The notes beneath the pieces are model-generated. The model was not told the origin of the DNA. It saw only the letters and a list, made by a program, of their open reading frames with translations, and did no database searches. The translations under genes and the position numbers were made by a program. 35,339 bases of DNA from Deltaproteobacteria bacterium (lineage in GTDB: Bacteria > Myxococcota_A > UBA9042 > DTJE01), in assembly GCA_029555025.1 (NCBI GenBank), contig JAKPTZ010000106.1, positions 1 to 35,339 on the forward strand, read 5' to 3'. Below, one piece after another: positions 1 through 35,339 of the stretch (positions are counted from its first letter, which is position 1; the number at the start of each line of letters is the position of its first letter).

Positions 1-1
1 T

Positions 2-2053
2 GTCGGCGGGATGGGGGGATACGTCGATTACCGGTACATCGGACATCTGCTGAAGGACATGATGGGCGGCGGTTTCTGCCCGATGGAAGACATCCTTTCC
101 GTCGTCGAGCAGGATGCCCTGAACGGCACCGACGAAATCAACAATCGGGACAATCCGATGGTTGACTGCTATCTGCCGGTCGAGGAACGTCACCTGCGTC
201 CGTACGAAATCTATATGACGTACAACAGGATGAATTACTCGAAGCAGGCGGGAACGACCTTCCATCGCGGCTTCTACATCGACGTCATCGGCGCCATCAT
301 TTACGCATTCGGCAACTTCCTGTTTTACAACCCGGATCACCCGCTGGCTCCGGCCGGAGTCGATCCGGACTGGTTCCTTCAGAGCGATTCCCAGAAGTGC
401 GCCAATCCGATGCGGGTCACCTTCCCGAACAACCTGAATGCCGAGTACAACCCGACCGGCGAATACGACCTGATTTCATTCTGCGACGGCTCGCCGGACG
501 TCTGCCGCGGCATTCCTGACTGTGACGATGAATCCCCCGAGATGCGCGCCACCCGCGGCTGGTTCTATCCGGATCAGCCCGACCGCCATAACATGCCCGT
601 CGCGGGTTTCCTTGCTGTTGACTACAACGGCAACGGCAAGCGCGACCTTGGCGAGCCGGTCGTGTTCAACCTGGGTGAACGCTGGGATGACGTTGGCGTC
701 GATGGCTGCGCCAACGAATTCGAAAACGGCAGCGGCGGATGCAACGAAAACGCATCCGGATCGGCCGACGTCGATGCCAACGGCGACGACTGGGACCTGA
801 TGACGAACAACACTGGAACCGAAGGCAACAGCGAATACGACGAAGGCGAACCTTTTGACGACTTCGGCATCGATGGCGTCGATTCCACCGCACTGGTACT
901 GAAAAAGGCCATGCCGGTTGTCGAAGTCAAGGATCTTGGCGAAGGCGACGGCGAGTACACTTACAATCCGCGCTGGGGCGCCCTGATCGAAAACGACGCC
1001 CGCGCCTTCTTCAAGAAGACGCCACTGGAGGATCTGCAGAAGAAGAACTATTTCTTTGACGGTGGAATAAGGGACGGCCTGGGCGCCCTGACATCCGCGC
1101 TGCACCTGGCCAACACGCTGAAAGATCGCGGCGTTGATATTCGTTATTACAAGAATTTCACCGGGTTTGAAGATTCTGTGTTCCCGGATCTGGAATGCAA
1201 GCAGTTGCTTGGAACGAAGGAAGACTTCGGCACCGTGGACTTTTCGCGCAAGTCCTTTGGCAACAGCTTCCTGATTGCTTACGGCGATCCAGACATGGAC
1301 GAGGAAGATGCGTACATCGACGGCAGCGGAAACCACATCGGAAACGGTTGTGAAGTCAATCTGCGCGGCCTGGTGCCGTACGCCGCCGCCAACGTCCGCA
1401 TCCCCGATCCGGTCGTGAAGTTGAACTACAATTTCCTGGGCGAGATCTTCTTCACCTCGTACTACTCGGAAGTTCTGAAGAGCCGTCGCTGGATGTCGGT
1501 CAACCTTCCGCCGGATTACGACAGCACCGACTGCTATGCGAATTGCACCGCGGAAAATCCGGAAGACAAGGTTCTGTACAACGAACTTGAATACCCGGTT
1601 TCGTACATGCTGCCAGGTATCGGCATGCCCCTGGACGGCATGGGCATCCTTACCATGCTGTTCAACCTGACCATGGGATACGGCAGCAGTCCGCGTTACA
1701 TCCTGATCGTTCCGGACGGACAGTGCTGTTTCCGCAACAAGACCACCGGAGCCCAGGTCTGCAATTGCTTCGAAAACAGCGATGTGATGACGTGCGTTGA
1801 CAACGAATGCAAGGGGCCGCACGAAACGTGCACGGTTACCAACATCCCCAAGAGCGAGTTCAACCCGAATCACGAACAGGAATGTAACAGCGGCCACTTC
1901 TTCGTCAATCAGGCCACGAACCGTTACGGCGCGACCGGCGAAGCTCTTGAAACGATGAAGTTTGAAGACGCCCTGATTGAAATGCTGACGGCCGTCGAAA
2001 ACACCTTCCGCGTCCGCAAACCGGCCACCGTCAAGGTTCCCAAGGATTTCTAG
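2..2053 (+). CDS. Large secreted Asp/Cys-rich protein with esterase-like segments, 5' end outside window
   Basis: The reading frame is open from base 2, so the start lies upstream and 683 residues are visible. The first visible residues, VGGMGGY, resemble the sequence after the serine of a nucleophile elbow. Around 1048-1077, YFFDGGIRDG followed by a helix resembles the Asp-bearing strand late in esterase D-type hydrolases. From about 1493 to the stop the sequence resembles the front half of the same fold: SVNLPPDYD, YPVSYMLPGIG, LIVPDG, then a final helix. The frame stops where the nucleophile elbow would normally follow. The middle (about 610-890) is rich in Asp and Gly with calcium-loop-like pieces such as DYNGNGKRD. 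Many cysteines suggest an exported, disulfide-bonded protein. The function is uncertain; a hydrolase-related surface protein is my best reading. Confidence 0.75.
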   Translation, partial: VGGMGGYVDYRYIGHLLKDMMGGGFCPMEDILSVVEQDALNGTDEINNRDNPMVDCYLPVEERHLRPYEIYMTYNRMNYSKQAGTTFHRGFYIDVIGAIIYAFGNFLFYNPDHPLAPAGVDPDWFLQSDSQKCANPMRVTFPNNLNAEYNPTGEYDLISFCDGSPDVCRGIPDCDDESPEMRATRGWFYPDQPDRHNMPVAGFLAVDYNGNGKRDLGEPVVFNLGERWDDVGVDGCANEFENGSGGCNENASGSADVDANGDDWDLMTNNTGTEGNSEYDEGEPFDDFGIDGVDSTALVLKKAMPVVEVKDLGEGDGEYTYNPRWGALIENDARAFFKKTPLEDLQKKNYFFDGGIRDGLGALTSALHLANTLKDRGVDIRYYKNFTGFEDSVFPDLECKQLLGTKEDFGTVDFSRKSFGNSFLIAYGDPDMDEEDAYIDGSGNHIGNGCEVNLRGLVPYAAANVRIPDPVVKLNYNFLGEIFFTSYYSEVLKSRRWMSVNLPPDYDSTDCYANCTAENPEDKVLYNELEYPVSYMLPGIGMPLDGMGILTMLFNLTMGYGSSPRYILIVPDGQCCFRNKTTGAQVCNCFENSDVMTCVDNECKGPHETCTVTNIPKSEFNPNHEQECNSGHFFVNQATNRYGATGEALETMKFEDALIEMLTAVENTFRVRKPATVKVPKDF

Positions 2054-2098
2054 GCCTTAAGTTCCCGTCAAATCTGTCCGAATGTTCAATCGGAGGAA

Positions 2099-5000
2099 TC
2101 AGACCGCGTCGCTGTAGTACGTGCGGTTGATGATTTCCAGCTTCAGGTCGTCGGAAAGGTCGTTGAAGTAAGCGCAGTAGCCGGCGATGCGGATAAGCAG
2201 GTTCGGATACTTTTCCGGGTGCTTGTAAGCGTCCAGCAACGTCTCGCGTGAAAAGACGTTTGGCTGGAACTGCATCCCGCCCTGGTCGAAGTAAGCGCGG
2301 ATCATGCCGGCCAGGTTGTCGATGCCGCCGTCCCCCGGGAACAGCGCCGCGTCGATGGTCGCCGTGTTCGTGGTGCCGTTCGGGGCGTTATTCGGGAAAT
2401 CGACCTGGGCAACCGCGTTCAGGGATCCGGTCAGGTCAACCATCTTCATCCCATAGTGCGGCACCACGCTGTTTGCCAGGGGAACGCCGGCCAGACGTCC
2501 GCTGGGCAGGGCGGGGGTGTTCCTTCCGTACGCCAGGTTCACGTTCAGGCCGTAGTATCCGGCCACATAACGCCCGCCGCGGGTCGTCTTCGGAACTGCG
2601 GCCAGAGCCTTGCACCAGGCTTCCATTACGCGGGTTTCCCACTGGGCCGGTCGGGGATCCGCGTCGTTGCCGAATTTCGGGATTGCCATCAGCATTTCGC
2701 GGATGCGCTCGTGTTTCGGCCCCTGGAAATTGGCATCCAAGGCGTCCAGCAACTGTTGCATCGTGAATGCGCCGCGCTTGAAAACCAGTTCGTCAATCGC
2801 GTACAGCGAGTCGGCGACGTCGGTCACGCCGACTGCCTGGATCCCACTCGTGTTGATGGCGGCGCCGCCCTGAAGCAGGTCGCGGCCGGCCGTCACAGCG
2901 CTTTCGAACGTCGCGGAAGCCAGGGGCACCGGCAGGGTTTTCGCCAGCGCCGTTTCAATCAGGTACTGGTCGGCCAGCACATCCGCGGTTACTTCGTTCA
3001 GGCGATCCTGGAAGCGATCCAGAAGTTCGTCCATGCTCGCCGGCGGGTTCACACATGTGGGTGATGACAGGCGATCCGCCACGTGATCGACCATGCGCGC
3101 GGTCAGCGGACCTGTTGCAAGGCGCTTCGCCGCGAAGTCCAGTCCCCGGCGCTCGATGCCGCGCAGTCCGCCGTACCGCCAAAGCCGGGTGGTGTCTCCC
3201 GTCAGGGCCTGCAGAAGCGGCATGGTCAGGTTCACGTTTGCGCTGTCGGTGTTGCCGAAATGCTCGGTCGAGGCACAAGGCTCGACGCATCCGACGATGC
3301 TGTAGTTGCGGGACTGGGCAATCGTGGTGTCCGGGTAATTGTGCCGCAACGCCGGCACATAGACGTCGTCGTTGAAAAGCTCGGGCATCGGCGTTCCGGT
3401 GACATACACCTCGGCGATGCGGCGCAGGTAGGCATCCGGGCTTCCGGCGTGAATGCGCGCCGCCATGTTGACCGACAGGGGATGCAGCTTGCAGGCGTCC
3501 AGGATCATGTATGTGACGTCGTTGGTGGCGTCGTTGCCCTGCGTGTCGGTTCCCCCCATGGTGATGGTGTACACCGGGGACAGGGTTTCGAACATCTTGC
3601 CCAGTTCAAATCCGGTGTCGCCGTCGTTGAAGAAGATTGATTCGTCGCACTTCAGTACCAGGCACGCGACCAGTTCGCGGGCCCGTTCCATGGTGATGCG
3701 CCCCGCGTCCAGATCGGCCCGCAGGAACGGGTAAAGAATCTGGTCAAGGCGACCGAAGCTGATGGCGTTTTCGAACGCCTCCATGCAAAGGCCGATCAGC
3801 ATGAACAGGATGGACTGGAGAGCCTCGTGGAAGGTGCGGGCAGGGTGTTTCGGGACGTGTTCGCACACTTCGGCCATCTGCCTGAGTTCGGCGGCCCTGG
3901 TCGGGTCGCTTTCGTCCCGGGCCATCTTCTTAAGGTGCCGCGCGTACCTGGCCGCGAATTCCTCGAGTGCGGTCAGCGATGTCAGGACCGCTTCATAGAA
4001 ATTCTCAAAGTCGTCCGAACGATCCTTCTTCGGGAAGTCCAGCAGGGCGGCATCGCGCTTGGCCTGCCTTGCCGCCAGAACCTCGGCCCTGATTCCTTCA
4101 GTGCCCAGGCGCAGCAGCCGTTCGTTATTCACGATGAAGTGGGACACGCCCGACATGTTGTTTTCGAAACCGACCTTCTTTTCCAGCATGCGCGCGGCGA
4201 ACAGGCCGAGTTCGGTCAAGTTCGGGAAGATCTTCGTGATCACGCTGTTCCGCGTCCAGAACGGCGCCAACTCGGCGTAGTAGCGCGCCTTGTCCAGGTC
4301 GCCGCACTTGAATGCGACCGGAGTCTGTTTGTCGCAGTTCCAGATGTTGCCGATGCCGCCCGCGCTGAAGTATTCGAGCCACAATTGTGCCCCGACTCGC
4401 TTCGCGGTGAAGTTGCCGACCAGCAGCTCGTGCGGATAAACGATGACTTTCTTGTTGTTCAGGATGTACCGCAGCAGGTTGGCCCGCTTGACGTTTACCG
4501 GGCCCTTGAATCCATGGCGTCGATAGAACCGGGTTTTCAGGAACGCCGATTCCATGCACAGGCTGTAGCCGGCGTCGCGGATGTCGCGACGCAAGGTGTT
4601 GACTCGGTCGGAAAAGACCGTTTCGCGGCGCGGTTCGTCCGGGTCGTGCACATCGACCTTCAATCCCAGGTCAATAAAGGTGCGGGCGGCGCGTGCCAGC
4701 GCCTGACGCGCCTGATCAACCGTGATGCCGAGTGGGCTGCGGGCGATGCCAAGGCGCCTGGCCTTGGATTCGTGCATGTCAAAATAGCGCAGAAGGGTGA
4801 TTGAGCCGTAACCAAGCGAACGAAGCAGTTCAGCAGTGGCCCGGATGTTCGTGTCCGAGTCGTTGCGTCCCGGAACCACGCACATCCTGAATTCGATACG
4901 TGCCCCGGCCGTAACCAGCCTGGCCAGGTTTTCCATTACCGGCTTGAACGGGCGCCCGACCAGGCGCTGGTGTTCACTGCCATCGGCCACGTACTTGAGA

Positions 5001-5437
5001 TCGAACAGGAACAGGTCAACGTCCGCCAGAACCGCCTGGAAGTTCTTCCACGGGGCATCGCCCGCGGTTTCGATGGCCACATGGATGCCGTCTGCCTTCA
5101 ACGCCCTGACCAGGCGGGCCAGACTGGGGCCATGCTGCATCATGGCCTCGCCACCGCTGAAGGTAACCCCGCCGCCAGTCAGGTCGTAAAAGCGCCGATC
5201 GCGCCTGACCACGGCCAGGATTTCGTCAATCGAGGAACCGTGCGGGCGGTCGCGGTTGCCGGTGAAGTCGTGGCTTTCCGGGTTCTGGCACCACTCGCAC
5301 CGCATGTTGCAGCCCTGGAAAAAGACGGTCGTGCGGATGCCCGGGCCGTCGTGAACGCACGTGCGCTGGATGTTCATGACCGAAAGTCGGTCGTCCGGCG
5401 TCATCTGCGTCAAATTCGAAACGGATGAAATCTGCAT
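2099..5437 (-). CDS. Radical-SAM activase fused to a glycyl radical enzyme (pyruvate formate-lyase family)
   Basis: The 1112-aa protein joins two normally separate partners. Residues 1-290 form a radical-SAM activating enzyme: CVHDGPGIRT, then the CxxxCxxC iron-sulfur motif (Cys43, Cys47, Cys50), then FSGGEAM. It lacks the ferredoxin-like cysteine insert of most activases of non-PFL enzymes. Residues 310-1112 are a full glycyl radical enzyme with the thiyl Cys717 in GCVEP and the radical site Gly1086 in RIAGY near the C-terminus. GCVEP is the pattern of dehydratases, decarboxylases and C-N lyases, whereas true pyruvate formate-lyase has Cys-Cys. The substrate is therefore unknown. The enzyme should be oxygen-sensitive and cytoplasmic. 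I chose the ATG at 5437 because AAAGGGA lies about 7 bases upstream; the frame stays open to 5611, but that extension has no homology-like features. The malic enzyme lies 180 bp upstream on the same strand. Confidence 0.92.
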   Translation of the reverse strand: MQISSVSNLTQMTPDDRLSVMNIQRTCVHDGPGIRTTVFFQGCNMRCEWCQNPESHDFTGNRDRPHGSSIDEILAVVRRDRRFYDLTGGGVTFSGGEAMMQHGPSLARLVRALKADGIHVAIETAGDAPWKNFQAVLADVDLFLFDLKYVADGSEHQRLVGRPFKPVMENLARLVTAGARIEFRMCVVPGRNDSDTNIRATAELLRSLGYGSITLLRYFDMHESKARRLGIARSPLGITVDQARQALARAARTFIDLGLKVDVHDPDEPRRETVFSDRVNTLRRDIRDAGYSLCMESAFLKTRFYRRHGFKGPVNVKRANLLRYILNNKKVIVYPHELLVGNFTAKRVGAQLWLEYFSAGGIGNIWNCDKQTPVAFKCGDLDKARYYAELAPFWTRNSVITKIFPNLTELGLFAARMLEKKVGFENNMSGVSHFIVNNERLLRLGTEGIRAEVLAARQAKRDAALLDFPKKDRSDDFENFYEAVLTSLTALEEFAARYARHLKKMARDESDPTRAAELRQMAEVCEHVPKHPARTFHEALQSILFMLIGLCMEAFENAISFGRLDQILYPFLRADLDAGRITMERARELVACLVLKCDESIFFNDGDTGFELGKMFETLSPVYTITMGGTDTQGNDATNDVTYMILDACKLHPLSVNMAARIHAGSPDAYLRRIAEVYVTGTPMPELFNDDVYVPALRHNYPDTTIAQSRNYSIVGCVEPCASTEHFGNTDSANVNLTMPLLQALTGDTTRLWRYGGLRGIERRGLDFAAKRLATGPLTARMVDHVADRLSSPTCVNPPASMDELLDRFQDRLNEVTADVLADQYLIETALAKTLPVPLASATFESAVTAGRDLLQGGAAINTSGIQAVGVTDVADSLYAIDELVFKRGAFTMQQLLDALDANFQGPKHERIREMLMAIPKFGNDADPRPAQWETRVMEAWCKALAAVPKTTRGGRYVAGYYGLNVNLAYGRNTPALPSGRLAGVPLANSVVPHYGMKMVDLTGSLNAVAQVDFPNNAPNGTTNTATIDAALFPGDGGIDNLAGMIRAYFDQGGMQFQPNVFSRETLLDAYKHPEKYPNLLIRIAGYCAYFNDLSDDLKLEIINRTYYSDAV

Positions 5438-5564
5438 AGAAAATCCCTTTCGTTGCCTATGTGCAACAATCGTTACCTGATCGTATTGTTGGGCATTTAT
5501 TGGGCGATCGCAAGGTTTGTGCATAGAAAATTGCGAAAAAATTCTATGCGGACAAAATTCTATG
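5434..5564. promoter_or_regulatory. Upstream region of the fused glycyl radical enzyme with four copies of a GCATAGAAAAT-type element
   Basis: The 11-mer GCATAGAAAAT occurs exactly at 5434-5444 and 5521-5531. Inverted near-copies (AAAATTCTATG) lie at 5538-5548 and 5554-5564, and 5521-5528 with 5542-5549 form a perfect 8-bp inverted repeat. The first copy contains the start codon of the enzyme (TATGC on the minus strand). On the minus strand the two inverted near-copies are direct repeats 16 bp apart and contain TAGAAT, a fair -10 match, but I see no convincing -35. The region is AT-rich compared with its surroundings. A repressor or activator site is an inference. Confidence 0.4.
5464..5491. 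promoter_or_regulatory. Candidate operator: CAACAAT / ATTGTTG inverted repeat upstream of the glycyl radical enzyme
   Basis: Seven-base arms CAACAAT (5464-5470) and ATTGTTG (5485-5491) are separated by 14 bases, 27 bp upstream of the start codon. The spacing fits a dimeric regulator. It is not an FNR-type box, since TTGAT-N4-ATCAA is absent. Confidence 0.3.
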
Positions 5565-5595
5565 TATCCGTCCGTTTCGCAGCGCGTCATCGCCG

Positions 5596-5618
5596 GCGGG
5601 CGAATTTTCATTCGCCGC
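5596..5618 (-). repeat. Hairpin at the 3' end of the malic enzyme gene, GAAA tetraloop
   Basis: On the minus strand a stem GGCGAAT/ATTCGCC (5610-5616 with 5599-5605) closes a GAAA loop and extends by GC pairs after one bulged base, touching the stop codon. No U-run follows, so it is not a classical intrinsic terminator. An mRNA-stabilising or REP-like element is more likely. Confidence 0.45.
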
Positions 5619-7339
5619 TACGGGGTGACTTTCTTTACGGGTACGTACGCGGGGGTCCACTGGCTGGCAAGGACGCGGGCCTCGATCTCGGCGTCGGTCA
5701 GCTTCGCGCCAACGCCGCAGTCACGCGCTTCGCGGGCAACCGCCATCGCGACCTGGGCGGATGCTTCGCGGATGAACTTCATCTCCGGCAGGACGTATCC
5801 GCGTGCCGCCTGGTCATCCGTGACCATGCCGGCCAGCGCGCGCGCCCCGGCCGCGAACATCGAGTCCGTGACCTCGGACGCCTGGGCCACGATGGCCCCA
5901 AGGCCGACACCCGGGAAGATGAACAGGTTGTTGCACTGGGCGATGCCCTGCATGCCAATCTTTGTCTCGATTGGCGGGAACGGGCTGCCGGTCGCCATTA
6001 TGAAGCTGCCCCCGGTGGCCCTGCACACCTGCTCCGGCGTGCATTCAACCTTGGATGTCGGGTTTGAAAGCGGCATGATGACCGGTCGGCTGTCGGACGC
6101 CGCCATGCCTTCAAGGATTTCGTCGTCGAAACGTCCCGGCACCGCGGTCGTCCCGACCAGCACGTTGACGCCGGCATTCCGGATCACGTCGATGATGTCG
6201 ATGAAGCCTTCCTTCTTCAGCTTCCAGCCCGCCACGTGGGCACGCGACTTCGCGTACGTATGCTGCTGGGGTTCCAGCGTCGGGTCGTCTTCCAGCAGCA
6301 GGCCCTGGCGATCGATGTGATAGATTCGATTGCGGGCGTCCTGCTCGGACAGGCCTTCAGCCTTCAGGGCAGCCTCGATATTGTTGGCAATCCCTGTTCC
6401 AGCCTCGCCGGCGCCGGCGATGCAGTACTTCATGTCCTTCATGGCCACGCCCTTGATCCGGGCCGCGCCCATCAGGGCCGCCAGCGCCGTCGCGCCGGTT
6501 CCCTGGATGTCGTCGTTGAACGAAAGGATGGTCTTGCGGTATTTGGCCAGCAGGTCAAAAGCGTGATGTTTGGCGAAGTCTTCCCACTGGTACATGACGC
6601 CGGGGAAAGCCCGCTTGCATGCGTGCAGGAAGGTATCGATGAACTTGTGGTATTCATCGCCGGTAATCCTGTTGCGGCGCCAGCCGATGTACATCGGGTC
6701 GTCCAGCTTGGACTGGTTGTTGGTGCCGACATCCAGCGTGATCGGAAGTACTTCGGACGGGTGCAGGCAGCCGGCCGCCACGTACAGGCCGACCTTGCCA
6801 ATCGGGATACCCATGCCGTCGGCGCCCTGGTCGCCCAGGCCCAGGATGCGCTCGCCGTCGGTCACGACGATCAGGCGCACGCGGGGCAGGGGAACCGCCG
6901 CAAGGATATCGTCAATGCGGCCGATGTTTTCGGGGTTGATGTAAAGCCCGCGGGTCCGCCTGAAGATGTGTGAAAACTTCAGGCAGGCGGTGCCGACCGT
7001 TGGCGTGTAAATGATTGGGATCATTTCGGAAAGATGATCCAGCACCAGCTTGAAAAACAGCGTGGCGTTCCTGTCCAGGATGCCGTTAAGGAAAGTGTAC
7101 TTTTCCAGGTCGGAAGTCTTTGCGCAGAACTGCTCATAGGCGCGCTCCACCTGAAGATCCAGCGTCGCCGTCGCGGTCGGGACCATGCCGTCGATACCAA
7201 GTTCGCGTCTTTCGGCCGGCGTGAATCCATCGCCCTTGTTCAGAATCCAGTTGTTCAGAAGGGCTTCGCCTGTCAGGTTCGTTTCGTAGAAGGTTCTTCC
7301 TGTTGCCGCATCCTCACGAAGTTCAAATGGCTTGTTCAT
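5618..7339 (-). CDS. maeA: Malic enzyme, NAD-dependent type (malate to pyruvate + CO2)
   Basis: This 573-aa protein matches the usual length of the large bacterial NAD malic enzymes (SfcA/MaeA). It shows the substrate-site block YTPTVG at 111-116, the metal-binding EDF at 253-255, FNDDIQGT at 274-281 and the dinucleotide-binding GAGEAG at 309-314. Late in the protein come FPGVGLGAIVAQ and the C-terminal helices of the family. The reaction is oxidative decarboxylation of malate to pyruvate in the cytoplasm. Cofactor choice (NAD or NADP) cannot be proven from sequence alone. A GTG codon directly precedes the ATG at 7339. I prefer the ATG because GGAG lies 8 bases upstream. It may supply pyruvate near the glycyl radical enzyme, but a metabolic link is only suggested by position. 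Confidence 0.95.
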   Translation of the reverse strand: MNKPFELREDAATGRTFYETNLTGEALLNNWILNKGDGFTPAERRELGIDGMVPTATATLDLQVERAYEQFCAKTSDLEKYTFLNGILDRNATLFFKLVLDHLSEMIPIIYTPTVGTACLKFSHIFRRTRGLYINPENIGRIDDILAAVPLPRVRLIVVTDGERILGLGDQGADGMGIPIGKVGLYVAAGCLHPSEVLPITLDVGTNNQSKLDDPMYIGWRRNRITGDEYHKFIDTFLHACKRAFPGVMYQWEDFAKHHAFDLLAKYRKTILSFNDDIQGTGATALAALMGAARIKGVAMKDMKYCIAGAGEAGTGIANNIEAALKAEGLSEQDARNRIYHIDRQGLLLEDDPTLEPQQHTYAKSRAHVAGWKLKKEGFIDIIDVIRNAGVNVLVGTTAVPGRFDDEILEGMAASDSRPVIMPLSNPTSKVECTPEQVCRATGGSFIMATGSPFPPIETKIGMQGIAQCNNLFIFPGVGLGAIVAQASEVTDSMFAAGARALAGMVTDDQAARGYVLPEMKFIREASAQVAMAVAREARDCGVGAKLTDAEIEARVLASQWTPAYVPVKKVTP

Positions 7340-7474
7340 CACGCAGTCTCCAGCTTTTTCAATATGTTGCGGTTGGGGTGGCGTTCATGCACCCCGGGCG
7401 TCTGCGCACGATACCACCGAATGACGCGGATTTGAATCAAGGATTAACGTGGCGCGTCAATTATTGCGTGGGGC

Positions 7475-7564
7475 GGGGGCATCCTGCTCGACCGCAGCGG
7501 GCGGATGTAATCCGCCCGTACAAGGAAAGGGGTGGGGGCATCCTGCTCGACCGCAGCGGGCGGA
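7475..7564. repeat. Two 31-bp direct repeats flanking a strong palindrome
   Basis: An exact 31-bp sequence is present at 7475-7505 and 7534-7564. Its core, GCATCCTGCTCGACCGCAGC, occurs in both copies. The end of copy 1 forms a palindrome with arms CGGGCGGAT (7498-7506) and ATCCGCCCG (7510-7518) around a 3-base loop. The block sits between the stop of the hydrolase lipoprotein and the promoter region of the malic enzyme. It resembles intergenic REP-like elements. Related GGGCGG...CCGCCC hairpins occur at 14140-14204. Confidence 0.75.
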
Positions 7565-7577
7565 AGCGGGGCGGTGG

Positions 7578-10500
7578 TTACTTCTTCAGGTGCACGGCGG
7601 CGTCGGCGCGGATGCTGGCGGGAAGGAATTCGCAGTCGCCGCTTTCCAGGCATGGGTCATCCGACAGGACGCGACCGCCGGTCGCCATGAACAAGGCAAG
7701 CTGGTTTTCCACGAAATTGTTGATGTTGAACGCGCGGCGCGGGTCGGAAAATTCGACGCCGTGGGCACCCAGCGGATAGTTGTATGGAATCCTGAACGCG
7801 ATGTTGCCAACCACGTTGTCCTGGTTGTCCTTGAACTGCACGGTCGCCGGTGTATAGCCGGGGACGTCCGGTTCACCGAATTCGTTCAGGCCGCGGTCCT
7901 GGTTGTCCGGGTCTGCATGCAGCGGCATCGCATCGTCCGGGGTGGCCGCGAATTCGGCCGCAAACTCGTCCGGCCAGCGCAGATCCTTGATGATCTTGTC
8001 GCCGTTCCAGTCGGCGTAAGTGACCATGTTTGGCCCGGACGACAGGTGGCGTCGGAACCCTTCGTTGCCTTCGGCCACGAAGGCCTGCAGCAGCAGGTCG
8101 TTCGGTGTCGTTTCGGCGCCTTCGTACTTAAGTGCCCCGCTGGCGCGCCCAAGGTTCAAACCGGTGGAAATCGGCACGTTCGGATCGCCGACGGAATGAT
8201 AAATGATGGCGTTCGCCCTGGGATTGCGGCAGACGCCGTCCGGACAGGTGCCTTCGTCATACCCGCAACCGCACGAAATTTTATCGCGTTTCGCGTAATT
8301 GCCCACATAGGCGACCGAATCGCCGCGTTCGATTATGGCCGACGCCATCGATATCAGCTTCCGGAAGCCCGGGGTATTCCTGGGATATCCAAGTCCAGTC
8401 GCGATTGCCATCAGGGGCGTTCCAACCGGGTAGTTCGCGCCCTGGAAGGTAACCTCGATGCCGAACTCCTTGATCGTTTCGGTCGGTGTGGCCGTCGCCT
8501 GATCCTCGACCCAGCCATCAAATACCTTGATTTCGATGGTGTCGCCGAACAGCTTCGCCTTTTCGTTGTCCGTTGCGTTGCAGATCGCGTTTCCGATCGG
8601 CCGTCCTTCGCCATCCTTTTCCACATGCCATGCCGGCGTGCTTCCGTCGGGGGCCGTGCACACAACCGGAACTGGCTGCGTGTCGCCATCGGCAAGCCCC
8701 AGGTACAACCTTTTGGTGACCGCCGACAGCGCGTCGGCCGGAAGCGCCACCCGCCATCCGCGCCACTTCACGCATTCGGGCAGGTTCCAGTTGGCGGTAT
8801 CAAGTTGACACCGGATTCGTTCGGCCAGGCACGCCGCATCCTCGCCGCAGTCGGTGTCGCCGCTTTGTCCCGCGGGCAGTGGCATCCTGAATGTGCGTCG
8901 TTCTTCGCCGTTGACGGTGTTCTTGATGAATACCGTGTCGCCGGGCCCGATTGCGGTGGTCGTCGCAAACGGATAGTAATGCGGTCGGTTAAGCTCGCGA
9001 TCCTTGCCCGGTTCCGGCTTGAAGTATTCCTTGTGCTGATCGTTTATCAACCAGGCGATTTCAACCGAGCCGTCCGGCATGGGCGTGAACACCACGAACG
9101 GTCCCATCATCGGCAGCAGGGCGCCTTCCGGCGTGCCCGGGTTGATCGTGCGAAGCCCGGCCTGAATCATGCCGCCGGCCCCGGATACCGGGGCGGCCGC
9201 CGCGACGCATGGCTCGACGCCGGCCAGGATGATGGCGTTGAAGGCTCCCATCGATTGTCCCCAGACCGGGTAATCGATGTTTTTCGCGGTGCCGATATCG
9301 ACCACGCCGTCTCCGTTGAAGTCGCCGGCCAGGTCGTCCGCCTTCCCGTTACCGTTCACGTCGGCATCCCACTTAAGTTCGCCAAGCCCGCGCAGGACGC
9401 GGATGAAGTTCATGTGATCGACGACGCCCTGGCGGATGGTGTCACGCGTGTGAAACACGTCCCATCCCCACAGATCCCCGCCGTTGTCAAAGCTGGCAAT
9501 TTGTCCGTCGTTATCCAGGTCGCGCACGCGTCCGTTCGCCAGGGCCGCGTAAAACGGCTTCAGGTATGGGAATGAATAGGTCAGCAGGTCATCGACAAGC
9601 TGTGGCCAGTCGGTCGTCTTTTCCACCGGCAGCGCAAGTCCGTGGCCGGGTGCGTCCGTCGCGCACAAAGCATATCCGTGCTGGGCCATCCTGCCCGCAA
9701 AGCCGAACATTTCGAAAACGGCACTGGAAAAACCGTGGCCGTAAAACATCACGGGGAATGGCGCCTTGTGCTGATCCGTGGCCTTTGGAATGGCACACAT
9801 GAAGGAAACCTTGCCTGGGCCGACAACCGCCGCGCCCTTGACCAGGTCGATGAAGAAGCTTTCGTTGTCGTCGGCCGGATACATCGGCGTGGCAATCCCG
9901 TCGCGGTCAACAAGGAAATTCGGGCCTTCGAATTCGCCAAGAACCCAGTAATCGACGTGCTTCGTATCCGCCTTCAGGGTCGCGACCATCGCGGGGTCGT
10001 AAAGGATCACCCCGATGGTGTCGAACAGATCCATCACCGTGTCGTTCGGCAGCCTGTAATGCTGGTTGGCGGCCGCGTCATTTCCATCCTGATCCTTTTC
10101 CCAGATGGCGTCCGGCGTCAGGTTGATCGGGAATTCGTCCTTAAGGGATGCAAGCGGTCCGTGGCCATAAATTCCGTCACGGATGGCAACAAGTTCCTGG
10201 CTGATCGTCTGGGTCGTGAAAGTCCAGGCAAAGGCCACGTCCTTCAGTGCCAGATTGAAGGGTTCGCCCGCCAGCACATCGACCACGGGTGTCAGCGCCT
10301 CGGTCTGGCTGGCGTCGTTGACGTAGGGGAACGGCGACCTGACCGGCTTGTTGTCTTCACCCTTAAGCTTGTTCGTTATGATGACGGCATAGGTGGCCCC
10401 GGGATCCATCGGCGCGACCGGCCAGAGAACCAGCGTCTTCGTTTCCCGTTCGTAAAACGTGATCAGGTCGTCAGGGTTATTGACGCCTGGATCGGTACCG

Positions 10501-11129
10501 GAAAAAGTGTTCGGCTTGTCAAGCACGCCGTCGAAATCGATGTCCTCGTATTCGTCCAGCTTTCCGTTGTTGTTGATGTCTTCATCATGCGTCTCGTACA
10601 TCAGGTTGATGGAGTCCGCATGCGGGTCGAAGTCCCAGTACTGCCAGGGCCACGTCAGCGAAAGCGGGAAGTTGCCCTGGCCCACGTCCAGGGGAACCGG
10701 TTTGCCGAAGTTTTCGGAGCCCGGCGTTACGTTGACCAGGATGATGGCATCGTCCGAATAGTCGTGGTTGTCGGCCTGCCGCGCCATCAGATCGACCACA
10801 TCGACATGCTTTGAAAACGAAACGGAAATCGGAGATGAAATTCCGAACCCGTCCATCCAGTCAACCAGGCGAAGCACCTTGTCCTCGGCTTGTGTCTTTG
10901 CGTTAAGCGGCAGGTTCACGCGAAGGCCCGTAATGGACGTTTCTTCACGGCGGGTAAGGAAATTGTTCGGGAATGGCACCTCGGGGCTGCCGGATTCGGG
11001 ATCCTGCTGCCAGACGATAACGGGCCCGTCTCCGTCGGGAGTCAGGGCAATACCAGTGACATCATCGGCGCACGCCGCAAAAATGGTAAGTGAAATCATG
11101 CAGATGGGAAGAATGTGTCTGTATCGCAT
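7578..11129 (-). CDS. Large alpha/beta-hydrolase lipoprotein with calcium-loop-like motifs
   Basis: This 1183-aa protein begins with a lipoprotein signal ending FAAC (Cys20). The ATG at 11129 has AAGGGA 7 bases upstream; longer in-frame extensions lack a signal peptide. A hydrolase core is visible in order: oxyanion segment GHGF near residue 465, nucleophile elbow GQSMG with Ser626, an Asp candidate in HSVGDPNVP and a His candidate in GAHGVEF near the C-terminus. Two Asp/Asn-rich stretches (DINNNGKLDEYED near residue 190, and DVNGNGKADD with DFNGDGVVD near 600) look like calcium loops. The second lies just before the elbow, as an insertion. A Cys cluster CGCGYDEGTCPDGVC follows later. It is probably anchored in the outer membrane and hydrolyses an ester or peptide outside the cytoplasm. 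The substrate is unknown. Confidence 0.85.
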   Translation of the reverse strand: MRYRHILPICMISLTIFAACADDVTGIALTPDGDGPVIVWQQDPESGSPEVPFPNNFLTRREETSITGLRVNLPLNAKTQAEDKVLRLVDWMDGFGISSPISVSFSKHVDVVDLMARQADNHDYSDDAIILVNVTPGSENFGKPVPLDVGQGNFPLSLTWPWQYWDFDPHADSINLMYETHDEDINNNGKLDEYEDIDFDGVLDKPNTFSGTDPGVNNPDDLITFYERETKTLVLWPVAPMDPGATYAVIITNKLKGEDNKPVRSPFPYVNDASQTEALTPVVDVLAGEPFNLALKDVAFAWTFTTQTISQELVAIRDGIYGHGPLASLKDEFPINLTPDAIWEKDQDGNDAAANQHYRLPNDTVMDLFDTIGVILYDPAMVATLKADTKHVDYWVLGEFEGPNFLVDRDGIATPMYPADDNESFFIDLVKGAAVVGPGKVSFMCAIPKATDQHKAPFPVMFYGHGFSSAVFEMFGFAGRMAQHGYALCATDAPGHGLALPVEKTTDWPQLVDDLLTYSFPYLKPFYAALANGRVRDLDNDGQIASFDNGGDLWGWDVFHTRDTIRQGVVDHMNFIRVLRGLGELKWDADVNGNGKADDLAGDFNGDGVVDIGTAKNIDYPVWGQSMGAFNAIILAGVEPCVAAAAPVSGAGGMIQAGLRTINPGTPEGALLPMMGPFVVFTPMPDGSVEIAWLINDQHKEYFKPEPGKDRELNRPHYYPFATTTAIGPGDTVFIKNTVNGEERRTFRMPLPAGQSGDTDCGEDAACLAERIRCQLDTANWNLPECVKWRGWRVALPADALSAVTKRLYLGLADGDTQPVPVVCTAPDGSTPAWHVEKDGEGRPIGNAICNATDNEKAKLFGDTIEIKVFDGWVEDQATATPTETIKEFGIEVTFQGANYPVGTPLMAIATGLGYPRNTPGFRKLISMASAIIERGDSVAYVGNYAKRDKISCGCGYDEGTCPDGVCRNPRANAIIYHSVGDPNVPISTGLNLGRASGALKYEGAETTPNDLLLQAFVAEGNEGFRRHLSSGPNMVTYADWNGDKIIKDLRWPDEFAAEFAATPDDAMPLHADPDNQDRGLNEFGEPDVPGYTPATVQFKDNQDNVVGNIAFRIPYNYPLGAHGVEFSDPRRAFNINNFVENQLALFMATGGRVLSDDPCLESGDCEFLPASIRADAAVHLKK

Positions 11130-11215
11130 CTTAAGTCCCTTGAAAAAGACCTGGAAAAAGGACCAACGGGTCCACTGATGGCGGAAAGATTGAATCACCG
11201 GGGGCTCAAAGTCAA

Positions 11216-11881
11216 TCACAGGGTGTCGTTCTGGTTCGAAGTCCCGTAAAAGCCGGCAATCATTTCCGGGGCGTTTTCGGGAATCGGGCGATCCGCCAGG
11301 TTCTGGTTCGTAAGATCCCGGTAAAACAGAAGCCTGGCGCCGTAATGGTAAGGCATGATCCACAGCGAACCGATTCCAAGAGACAGAATGCACAACAGCC
11401 ACCAGCCGATGAACCGGCAGTCAAGGCAGAAAAGCCTCCACCTGTGGCCGTTCATCATCTCCTTGCTGCGTCTGATCGCTTCGGTTCCGGTCACCTGCGG
11501 GTCGTCATGCATGATGAAGAACGCCATCGAATACGAATATGTCGCCATGATCCCGGGGATTATCAGCAACAGGGACCAGAGGAATATGAAGATCGTCATC
11601 ACAAGCTGAAGCACGAACGCGTTGGCGAAGTTGTTGAATCCGGTGAAGATTTTTTCGATGTTTGCATCCGGCGCGCGGTCAAAGAAAGCCACCATGAAGG
11701 CCACGTAGCCAAGCATCAGCGGTCCGGCGATGACAAGGCTTCCAAACCACCCGGCGATCGGGATCGCGGACGCACCGACCTGGATGACCAGGTAAAGAAG
11801 CGAGGCCAGTGCGGGTTGACTCCATCTGAAGTTAAGGGTGTTCCACGAGTTTTCCATCAGCACCCTGTTTTCCTTAAACAT
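11216..11881 (-). CDS. DUF975-family integral membrane protein
   Basis: The 221-aa protein matches the DUF975 pattern: an N-terminal NSWNTLN segment, AGPLMLGY, an IFTGFNNF loop, the hallmark LWSLLLIIPGIMATYSYSMA, then SKEMMNG, FIGWWLL and PYHYGARLLFYRDL. I count about five to six hydrophobic segments. The family has no assigned function. I chose the ATG at 11881 because GGAGG lies 6 bases upstream; the frame upstream to 11947 adds an unlikely N-terminus. The next gene on the strand, the hydrolase lipoprotein, starts 86 bp downstream and may be co-transcribed. The 210-bp gap upstream (11882-12091) separates it from a divergent gene and holds only presumed promoters. Confidence 0.85.
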   Translation of the reverse strand: MFKENRVLMENSWNTLNFRWSQPALASLLYLVIQVGASAIPIAGWFGSLVIAGPLMLGYVAFMVAFFDRAPDANIEKIFTGFNNFANAFVLQLVMTIFIFLWSLLLIIPGIMATYSYSMAFFIMHDDPQVTGTEAIRRSKEMMNGHRWRLFCLDCRFIGWWLLCILSLGIGSLWIMPYHYGARLLFYRDLTNQNLADRPIPENAPEMIAGFYGTSNQNDTL

Positions 11882-12091
11882 CGGGACCTCCATGCCTGGT
11901 TTGTGAAGATCGTCGTAAATGACTGCAATGATTGCAAACCGCCACAAAGCATAGCATCCATGCCGCGGTGGTCAAGCGTCGTCGGGTGCCCGGAACCAGG
12001 TGCCGGATGTGGGTAATGCTGAACCCAGTTTTCCGGATTTCGACGGTGTTGTGTTACTATCGCGTGTCGTTAATACAAAATGGAGTTGTCA

Positions 12092-12700
12092 ATGAGAGTT
12101 GGGTTACTGGTGTTGGCGGTTCTTCTTGTGCCGGTTCTGGCCGGCTTCGATTGCAGTGGTGATGGCGGATCTGGAACCAAGCTGTCTCAGTGCATTCGAC
12201 TTGGCGAAGCTTACTGCGACCAGGAAATCGTCGCCGGATGCGTCGATCCTTCCGAGCCGTGCGTGTCGCAGGACTGTTACGACATTTTTGACGACAAGTG
12301 CCTGGCGACTGCCGAGGAACGCGAGCAGGTCGGTCACGACATCGCCAATATCATTAAACCGAAGACCGAATGCGCGGCTTTGCGCAGCGTTGAGGATTAC
12401 CTTCTGGACACGGTCTGGGTCATGAGTTCAAGCAAATGCGCAAATTCCGGGGCTTACGATTCGCTGGGAAAGATGTGCGGCAAGCTACTGGACGCGTACT
12501 GCCAGAAGAATATCGACCTTGGCTGCTTCCCGGTGTCGAAATCCGACTGTGTCCAGATGGCACTAGGCTCCGGCTCGATGCCGATGGGGCCGCGATACAA
12601 TTGCACCACGACCGATGATGATAACCCGCCCGCCCCGGAAAACCTGGCGTACTACAATCAGATCATGGCTGAACTCAAGGCCGCGACCGTGTGTCCGTAA
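12092..12700 (+). CDS. Secreted Cys-rich protein with an internal duplication
   Basis: The 202-aa protein has a clear signal peptide (MRVGLLVLAVLLVPVLAG) with likely cleavage near residue 18. There is no good lipobox. I prefer the ATG at 12092 because GGAG stands 6 bases before it; the ATG at 12080 lacks such a site. A cysteine module occurs twice: Cys34, 42, 50, 57 and Cys129, 137, 145, 153. Both have the form C-x2-L-x2-AYC-x3-I-x2-GC. A third region with Cys62, 70 and 94 lies between. It is probably a periplasmic or extracellular disulfide-rich protein. I do not recognise the family. It is convergent with the MFS gene, only 15 bp away. A weak -10 (TACTAT, 12055-12060) lies 31 bp upstream. 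Confidence 0.8.
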   Translation: MRVGLLVLAVLLVPVLAGFDCSGDGGSGTKLSQCIRLGEAYCDQEIVAGCVDPSEPCVSQDCYDIFDDKCLATAEEREQVGHDIANIIKPKTECAALRSVEDYLLDTVWVMSSSKCANSGAYDSLGKMCGKLLDAYCQKNIDLGCFPVSKSDCVQMALGSGSMPMGPRYNCTTTDDDNPPAPENLAYYNQIMAELKAATVCP

Positions 12701-12715
12701 CCGATGGGCGAATGA

Positions 12716-14122
12716 TCAGGCCTTGTCCTTGAAGTCCTTTCCCAGCCAGCCGCGGGCCACGATAAGCAAAACCGGGGACACCATCGCGATACTGCCGTAA
12801 ATCAGCCACATCGTTTCGGTGTTCAGGCCGGCGACAGGGGTGTCGGCGGGGCAGTACCTGACCAGGAACCAGCCGCTGTACATGGACGTGATGACTTTCG
12901 TCAGGAACCACGGGAACTGGGCCACGCCCATGTATGCACCGGTCCGGCCGGGGGGCGCGATTTCCGCGGCGTACTGCAGGAAGCGCGGCTGCCACATGGC
13001 TTCGCCGATGGTCATGATCAGCAGGTATGCGGCAAGCGCCCACACGGTGGGCCCGGTCGCCAGGATGAATGTGGGAGCTGCCATGACGATGGTTCCGATG
13101 ATCATCATGTTGTAGATCTTCTTCTTCTGGGTCAGCGCGGCCACAATCGGGACAATGAAGAAGATCAGCAGGGGATTAAGGTTTACCGCGAATTCAAAGT
13201 TGTCGCCGACGGCCGATCCCTGGAATGCCCGTGAGACATACATCGGCAGGGTCAGCCAGTTGTGGGCAAACAAGGTCTGAACCGGGATCAGGGCAAAGAT
13301 GAAGAACGCGAACTTCGGGTCGGCCAGCGGGTGGTTCTTCAACCAGGTCAGGACGTTGAACGGCTTTTTCGCGGCGGATGGGGTCTGGGATTCGACGGGC
13401 GCGGCCACGCCGGCGGCCTTGAGTTCGGCTTCAAGCTTTTCTTTCGCTTCGGCGACCGCCCTGGCCACGACCTTGCGCGAAAGGATGATCGCGGTCACAA
13501 GCAGCCCGACCACCGTGATGGCCGTATAGACGCCATAGGCGCCGTTGATGCCGACGGCCTTGCGGATTGGTGAAAAGAACGACGGCAGCCAGCCGCCCAG
13601 GTTCATCACCGCGTAAAGCATCGCGTAACCCATGCCGGCGGTCTTTGGCGTCATGAACTGCTTGACGGCGGCGTAAGCGGCCGGCTGGTACATCCCGTAA
13701 CCGAGGATGATGAACAGCAATCCGAACATCGACAGCAGGTGAAGCGGGCTCCACAGGCCGTTTTCAAGTCCAAGATAGGTGCTGCCGGCCAGGATGCCCC
13801 GTCCGACAAGCATCAGGCACAACGCCCCGATAATGGCCACCCGCACGCCCCACTTGTCGGCCAGTCCGCCGAAAAGGAACATCGAGAACGTGATGCCCCA
13901 GGTCAGAAATCCCACCATCGGACCGGCCTGCGGGTCGGTCAGGCCGACATGCCTGGTGAAGAACATCGCCAGGTAACCCAGCATGCCGAAATAGACGAAT
14001 CCTTCCAGCAGGTAGGAGAGGTTGACGCCCCACAGGGCGCGTGGCGCGTGAATCAAATCGATGAAGGGTTGCGAGATTTCCCTGTACCAGGGCTTTGCTT
14101 TCTGTTCCTGAGCGTCGGCCAT
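12716..14122 (-). CDS. MFS transporter, oligopeptide-transporter-like
   Basis: This 468-aa polytopic protein has about twelve hydrophobic segments in two halves. The conserved MFS loop GGLADKWGVR follows the second segment. The start of segment one (EGFVYFGMLGYLAMFF) resembles the proton-dependent oligopeptide (POT/PTR2) branch. The central cytoplasmic loop is charged and helical (AEAKEKLEAELKAAGV), then Pro/Ser-rich. I chose the ATG at 14122 because AAGGA lies 8 bases upstream and the protein then starts with a short polar tail. A longer frame to 14197 crosses two hairpins in the intergenic region and is unlikely. The substrate is unproven; peptide uptake is an inference from the N-terminal pattern. 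It is divergent from the CapA-like gene. Confidence 0.88.
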   Translation of the reverse strand: MADAQEQKAKPWYREISQPFIDLIHAPRALWGVNLSYLLEGFVYFGMLGYLAMFFTRHVGLTDPQAGPMVGFLTWGITFSMFLFGGLADKWGVRVAIIGALCLMLVGRGILAGSTYLGLENGLWSPLHLLSMFGLLFIILGYGMYQPAAYAAVKQFMTPKTAGMGYAMLYAVMNLGGWLPSFFSPIRKAVGINGAYGVYTAITVVGLLVTAIILSRKVVARAVAEAKEKLEAELKAAGVAAPVESQTPSAAKKPFNVLTWLKNHPLADPKFAFFIFALIPVQTLFAHNWLTLPMYVSRAFQGSAVGDNFEFAVNLNPLLIFFIVPIVAALTQKKKIYNMMIIGTIVMAAPTFILATGPTVWALAAYLLIMTIGEAMWQPRFLQYAAEIAPPGRTGAYMGVAQFPWFLTKVITSMYSGWFLVRYCPADTPVAGLNTETMWLIYGSIAMVSPVLLIVARGWLGKDFKDKA

Positions 14123-14139
14123 GTCCTTTGTCCTTTTTT

Positions 14140-14204
14140 GGGCGGCCAGCATCCGCCCGTCCGCGTTGTCCAGCGTCCCGCCCCGGGCGGATTGCACCCG
14201 CCCG
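14140..14204. repeat. Two GGGCGG...CCGCCC hairpins between the MFS and CapA-like genes
   Basis: Hairpin one is GGGCGG (14140-14145) with CCGCCC (14153-14158) and a 7-base loop. Hairpin two is CGGGCGG (14184-14190) with CCGCCCG (14198-14204), also with a 7-base loop. Both carry the CGGGCGGAT-like arm seen at 7498-7518. Hairpin one lies 18 bases upstream of the MFS start and would be in its 5' leader. Confidence 0.6.
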
Positions 14205-14312
14205 GCCGGTTTTCTCCGGGTTCGAGTCTAATTCATGCACCACAAATTTCCATCAATTTGACAGGGGAAAATGCCGGCCGAACAATCAGTCAGTCGCGCA
14301 TGGAGCGTGTCG

Positions 14313-15443
14313 ATGTCGGCTGCCTTCATTTTGCGTTCGGTTCCCGGCCGCGTGCGTGCGTTTCTGTCGGCGTTCCTTCTGGTTTCGGCAACGTCCGCCT
14401 TTGTCGCCGCCCCGGTTCTGGCCAGGGAAGTTGAACCGATCCGTCTTCTGTTCGTCGGTGACCTGATGCACCATCAGGCCCAGGAGCGCCTTGCCCGCGA
14501 GCACCGCGACGGATTGCTGGCCGGGTATGCAGACCGCTGGAAATTTGTCGCACCGATGGTTTCCGGCGCCGACATTGCCATGGCAAATCTTGAAACGGCC
14601 GTAACGGGCGGTTCCGCAAGCGGTTTTCCGGTTTTTAACGCGCCGGTCGATTTCGTCCGGGCGGCCGCCGCGACGGGCTTCGATGTGCTTTCGTTCGCGA
14701 ACAATCATTCGATGGACAAAGGCTTCAGTGGATTTTCCGCCACGCTTGAAAACATAAAGGCATCCGGTCTTCACGCCGCCGGCGATGGACAGCCCTTGTA
14801 CATAAATGTTCGCGGCCGGACGATCGGCGTCATTTCGTTTACCGAATTCGTCAATGCCGGCAGCAGGTTCCGCGTGCCGGCCGGCAAGCATGGCCCGTAT
14901 ATAGTCCGCCATGACGACGCACCGGGAAGGGCCGCCCTGCTGCAGACGATCAGTGCTATGCGGGGCAGGGCGGACGTCGTGATCGTTTTCGTGCACTGGG
15001 GTGTCGAGTACAGATATCGTCCGGCCATATGGGCAAAGGCGTGGGCAGTCGAGATGGCCGACGCGGGCGCGGATCTTGTTGTTGGTCATCACCCCCATAC
15101 GGTCGGCCCATCGGAATGGGTCGCTGGAACCGGAGGTCGGCGTGCCTTCGTGGCGTATTCACTCGGGAATTTTTCGTCCGGAATGACTCGGGATTCAACG
15201 CCTTATGGATACGCGCTGGAAGTCGCGGTTGGCGCCGACGGTTCGAAAATTCCGACGCTTCGCCCGGTCTGGACGTACCGTGACGGCGCAAACGGGCAGT
15301 GGCGCACCTATCGCACGGTTCCGGCCGCTGAACTTGAAGCGGACTGCGCGGAATTCCGCACAGCCGAAGTGCCGATGCGACGCACCGGGGCCGCGACACA
15401 TGAGTGTGGTCGCCTTAGGGGTGCGGTCAAACGCCTGCCTTAA
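14313..15443 (+). CDS. CapA/PgsA-family exported metallophosphoesterase-like protein
   Basis: The protein (376 aa from this start) has a signal peptide ending APVLA (residue 37). The CapA fold motifs follow in order: VGDLM (49-52), ANLETA, NNHSMDKG (130-137), VHWGVEY, GHHPHTV (258-264) and YSLGNF. These supply the Asp, Asn and His metal ligands of the calcineurin-like superfamily. The family was named from poly-gamma-glutamate capsule synthesis in Bacillus, but many members have other, unknown roles, and no other capsule genes are nearby. Two starts are possible. ATG 14313 has GGAG 7 bases upstream. ATG 14271 has AGGGG only 3 bases upstream and would add 14 residues. I favour 14313. Confidence 0.9.
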   Translation: MSAAFILRSVPGRVRAFLSAFLLVSATSAFVAAPVLAREVEPIRLLFVGDLMHHQAQERLAREHRDGLLAGYADRWKFVAPMVSGADIAMANLETAVTGGSASGFPVFNAPVDFVRAAAATGFDVLSFANNHSMDKGFSGFSATLENIKASGLHAAGDGQPLYINVRGRTIGVISFTEFVNAGSRFRVPAGKHGPYIVRHDDAPGRAALLQTISAMRGRADVVIVFVHWGVEYRYRPAIWAKAWAVEMADAGADLVVGHHPHTVGPSEWVAGTGGRRAFVAYSLGNFSSGMTRDSTPYGYALEVAVGADGSKIPTLRPVWTYRDGANGQWRTYRTVPAAELEADCAEFRTAEVPMRRTGAATHECGRLRGAVKRLP

Positions 15444-15463
15444 AAATTAAAGTCAAAAATCGC

Positions 15464-16129
15464 TTGTACTCAAGGATTCAGAGGCATAAGTTCGAAGCCG
15501 GTGACGATAACGGCTTCCTGACGGCCCGGCCCAATTGTGGTGGCGACACGGGCGTCAACTGCAACGACAACGTGTCTGCCCAGACGTTCGCCGGCCCCTA
15601 TGTGCCCGCCGATCATCCCCAGTTCGGCAAGGTCAGGACCGGCTGTGCCGTCACGCTGAAGGCATACATGATGAATGACGGCCCGGCCGCCCAGCTTCAG
15701 AACATCCAGCCCGGCACGTGCCCGGCGTCTTTCAGCGTAAACGGGCTGCCGGCCCCATTCCCGGTCACGCTTTCGCCACACCAGATGCTGTCGATCGACG
15801 TCACCTATCAGCCGACGGCCGTTGGCCAGGAATCCTGCGCGATCACATGGACCGTTGACGGCAAGGACATCGTCGGCACCGCGAGCGGCGAGGGTACCGA
15901 GCAGAACCAGGTCACAGACACATTCGTGGTGGCCGAAGGCGACGACAGCTTCGACCTTTCGGGCGTTCCGCGCGGGCCAATCGAAGTTTCCATCGATGGC
16001 GTCCCGTGCAGTGATAACTGGATCGTCGAGTTCCCGGACTACAATCCCAGGGCCGTTCCCGGCGAGGGCTGCATCCCCGAAATCGGCGATACCGTGACCA
16101 TCACCTACAGCGTAAGCTGCATCGGCTGA
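15464..16129 (+). CDS. Choice-of-anchor-D-like fragment, probably the C-terminal remnant of a secreted protein
   Basis: The frame is open from 15419 to the stop at 16129 but has no ATG and no ribosome-binding site near the first residues; a TTG at 15464 is the nominal start. The visible 221 residues begin in mid-domain. The part around residues 50-145 fits an ASPM/SPD-2/hydin-type (choice-of-anchor D) beta-sandwich: a Cys-Val-rich strand, then FPVTLSPHQMLSIDVTYQP and GTASGEGTE. A second small beta-domain ends with TVTITYSVSC. No signal peptide is present although the sequence style is extracellular. I read this as a decayed or beheaded gene. The AT-rich junction at about 15440-15470, just after the CapA-like stop, could be a breakpoint. 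Confidence 0.55.
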   Translation: MYSRIQRHKFEAGDDNGFLTARPNCGGDTGVNCNDNVSAQTFAGPYVPADHPQFGKVRTGCAVTLKAYMMNDGPAAQLQNIQPGTCPASFSVNGLPAPFPVTLSPHQMLSIDVTYQPTAVGQESCAITWTVDGKDIVGTASGEGTEQNQVTDTFVVAEGDDSFDLSGVPRGPIEVSIDGVPCSDNWIVEFPDYNPRAVPGEGCIPEIGDTVTITYSVSCIG

Positions 16130-16240
16130 TTCCCCGCGGCGTCCAGTTCAAAAAAGTCCATCGGATGAAAATACGTTTTCGAAATATGTACATGAAATGG
16201 AAATACGCTTTCGTTTTATTGACCCAGCCCCCACGAATTC

Positions 16241-16339
16241 CTTGAAAATGGTAGTTTTCGAGGTGTACCGCCTCTTGAAATAGGATGATTTCGAGGAGTA
16301 CTGCTTCTTGAAAATTGATATTTTCAAGAGTTACAATGC
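16241..16339 (+). repeat. Three tandem 33-bp hairpin repeats upstream of a DUF4143 ATPase gene
   Basis: Units start at 16241, 16274 and 16307, each with CTTGAAA. Within each unit bases 1-8 pair with bases 15-22 around a 6-base centre. Unit A pairs CTTGAAAA with TTTTCGAG, unit B pairs CTTGAAAT with ATTTCGAG, and unit C pairs CTTGAAAA with TTTTCAAG. The position 8/15 pair changes from A-T to T-A in unit B, and pair 3/20 is a G-U-compatible wobble in units A and B. Units A and B agree at 25 of 33 bases and share the GTAC that follows the hairpin. The array ends 29 bp before the ATPase start codon. It is too short and spacer-less for CRISPR. Confidence 0.85.
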
Positions 16340-16368
16340 AACTGTTCATTGGATTCGGGGGTTTGAAC

Positions 16369-17535
16369 ATGATGATTCCCAGGTTTTTCGACGACCTTGG
16401 GCAGTATCTGGCGCCGGGCAAAGTACTTGTCATCTTCGGTGCCCGGCAGGTCGGCAAGACGACGTTGGTCAGGAATTTTCTTCGCAGGTCGTCGCTGAAG
16501 TTCCGTTTTGATTCCGGGGACGACATTCGCATCCAGGAACTGTTTGCGGCTGGTCGCCTGGACCGCCTGCAGGAGTACGCGCAAGGCTTCGATCTGGTCG
16601 TGCTCGACGAGGCCCAACGCGTGCCCGGGATCGGACTGGGCCTGAAGATGATTGTCGACGCCATGCCGGGATTGCAAGTGATCGCGACTGGTTCTTCGTC
16701 TTTTGATCTGGCGGGGCAGGTCGGCGAGCCGCTTACTGGCCGCAAGCGCACGCTGAACCTGTTTCCGGTGGCCCAACTTGAACTGGCGACGATGCATAAT
16801 CGTTTTGACTTGCGGGGAAGACTCGATGAGTACTTGATTTTTGGCGGCTATCCGGAAGTTGTGGCCGCCCAGGGCCGCGATGAAAAAATACGCCTGCTGA
16901 ACGAAATCGCGTCCTCGTACCTGCTGAAGGACGTTCTGGCCCTGGACAACATCAGGAACAGTCGTTCAATCTTCGACCTTCTGCGTCTGCTGGCGCTTCA
17001 AGTCGGCAGCGAGGTGTCCTTGACCGAACTCGGAACACAGGTCGGAATCAGCTATAAGACGGTCGATCGGTACATCGACATACTCGAGAAGTCATTCATC
17101 CTGATGCGTCTTCCCGGCCTGGGGCGCAATCCAAGGACCGACCTGCGTAAGAAGAACAAGTACTACTTCATGGACACCGGGATTCGAAACGCGTTGATAT
17201 CAAATTTCAACCCAACCGACCTGCGAGCCGATTGCGGGCAACTGTGGGAGAACTTCCTTTGCGTCGAGCGAATGAAGCTTCTGTCGTACACGGGGCGTCA
17301 CGCAAATATGTATTTCTGGCGAACCAATCAGGGATCAGAGATCGACCTGGTCGAGGAAGCTGGCGGGGGATTCGCCGGTTTCGAGTTCAAGTGGGGCGTC
17401 AAAGGGCGGTCGCGCCCCAGGGAATGGACCGAATTCGCCCCGAACGGCTCGTGGACCGTCGTCAACAGGGACAACTACCTGGATTTTGTGCTGGAAACGT
17501 CCCTGTTCACTCCACCTGGTCAGCGGGCTCGATGA
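16369..17535 (+). CDS. AAA_14/DUF4143 ATPase with nuclease-fold C-terminus (copy 1)
   Basis: The 388-aa protein has Walker A GARQVGKTT (24-32), Walker B VVLDEAQ with Asp80-Glu81, and a sensor-like ATGSSS. A winged-helix-like part around 210-270 includes LGTQVGISYKTVDRYIDIL. The DUF4143 C-terminus carries a PD-(D/E)xK-type signature: Glu324-x-Asp326, then Glu339-Phe-Lys341. The family is widespread, often multicopy and without a proven role. I chose the first of two adjacent ATGs at 16369, which follows GGGGG by 8 bases; TTG 16315 and ATG 16336 fall inside the repeat array. The last 29 bp overlap the 3' end of the lipoprotein gene on the other strand. A second family member is at 24008-25255; the two share their layout but differ widely in sequence. 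Confidence 0.9.
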   Translation: MMIPRFFDDLGQYLAPGKVLVIFGARQVGKTTLVRNFLRRSSLKFRFDSGDDIRIQELFAAGRLDRLQEYAQGFDLVVLDEAQRVPGIGLGLKMIVDAMPGLQVIATGSSSFDLAGQVGEPLTGRKRTLNLFPVAQLELATMHNRFDLRGRLDEYLIFGGYPEVVAAQGRDEKIRLLNEIASSYLLKDVLALDNIRNSRSIFDLLRLLALQVGSEVSLTELGTQVGISYKTVDRYIDILEKSFILMRLPGLGRNPRTDLRKKNKYYFMDTGIRNALISNFNPTDLRADCGQLWENFLCVERMKLLSYTGRHANMYFWRTNQGSEIDLVEEAGGGFAGFEFKWGVKGRSRPREWTEFAPNGSWTVVNRDNYLDFVLETSLFTPPGQRAR

Positions 17536-20140
17536 ACCCGTAATACCTGGCCATCCAATATGCGGCAAGGACGTCGGCGGCGTCCATCTCGACGTTGTCG
17601 CCCCAGCCGCCCTCGATCTGGAACTGGCTGGTGTTGTGGCGGTCGTTCGGGCGCTCGTCCGACGGGATGATGCGGTTGTCGCTGCGCATGTATCGTTCGC
17701 GGAATTCCGGGCGGTCGATGTAGTACTGCGGCGCCTTGACCAGATCCAGCCGGTGGTTGTTGTGGATATTCCAGCGGATCAGGTCCAGCGGGTACAGCCT
17801 GAACCATCTTTCGCCCAGGTACAGGTTCGGAACGGTTTGGGTAATCACGCCCTGGATGACATCCCAGACGGCCGACTGCTGGGTCTTCAGGTTGTCATAG
17901 ACCGACCGCCAGCCCTTCAGCCAGCGAGCCTTCAGGGCAGCGTCCTGTTCGTACTGAACCAGGATGAAGAACGCCTGGGTCGAAAGTTCGTCGCCGTCGC
18001 CGTTGCCGTGGCGCCCCGGCGGCTCGGTCGAAGTCATGACGTTGTCGTCGTAATGATTTTCGTCGTTCATCAGGAACGCCTTGGCGTCGATGAACTTCTG
18101 GCTGCCCGGCATGTCCAGGGTTTCGCCTTGCTGCAGCTTCGATTCCTGGTCCTGGGTCATGTAAATAGCCAGGTTCATTGCGGCCAGCGTCTGGACCGAT
18201 CTCTGCCCGCCGTCACCAAAAAGTCCAATGAAATTGACGTATCCCGGGTCGAACTGGCCGTAGGTGGTGCACTCGCCGGTCGGGCGCAGCAACTGGTAAT
18301 CGTGGTCGATGATGCCGCCGATGATGTTGCTGACGTGCGCTGCGATGGCATGCTTCTGGGTTTCGTCCGCGCACAGGTCATACGCCGGGCCCATCATGAA
18401 CAGGTGTGACGTGACTTCGTCGTTGGAAGTGTCGGATTTCACCCACCATTCGCCGTCCGGTGACGTGTACCACATGCCGTCGTCCGGGTTGTCGCAGTCG
18501 TCAAGCCGGCAGCCGTCTTTGCGGATGACCGCGCGCGCCAGGAACCAGTCTTCGCCGGTCAGCAGGCGCAGGTTCAGCATGGCCTGCAGGCTGTGGTCGA
18601 AATTCGCCTTTGCCTGTGGGTCGCTGGTTTCCTTCCAGCGCATGCATTCCGCAATCAGCCAATAGCTGGTCCAGCCGCCGTCGTTGTCCGAGTCCCACGG
18701 GATGCTGGTCGAAAGGTCGCCGGGCACGGTCAGGCGGCTGTCGGCAACGGCCCCGTCGCGGTCGTGCCGCAGTTCGATCTTTTCACGCAGCAGGGCCATC
18801 TTGTCTTCAATCGTCATGCGTTCGACGGTCGTCCAGGTCATGCCCGCAGCCGACCCGAAATACACAGGCGAATCGGGGACATCCGGCGTGGTGGCGACCG
18901 CGCGCACGTCGTTGTCAGCCACCCAGCGCAGTGTGTTGTAAAAACGCCACTCGGGGCCGTCGCCGCGGTCGATCATGCGCATGGCGCCGCCCATGGTCGT
19001 GACGATGAACCCGCCGTCGGCCGTTTTCGCCACGTCGGTCGCGCCCGTAAGCGGCACGCGCCCGGCCGCGAACACCGGGATTTCGGCCGGAGCCTGTTCG
19101 TCGGATTCGATGGCCGCGTATCCGGCGATGCCGTCCTGGCCGACGACCACCAGTTCGAGTTCGGACGGGACGCTGACGTCGGCGATCATCTGCCGGATGT
19201 CGGTCACGGGCGACGGAATGGTCGCAATCAGGACATCAAACCTGTCGCTCTGGATGTTGTACTGCCATACTTGGATGACTTCGGTGCCATCGCCGTTGGC
19301 TCCTGCCACATAGATCCTGTCGTGGGCGGCGTTCACCGTGGCGAATTTCACGGCCAGCGTCGTGCCGGTGACGGCCAGGCGGGTTTCCGCGTCGTGGAAC
19401 AGGGCCACGTTGAACTGGTCGGCCACGATGGTCCAGCCGTACGCCTGGGCCACCGACATCACCTGCACGTCGGCGAAGATCATCCAGGATTCAAGCTCGG
19501 GCTGACTTTCATCGTTGTTGATCAGCTTCAACAGCGCGGTCTTCTGGACCACCAGGACATATTCGTCGGTATAGGCGCCGCCCAGCACCGGCCCGTACGT
19601 CGGGTTCACGGCGATCTTCACGGGCTCCCATGTGCCGGGCTCGGCGGGGGCCAGCGGGTCCCGCAGCCAGACGCCGTCGGATGCCAGGATAAGCACGTTG
19701 TCAAAGGGCAGGGGATTATCGACGGGCTTTATCAGTATATCGACGATGTCGGTGATCCGCCGGTCGATCTCGATGCCGGTGTGGTTGATTTCCTGGGCGA
19801 ATTCCTTGTCCTGGATGGGCTGGAAGATTTCATCGGGCTTGACGATGTCACCGCCGGGGATGTCGCCCGCAACGTCGCCCGCATCGATCGCTTCGTCGTC
19901 AGCGGAGTCTTTTGCCACGTCTTCAGCAACGTCGTCATCGGAGTCGCCAACCGTGTCGCCCTGGGTCGTGTCGGTGGTGTCCGGCGCCGCAACGTCTGCC
20001 GTATCGGCAGCCACATCGGCGGCCACCACGTCCGTGTCGCCATCAGGGGTTCCTGAATCACCGCATCCGGCCGCCATCAAAACCGCCGCCGCCCCAAGCA
20101 CCACAAGCATCGTTCTGGAAAGGATCGTCACGCGGTTCAT
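17507..20140 (-). CDS. Lipoprotein with propeller-like middle and helical glycosidase-like C-terminus
   Basis: The 877-aa protein starts with a lipoprotein signal, lipobox MAAGC (Cys26). A spacer of about 75 residues made of Asp, Ala, Thr and Val follows, as in many surface lipoproteins of this lineage. Residues about 120-450 contain repeated short strands, with VLILASDGVWLRD and FIVTTMGGAMRMID, like a beta-propeller. Residues about 490-870 are helical with Trp, Asp and Gly clusters (GGWTSYWLIAECMRW, SHLFMMGPAYDLC, WGDNVEMDAADVLAAYW) and recall six-hairpin (alpha/alpha) toroids of glycan-active enzymes. That assignment is tentative and I cannot name catalytic residues. The ATG follows AGGGGG by 6 bases. 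The leader matches that of the next gene upstream (20278-23784). Confidence 0.85.
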   Translation of the reverse strand: MNRVTILSRTMLVVLGAAAVLMAAGCGDSGTPDGDTDVVAADVAADTADVAAPDTTDTTQGDTVGDSDDDVAEDVAKDSADDEAIDAGDVAGDIPGGDIVKPDEIFQPIQDKEFAQEINHTGIEIDRRITDIVDILIKPVDNPLPFDNVLILASDGVWLRDPLAPAEPGTWEPVKIAVNPTYGPVLGGAYTDEYVLVVQKTALLKLINNDESQPELESWMIFADVQVMSVAQAYGWTIVADQFNVALFHDAETRLAVTGTTLAVKFATVNAAHDRIYVAGANGDGTEVIQVWQYNIQSDRFDVLIATIPSPVTDIRQMIADVSVPSELELVVVGQDGIAGYAAIESDEQAPAEIPVFAAGRVPLTGATDVAKTADGGFIVTTMGGAMRMIDRGDGPEWRFYNTLRWVADNDVRAVATTPDVPDSPVYFGSAAGMTWTTVERMTIEDKMALLREKIELRHDRDGAVADSRLTVPGDLSTSIPWDSDNDGGWTSYWLIAECMRWKETSDPQAKANFDHSLQAMLNLRLLTGEDWFLARAVIRKDGCRLDDCDNPDDGMWYTSPDGEWWVKSDTSNDEVTSHLFMMGPAYDLCADETQKHAIAAHVSNIIGGIIDHDYQLLRPTGECTTYGQFDPGYVNFIGLFGDGGQRSVQTLAAMNLAIYMTQDQESKLQQGETLDMPGSQKFIDAKAFLMNDENHYDDNVMTSTEPPGRHGNGDGDELSTQAFFILVQYEQDAALKARWLKGWRSVYDNLKTQQSAVWDVIQGVITQTVPNLYLGERWFRLYPLDLIRWNIHNNHRLDLVKAPQYYIDRPEFRERYMRSDNRIIPSDERPNDRHNTSQFQIEGGWGDNVEMDAADVLAAYWMARYYGFIEPADQVE

Positions 20141-20179
20141 CTGGAACCCCCTGGAAGACGGTCGATTGTTTCACATAAC
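20141..20179 (-). promoter_or_regulatory. Conserved 5' leader of the 877-aa lipoprotein gene
   Basis: The 16-mer GTTATGTGAAACAATC (minus strand, 20179-20164) is identical to one upstream of the 1168-aa surface protein and lies at exactly the same distance from the start codon. A similar G-rich segment and TTCCAG precede both starts. This suggests a common promoter or leader-binding factor. Confidence 0.55.
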
Positions 20180-20277
20180 CTGCTGCAGGTCACTTACAGG
20201 AATTCAGCGCCATGGTACATTTGCTGCGTCTGTGGGAACGCAGTGGCGGGAATGGAGAAATCGGGATTTTCAGGGCC

Positions 20278-23200
20278 TCAGACGTCCCGGTTGCGCAGGC
20301 GCCGGGCCGACAGTCCAAGCATCATCAGGGCCAGCGTCAGGATTACGGCCAGGGAGTTGCCGCCAGCGCCCGCGTTGCCGCTGCCGTCCGCAGTGCAGCC
20401 ACCGGATCCACCGTCGTCCGGCGTTGACACCGTTTCGCAGGTCCCGGCGGTCCCAACCCATGCCTGGCATTCGAGTCCTTCCGGGCAGTCCGGCGCGTTC
20501 ATGTCACAGGCGGGGCGGCAGGCGCCGGTCCTGCAGACCAGTCCGGTCGTGCATTCCTGGTCGCATGCGCACGTTTCGTCGGTCGCCTGCTGAAGCGTTG
20601 CATCACACGTCTGGGCGATGGCCGCGTATTTCGGGGCCGCGATGTCGCTGACGACGCCGCCGATGAGCGTGTTCCCGATGTAACCTTCAAAAGCCAGCCG
20701 CTGCACCGAGCCCTGGGGGACTGCCGTTGCCGGGCGGATCGTTGCCGTGATATCGGCGGTCGCGCCCGGGTCAAGCGTCACCACCGCCGGCGTCACCGTC
20801 ACGGTCCAGTCCGGCGGCACATCGACGCGCCGAACCCGGATCTCGATGTCTGCCGTGGCTGACGTTGGATTGCCGACTTTGAACGTCGTCATCGTTTCGT
20901 ACATGCGTACCAGTGATGATCTGGCGGTCTCGAGCCGTCCTTCCACGATTCCGAGTGACGGCAGCTTCGCTATCGAAGTCGGGCCCTGATACGCGTTGAA
21001 CATGCCGGCCGCCGAGTAGATCATCCCAAGAGTTCTCCAGGCATCGACAAGCCGGTTCCACTGCGGGAACAAATCGCCGACGTACTGGGAAATCTCGCCG
21101 GTTATCAACTGCTGCCGGTACAACTCAATGTCGTCTTCAGAATATCCGGCCGCTGATGCCGCCTGTTGCTCGAGCACCGTCCAGCCCGACGACGACAGGC
21201 GTGCCAGGAAGTCGTCCACATCGGTCTGGGTCACCAGCAGTTCGGTCGCCCCATCCGTCCGCAGCGCCGCCTGATAGTCCACCAACGCGTCCGCCAGAAT
21301 CAGGTAATGCCCGCCCGCCATCCTCTTGAAGTAATCAAGTGCAGCCACATGGCGTGCCGCCCATTCCATGTCGCCAGCCAGGGTGGCCGCCGCCCACCGA
21401 CGCTGGGCGCTTGCCGCGGCTTTCATGTCCAGCATTACTTCAATGGTCGCATCGTACAGGGCCTGCCCGGCGTCCTGGACCGAAAGTGCCGATACGGCCG
21501 CCCGGAGTTTTCGTGGCGAATACTGCTGGACCGGGGGCTGACCACGCTTTACGGGCGTCCTGAACTGCATGGCATCTTCGTCATCGTCGGATGCCGACCC
21601 AGGGCTTCTGGGGACGCTCGGCAGGGACGTCTGCTGACTGACTTCGGTGGTTGACTCGTTGTTCGAGCCAAAGAAGAAGTTCATTATCGCGTCGAAGCCC
21701 GCGCCGAACCAACTGAAGCTGTCCCCGCCCGACTCGGCGGCCTGTTTTTCGTCGTCACTGGACGAAGAGCCTGGTTCCGCATCCAGATTCTTTGTCTGTT
21801 CACCCGAGAACGAACCGCTGCCGCCATCCCTGTGGATCGGCGTCCCGCTTCCCGGCTGCGGCATCCCCGAGTACGCGAGCCTGACGCAATAGTGGCCCGA
21901 CAGCGGCGGCGTCCACGGTACCGAAATCGTTGTCGTCGCCCCTGCCTCGATCACAACCCCGTTCCGGCTGCCGAGAGGCCCGAACACAAGCCCGATTCCG
22001 CGCTGCGCAATTTCCAGGGTGGCGTCCACGACGATTGGGAATTCGTTCGGGTTGGTCAAGTCCGCGCTGACTGTGCCGGGCACGCCCTGAACGACCGGCA
22101 GCGGCTCGATACGGATCCTGTCGCTGAAATAGGGCGCCTGCGCGTCAGGCAGCAGCGGGTTGGGCGCGGTATCGGCGAATGTAACAGTGGCCGAAGCGAC
22201 GCGGGCCGCTTCGCAAACGCCCTGATCGGTCAGGGTTGCCCCGATTGTCGCGTCGCCGGCCACCGCAGAAGTCAGGTAGGCGTTCGCAGTACCGTCAGCC
22301 CCGGTCACGGCGCCGTCCACCGCCGTACCCAGCGTCGTCGTCAGGTGGACGACCCGCCCGGCCAGTGGTTCCCCGTTGCCGTCCCGCGCGGTCACCTTGA
22401 CCCAGACGCGGGTCGTGGAGTCGGCCGGCGCGAACCAGCGATCGGGCCGCACCTCGACCGATGTGACCGGCAGCGGCGCGGCGGGTCCGGCCTGGCCATC
22501 GGCCGATTCCAGCGCGGGTTTCCAGGCGACCGGTCCGAATATCGGGGTACCGCTGCCGTCCGGGTTGCATGTGTCGTCGGTTGTCGGCCCCGCCGGATGT
22601 CCCCACCAGACATGGGGCGCCAGGATCAGCGCCGTCCCCTTGTTGCGCACCGCGTACCATCCGTCTTCAACTTCGACAAGCTGGCTGGACTCGATGACGG
22701 TGCCAGGCGGGCCATACGCGCGGACCAGATCCATCATGCTCTGCCGAATGATGGAGTGCGAAACTGATGCGGTGGCGTTCGTCAGCATAAGGTTTGCCCC
22801 GATTTTGCCGCCGCCCTCGATGATCACGTGGCGAAGGACCGACCCCTGGTTCGGGGCCTGCTCGGCGCCCTCGATGGAAATTCCGTCCCACGGGTCGGAC
22901 AGCGGGTTGTCCCGCGTTAATGTAATCGGCGCCGCCGCCGTCCCGACCGCCAGAAGGGTTCCGTTCACGACCAGGCCCGTGTAACCCGCAAACTGCAAGG
23001 TCACGCCGGGGTCGATCCGGAATGTCGCGCCGGTCAGCACAAAAACGTCGGAGGTCACGTGGTATGGCAGGCCAAGGTCAGTCCAGTGCCGGTTCCCATC
23101 CATGTTTCCGCCGCCGACCCGGATCGCCTCGATGCCGTTTCCCGACGACGTAATGCCGGAAAGCGAATGTTCGACCCCACCGTATTCAAGGTTCAGCGGG

Positions 23201-23784
23201 TACATCCCGTTCCCCGTCAATGTGACCGACGCCAGGGTAAGCCGAGCGCCGTATCCGGCCCTGATGCCGTCCGAGGTCGCGGGCGCACTGTCCCGAATCG
23301 TCGAATTGGTAATCGTCACGCTGGCGTGATGGATCAGTACGCCGGCCCCGAGTTTGCCGCCGCCTTCGACAATGACGTGGTCAAGCACCGAACCCGAGAT
23401 CGGGGCCTGCTCGGTCCCCTCGATGCCGATGCCGTCCCATGGATCGGACTCCGGGGCGTCCTTGGTGAATGTAATCGGCGCGGCAGCCGTACCCGCCGCG
23501 ACCAGTGTGCCATTGACGACCAGCCCGGAATATCCGGAACACTTGACTGTGACGCCTGGTTCAATGGTAAGGGTCGCGTCCGCCGCCACTTTCAGGTTTC
23601 CAGTCAGCAGATATGGCGACTCGGCAGCCGTCCAGATCACGTCGGTCGAATAGGTCTGGGTACCGACGGTCGTGTCGGCGTTGGCGGGTCCGGCGGTGGC
23701 GACGAAAACGACGGCCAGCAGACCTGGCATCACGCACTTCAGGATCAGCCGGGATACAGCTCTGGTCAGAATTGAACGGCCCAT
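20278..23784 (-). CDS. Beta-helix surface protein with Ig-like domains and a MYXO-CTERM-like sorting tail
   Basis: The 1168-aa protein has a signal peptide ending GPANA (residue 36). Two copies of a right-handed beta-helix module follow (about 45-165 and 240-350), sharing GLVVNGTL, GTAAAPIT and SDPWDGI. Then come a Big_1-like Ig domain with VHLTTTLGT and a second sandwich (about 580-650). A Ser/Asp/Glu-rich linker and a helical region (about 790-1000) follow, then a CARDB/NEW3-like domain (VTLDPGATADITATIRP) and a Cys-rich follistatin/EGF-like knot (CDQECTTGLVCRTGACRPAC). The end has GGC, a Gly/Asn spacer, a hydrophobic segment and RRLRNRD, a layout like the MYXO-CTERM surface-sorting signal. 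It is probably displayed on the cell surface, in adhesion or glycan contact. The ATG follows GGGGG by about 7 bases. Confidence 0.88.
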   Translation of the reverse strand: MGRSILTRAVSRLILKCVMPGLLAVVFVATAGPANADTTVGTQTYSTDVIWTAAESPYLLTGNLKVAADATLTIEPGVTVKCSGYSGLVVNGTLVAAGTAAAPITFTKDAPESDPWDGIGIEGTEQAPISGSVLDHVIVEGGGKLGAGVLIHHASVTITNSTIRDSAPATSDGIRAGYGARLTLASVTLTGNGMYPLNLEYGGVEHSLSGITSSGNGIEAIRVGGGNMDGNRHWTDLGLPYHVTSDVFVLTGATFRIDPGVTLQFAGYTGLVVNGTLLAVGTAAAPITLTRDNPLSDPWDGISIEGAEQAPNQGSVLRHVIIEGGGKIGANLMLTNATASVSHSIIRQSMMDLVRAYGPPGTVIESSQLVEVEDGWYAVRNKGTALILAPHVWWGHPAGPTTDDTCNPDGSGTPIFGPVAWKPALESADGQAGPAAPLPVTSVEVRPDRWFAPADSTTRVWVKVTARDGNGEPLAGRVVHLTTTLGTAVDGAVTGADGTANAYLTSAVAGDATIGATLTDQGVCEAARVASATVTFADTAPNPLLPDAQAPYFSDRIRIEPLPVVQGVPGTVSADLTNPNEFPIVVDATLEIAQRGIGLVFGPLGSRNGVVIEAGATTTISVPWTPPLSGHYCVRLAYSGMPQPGSGTPIHRDGGSGSFSGEQTKNLDAEPGSSSSDDEKQAAESGGDSFSWFGAGFDAIMNFFFGSNNESTTEVSQQTSLPSVPRSPGSASDDDEDAMQFRTPVKRGQPPVQQYSPRKLRAAVSALSVQDAGQALYDATIEVMLDMKAAASAQRRWAAATLAGDMEWAARHVAALDYFKRMAGGHYLILADALVDYQAALRTDGATELLVTQTDVDDFLARLSSSGWTVLEQQAASAAGYSEDDIELYRQQLITGEISQYVGDLFPQWNRLVDAWRTLGMIYSAAGMFNAYQGPTSIAKLPSLGIVEGRLETARSSLVRMYETMTTFKVGNPTSATADIEIRVRRVDVPPDWTVTVTPAVVTLDPGATADITATIRPATAVPQGSVQRLAFEGYIGNTLIGGVVSDIAAPKYAAIAQTCDATLQQATDETCACDQECTTGLVCRTGACRPACDMNAPDCPEGLECQAWVGTAGTCETVSTPDDGGSGGCTADGSGNAGAGGNSLAVILTLALMMLGLSARRLRNRDV

Positions 23785-23823
23785 CTGGAATCCCCCGAAA
23801 GATGCCTGATTGTTTCACATAAC
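23785..23823 (-). promoter_or_regulatory. Conserved 5' leader of the 1168-aa surface protein gene
   Basis: It carries GTTATGTGAAACAATC (minus strand, 23823-23808), identical in sequence and in distance to the start codon (24 bases from the 3' end of the 16-mer to the start) to the leader at 20141-20179. The rest of the gap to 24007 holds the ATPase repeat array. Confidence 0.55.
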
Positions 23824-23904
23824 AAGTTGTGCGGCCATCCCCGGTGCGCGAAACCCGACGAGACATAATTGGTTTCCCCGATTTCGACAACTGCACACTG
23901 AAAC

Positions 23905-23970
23905 CTTGCAATTGGACGAATCGAAACTTGCAATTGGACGAACTGAGGCTTGCAATTGGACGTATCTAAG
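23905..23970 (+). repeat. Three tandem 22-bp iteron-like repeats upstream of a DUF4143 ATPase gene
   Basis: Units begin at 23905, 23927 and 23949 with the invariant CTTGCAATTGGACG, followed by 8 less conserved bases (AATCGAAA, AACTGAGG, TATCTAAG). The core contains the palindromes TTGCAA and CAATTG. The period is two helical turns, so all copies face one side of the DNA. The array ends 37 bp before the ATPase start codon. Confidence 0.9.
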
Positions 23971-24007
23971 GCCATAATCAGACAAGGCTTTTGGTGGTAG
24001 TGGATTA

Positions 24008-25255
24008 ATGTCTGATAAGACGTTGTATCCCAGATTTCTGCGTTCACGGGTTGAAGATGCGCTGACGGATTCCCCGGTTGTCCTGATTCACGGCCCCAGG
24101 CAGTGCGGCAAGACCACTCTGGCCCGCATGGTGGGGGACGATTCGGGATACGCCTACCTGACTTTTGACGATGACGTTCAACGTTCGTCGGCCAGAACGG
24201 ATCCCGTTGGATATGTGGCCGATTTGCCCGACAGGGTGATACTCGATGAAGTACAACGAGTCCCGGAACTGTTTACTGCCATCAAGGTTGCCGTGGACAG
24301 TCGCCGCAAGCCGGGTTCATTCATCCTTACAGGATCGGCCAATGTTCTTCTGGTTCCCCGTCTTGCGGACTCCCTGGCTGGAAGAATCGAAATCCTTCGG
24401 CTGCATCCGCTGTCCCGGGCTGAATTGGTCGGAAGGGCTTGCAACTTCCTGGCAACATTGTTCGGGGCCGGCTTCAAGGCTGGACAGTCCGGGCAACGTC
24501 TGGGAAATGTACTGGCTGAACATATTGTCGGTGGCGGCTATCCGGCCGCCCTGGCCCGTGCAACCTGCCACCGACGGGCCCTTTGGTATCGGGATTATGC
24601 CGATACACTTATTCAGCGCGATATCCAGGACTTGGCCCGAATCAGGGCGCTCGACGCCTTGCCGCGCCTGCTGGCATTGGCAGCGGGGCAGACCGCAAGC
24701 CTGATCAACGTGTCCGAACTCGCGGCCCCGTTCCAGGTCAGCCGCCAGACCATCCGTGAATATCTGACCCTGTTGTCACGGATATTTTTGCTGGAAGAAT
24801 TGCCGCCCTGGCACAGCAATCAACTGAAACGCCTGGTTAAGACCCCGAAGCTGCACATCGGTGATACGGGGTTGGCCTGCGCCCTTATGGGTGCCAATCC
24901 TGGCTCGCTGTGGATGGATCGTCCGTTGTTCGGCAGGTTGCTGGAAAGCTACGTATATCAGGAATTGCGGCGTCTGGCGTCTTTCCGTGATGAATCCACC
25001 ACGTTCTATCATTTTCGCGACAAGGATCAGGTTGAAGTGGATCTTGTGATCGAGTCGGAAGGCCTGGTGGCCGGTGTCGAGGTCAAGGCGGCATCAACGG
25101 TGACTACCGCGGATTTCAAAGGGCTTCGCAAGCTCAAGGACGCCGCTGGAAGTCGTTTTGTCTGTGGTGTGGTGCTGTATGACGGCGCTGCCGTTGCAGG
25201 CTTTGGTGAAAGACTTTACGCAGTTCCGGTTTCCAGGCTCTGGAATGACGAGTGA
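24008..25255 (+). CDS. AAA_14/DUF4143 ATPase with nuclease-fold C-terminus (copy 2)
   Basis: The 415-aa protein has Walker A GPRQCGKTT (29-37), Walker B VILDEVQ with Asp80-Glu81, and LTGSAN as sensor. A winged-helix-like stretch (LAAPFQVSRQTIREYLTLL) precedes the DUF4143 part. The nuclease-like signature is Glu343-x-Asp345 and Glu358-x-Lys360 (QVEVDLV then GVEVKAA), which follows the E-x-D...E-x-K order of PD-(D/E)xK folds. ATG 24008 is the only start with a full P-loop domain. The ribosome-binding site is weak (GGA close to the ATG). The stop lies 18 bp from the end of a convergent Asp-rich lipoprotein gene. The biological role is unknown; a regulatory, mobile or defence role is possible. 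Confidence 0.92.
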   Translation: MSDKTLYPRFLRSRVEDALTDSPVVLIHGPRQCGKTTLARMVGDDSGYAYLTFDDDVQRSSARTDPVGYVADLPDRVILDEVQRVPELFTAIKVAVDSRRKPGSFILTGSANVLLVPRLADSLAGRIEILRLHPLSRAELVGRACNFLATLFGAGFKAGQSGQRLGNVLAEHIVGGGYPAALARATCHRRALWYRDYADTLIQRDIQDLARIRALDALPRLLALAAGQTASLINVSELAAPFQVSRQTIREYLTLLSRIFLLEELPPWHSNQLKRLVKTPKLHIGDTGLACALMGANPGSLWMDRPLFGRLLESYVYQELRRLASFRDESTTFYHFRDKDQVEVDLVIESEGLVAGVEVKAASTVTTADFKGLRKLKDAAGSRFVCGVVLYDGAAVAGFGERLYAVPVSRLWNDE

Positions 25256-25273
25256 GGATCTGTCAATCCTGTT

Positions 25274-25801
25274 TTAGTAATATGGCTCCCTCGATTCCCA
25301 GGGACAAAGGGGATAGACCTTCTCGTCTCGACATTGTTCAGGATCATCGATACAGCCACAGTCCCAGAAAACGCCCCACTCAACAACAAACACCCCGTCC
25401 ACCCAGCGGGAAGGCTCACATGATAAACCTTGTGCGATCATGATGCAGCACGGCTCGTCTATCGCTTCGTCACACGGGTATCCCTCTTTGGGCACGTCCC
25501 CGCAGACAAGAGCGTCCGATGTGGTGTCCGGGGGCAGGGCGTCTGCGTCCCCAGCGCCGTCAGTGTCCCCGAAGCCGTCAATGGTCAGGTCATTCGCGTC
25601 GGTTAAGTCTTGAAACGAATCGGCGCGAACATCAGCAGAATCGAAAACATCCGACGCCTGGACTGCATCGAAAGTGTCCGGGGTAGCATCGAATTCGACG
25701 GACTCGGGATCTGGGTCTGTCCCCTGGGCCGGGGCCGCCGAACATGAAGTCAGAAGCAGCAGCACCATCAAACAAAAGCTCGATTGCCTGGTTGAATTCA
25801 T
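25274..25801 (-). CDS. Small Asp-rich lipoprotein with C-terminal Cys cluster
   Basis: The 175-aa protein has a lipobox LTSC (Cys20) and then a long Asp/Ala/Thr/Val spacer (about 27-98), the same style as the 877-aa lipoprotein. The C-terminal 75 residues hold nine cysteines, including CDEAIDEPCCIM and CGCIDDPEQC, and probably form a small disulfide-bonded domain. GGAG lies 9 bases upstream of the ATG at 25801. No family is recognised. The 218-bp gap upstream (25802-26019) separates it from the divergent glycoside hydrolase gene, and I see only presumed promoters there. Confidence 0.8.
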   Translation of the reverse strand: MNSTRQSSFCLMVLLLLTSCSAAPAQGTDPDPESVEFDATPDTFDAVQASDVFDSADVRADSFQDLTDANDLTIDGFGDTDGAGDADALPPDTTSDALVCGDVPKEGYPCDEAIDEPCCIMIAQGLSCEPSRWVDGVFVVEWGVFWDCGCIDDPEQCRDEKVYPLCPWESREPYY

Positions 25802-26019
25802 GCTGTACGTCTCCAGATGTCTTTCCGGGCAAAGGGTTGGAGCAATGCTAGCGGATTGTATATCGTCAAATCAATAAGTATGGCGAAAATGATGTATAGG
25901 CGTGCCGCGCCGTGTAACTTCTGCTGTTGTGCGTCAGGTGCCGCTGTACTAGGATTTCCACATCGTTTCGCGGTCCCGGCCCGGGTTCCGGTTGTCCGTC
26001 ATTTTCCCAGGAGGTTCCA

Positions 26020-28770
26020 ATGCGTCGAATAATTGCCGTGGCGGTTCTGACCAGCCTCGTCGCGCTGTGCGCGTGCACGCCAGACGAAGTCAGCCCGCCG
26101 ACGAATCTGTCCCGGCTCCGAGTGGAAAACAAGAATTTCCGCGATGAATCGGGGCGTTACATGATGATCAACGGTGTCAACGTCAGCGGCACGACGAAAG
26201 TCCCGGTCAATATCTCGCCGGTTTCGTACGTCGGCCGTCCGTTCCCGATCGACCAGGTTGATGACTGGTTCGCCAAGCTGCGGCGCGACGGCTTCAACGC
26301 CATGCGCCTGCTGGTCATCTGGGAAGCGGTCTGCCATCAGGCGCCTGGCGTTTATGACAACGAATACCTGGACTACCTGGAACAGGTGATTTCCAAGGCG
26401 AACGATCACGGCATCTATGTCCTGATCAATTTCCACGAAAACCTTTTCAGCCGCCATCTATATTCGGTCTTCAACGATCATCCCACGATTGGCGAGCCGG
26501 GAAGCTGGCAGGCTATGATCGGCAGCCTGTTCCCGGCCACGGATCCTGAAACCGGCGAACTTTATTACGATTCCAAGGTCGTTGGCGACGGCGCGCCCCG
26601 CTGGGCGGTTGAAGCCTGTTTGCCTGAAAAGGACCTGGACGCCCCGACGTACGGCATGCTGCGCATCCTTGGCGACGTAACGCTGGACAGCGGCAACCTG
26701 GGTAAGCTGATTTCCGCCTTCACGACGCTTCTGGCGGGCGGCGATGGCGGAATGACCCCGGAAATCATTGAATTGATTGACATGTTGTCATCAAGTCTGG
26801 CCGCGATGACGGATGCCGGCCTGCTGCCGTTCGACATGACAACCACGAATGACATGATGCCGTTCACGCTGTGGGCAATGAATTCGTTTCTGTCGGTCGA
26901 TGTCGAAAAGTGCTACGCCGCCTTCTTCGCTGGCAACGAGGTCTTCCCGGACCGCAAGATCGACGGCGTCCCCATCATGGACTATCTGCAGCAGGGCCAC
27001 ATCGACGCGTGGCTGCAGGTTGTCGAGCGCGCGAAGAAGTACCCGAATATCCTGGGCTATGACCTGATGAACGAGCCGACCGGCATCTTCATCATCCTGT
27101 CGGTCGTTTCCGCCTATGTTTCGGCCGGTTTCGACAACGTGGCCGCGTATGCCGCGCTGACCGCGCTTATTGACAAGGACACCGTTGACGCCATTTACAA
27201 CATCATCGACGCGACCGGGCTGCTGCCGTCGATTCCGCTGGAATTGACCGAAGAGAATGTGGCCGCCAACGTCACCGACCCCGTGATCGACACAATCCAC
27301 GACGCGGTCGAGGCGCGGCTTACGGTACTGCTGGACGCGATCCCCGCCGATTCCACCGCCACCACTTTTGTTTCGACCGATCCGTTCAAGACCGAGATGG
27401 CCACCGCGATTGCCGATGCCAAGGCCGAGGTGCGCGCCAGGGTCGCCCAGAAGGTGGCCGGCATGGAAGAAGGCATGCGCGAGTCGATCGTTTCATCCGC
27501 CGAGGATCAGGCCGGAAAGGTCATCCAGTCCGCAGTCAACGGCGCGGCGAAGGCGATCAAGGCACTGCCGGCCGACGTCCTGGCCGATCCGGAATCGCAG
27601 GCGGCCCTGATGGTGAAGATCGAATACAAGACGCGCGCCTTTGACGACGTGCCCCCGATTATCGTCGAGTCCGTCGCCGAGGTTCGCAAGCAGCAGTTGA
27701 TGGCCTACTGGGACACGATCAAGGCCCAGTGGGGAATGGCCGACATGGATCTGTTCGCCACGATTGACCTGAACATGAACCTGGAACGCAAGTACATGAT
27801 GCGTTACTGGAACCGCATCGGCGCGGCGGTCCAGCAGGCCGACCCGAACGCGATCCTGTTCATCGGCGACCCGCTTGCGATTAACAGCCTGTTTGGCGGC
27901 GAGGCGATGTCCCAGATGAACAATTCGCCTTACAAACCCGAAAACATCAAGAATTTCGTGCATTCGTACCACTGGTATCCGGGCAGTATCTATCCGCTTG
28001 GTCTGTTCCAGGTGCCGCCGCAGAAGTTTTCGGCCATCGAGTGGCGCACAAAGGACTTCCTGACGCCGCTGTCGGGCAAGTACACCCGCACGGCCAACAC
28101 GTACGGCAACGTTCCGGTGGTGTTCACGGAATTCGGGACGTACTTCAATTTCAACTGGAACCTGAAGGATCGCGAATCGATCCTGGCTCACGTTGCCGAG
28201 CATGGCTATGACGTGTCCGCGGCAATTTTGAATAACGAATACGAGACGTTTGAAAAACTGATGTCGCACAGGATGGTATGGTGCATGTCGGGCGATAACG
28301 ACTACCAGCTTGGCGACCAGTGGAACCACGAGGACTTCAGCGTCTATGGTCCGGACGGAGAGCCCCGCGCCCACGAGGCATGGATGAGGCCGACCGTCCA
28401 CATGTCGGCCGGTGAACCGATCGAGATGCGCTTCTTCTCGCCGCTGCACGTCTTTGACCCGGACAAGGGCGAAAGCGCCGACCAGCAGCTTGGTGAATTC
28501 CATTACGCCTGCGAGGGCAAGGAATCGGACCTTCCGACCGAGATTTACGTGCCCGAATTCCAGTACCCGGACGGCTTCTATGTCTGGCTTTCGGACGGGT
28601 GGGCGACGTTCGACCCCGATTTGCAGACGCTTTACCACTATCCGACAAATGACGAGCCGGGCGTGACGCATGAAGTCACGATCAGGCGCCCGGCCGAAGG
28701 TCGGGAAAACAAGGGATGGGCGTATTTCTTCAACTTCGATGGCCAGAAGGTCGTCGGGGACAGGCAATAG
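26020..28770 (+). CDS. Glycoside hydrolase family 5-like lipoprotein with a large helical insertion
   Basis: The 916-aa protein starts at ATG 26020, preceded by AGGAGG with 5 bases between, and has a lipoprotein-type signal ending LCAC. The GH5 (clan A) TIM barrel is seen from GFNAMRLLVIWEAV, through INFHENLFSR (His139), to YDLMNEP with the acid/base Glu352 and VVFTEFG with the nucleophile Glu704. The start resembles endoglycoceramidase-type members. The gap of about 350 residues between the two catalytic Glu is far more than usual. It contains a helical, Ala/Glu/Lys-rich stretch (about 360-600) with ADAKAEVRARVAQKVAG, and the barrel resumes near RYWNRIGAAVQQADPNAILF. A C-terminal beta domain follows. 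The likely role is hydrolysis of a glycan or glycolipid outside the cytoplasm. The barrel protein gene starts 12 bp downstream. Confidence 0.88.
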   Translation: MRRIIAVAVLTSLVALCACTPDEVSPPTNLSRLRVENKNFRDESGRYMMINGVNVSGTTKVPVNISPVSYVGRPFPIDQVDDWFAKLRRDGFNAMRLLVIWEAVCHQAPGVYDNEYLDYLEQVISKANDHGIYVLINFHENLFSRHLYSVFNDHPTIGEPGSWQAMIGSLFPATDPETGELYYDSKVVGDGAPRWAVEACLPEKDLDAPTYGMLRILGDVTLDSGNLGKLISAFTTLLAGGDGGMTPEIIELIDMLSSSLAAMTDAGLLPFDMTTTNDMMPFTLWAMNSFLSVDVEKCYAAFFAGNEVFPDRKIDGVPIMDYLQQGHIDAWLQVVERAKKYPNILGYDLMNEPTGIFIILSVVSAYVSAGFDNVAAYAALTALIDKDTVDAIYNIIDATGLLPSIPLELTEENVAANVTDPVIDTIHDAVEARLTVLLDAIPADSTATTFVSTDPFKTEMATAIADAKAEVRARVAQKVAGMEEGMRESIVSSAEDQAGKVIQSAVNGAAKAIKALPADVLADPESQAALMVKIEYKTRAFDDVPPIIVESVAEVRKQQLMAYWDTIKAQWGMADMDLFATIDLNMNLERKYMMRYWNRIGAAVQQADPNAILFIGDPLAINSLFGGEAMSQMNNSPYKPENIKNFVHSYHWYPGSIYPLGLFQVPPQKFSAIEWRTKDFLTPLSGKYTRTANTYGNVPVVFTEFGTYFNFNWNLKDRESILAHVAEHGYDVSAAILNNEYETFEKLMSHRMVWCMSGDNDYQLGDQWNHEDFSVYGPDGEPRAHEAWMRPTVHMSAGEPIEMRFFSPLHVFDPDKGESADQQLGEFHYACEGKESDLPTEIYVPEFQYPDGFYVWLSDGWATFDPDLQTLYHYPTNDEPGVTHEVTIRRPAEGRENKGWAYFFNFDGQKVVGDRQ

Positions 28771-28782
28771 GAGGGCACGCAG

Positions 28783-30381
28783 ATGAAACGCATCATTTTC
28801 CCGATTGTCGTTTTCTCCGTGGCCGTCCTTGCCGGGCACGCCGCAATTTCCCAGGAAGCGGGCCACGAGGTCGTTCAGGATGCGGGCCAGGAACCCGTCC
28901 GGGAGCCAGTCCAGGATGCCGCCGTGGAATCCGCGCCCGAAGCCGCCCCGAGCCAGGACGAGTCCATCGAATCCGACGGCTCTGGCGAATCGGCCGGCGG
29001 TGAAGCCAATTCCGATGCCGAAAGCGCCGCCGGTGGTGACTCGGACGGTGCCGCTCATAAGTCCGACGCCGACAAGGCGTTCGGTCGCGATCCCCGTCCG
29101 AAGATAGACGCCTTTTATTCCAAGCACGTCGATATCGGATTCCAGCTTGCGACGATGTTCCAGTACTCAAACGACAGCGATTTCGATCGCAGCAAGCCCC
29201 TTGATGACCCGTACGACCGTTCGACCGGACTGTTCGGAACCTTCCTGAAGCCGCAGTTGACGGTCAAGCTGAACAAGGTCTTCCGCTTTTACTGGGAACT
29301 TGAGCTTGGCCTGGATCTGTGGAGTCGTAATTCGCCGGATGCGACGCTTGGCGCTGACGGCAAGGCAAAGGAACCGGAATCGTTCGGCATCCGTCAGCGG
29401 GAGCTTTACGGCGAGGTTCTTTACAGGCAACTGGCGGTACGGCTTGGATACCAGCATATCGAGGACGTATCCGGCCTGTTCCTGAACCACTGGTTTGGCG
29501 CGGCCGCCTTCCGTTATGGCCCGGAACGCTCGAGTCATTTGCGTCTGTTTGGCGGCCAGATGCCGGATCAGACGTATGAGGGCTGGGATCTGACCGAAAA
29601 CAGCCTGAAGAACGACGTGTATATCGCCGGTATCGACGGGCAGTGGGTTTTCAACCGCTGGGCGAAGATTCAGGCCGGCGCCTATTACCTTGGTGATCTT
29701 TCCACGGTTGGACAGTACCGCCATGTCGGGGTGCTCTCGGCGGGATTCGCCCTTGAAAAGAAGTGCTGGGATGCCAGGCTGGCAGTCATCGGCCAGGTCG
29801 GAAGCCTTGAAAATTCGGCCTCTGACGGTGGCGATGCGCTGCATGGGGCGTGGGGCGTGGTCGCTTCCGGCGGCGTGAACCTGAAGCATTTTGAACTGAA
29901 GGCTTCGGGAACAGTCCTTTCCGGGGATGACGACTCAAACGGCAACGACCAGCTTGCCTTCATGTGGTCCGGCAAGCGCCCGGGCATGTCCATCCTGCTT
30001 TCGGAAAACGAATCCCGTGACCTGGGGAACAACTTCGACGAAAGAATTGCCAGCCGTGATGGTGGATTCAATACGACCGTGGCCGGCATGGGAGCCCTTG
30101 ATCTGGGGCTTTATTACAAGCCGGTGGATTACATGAAGCTGGGCTTCGTCACGGCGGCCCTTTTTGTGTTGAATCCATCGAACGCTCTTGGTGGATCATT
30201 CGTCGGCAGCGAGAACGAACTGGTATTTGACGCCGAACTGATGCACGACCTGATTCGCATCCAGGCCATCGCCGGCCTGATCGTCCCCGGCGCCGCCGGC
30301 GCTGCGCTGGTCAACAGCATCGACCTGAAGGCCAGGGACAACATCTACTTCGGCCAGCTCGCGGTCATCCTGAACTTCTGA
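28783..30381 (+). CDS. Outer-membrane beta-barrel (porin-like) protein
   Basis: The 532-aa protein has a signal peptide ending near residue 22. An acidic Ala/Glu/Ser/Asp-rich linker (about 24-95) follows, then alternating amphipathic strands from about 105 to the end (FRFYWELELGLDLW, LAVRLGYQHIEDVSG, MKLGFVTAALFVLNP). The last residue is Phe after AVILN, the usual outer-membrane assembly signal. The pattern recalls alginate-export/porin-type barrels, but the ligand is unknown. GAGG lies 8 bases upstream of the ATG, and the gene starts 12 bp after the GH5-like gene, so both are probably in one operon. It may pass the sugars or lipids released by the hydrolase. Confidence 0.82.
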   Translation: MKRIIFPIVVFSVAVLAGHAAISQEAGHEVVQDAGQEPVREPVQDAAVESAPEAAPSQDESIESDGSGESAGGEANSDAESAAGGDSDGAAHKSDADKAFGRDPRPKIDAFYSKHVDIGFQLATMFQYSNDSDFDRSKPLDDPYDRSTGLFGTFLKPQLTVKLNKVFRFYWELELGLDLWSRNSPDATLGADGKAKEPESFGIRQRELYGEVLYRQLAVRLGYQHIEDVSGLFLNHWFGAAAFRYGPERSSHLRLFGGQMPDQTYEGWDLTENSLKNDVYIAGIDGQWVFNRWAKIQAGAYYLGDLSTVGQYRHVGVLSAGFALEKKCWDARLAVIGQVGSLENSASDGGDALHGAWGVVASGGVNLKHFELKASGTVLSGDDDSNGNDQLAFMWSGKRPGMSILLSENESRDLGNNFDERIASRDGGFNTTVAGMGALDLGLYYKPVDYMKLGFVTAALFVLNPSNALGGSFVGSENELVFDAELMHDLIRIQAIAGLIVPGAAGAALVNSIDLKARDNIYFGQLAVILNF

Positions 30382-30496
30382 CGCGACTGCAAAACACTGT
30401 CCGAACACCCACGTCACAGCAAATAATTACGTGAAAAAGTGTGACCCTTTGTGATAAAACTGCACCGAACCAAAAGAGTCCGGTAAGGAGGGCAGG
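30382..30496 (+). promoter_or_regulatory. Presumed promoter of the kinase pair
   Basis: The 115-bp gap before the first kinase gene is AT-rich in its middle. TGTGA occurs at 30440-30444 and 30450-30454, one helical turn apart, and TCACA at 30414-30418. A GATAAAA at 30453 could be a -10 element. A strong AGGAGG lies just before the ATG at 30497. Confidence 0.3.
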
Positions 30497-32653
30497 ATGC
30501 CGAAGAAGGTTCGGGAGTGGACGCTTCTGGAGGAGGTCGGGCGAGGTGGAATGGGTGTGGTCTGGCGGGCCCGTCATATGATTCTGCCGGGCGACTGGGC
30601 CGTGAAGGTCATCCGTCCCGAACTGAGTTCGGATGCGGAAACCCGTGATCGCTTCCTTTCCGAGGTGACCGTCCTTAAGCGGTTGCGTCATCCCAACGTG
30701 GTCGAAGTTGATTCGCCGTTTCAGGAAGGTGGCGAACTGTACCTTCCGATGGAATTCCTTGCCGGACAGTCCCTGGAAAAGGTGCTTGCGGCACGTCCCG
30801 GTTCGTGGGAGCCCGCAGCCGCGGTTGCCATCATAAGGCAGGCAGCGGCCGGCATCGGTTTCGGGCACAGGCAGAAGCCACCGGTTCTTCATCGTGACGT
30901 GAAGCCGGGAAATATTCACATCCTTTCGGATGGCCGGGTGAAGGTTGTCGATTTCGGTCTTGCCAGAACTCTTGGCGAGAAGTCCACCACGTCGCGCGGC
31001 CTTGCGGTTGGCACGCCGGCTTACATGGCGCCGGAGGTGCTTGACGGAAAGCGCGCCACGCCGCAGTCAGACGTTTACGGGCTTGGAATCGTGCTTTACC
31101 GCCTGCTGGCCGGAAGGATGCCGTTCAACATGCCGGACGAGGATTCGGCCTCGGCAATGGCGATTGTGCTTGCCGTATCGCGGGCCCATGCATCGGGCCT
31201 GGTCGATGTCCGTCAGTATGCCCCGGCCGTGTCGTCGGATCTTGCCGGCGTCGTGATGTCTGCCCTGGCCGCCGATCCGTCTGAACGACCCGCGGATGCC
31301 GCCGAGTTTGAAAGTCGCCTGGCCAGGCTCTATCCGCCGTCCGTCCAGTCAAGTCCGTCCGTTCAGTCCCGTCCGGGCATGTCGGTGAAGGCAGCATCAC
31401 CCGCCGCGGTCGATTACGACGCGACGTCGCTTGGCATCCATGTCTCATCGGGATCAAGCCAGGAACAGGGCAGGGCCGCCTGGGCTTTTTCGGCACCTTC
31501 GGAACAGTCCGGTCATTCGTCCAGCGGATGTGTTGAACGGCCGATGGCCGGTGCGGGTTTCGTTCCTGGATGTCCGGGTGTCCCCGATATCCTTGCGGGC
31601 ATTCGGATTGAACTTCCGGCGCTTGATGATTCGCCGGATGTCCGTCGCCGCGGCGGATCGGGCACGCGTGCCGCGGCGGGCATGCCGGGATGGGTACCGT
31701 CGTGGATGCGTGGCGCCCTGTCGGTTGTCATTGGTATGCCAGGTCGGATTTATGACCGACTTCCCCCCGGGATTGCCGGGGTTCTGACCTTGCGCAACCT
31801 GATTATCGTCGGTGTGGCGATGGTGGTTGTCGCGGGTGGAATAGTCGGCTTCACCATGTATCAATCCTGGAAGGAAGCCCGTGACGAAGCCGCGAGGCAG
31901 GCCGCTGTTGTGGTTGCCCCAGAGCCCCCTTCGCCCGACAAGATCGCCGGAATCAACTGGGTCAGGATTGAAGGAGGCGGTTTCTGGATGGGTTCATCCA
32001 CGGGACAATCGGACGAGCAGCCGACGCATTTCGTCACGGTCAAGAGTTTCAGCATGTCCGCGACCGAGGTCACGATCGAACAGTACCAGAAGTGCGTCGA
32101 TGCCGGTGCGTGCAGCCGTCCACATTTCGATGACGGAACTTGCCGCGTCTATATCGACGGGGTCTGGTCTTCCAGGGTGCTTCCCCAGCCGTTCAGGGGT
32201 GCGTCCAACCCGGTTGTGTGCGTTGACTGGGAACAGGCTTCCGCTTTTGCCAGATGGGTTGGCGGCAGGCTTCCAAGTGAAGCCGAATGGGAATTCGCGG
32301 CCAGGGCCGGCGTGACGGCCGACCTTTACGGCAGTCCTGGTGACATCGCCTGGTATCGAGACAATTCATACGGAAGCACCAGTGCGGTCGGACGCAAGCG
32401 ACCGAATGCCAACGGGCTGTACGACATGGTTGGCAACGTCTGGGAGCATTGCGAGGACGTTTACCATAACAGCTATTCCGGCGCGCCGTCCGACGGAAGC
32501 GCGCGCAGGTATCCATCCGGAAAGTTCCGGGTCAACCGCGGCTCAAGCTGGGACGACGGTGCCTCGGTTCTCCGCCTGTCAAACAGGTACAGGCTCGAGT
32601 ACGGCAAGAGCAGTTGTTCACTGGGGATTCGGGTGGTTCGCGACGTGATCTGA
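30497..32653 (+). CDS. Transmembrane Ser/Thr kinase with extracytoplasmic FGE/SUMF1-like domain
   Basis: The 718-aa protein is a Hanks-type kinase: glycine loop GRGGMG (15-20), Lys37 in AVKVI, HRDVKPGN (132-139), DFG (152-154), APE in YMAPEVL. A long Ser/Pro/Gly linker (about 280-430) and one membrane segment (about 436-456, LIIVGVAMVVVAGGIVGF) follow. Residues 485-717 form a formylglycine-generating-enzyme/SUMF1-like domain (GGFWMGSS, EVTIEQYQKCV, GRLPSEAEWEFAARAG, MVGNVWEHCED, VNRGSSWDD). The C-terminal Cys pair that gives FGE its activity is not seen in its usual place, so this domain is probably a binding or sensor part. The start is certain: AGGAGG is 5 bases upstream. The next kinase gene starts 13 bp after the stop. 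Confidence 0.93.
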   Translation: MPKKVREWTLLEEVGRGGMGVVWRARHMILPGDWAVKVIRPELSSDAETRDRFLSEVTVLKRLRHPNVVEVDSPFQEGGELYLPMEFLAGQSLEKVLAARPGSWEPAAAVAIIRQAAAGIGFGHRQKPPVLHRDVKPGNIHILSDGRVKVVDFGLARTLGEKSTTSRGLAVGTPAYMAPEVLDGKRATPQSDVYGLGIVLYRLLAGRMPFNMPDEDSASAMAIVLAVSRAHASGLVDVRQYAPAVSSDLAGVVMSALAADPSERPADAAEFESRLARLYPPSVQSSPSVQSRPGMSVKAASPAAVDYDATSLGIHVSSGSSQEQGRAAWAFSAPSEQSGHSSSGCVERPMAGAGFVPGCPGVPDILAGIRIELPALDDSPDVRRRGGSGTRAAAGMPGWVPSWMRGALSVVIGMPGRIYDRLPPGIAGVLTLRNLIIVGVAMVVVAGGIVGFTMYQSWKEARDEAARQAAVVVAPEPPSPDKIAGINWVRIEGGGFWMGSSTGQSDEQPTHFVTVKSFSMSATEVTIEQYQKCVDAGACSRPHFDDGTCRVYIDGVWSSRVLPQPFRGASNPVVCVDWEQASAFARWVGGRLPSEAEWEFAARAGVTADLYGSPGDIAWYRDNSYGSTSAVGRKRPNANGLYDMVGNVWEHCEDVYHNSYSGAPSDGSARRYPSGKFRVNRGSSWDDGASVLRLSNRYRLEYGKSSCSLGIRVVRDVI

Positions 32654-32666
32654 GAGAGGGAACAAG

Positions 32667-35339
32667 ATGTCGATAAGCGTAAGGGAATGGGTTTTGATCG
32701 ACGAGATTGGCCGGGGCGGCATGGGCATCGTCTGGCGTGCCAGGCATCAGATGCTTCCGGGCGACTGGGCCGTAAAGGTCATTCGTCCCGAATTGAGCCA
32801 GGATTCCGAATCAAGGGCGCGCTTTCTTTCCGAAGTCACCGTGCTGAAGCGCCTTCGACATCCAAACATCATCGAGGTCGAGACGCCGTTCGAGGAAGGC
32901 GGAAACCTGTATCTGCCGATGGAGCTTCTTACCGGGAAGTCGCTGGAAAAGCTGCTTCTGGAAAGGCCGCATCCATGGAATCCCCAGGATGTGGTCAATC
33001 TTGCGCGCCAGGCCGCGGCCGGTCTTGGGTACGCCCATACCCAGGCGGAACCGGTGCTGCACAGGGACGTTAAGCCGGGGAATATCCATGTCCTTGACGG
33101 CGGCCATGTGAAGATCCTGGATTTCGGTCTGGCCAGGACACTTGGCGACAGATCGATGACGGCGGCGGGCAAGGCGGTCGGGACGCCGGCATACATGGCC
33201 CCGGAAGTCCTTGACGGGAAAAGGGCCTCGACACGATCCGACGTGTACGCGCTTGGCGTGGTCATGTATCGAATGCTTACCGGAAGGCTGCCGTATGACC
33301 TTCCTGAAGACGAGTCCTCGCTTGTCGCCCTGGTTCTTTCGATCGTCCGCGCGCATGATCGGGGATTGCCCGATATAAGGGAATTTGCGCCGGCGGTGCC
33401 CCCGCAACTTGCGGCCGTCGTGATGAATACGCTTTCCCGCGACCCGGCATTGCGCCCCGCAGATGGAATGGAACTGTCTGCCAGCCTTTCGCGGCGGGAT
33501 CTTCTTTCCAGCCAGCTCGGGGATGGACAGGCCGGCCTTGATTCGACAAGGCTCGGGATTGAACTTCCAGCCACCGGCCGGGCCGCGCAGGCCCCGGCCA
33601 GCCCGGCGGGTGTGCCGATTACACCGCCTGAAGCCTTTGGAAGGCCGATTGGATCGCACGTCCCGGCGCAGCGTGATGCCGACGTCAGTCTGTTGGGGAT
33701 TCGGGTAACCGCGGGTGATTCCGGCGTCAGATCCGAACCTGACACGGACAGGTTTGCCGAAAAGTCGGATTTCGTTCCGGTGGTTCCCCAGGTCGTCCAC
33801 GCCAAACCGCCACGTGGCCGGAAAATCTGGCCATGGATTGTCCTTGGTGTTGTCGGGATTGCGATCGGCGCGGGGTTCGGTCTGTTCGGGATCGGGTCCG
33901 GCGAATCCGGCCCCATGTCGTCCGGCGGGTTGCTTTCCGGCGGTGAACCTTCTGAAAAGGTTCAGTTTTCAATGCACATTATGTCCCAGTGTCCATTCGG
34001 TGCGCAGGTCCAGAAGGGTATTGCCCCCGTGCTGAAGACCCTCGGAAACGCGGTTGATTTCAAAATGCATTACATCGGTGACGAACCTGAACCGGGAAAT
34101 CTGACATCGATGCACGGCGCCAACGAAGTCATGGGGGACAAACTGCAGTTGTGCGCAATGAAGTATGCCCCGGCCAACTACATGGACGTAGTCGTCTGCA
34201 TGGCCAACGACATGCGCAACATTCCACAGAATTTCGAAAAGTGCGCGACCGAGGCCGGGATTGACCCGGCCCCGATCAAGGCGTGCGCCGAAGGTCAGGA
34301 AGGCACCGACCTGCTGTCAGCTTCCTTCAAGGCATCAAAGGAGGCTGGCGCCCGCGGATCCCCGACGATGTTCTTAAACGGCGAGAAGTACCAGGGTGGC
34401 CGCACCGAGAACGACTTCATGCGTTCGATTTGCAACGCGTTCAAGGCAAAAAAGCCGGCCGTCTGCGCGAACATCCCGGAACCGAAGAAGATCGTCGTCA
34501 CCGTCCTGTCCGACAGGCGCTGTACGAAGTGCTTCCCCGACAGGATCCTTGGCCAGTTGAAGAACATGTTCCCCGGACTTGAACCGAAGACCCTCGATTA
34601 CTCGGATCCGGAAGGCCGGGCGCTGTACGACAGCCTGAAGGATCAGGGCGTGAAGCTGCTGCCCGCATTCCTGTTTGATCCAGTCGTGGCCGAAGACGCC
34701 GGTTTTGACCAAATCAAGCGTTTTATCGTCGATGCCGGTCAGTACAAGCTGCTGCAGGTTGGCGCGAAGTTCGATCCGACCGCCGAAATCTGCGACAACG
34801 GCGTGGACGACAACGGTGACGGAAGGGTTGACTGCAGGGACTCCGGCTGTGATGGTTCTTCCGATTGTCGTTCCGAAATCGCGCGCAGGCTGGATCTGTT
34901 TGTGATGTCCCAGTGCCCGTTCGGCGTGAAGGCGCTCAACGCACTTCCGGAATTGATCCGGGCGTTCAAGAGCGACGGCATTACCGTCAACATCAACTAC
35001 ATCGCCGACGAAATGCCTGACGGTACCTTCAAGGCGCTGCACGGCCAGCCTGAAGTCGATGAAAACATAAGACAATTATGCGCCATCAATTACTACCCCG
35101 GGGACTACAGGTACCTGGACTACATCATATGCCGTAACAGGGACATCAAATCGTCCGACTGGAAGAGTTGCGCGGTCAACGGTATCGACCCGGACGTCAT
35201 CCGGCGTTGCGCCGACGGATCCGAAGGGCGCAGGCTTCTGTCAAAGAATCTGAAGTTTGCCAGACAACTGGAAATCGGCGCCAGTCCGACCTGGCTTGCC
35301 AACAACAAGTTCAAGTTCTCGGGCATCGCCCCGGAACAG
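32667..35339 (+). CDS. Transmembrane Ser/Thr kinase with tandem thioredoxin-fold (GILT/DsbA-like) domains, 3' end outside window
   Basis: The frame is open from ATG 32667 (AGGGA 6 bases upstream) to the right edge: 891 codons with no stop. The kinase domain has GRGGMG (15-20), Lys37, HRDVKPGN (132-139) and DFG (152-154), at the same positions as in the preceding kinase. A linker and one membrane segment (about 388-408) follow. Outside the membrane I see a GILT-like thioredoxin fold with MSQCPFG (Cys442), several spaced cysteines and the cis-Pro motif GSPTMFLNG. A CxxC thioredoxin/glutaredoxin-like domain follows (CTKC, Cys619 and Cys622). Next is a metal-binding CDNGVDDNGDGRVDC motif (from Cys709). 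A second GILT-like domain (MSQCPFG, Cys750; cis-Pro in GASPTW) is cut by the edge. This looks like a redox- or thiol-sensing receptor kinase. Confidence 0.93.
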   Translation, partial: MSISVREWVLIDEIGRGGMGIVWRARHQMLPGDWAVKVIRPELSQDSESRARFLSEVTVLKRLRHPNIIEVETPFEEGGNLYLPMELLTGKSLEKLLLERPHPWNPQDVVNLARQAAAGLGYAHTQAEPVLHRDVKPGNIHVLDGGHVKILDFGLARTLGDRSMTAAGKAVGTPAYMAPEVLDGKRASTRSDVYALGVVMYRMLTGRLPYDLPEDESSLVALVLSIVRAHDRGLPDIREFAPAVPPQLAAVVMNTLSRDPALRPADGMELSASLSRRDLLSSQLGDGQAGLDSTRLGIELPATGRAAQAPASPAGVPITPPEAFGRPIGSHVPAQRDADVSLLGIRVTAGDSGVRSEPDTDRFAEKSDFVPVVPQVVHAKPPRGRKIWPWIVLGVVGIAIGAGFGLFGIGSGESGPMSSGGLLSGGEPSEKVQFSMHIMSQCPFGAQVQKGIAPVLKTLGNAVDFKMHYIGDEPEPGNLTSMHGANEVMGDKLQLCAMKYAPANYMDVVVCMANDMRNIPQNFEKCATEAGIDPAPIKACAEGQEGTDLLSASFKASKEAGARGSPTMFLNGEKYQGGRTENDFMRSICNAFKAKKPAVCANIPEPKKIVVTVLSDRRCTKCFPDRILGQLKNMFPGLEPKTLDYSDPEGRALYDSLKDQGVKLLPAFLFDPVVAEDAGFDQIKRFIVDAGQYKLLQVGAKFDPTAEICDNGVDDNGDGRVDCRDSGCDGSSDCRSEIARRLDLFVMSQCPFGVKALNALPELIRAFKSDGITVNINYIADEMPDGTFKALHGQPEVDENIRQLCAINYYPGDYRYLDYIICRNRDIKSSDWKSCAVNGIDPDVIRRCADGSEGRRLLSKNLKFARQLEIGASPTWLANNKFKFSGIAPEQ

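Follow-up and report, generated by a model that had tools for sequence, protein, structure and literature searches.

Phased repeat arrays at the promoters of DUF4143 ATPase genes, probable operators for their own gene product

DUF4143 ATPases and their closest described relatives

The DUF4143 AAA+ ATPases are listed in PADLOC as PDC-S01, which the available part of PMC12988326 describes as an ATPase fused to a PD-(D/E)XK domain, ranks fourth among the defence families and gives as unvalidated for defence. According to the available part of PMC13356809, no other individual locus is as frequent in rumen genomes as PDC-S01. With respect to an anti-phage role the family is a candidate only. The single hint of how a DUF4143 gene is regulated comes from Thermus, where, according to section 7 of PMC4406477, such a gene was up 6.6-fold with a plasmid, and this only with Argonaute present. 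Searches of open PMC papers gave no description of an array upstream of PDC-S01 genes, nor do the available parts of PMC12988326 and PMC13356809 give one. As shown below, genes of this family often carry arrays that overlap a predicted promoter.

The sister family, the DUF234 ATPases (three of three tested match the PDC-S27 models), resembles PDC-S01 in that arrays lie upstream of the ATPase gene but differs in their spacing, which is 15-16 bp as against 22/23 or 32/33 bp. Among 25 Myxococcota DUF234 genes nine had significant arrays, five at a lag of 15 and one at 16; with another lag range and threshold the counts were six at lag 15 and one at 16, out of 10. The genes with 15-16 bp arrays are L182, L183, L185, L186, L188 and L208. 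A spacing specific to each family suggests that it mirrors the geometry of whatever reads the array.

Plasmid iterons with their autoregulated initiator and the origin boxes of archaeal ORC/Cdc6 likewise consist of helically phased direct repeats that lie next to a gene for a DNA-binding protein of the AAA+ or winged-helix type. The DUF4143 arrays differ from these in that they are chromosomal, belong to paralogues with unlike sites and sit on promoters. By the fold of its first 278 residues, as modelled, the DUF4143 ATPase studied here is like the STAND NTPases, among them 2qen, 2fna, CED-4 and the plant NLRs; to our knowledge, STAND switches have not been described as binding an operator of their own.

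The window, by which we mean the whole stretch of 35,339 nucleotides analysed here (contig JAKPTZ010000106.1 of a Deltaproteobacteria bacterium), encodes two DUF4143 ATPases, both of which match the PDC-S01 models of PADLOC (E 4e-136 for the first and 5e-162 for the second). The first, whose start codon is the ATG at 16369 or that at 16372, contains DUF4143, as in the first-pass annotation (PF13635, 132.6 bits, curated cut-off 28.1), and AAA_14 (PF13173, 91.4 bits, cut-off 27), and at residues 203-243 a resemblance to HTH_11 that lies below the Pfam cut-off (E 0.0009). Its C-terminus is read as PD-(D/E)XK-like from the description in the available part of PMC12988326 and from its D-ExK residues. 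A search of NCBIfam gave no match and a sequence search of the PDB no credible relative. The AlphaFold2 model (pLDDT 89), compared over residues 1-278, matched archaeal ATPases best (VIA Z 15.5 for 2qen and 15.4 for 2fna) and CED-4 and plant NLRs with a Z of about 14. The alignment with 2qen (255 residues, rmsd 3.8) covers the nucleotide-binding domain, the helical domain and the winged helix. Orc1/Cdc6 on origin DNA was matched with a Z of 11.8, and MuB was matched as well. The predicted fold is that of a STAND-like nucleotide-binding domain with a winged helix.

The two arrays of the window

The three 33-bp tandem units before the first DUF4143 gene (Table 1), each with the dyad CTTGAAA-N8-TTTC(G/A)AG, had been noticed in the first-pass annotation and were found again by a repeat search, which recovered the exact 33-bp spacing of the 22-nt cores. 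The units are identical in 25 of 33 positions (A and B), 19 of 33 (B and C) and 20 of 33 (A and C). Self-alignment of the 250 nt before the gene gave a top score of 20.0, at a lag of 33, while none of 2000 dinucleotide shuffles went above 13.5, so that the array cannot be put down to chance. (Tandem Repeats Finder at a score of 40 missed it, and detected the array of 22-bp units before the second DUF4143 gene.) Searched with zero mismatches, the dyad motif has the array as its sole site in the genome of 3.49 Mb.

Table 1. Features of the window at the two DUF4143 loci
Feature	Position	Strand	Remarks
Repeat unit A	16241..16273	+	dyad 16241-16262, CTTGAAAATGGTAGTTTTCGAG
Repeat unit B	16274..16306	+	dyad 16274-16295
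Repeat unit C	16307..16339	+	dyad 16307-16328; overlaps the promoter
Predicted -35 hexamer TTGAAA	16308..16313	+	in left arm of unit C; 10/12 consensus match
Predicted -10 hexamer TACAAT	16332..16337	+	18-nt spacer; same layout in 83% homologue
DUF4143 AAA+ ATPase (PADLOC PDC-S01)	16369..17535	+	AAA_14, predicted winged HTH, PD-(D/E)XK-like C-terminus (Pfam, PADLOC, AlphaFold2 model)
Second array, three 22-bp units, core CTTGCAATTGGACG	23902..23967	+	cores 23905-23918, 23927-23940, 23949-23962
Predicted -35 TTGCAA	23950..23955	+	inside last unit of second array
Predicted -10 CATAAT	23973..23978	+	17-nt spacer
Second DUF4143 AAA+ ATPase (PDC-S01)	24008..25255	+	directly 3' of 22-bp array

By consensus match, TTGAAA-N18-TACAAT (16308-16337) is the only promoter-like site within 16100-16480; all promoter calls in this work are such matches, made in non-model bacteria. 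From the usual promoter spacing the transcript is predicted to start near 16344, just past the end of the array. Since this sole good promoter overlaps unit C, the array is expected to lie upstream of the transcript and not to be transcribed from that promoter.

A homologue of the first locus with 83% identity (L067/L073, the same gene as L030, from a Myxococcota bin of the same genus) has two units at 33 bp, in which the outer arms CTTGAA...TTTCGAG are kept and the inner pairs are broken, and an equal promoter layout, TTGAAA-N18-TAGAAT. A homologue with 59% identity (L074) has kept the layout of three units of 33 bp with a different sequence. The first-pass annotation had stated that two findings would count against its proposals, orthologues without upstream repeats or conserved pairing and an array situated upstream of the transcription start with no protein bound to it. 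The array is predicted to lie upstream of the start, which in part counts against them; both homologues, however, have 33-bp arrays.

The second array differs from the first in both sequence and spacing, and its CTTGCAATTGGACG core is likewise confined to its own locus in the 3.49-Mb genome.

Elsewhere in the window (7460-7570), between two minus-strand genes, a GC-rich stretch (catcctgctcgaccgcagcgggcgga) is present in two nearly identical copies at a distance of 59 bp.

Arrays across the family, on plasmids and in viral contigs

DUF4143 genes were collected with a purpose-built profile HMM, the sampling leaning to Myxococcota and to the matches with the best scores. Matches starting after profile position 25 or ending before 230, those with less than 150 nt upstream and redundant ones were left out (the redundancy step taking 153 to 144). 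The resulting 144 genes are mostly from Myxococcota, supplemented from plasmids, viral contigs and a handful of named genomes. An upstream repeat was significant (p 0.05 or better against 40 shuffles) in 51 of the 144 non-redundant genes, and in 33 of these 51 the best lag was one of four among 46, namely 22 (n = 3), 23 (n = 7), 32 (n = 10) or 33 (n = 13). By the same test, downstream regions had one of these four lags in 5 of 137 cases, upstream regions of other genes in 4 of 136 and gene interiors in none of 144 (Fisher's exact test, 3e-7 against other genes and 1e-11 against interiors). The genome from which the window comes has 13 DUF4143 genes, seven of which have their best self-lag at 33 (L004, L007, L008, L010, L012) or 22 (L002, L009), with sequences that are all different.

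Twelve further plasmid-borne genes were picked blind to their upstream regions. Six had a significant repeat, all at 22/23 bp (from Rhizobium, Pseudohalocynthiibacter, Novosphingobium, Roseivivax, Collinsella and Lentilactobacillus), a check that is not fully independent because four of the six (L212-L215) are clade-mates of the query. The plasmid set tests the clade more than the family at large, the distant members being L216 and L221; L213 and L215 share 89% identity and do not count as independent. Of 57 genes in a second set, mainly high-scoring ones from Myxococcota (three partial, one short and five redundant matches having been dropped), 12 were significant, four at lag 22 or 23 and several as simple GC-rich repeats, with one interior control also significant (binomial 0.008 for the concentration of lags). 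Array-bearing genes occur in Myxococcota, Verrucomicrobia (L069), Bacteroidota (L101), Spirochaetota (L103), Actinomycetota (L216), Bacillota (L221) and Pseudomonadota (L107, L212-L215 and, by genus name, L071). Arrays are nevertheless far from universal: most DUF4143 genes, chiefly those in high-GC hosts, have no detected array. With multiples of the period counted, one was detected in 33 of 99 genes with an upstream GC content below 0.55, compared with 12 of 119 at 0.55 or more.

For comparing arrays with each other a set of 161 genes was used, which includes the survivors of the plasmid genes and possibly contains a few relatives of the DUF234 type (L187). The 35 arrays analysed had a significant spacing or a multiple of it; L187, L091, L096, L118 and L077 were left out as weak two-copy or GC-rich repeats. 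The stacked arrays have two to four copies and mostly end near the start codon. Judged against permuted columns, the units are palindromic in 11 of the 18 arrays of the 32/33 class and in one of the 17 of the 22/23 class. For 29 of 35 genes the array is overlapped by the best sigma-70-like site of the upstream 250 nt (shuffles 14.1, sd 3.0, highest 20), an excess that is partly confounded by the A+T richness of the arrays.

Sites tend to be more alike the higher the protein identity (Mantel r 0.355, p 0.0005), whereas GC similarity shows hardly any correlation with them (r 0.10, p 0.09). For 33 of 35 arrays the nearest protein neighbour falls in the same spacing class (17 expected). One type, CTTnCAATTGGnCG, is common to Myxococcota and alphaproteobacterial ATPases of one clade. 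Four tandem DUF4143 matches in 5.7 kb (L110, G004:C131:51700-57400, and L036) come with three unlike arrays of 23, 23 and 32 bp. In 377 Myxococcota genomes the two-copy 22/23-bp motif pattern was found at two loci (L002 and L061), both before DUF4143 genes. Array sequence and spacing follow the lineage of the ATPase, even across distant hosts. Since site and ATPase seem to travel together, the ATPase itself is the simplest explanation of who reads the site.

Viral contigs gave 33 and 3 loci when scanned with alignments and no match when scanned with single ATPase proteins; a two-copy search there for the window's own 33-bp motif gave none. The 22/23-bp pair was found in eight viral contigs, in only one of which (L301) it precedes a DUF4143 gene. 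In three (L297, L300, L303) it lies inside long reading frames and looks like chance. In the closely related L298 and L302, in L299 and in L304 it stands near the start of other viral genes as a two-copy operator of the CAATTGGNCG type, with the core extended to TGCAATTGG or TTGCAATTGG and no DUF4143 gene in the stretch examined. The control spacing of 26/27 bp occurred in four contigs, always inside reading frames.

What the arrays may be

We propose that the arrays are helically phased operators which are probably bound by the DUF4143 ATPase encoded by the adjacent gene and serve its autoregulation; for the window array the most likely role is that of a DNA switch within the promoter of its gene, which belongs to one of the commonest suspected anti-phage families. 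A spacing close to two or three helical turns (three for the 33-bp period, as noted in the first-pass annotation) places all copies on roughly one face of the DNA. We infer binding by the ATPase, its oligomerisation and repression from the observed position, phasing, privacy and co-inheritance of the arrays. The ATPase would recognise its own array, most likely by the winged helix-turn-helix, binding the palindromic 33-bp sites as a dimer and the 22-bp sites in a single orientation. By oligomerising along the array it would cover the promoter and repress its own gene. Because in this model the promoter is blocked by ATPase on the array, a stimulus that alters the nucleotide or oligomeric state of the ATPase would release expression.

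It is unlikely that another protein, be it a host regulator or one from a mobile element, recognises the arrays in place of the ATPase, even though the comparison by protein part gave site correlations of 0.33 for the AAA, 0.30 for the wHTH and 0.37 for the nuclease part and so does not single out the HTH, and viral contigs have the 22/23-bp pair before genes that do not encode an ATPase. In related STAND ATPases the winged helix does not necessarily bind DNA. The motifs, however, differ among the DUF4143 genes of one genome and are common to one ATPase clade across phyla, which argues against a host factor, from which the opposite pattern is expected. The first-pass annotation had taken the base changes as a sign of selection for a structure, an RNA hairpin or a DNA cruciform, one of its options being a leader RNA that controls the ATPase. 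On the RNA reading the units would be transcribed, and their hairpins would govern translation of the ATPase mRNA or its termination. A hairpin is indeed possible in each unit, with the 8-bp stem and 6-nt loop described there (favoured by the folding program for unit B; for A and C it prefers 9 bp and a 4-nt loop), and the swap of A-T to T-A in unit B was confirmed, as was the G-U pair. The array region also folds better than shuffles (z -4.16), as is expected of any palindromic repeat, and contains one terminator-like stem, near the level of chance. The minimum-energy fold, however, pairs the units with one another and does not form three hairpins, the best promoter lies in the last unit, and searches of the window for Rfam families, tRNA and tmRNA gave no match. 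Nor is the swap significant as covariation: among five units, three from the window array and two from the 83% homologue, one pair has changed on both sides, which 303 of 500 shuffles equal, and the closing pair of the stem is unpaired in two of the five, the inner stem being lost in the homologue. A common RNA mechanism does not fit 16 of 17 arrays of 22/23 bp, since these have no dyads. A hairpin with covariation was therefore rejected as the main reading, and RNA control is improbable.

That the array consists of initiator-type sites, like iterons or the origin boxes beside an ORC/Cdc6-like AAA+ initiator, at which a small mobile unit replicates, is partitioned or transposes, is about as improbable or slightly more so. 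It would agree with the AAA+ fold and its ORC/Cdc6 and MuB matches, with helically phased repeats beside the gene and with the many DUF4143 copies on plasmids. Between the window and the 83% homologue array and ATPase reading frame are similar and the flanks dissimilar, so that array and ATPase may move as a unit of about 1.3 kb. (The downstream neighbour has its orthologue L227 in a sister genome, where no ATPase stands beside it; the ATPase contig there is too short upstream.) Against an initiator stand the 13 copies in one genome, of which the array-bearing ones each have other sites, and the location on promoter-like sites; terminal repeats, a target-site duplication and an empty site were not demonstrated. 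Several chromosomal copies that differ from one another are harder to square with sites for replication or transposition. Neutral tandem duplication near the gene can hardly be credited: tandem repeats are common in intergenic DNA and some of the significant lags are simple GC-rich repeats, but the histogram of lags, concentrated on 22, 23, 32 and 33, contradicts it, as do the dyads and the conservation of arrays within lineages. On this point the first-pass annotation, which had seen a selected site and not a decaying repeat, was borne out. While its observations were confirmed, its interpretation is supported in part, and among its options a binding site for the ATPase, with binding as yet inferred, is the one now favoured.

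Going beyond autoregulation by the ATPase, one may speculate, with considerable doubt, that DUF4143 and DUF234 ATPases are self-addressed switches, in which a private phased DNA address (15-16, 22/23 or 32/33 bp, according to family and clade) directs the assembly of a STAND-like ATPase. The array would be operator and sensor in one, and DNA coming in would trigger or titrate the ATPase-nuclease if it bore the address, competed for it or disturbed it. If so, the pairs in the viral contigs L298/L302, L299 and L304 would be decoys or captured operators, which on their small numbers is possible. The gene-specific arrays are the first concrete handle on PDC-S01, offering a predicted ligand, a predicted mode of control and a code readable from the sequence, consisting of spacing class and motif. 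This code may serve to split sub-families, to predict which paralogue belongs to which site and to test how these ATPases are held silent and by what they are released.

A possible third class of array is represented by L151, L158, L162, L248 and L259, which have two copies about 59-61 bp apart, some with dyads that by eye are long.

Follow-up and report, generated by a model that had tools for sequence, protein, structure and literature searches.

Two ATPase-nuclease genes and their repeat arrays

The analyzed window (the whole stretch of 35,339 nucleotides) carries two genes for putative ATPase-nuclease proteins, each preceded by an array of repeated units. The features, by position in the window, are:

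16241–16273, + strand: array 1, unit 1, 33 bp, imperfect inverted repeat CTTGAAAA..TTTTCGAG
16274–16306, + strand: array 1, unit 2, arms CTTGAAAT..ATTTCGAG, both sides altered relative to unit 1
16307–16339, + strand: array 1, unit 3, arms CTTGAAAA..TTTTCAAG, bearing the predicted promoter
16308–16337, + strand: predicted sigma-70-like promoter of gene 1 (TTGAAA, 18 bp, TACAAT)
16369–17535, + strand: gene 1, AAA_14, winged helix and DUF4143 nuclease domain; start at 16369 or 16372
23906–23927, + strand: array 2, unit 1, TTGCAATTGGACG plus 9 bp
23928–23949, + strand: array 2, unit 2
23950–23971, + strand: array 2, unit 3, source of the predicted −35 box (TTGCAA)
23972–23984, + strand: array 2, degenerate unit 4, CCATAATCAGACA; under the score threshold of the 80-locus scan
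23973–23978, + strand: predicted −10 box (CATAAT) of gene 2, within degenerate unit 4
24008–25255, + strand: gene 2, AAA_14, winged helix and DUF4143 nuclease domain
24656–24859, + strand: predicted winged-helix region, gene 2 codons 217–284 (AlphaFold2 model, mean pLDDT 91.5)
24743–24781, + strand: predicted recognition helix, gene 2 codons 246–258 (AlphaFold2 model)
24746–24748, + strand: residue 247 of gene 2, at the beginning of the recognition helix and covarying with base 2 of the unit
25034–25087, + strand: E-V-D...E-V-K of the PD-(D/E)XK-type site, gene 2 codons 343–360

AAA_14 and DUF4143 score above the Pfam curated cut-offs in both proteins; direct reading finds intact Walker A/B residues and, as claimed by an earlier sequence-only reading, intact E-x-D...E-x-K residues. 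In the family of gene 2, E343 and K360 are invariant among 66 sequences, and D345 and E358 are present in at least 90%. Both proteins, of the AAA_14–DUF4143 (COG1373-like) type, match, end to end, models of PDC-S01, a candidate defence family of PADLOC: PDLC04789 for gene 1 (E 4e-136, residues 2–374 of 388) and PDLC04790 for gene 2 (E 5e-162, residues 5–413 of 415), hence the protein part of the module proposed as undescribed belongs to a known family. Apart from the AAA and DUF4143 domains, the domain search lists a single weak HTH match and no Rep initiator domain; the NCBIfam search gives zero matches, and the sequence search against solved structures yields P-loop-level matches only (best E 0.003). 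Both genes indeed stand tail-to-tail with lipoprotein-like genes (lipobox judged by eye), and gene 1 and its neighbour overlap by 29 bp.

Array 1 consists of three imperfect inverted repeats with a period of exactly 33 bp; array 2, of three 22-bp units that are direct repeats only, followed by a degenerate fourth unit (23972), overlooked in the earlier count. The claim of exactly three repeats holds for the full units of both window arrays and is not general, relatives having 2–8 units. The first bases CTTG(A/C)AA and the distances from array end to start codon (29 and 37 bp) agree with the earlier description, while the supposed period of a whole number of helical turns does not, as 22, 23, and 33 bp only approximate whole turns of 10.5 bp each.

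Array 2 has the top score (90) of the 16 TRF rows in the window; array 1 is missing from the TRF output even at the lowest threshold. Self-comparison of the window at lags 18–60 gives the arrays scores of 28.0 and 24.2, with 15.6 for the best of 12 dinucleotide shuffles, which rules out chance repeats in the window; the arrays rank second and third, behind a 59-bp repeat at 7470 (33.8). Exact copies of the units are found nowhere else in the genome, all three occurrences being in the gene's own array; neither a regulon nor dispersed sites are seen. In a congeneric genome, a gene 83% identical to gene 1 is accompanied by an array of identical period whose unit is related; the other DNA flanking that gene shows zero blastn match to the window.

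The only sigma-70-like promoter found beside each gene sits within its array. For gene 1, it is the sole promoter-like site in the scanned region 16150–16420, a prediction that is weak alone because shuffles average 0.7 such sites; for gene 2, 0.5 sites are expected in shuffles, and the prediction alone does not exceed them.

Arrays in the family of gene 2

The family of gene 2 was analyzed at 80 loci, the window copy and 79 named relatives with 50–100% identity. The unit is present at least twice at all 80; its spacing is 22 or 23 bp in 200 of 209 cases, and 79 of the 80 loci have such a spacing. Unit sites are strongly oriented (289 forward, 6 reverse, with a background of 0.19 per kb). Conservation of unit and spacing at 80/80 loci rules out chance tandem duplication for this family.

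At 43 of the 80 loci, the last unit ends 0–4 bases before the start codon. These start-abutting units strongly prefer A at base 3 (40/43, vs. 58/238 of the others, p = 5e-18), and 33/43 of them, vs. 31/238 of the others, contain the −10-like TAC(A/G)NT; the last unit there usually reads as a −10 box. Shine–Dalgarno-like sites are seen at 2/80 loci vs. 51/214 control genes.

The rows with a named phylum (n = 59) cover 17 phyla, and the phylum label changes 30 times along the tree (34.5 on average after shuffling), hence, array and gene move together. Such strong horizontal spread, the different flanks in the congeneric genome, and arrays located also downstream of the gene (L232, L247, and G360) would suit a mobile-element end, at which the gene's own nuclease cuts, excises, or inserts DNA. 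Downstream arrays are unaccounted for by a plain operator; no second DUF4143-type gene was found in G360. However, flank scans detect adjacent unit pairs outside the gene's own upstream array at only 4/80 loci besides L255, where they are an extension of the locus's own array, so that arrays at both ends are rare; moreover, the last unit has the shape of a −10 box, no empty site has come up in these analyses, and we consider the mobile-element end very unlikely. At L197, L244, and L255, the array is located a long distance upstream of where the match begins.

Correlation of units with the recognition helix

Protein–DNA covariation at the recognition helix is present in the family of gene 2: unit base 2 and residue 247, chosen after the scan, are the first of 5,810 base–residue pairs. 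Pro247 with a base other than T at position 2 is absent among 77 rows (the other cells containing 48, 19, and 10), a pattern seen in 0 of 9,638 accepted runs of the tree simulations. In held-out loci, the rule is kept in 11/11 (exact p = 0.002); 18 of the 29 held-out loci have no unit by the matrix and, by eye, show other repeats or inverted repeats. Of the 50 top pairs, 11 fall in the winged helix, barely above the 9 expected, and several of the top pairs link the period to residues outside it; the independent-pairs test has just 3–4 usable pairs.

The earlier suggestion that each ATPase has its own cognate repeat is strengthened by these data: exact units occur only at the gene's own array, all 80 loci have an array, and the unit covaries with the helix. 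The same facts bear on the possibility that a host regulator, and not the encoded protein, uses the repeats as operators. Global regulators can have tandem operators; however, the exact unit here is confined to its own gene, varies among paralogues within a genome, accompanies the gene across 17 phyla, and covaries with the recognition helix, making a host regulator very unlikely.

Repeats at other DUF4143 genes

Gene starts in the broader DUF4143 family often bear tandem repeats or a single inverted repeat. At z ≥ 3, tandem or inverted repeats are present at 55/112 DUF4143 genes of the phylum and 42/60 of other genomes, compared to 16/214 controls, hence, repeats are commoner here than at control genes, and the refuting outcome named in the sequence-only reading does not arise. 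The 214 controls exclude array-overlapping regions; they do include a DUF4143 paralogue at least once (L196, minus strand, 5297, with the same inverted repeat as L412), which biases the comparison against the claimed contrast. The first, looser comparison agrees in part: z ≥ 5 is reached by 19/114 genes vs. 3/80 controls, whereas the rank test over all z yields p = 0.10; the three array-bearing genes of that control set (80 genes) are divergent neighbours sharing the same two arrays. Among the 13 DUF4143 genes of this genome, six have no repeat at z ≥ 3, one of which (L012) does show a repeat in the looser comparison. Units differ among paralogues of one genome.

The many DUF4143 genes without a repeat and the p-value of 0.10 could suggest tandem duplications that persist by chance near promoters and have no specific function. 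This reading is barely credible given the excess over controls in both gene sets, the conserved unit and spacing at 80/80 loci with protein identities of 50–77%, and, for array 1, its conservation beside the 83% identical relative.

Comparison with known systems

PDC-S01, an ATPase fused to a PD-(D/E)XK member, is described as the fourth commonest putative defence system in prokaryotes, with experimental validation pending for most PDCs; its putative function rests on gene neighbourhood, and operator, repeat, and DNA target are unmentioned in the accessible parts of that article (PMC12988326). The available portions of PMC12988326, PMC13356809, and PMC4406477 mention no upstream repeats. The protein family is already known; for the operator itself we found no description in these texts.

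By fold, the closest proteins are the archaeal STAND-type ATPases PABY2304 (2qen; residues 1–295, Z 15.6, rmsd 4.2, 255 aligned) and SSO1545 (2fna; residues 1–295, Z 14.7, rmsd 4.5, 251 aligned), with 16–19% identity and the C-terminal nuclease domain hardly covered; we know of no operator for either. The NLR/apoptosome ATPases CED-4, RPP1, and WRR4A likewise combine an NTPase with a winged helix (Z 12–13). The winged helix of NLR/apoptosome proteins governs switching and assembly, not sequence-specific DNA binding. The modelled NTPase and winged helix thus resemble known STAND proteins, a likeness of fold only.

Winged-helix proteins that read repeats are known from other systems. AbiEi represses its own defence operon at repeats; in AbiE (type IV toxin–antitoxin), it is a separate antitoxin, whereas here regulator, ATPase, and nuclease domain form one chain. 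Plasmid Rep proteins read ~22-bp iterons, and archaeal Orc1/Cdc6, likewise a winged-helix protein, is encoded beside its origin repeats. These systems share with ours a gene start marked by tandem repeats of ~22 bp or by an inverted repeat, and an iteron-type module, with the repeats as sites where the ATPase starts or restricts replication or partitions DNA, would explain the unit length, this layout, and the combination of AAA+ with a winged helix; Foldseek matches include Cdc6/Orc1 and RuvB, and 264 of 72,556 plasmid records contain relatives (E ≤ 1e-30). Nevertheless, such a module is highly improbable: a nuclease domain stands in place of the Rep domain, the genes are numerous (up to 19 per genome) and located mainly on chromosomal contigs, many DUF4143 genes have a single inverted repeat only, and the units contain the promoter and overlap the start codon.

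Proposed autoregulation

The array is most likely an autoregulatory operator, a role absent from the proposals of the sequence-only reading. This view builds on what was observed: the arrays themselves, their association with the gene in many phyla, a −10 box inside them, and covariation with the recognition helix. The putative operator lies at the gene's own predicted promoter, is unique in the genome, and travels with the gene. We consider it probable, judging from sequence, that each gene is a mobile one-gene module, an ATPase-nuclease that binds this private operator through its own winged helix and represses its own promoter.

Each gene would then be a self-contained mobile unit comprising a STAND-like ATPase, a winged helix, a PD-(D/E)XK-type nuclease domain, and an operator. 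The winged helix may bind the repeated units in a regular row, one protomer or dimer each; because the predicted −35 and −10 boxes lie within the last two units, binding would exclude RNA polymerase and keep nuclease levels low. Release of the protein, whether engaged elsewhere or switched by a nucleotide or trigger, would open the promoter. The DNA target of each gene can thus be predicted, as can a residue for specificity (247, paired with unit base 2). If true, autoregulation would account for a dozen nuclease paralogues per genome without cross-talk and place a STAND-type switch in direct connection with its own promoter; operator reporters could be used to seek the natural trigger.

Pairs of units at 22/23 bp also occur in 50 viral contigs (36 clusters), compared to 2 and 10 clusters for wrong-spacing pairs and three contigs for the complement pattern; a second unit variant is found in 21 viral contigs, forming only five clusters, vs. 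one. No DUF4143-type gene was found in the DNA fetched from the 50 contigs. These gene-less pairs might be decoys or sensors if the array serves as a scaffold for in-register assembly of an NLR-like ATPase-nuclease, each protomer taking up 22, 23, or 33 bp. The protein, with a private address per paralogue, would then be kept switched off at its own promoter until competing or invading DNA releases it; we regard this extension of the operator model as unlikely.

An imperfect inverted repeat is also seen at the start of the DUF4143 gene TT_P0211 of Thermus. According to the accessible part of PMC4406477, this gene is 6.6-fold up in the Argonaute-bearing strain with a plasmid present; repeat and induction together are suggestive only.

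The Two Genes and Their Upstream Arrays

The window, contig C9 of a 3.49-Mb genome in 158 contigs, carries two genes with adjacent repeat arrays:

16241, 16274, and 16307: array 1, three 33-bp units, each an imperfect inverted repeat
16369–17535, + strand: gene 1, AAA_14 + DUF4143 protein (protein 1)
23906, 23928, and 23950: array 2, three 22-bp units, plus a degenerate fourth unit at 23972
24008–25255, + strand: gene 2, AAA_14 + DUF4143 protein (protein 2)

In self-comparison of the window the arrays score 24.2 and 28.0, against a best score of 15.6 in 12 dinucleotide shuffles. Both arms of unit 2 of array 1 are altered (A to T and T to A). Just upstream of array 1, at 16168–16181 and 16200–16212, another, diverged repeat has its inverted arms GAAAATACGTTTTC / GAAATACGCTTTC 32 bp apart, possibly old units or another operator. 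Among tandem repeats at lags 18–60, the window's highest score belongs to a direct repeat of 36 bp with copies 59 bp apart (7470–7564).

Both proteins belong to PADLOC PDC-S01, which PMC12988326 describes as a candidate defence family, discovered through "guilt by embedding" and not validated, that ranks fourth in abundance among prokaryotic defences (9,986 archaeal and 29,494 bacterial instances). The structure model of protein 2, built from a 66-row alignment (mean pLDDT 91.5), has archaeal STAND-type ATPases as its nearest solved folds, followed by NLR and apoptosome ATPases; the matches span mainly residues 1–295 and hardly cover the C-terminal domain. In the same alignment, E343 and K360 of the putative nuclease domain show no variation, and D345 and E358 are conserved in at least 90% of rows.

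Repeats Upstream of DUF4143 Genes

The sequence-only reading had pointed to triple repeats before DUF4143 ATPases, and an association of these genes with tandem or inverted repeats holds against control genes. Repeats (tandem at lags 20–24 and 31–35, or inverted; z ≥ 3 over dinucleotide shuffles in a fixed window from −125 to +15) are found beside 55/112 of the phylum's DUF4143 genes (21 tandem, 40 inverted) and 60 of 79 genes of gene 2's family, all tandem, compared with 16/214 control genes (5 tandem, 11 inverted). A fresh set from 25 other named genomes yields 42/60 (p = 3e-22), or 33/49 without the 11 genes of gene 2's subfamily; its tandem lags are 22 (eight genes), 23 (nine), and 32 (one). 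In the genome of the window 7 of 13 DUF4143 genes qualify; among the other six, locus L012 shows a repeat of 33 bp (z = 10.5) when the wider region of the first comparison is used. That first and broadest comparison gave z ≥ 5 for 19/114 DUF4143 genes vs. 3/80 controls, with p = 0.10 in a rank test over all z; many genes show nothing. Repeats at the gene start are a real, general feature of a known, abundant candidate defence family.

The putative operators of the inverted-repeat type often start with CCTTGAAAAT or CCTTGCAAT (e.g., L106, L129, L433, and L438), the same CTTG(A/C)AA start noted in the sequence-only reading. At the start of a DUF4143 gene of Thermus thermophilus pTT27, TT_P0211, stands an imperfect inverted repeat (L267, 11054–11106); the gene is reported to be 6.6-fold up in the Argonaute-bearing strain with a plasmid (PMC4406477).

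Arrays Among Relatives of the Two Genes

From at least 539 confirmed candidates in a search of genome contigs, 80 relatives of protein 2 were retained; the 80 scored loci include the window and omit L203, where the gene starts at base 1 of the sequence. A matrix refined over successive iterations (consensus TT-A/G/T-CAAT-Y-R-G-M-CG) served to score the units. Each of the 80 loci has at least two units (2 to 8, mode 3), 79 loci show 22- or 23-bp spacing, and 200/209 successive spacings are 22 (51) or 23 bp (149). Unit sites number 289 forward vs. 6 reverse, with a background of 0.19 per kb. At three loci (L197, L244, and L255) the array is far upstream of the match start. Gene 2 is present in 31/377 genomes of the phylum, and was not found at E 1e-60 in the one congeneric genome searched. 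The 59 phylum-named rows cover 17 phyla; along the tree the phylum label changes 30 times, against a minimum of 16 and a mean of 34.5 in shuffles, the lowest of which gave 30.

Relatives of gene 1 occur in 5 of the 377 genomes, its own included. The congeneric copy, 83% identical, has two 33-bp units of related sequence, and in a copy from another family, 59% identical, the three 33-bp units differ in sequence; hence, units diverge while their period stays with the protein clade. The flanks of the congeneric copy gave no blastn match to the window, that contig reaching just 60 bp beyond the array on the upstream side.

Covariation of the Unit and the Recognition Helix

Mutual information with average-product correction was calculated for 13 unit bases and the period vs. 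415 residues (66 rows, 5,810 pairs). The top pair joins unit base 2 to residue 247, where the predicted recognition helix (246–258) begins, and the third-ranked pair links base 3 with the same residue. Here, T2 accompanies Pro247 in 42/42 rows, and all 14 non-T rows have Gln, Asn, or Lys. Counting against this, the second and several further ranks link the period to residues elsewhere in the protein, and the winged helix is hardly enriched among the top 50 pairs (11 vs. 9 expected).

The matrix detects units in 11 of 29 held-out loci, and there Pro247 occurs with T2 in 6/6 and non-Pro with non-T in 5/5 (exact p = 0.002); the remaining 18 show other repeats or inverted repeats by eye. All 77 rows comprise 48 (Pro, T), 19 (non-Pro, non-T), 10 (non-Pro, T), and 0 (Pro, non-T). 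When the tree is built from the protein minus its winged helix, the pair shows 12 and 13 changes, and all 9,638 accepted simulations with an independent base leave at least one row in the (Pro, non-T) cell; an independent-pairs test had just 3–4 usable pairs.

Predicted Promoter Within the Array and Proposed Mechanism

Each array holds its region's only sigma-70-like match (TTGAAA-18-TACAAT in array 1, TTGCAA-17-CATAAT in array 2); since 0.7 and 0.5 such sites are expected in shuffles, these matches are weak alone. Comparison across gene 2's family provides strong evidence for a predicted promoter in the array. A unit ends 0–4 bases before the start in 43/80 loci, starts being those of the tblastn match (ATG or GTG in 60/80). 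Base 3 is A in 40/43 of these start-abutting units vs. 58/238 others (p = 5e-18), and the string TAC(A/G)NT occurs in 33/43 vs. 31/238. Shine-Dalgarno-like sites are found at 2/80 loci of the family, compared with 51/214 control genes and 25/112 DUF4143 genes of the phylum. Due to these −10-like strings at the start and the few Shine-Dalgarno-like sites, many genes of the family look leaderless; gene 2 of the window, with about 30 bases from the predicted −10 to ATG, is not leaderless by this reading.

Alongside the observed linkage, phasing, embedded −10 box, and covariation, we propose that the winged helix of each protein would bind its own units in a regular row; the bound protein would cover its promoter and keep expression low, and its release would open the promoter. 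Precedents are AbiEi autorepression, Rep–iteron modules, and Orc1/Cdc6 origins. A private operator per gene would let a dozen paralogues coexist in one genome without cross-regulation. As far as literature searches show, such a predicted self-cognate operator on a STAND-like ATPase-nuclease is undescribed.

Observations Not Fitting a Plain Operator, and a Possible Cassette Array

At L232 and L247, additional unit arrays are present downstream of the ATPase gene, as they are in genome G360 (contig C153, 3420–3521; L340 and L344), where no second such gene was found in approximately 1.5 kb beyond. Ten unit pairs occur in the 377 phylum genomes: five directly upstream of a relative, four in the G360 downstream array, and one, in genome G256, with no relative in the DNA examined.

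In viral contigs (L268–L317), right-spaced (22/23 bp) gene 2 unit pairs form 36 clusters, and in none of these does the DNA examined include the gene; wrong spacings give 2 and 10 clusters, and the complement pattern 3 contigs. TT precedes both units in six clusters. A second unit variant (5 clusters vs. 1) is a weak replicate. The gene itself has few viral relatives: two peptide patterns gave 10 contigs (26–44% identical), and 7 of 50,697 phage records contain one. Some viral unit pairs adjoin phage genes, just before them.

Elsewhere in the genome of the window (contig C4, L467, 744–8301), five 78-nt repeat copies, 64–86% identical and in the same orientation, are spaced by 1317, 1772, 1350, and 1323 bp and bound successive one- or two-gene units. 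These comprise three DUF4143 genes and two AbiE-like pairs (AbiEii by Pfam), some being 87–89% duplicates of each other, and the stretch resembles a defence-gene cassette array.

Follow-up and report, generated by a model that had tools for sequence, protein, structure and literature searches.

The window analysed is a stretch of 35,339 nt that makes up the entire contig C9 of a 3.49 Mb genome in 158 contigs. By its named relatives the genome belongs to Myxococcota. An open reading frame on the plus strand (positions 32667–35339) has 891 codons and continues without a stop up to the end of the window. It encodes a Ser/Thr kinase, a membrane segment and an outer chain of thioredoxin-fold domains. 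The genes and features are as follows, with residue numbers of the encoded kinase.

25927–28770, plus strand: GH5 cellulase-family lipoprotein-like protein, 77% identical to the homologue in a congeneric genome (G001)
28783–30381, plus strand: conserved neighbour of 532 aa with a signal peptide-like start and no Pfam match; a homologue is at the same place in the congener
30497–32653, plus strand: sister kinase with an FGE-sulfatase outer domain and a transmembrane (TM) segment, 13 bases upstream of the next gene, of the same subfamily and 65% identical
32667–35339, plus strand: receptor kinase gene, codons 1–891 of 927; the remaining 36 codons and the stop are on contig C85 (L202)
32694–33458, plus strand: cytoplasmic Ser/Thr kinase domain, residues 10–264 (Pfam Pkinase, E = 1.6e-49), with glycine loop, Lys37, HRD, DFG and APE intact
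33540–33566, plus strand: juxtamembrane motif DSTRLGIEL, residues 292–300, between kinase and TM
33825–33893, plus strand: sole membrane segment, residues 387–409, by hydropathy, with RGRK on the inner side
33960–34478, plus strand: GILT domain 1, residues 432–604, by Pfam GILT, PDB profile, AlphaFold/Foldseek and conservation
33990–34001, plus strand: monothiol CPFG of GILT domain 1, residues 442–445, with the cis-proline SPT at 565–567
34479–34778, plus strand: small thioredoxin-like domain, residues 605–704, by AlphaFold (pLDDT 92, pTM 0.85) and Foldseek
34521–34532, plus strand: CTKC of the middle domain, residues 619–622, with the cis-proline LPAF at 665–668
34776–34868, plus strand: acidic double-disulfide repeat EICDNGVDDNGDGRVDCRDSGCDGSSDC, residues 704–734 (NF033662), with four conserved cysteines
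34890–35339, plus strand: GILT domain 2, from residue 742, ending on contig C85
34914–34925, plus strand: CPFG of GILT domain 2, residues 750–753, with SPT at 873–875
35199–35339, plus strand: contig-end overlap of 141 bases, identical to the end of C85 that holds the gene remainder

Over its final 141 bases the window is identical to one end of contig C85 (9,813 bases), read as the reverse complement. An overlap of this length is expected where an assembly made with k = 141 is interrupted at a graph edge. Through C85 the frame reads ...APEQ|IKKQFCDHNSNLSGCRKTLSGEAIGGGTGAPTCGSN-stop, which adds 36 residues and gives a protein of 927 aa. This tail holds the last three family-conserved cysteines (897, 906 and 924). 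The join has support beyond the overlap itself, since the joined C9 and C85 have the gene order of G001 on both flanks: homologues of the GH5 protein, the 532-aa protein and the C85 genes (266, 252 and 439 aa) are found in the same order on one contig, G001:C207. An earlier, sequence-only reading had noted the long frame without a stop and would have been refuted by a protein-breaking frameshift beyond the right edge. The continuation on C85 has no frameshift, and truncation at the edge is likewise rejected because the frame ends normally there. The gene thus encodes a complete single-pass receptor Ser/Thr kinase of 927 aa. The next gene on C85 (L202:5814–9561) begins a few bases past its stop. 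The lipoprotein-like product, about 1.2 thousand residues long, contains a VWA domain and has an OmpA domain at its C terminus; a TPR/PEGA protein follows. The VWA/OmpA gene, the TPR/PEGA gene and the two kinase genes probably form one operon.

Every catalytic motif of the kinase is found (GRGGMG at 15, WAVKV with Lys37, HRDVKPGN at 132, DFG at 152 and APE at 178), in agreement with the earlier claims of a complete kinase and of one membrane segment, the latter being the single hydrophobic stretch in the protein. The complete catalytic domain, with a single TM and then an outer domain, is that of a Hanks-type bacterial receptor Ser/Thr kinase, and by its motifs the cytoplasmic kinase is competent-looking. 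It is not a PASTA kinase (PknB/Stk1, NF033483), where the score is 224.5 of 450 bits and the match is confined to the kinase. The PADLOC PD-T4-6 anti-phage kinase models match at 2.9e-71. As these matches lie almost wholly in the kinase domain and the FGE sister kinase scores just as high, and as the neighbours are envelope proteins and not defence genes, the protein is not assigned to the anti-phage kinases.

The juxtamembrane motif has a weaker second copy, DVSLLGIRV, at residues 339–347. The consensus D-x-T-x-[LI]-x-[IF]-x-[LIV] is present in nine of ten members of the kinase subfamily and absent from all 18 of the genome's other kinases that were tested; the further carriers are the gene at 30497 in the window and those on G000:C64, G000:C144 (G000 being the present genome) and G001:C207, C77 and C89 (8 kinases). 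It is a possible autophosphorylation or docking site. Phosphorylated threonines occur in the juxtamembrane linker of StkP (PMC12077195), and the linker threonine of D-S-T-R-L-G-I may be a phosphorylation target.

The kinase subfamily is small and mostly at genus level. Among 284 genomes of the phylum, only 3 have members at E <= 1e-90. The nearest kinases are the gene directly upstream (65% identical), those on G000:C64 and G000:C144, and six in the congener. Seven of the ten readable subfamily members have an FGE-sulfatase outer domain; the outer parts of the other three are a cysteine-containing coil-like segment, the GILT chain, and a short end past the TM in a member that sits near a contig end. 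Compared with the STPK-FGE-sulfatase receptor kinases (30497–32653; G000:C64; G001:C207, C77 and C89), the present kinase domain is 53–65% identical and has the same juxtamembrane motif and one TM, but the FGE-sulfatase outside is replaced by the GILT chain. In the congener, kinases of the same subfamily adjoin the conserved flanking genes and none has a GILT part. With FGE outer domains in most of the subfamily, the GILT-bearing kinase looks like a sensor-domain swap. Two adjacent kinases on G001:C207 (L237:3976–5913 and L237:6024–7949) are 98.9% identical in their kinase domains and 60% in their FGE outer domains, which implies that the input domain evolves or swaps independently; this pair represents outer-domain diversification or exchange in progress.

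The outer part was described from the sequence alone as GILT-like, CxxC, metal-motif and second GILT-like domains in one frame. The order found is GILT, thioredoxin-like, acidic repeat, GILT. Pfam GILT matches two stretches, with a whole-protein E of 7.2e-21 and 75 bits against a cut-off of 22.4, and Pfam DSBA matches the same frame at 1e-6. A sequence profile alone also matches the GILT structure 6nwx (E = 2.2e-8, profile positions 6–177). An AlphaFold model of the outer part from 27 sequences has a mean pLDDT of 91.7 and a pTM of 0.61, so that the domains are predicted with confidence but their mutual arrangement is not. Thioredoxin folds are seen in this model, as anticipated. The top Foldseek match is mouse GILT (6nwx, E = 2.6e-9, TM 0.77 by target length), followed by DsbA proteins and then by a vacuolar sorting receptor. 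For the middle domain nearly all matches are thioredoxins (best E = 2.4e-3, probability 0.94–1.00, TM about 0.45); the modest E and TM values indicate a reduced, thioredoxin-like fold. In the proposed metal-motif domain a four-cysteine acidic loop is present, but its best match is the acidic double-disulfide repeat (NCBIfam NF033662, E = 6e-5, at 22.7 of 41 bits below the cut-off), and the MopE copper motif (PF11617) is rejected at 8.6 of 27 bits. Residues 521–586 weakly match NF041057, the Rcas_1661 family thioredoxin-like (seleno)lipoprotein, at an E of 5e-5 that falls short of the cut-off; the family may thus be remotely related to selenoproteins. Pfam, motifs, AlphaFold, Foldseek and the frame continuation all bear out a receptor-type kinase that carries several thioredoxin-fold domains in a row.

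The protein has 21 cysteines, all in the outer part; the kinase, linker and TM have none. Each is a family-conserved position among 87 relatives, which take in bins of Woesearchaeota, Nanoarchaeota, Altiarchaeales and Kuenenbacteria. The GILT-like cysteines do lie in two copies of MSQCPFG, as had been pointed out (Cys442 and Cys750). What had been missed is that both sites are CPFG, with one cysteine each, and that the active-site CxxC of GILT is therefore absent. The first active-site cysteine of GILT domains 1 and 2 is kept in 86/87 and 87/87 relatives, and the cis-proline in 87/87 and 86/87, while the +3 position is Gly in 81 and 82 of the 87 and Cys in 2 and 1. The two CxxC cysteines of the middle domain are kept in 85/87 and 87/87 relatives, and those of the acidic repeat in 85–87 of 87. 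The GILT signature is CQHGX2ECX2NX4C (PMC8631631); domain 2 has LHGQPEVDENIRQLC in its place, in which HG-x2-E, N and the last Cys are kept and two Cys are lost. A count of 6+6+4+2+3, where 6+6 are framework cysteines, 4 belong to the acidic repeat and 2 to CTKC, would leave Cys442, Cys750 and Cys924 without an obvious partner, the pairing being one of bookkeeping. In rare relatives (L262, L172) one GILT domain does have CxxC (CPHC, CPYC), and these could tell whether the one-cysteine state is derived.

The family-wide lack of a second cysteine at the GILT sites leaves only the middle domain for a reversible CxxC redox switch. One invariant cysteine per GILT site makes thiol capture or binding likelier than disulfide turnover, and for these domains sensing via one reactive thiol, or plain binding, probably fits better than redox switching. 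A nucleophile and a substrate groove without a resolving cysteine is the arrangement that is created on purpose, by protein engineering, when a thioredoxin-fold enzyme is to be trapped on its substrate. Mouse GILT with CxxS begins reduction and cannot complete it, and the mosquito protein mosGILT (CxxS) shows no reductase activity and does not need its cysteine for its effect, which a Cys-to-Ser mutant kept (PMC6060088).

The genome's own double-GILT lipoprotein is the source of the outer part, a captured copy whose junction lies just past the lipobox. It is 82% identical to the lipoprotein on C103 of the same genome, with dN 0.125 and dS 0.643. The dN/dS of about 0.2 shows that the outer part is under purifying selection. 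The other 26 proteins have 88 positions with conservation of at least 95%, and the kinase outer part keeps 86 of these. In comparisons with more than 12 relatives, residue 430 is where similarity to the lipoproteins sets in, just past the lipoprotein lipobox. In a tree the kinase outer part pairs with C103 (support 99/98). When the outer part is split in two, the N half still pairs with C103 and the C half is not placed and has a long branch, which would reflect gene conversion or a GILT domain 2 that evolves faster. The disagreement means that the age of the fusion within the genus is not separable from gene conversion.

By its GILT-thioredoxin-acidic repeat-GILT chain and 21 conserved cysteines, the outer part belongs to the double-GILT family and resembles its lipoproteins (e.g., G000:C103 and G001:C1) throughout, with all cysteines in place. 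The family proteins are exported by a signal peptide with lipobox, which a plain TM anchor replaces in some archaea and candidate-phylum bacteria, and are without a kinase, whereas the present protein has a kinase, a TM and a Ser/Gly linker instead. This tandem-GILT family (L041–L068, L093–L172, L244–L262) is unnamed and has one-cysteine CPxG sites and 21 conserved cysteines. It ranges over Myxococcota, other Deltaproteobacteria-type bins, candidate-phylum bacteria and DPANN archaea. Lipoproteins predominate in it, and some members from archaea and Kuenenbacteria have a TM anchor instead. A row of TolB, a BrkB-family protein and the double-GILT lipoprotein is conserved in about 12 loci (including L067:11592–15532 on G000:C103, with the lipoprotein paralogue), which suggests a link to the envelope. 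No redox partner was found among the gene neighbours of the double-GILT lipoproteins.

The sequence-only reading knew of no characterised kinase with such an outer part. This holds for the exact chain: the combination of two GILT domains, a thioredoxin-like domain and an acidic repeat was not found on a kinase in the literature or collections searched. It does not hold for the general design, for which Mycobacterium tuberculosis PknE (Rv1743) is a precedent, with a kinase at 1–289, a TM at 337–359 and a DsbA-like domain at 377–566 with CPPC (PMC3792642); a DSBA-type kinase of this species was already listed in 2005 (PMC1262709). Both proteins have the order kinase, single TM, thioredoxin-fold outer domain, and each is one of a set of receptor kinases. 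PknE is set apart by its published description, with 566 aa, one DsbA-like domain and CPPC, as against 927 aa, two CPFG GILT domains, a CTKC thioredoxin-like domain and the acidic double-disulfide repeat. The catalytic CxxC of the PknE type is missing from the GILT domains, and CTKC is found only in the small middle domain. GILT/IFI30 (6nwx) shares the fold, domain length, HG-x2-E and last signature cysteine, and differs in its CxxC where the present domains have CPFG, in the first two signature cysteines, missing here, and in the two tandem copies seen here. Like the present domains, mosGILT is a GILT domain that has lost the second active-site cysteine, but it is a secreted single-domain animal protein with CxxS that acts on a parasite and has no kinase (PMC6060088). 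The joining of a Ser/Thr kinase to an outer thioredoxin fold is thus known already, and the present protein differs in its GILT subtype, its tandem arrangement and its sites with one cysteine.

No second kinase-GILT fusion was found in the relatives, in the best 80 of 141 contig loci, in 52 genomes of the class or in 379 genomes of the phylum; the long frames inspected in this search were read-through upstream sequence and not kinases. A DSBA-family search of 284 genomes returned mostly free DsbA proteins and hence has no bearing on kinases. The kinase-GILT fusion is a single case in one genome within the collections searched.

The protein may be a receptor kinase whose captured double-GILT outer part is a receptor for periplasmic molecules that bear thiols or disulfides, a reading to which we give about an even chance. 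In each GILT domain the invariant CPFG cysteine, beside the invariant cis-proline, would attack or bind the putative ligand. The missing second cysteine means that the domain could not finish a reduction and would tend to hold its partner. The CTKC pair or the conserved tail cysteine, Cys924, might then release or reset the captured partner. Binding might bring kinases together or re-orient them, which would lead to autophosphorylation, perhaps at the conserved linker threonine. The ligand of the lipoprotein would also be the signal for the kinase, sensed most likely by a single reactive thiol in each GILT domain. Several observations stand against this thiol-receptor reading: the lipoprotein genes adjoin TolB and BrkB-family genes and not redox genes, mosGILT shows that a one-cysteine GILT can act without that cysteine (PMC6060088), and the fusion is known from one genome only. 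The earlier suggestion that the kinase senses periplasmic thiol/disulfide state or metal is weakened in its thiol part by the absence of the GILT CxxC in essentially the whole family.

It is possible, if on the unlikely side, that the GILT chain only binds a ligand without any thiol chemistry and that its cysteines are structural or relics. The ligand would be a peptide, a misfolded protein, a wall fragment or the cell's own double-GILT lipoprotein, the parent of the outer part, which is still in the same genome. The family-wide loss of CxxC is in keeping with this, as are the match to the lumenal part of the plant vacuolar sorting receptor, a cargo receptor, and the cysteine-independent effect tested with mosGILT, a CxxS protein without reductase activity (PMC6060088). 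A relic cysteine is, however, unexpected in 86–87 of 87 bacterial and archaeal proteins together with the cis-proline.

GILT is a reductase. The middle domain keeps its conserved CxxC and its cis-proline, so the outer part could also be a membrane-anchored disulfide reductase or isomerase that the kinase merely regulates or anchors. This is improbable, as the second cysteine is missing at both GILT active sites, and a complete kinase from a receptor subfamily with varied outer domains argues for an input rather than catalysis. A calcium or copper sensor, in which the acidic repeat would bind metal and set the arrangement of the GILT domains, is still less probable. The DxDxDG-like acidic loop with its four conserved cysteines is suggestive of one, but the MopE copper and EF-hand models score far below cut-off, and every one of the lipoproteins, as well as many another protein of the class, has a repeat of the same type; so common a repeat looks like a structural link. 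An artefact, either a chimeric contig end that fused a kinase to a lipoprotein gene or a decaying pseudogene, is hardly credible even for a gene that reaches a contig end and a fusion seen in one genome: a single frame crosses the Ser/Gly linker with no remnant of a signal peptide or lipobox, dN/dS points to selection, the 18% difference from the paralogue marks a separate sequence, and both flanks, including the contig joined by the 141-base overlap, are ordered as in the congener, so that synteny and divergence reject a chimera.

To our knowledge, few receptor Ser/Thr kinases of bacteria have a known input. Here the outer part is a whole chain from an unnamed bacterial and archaeal family, and its binding should read out as phosphorylation in the fusion. 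The one conserved cysteine per GILT site provides a sharp two-residue test (Cys442 and Cys750). The locus also reveals a small kinase family that switches outer domains inside one genus. It is conceivable, though doubtful, that the double-GILT chain is in general a widespread periplasmic thiol-capture receptor, in which the two monothiol GILT sites would trap a ligand and the CxxC domain, as a relay, would release it together with a flexible cysteine at the C terminus. If this is true, the kinase fusion would be the one case with a visible output, in which periplasmic thiol state is converted to Ser/Thr phosphorylation.
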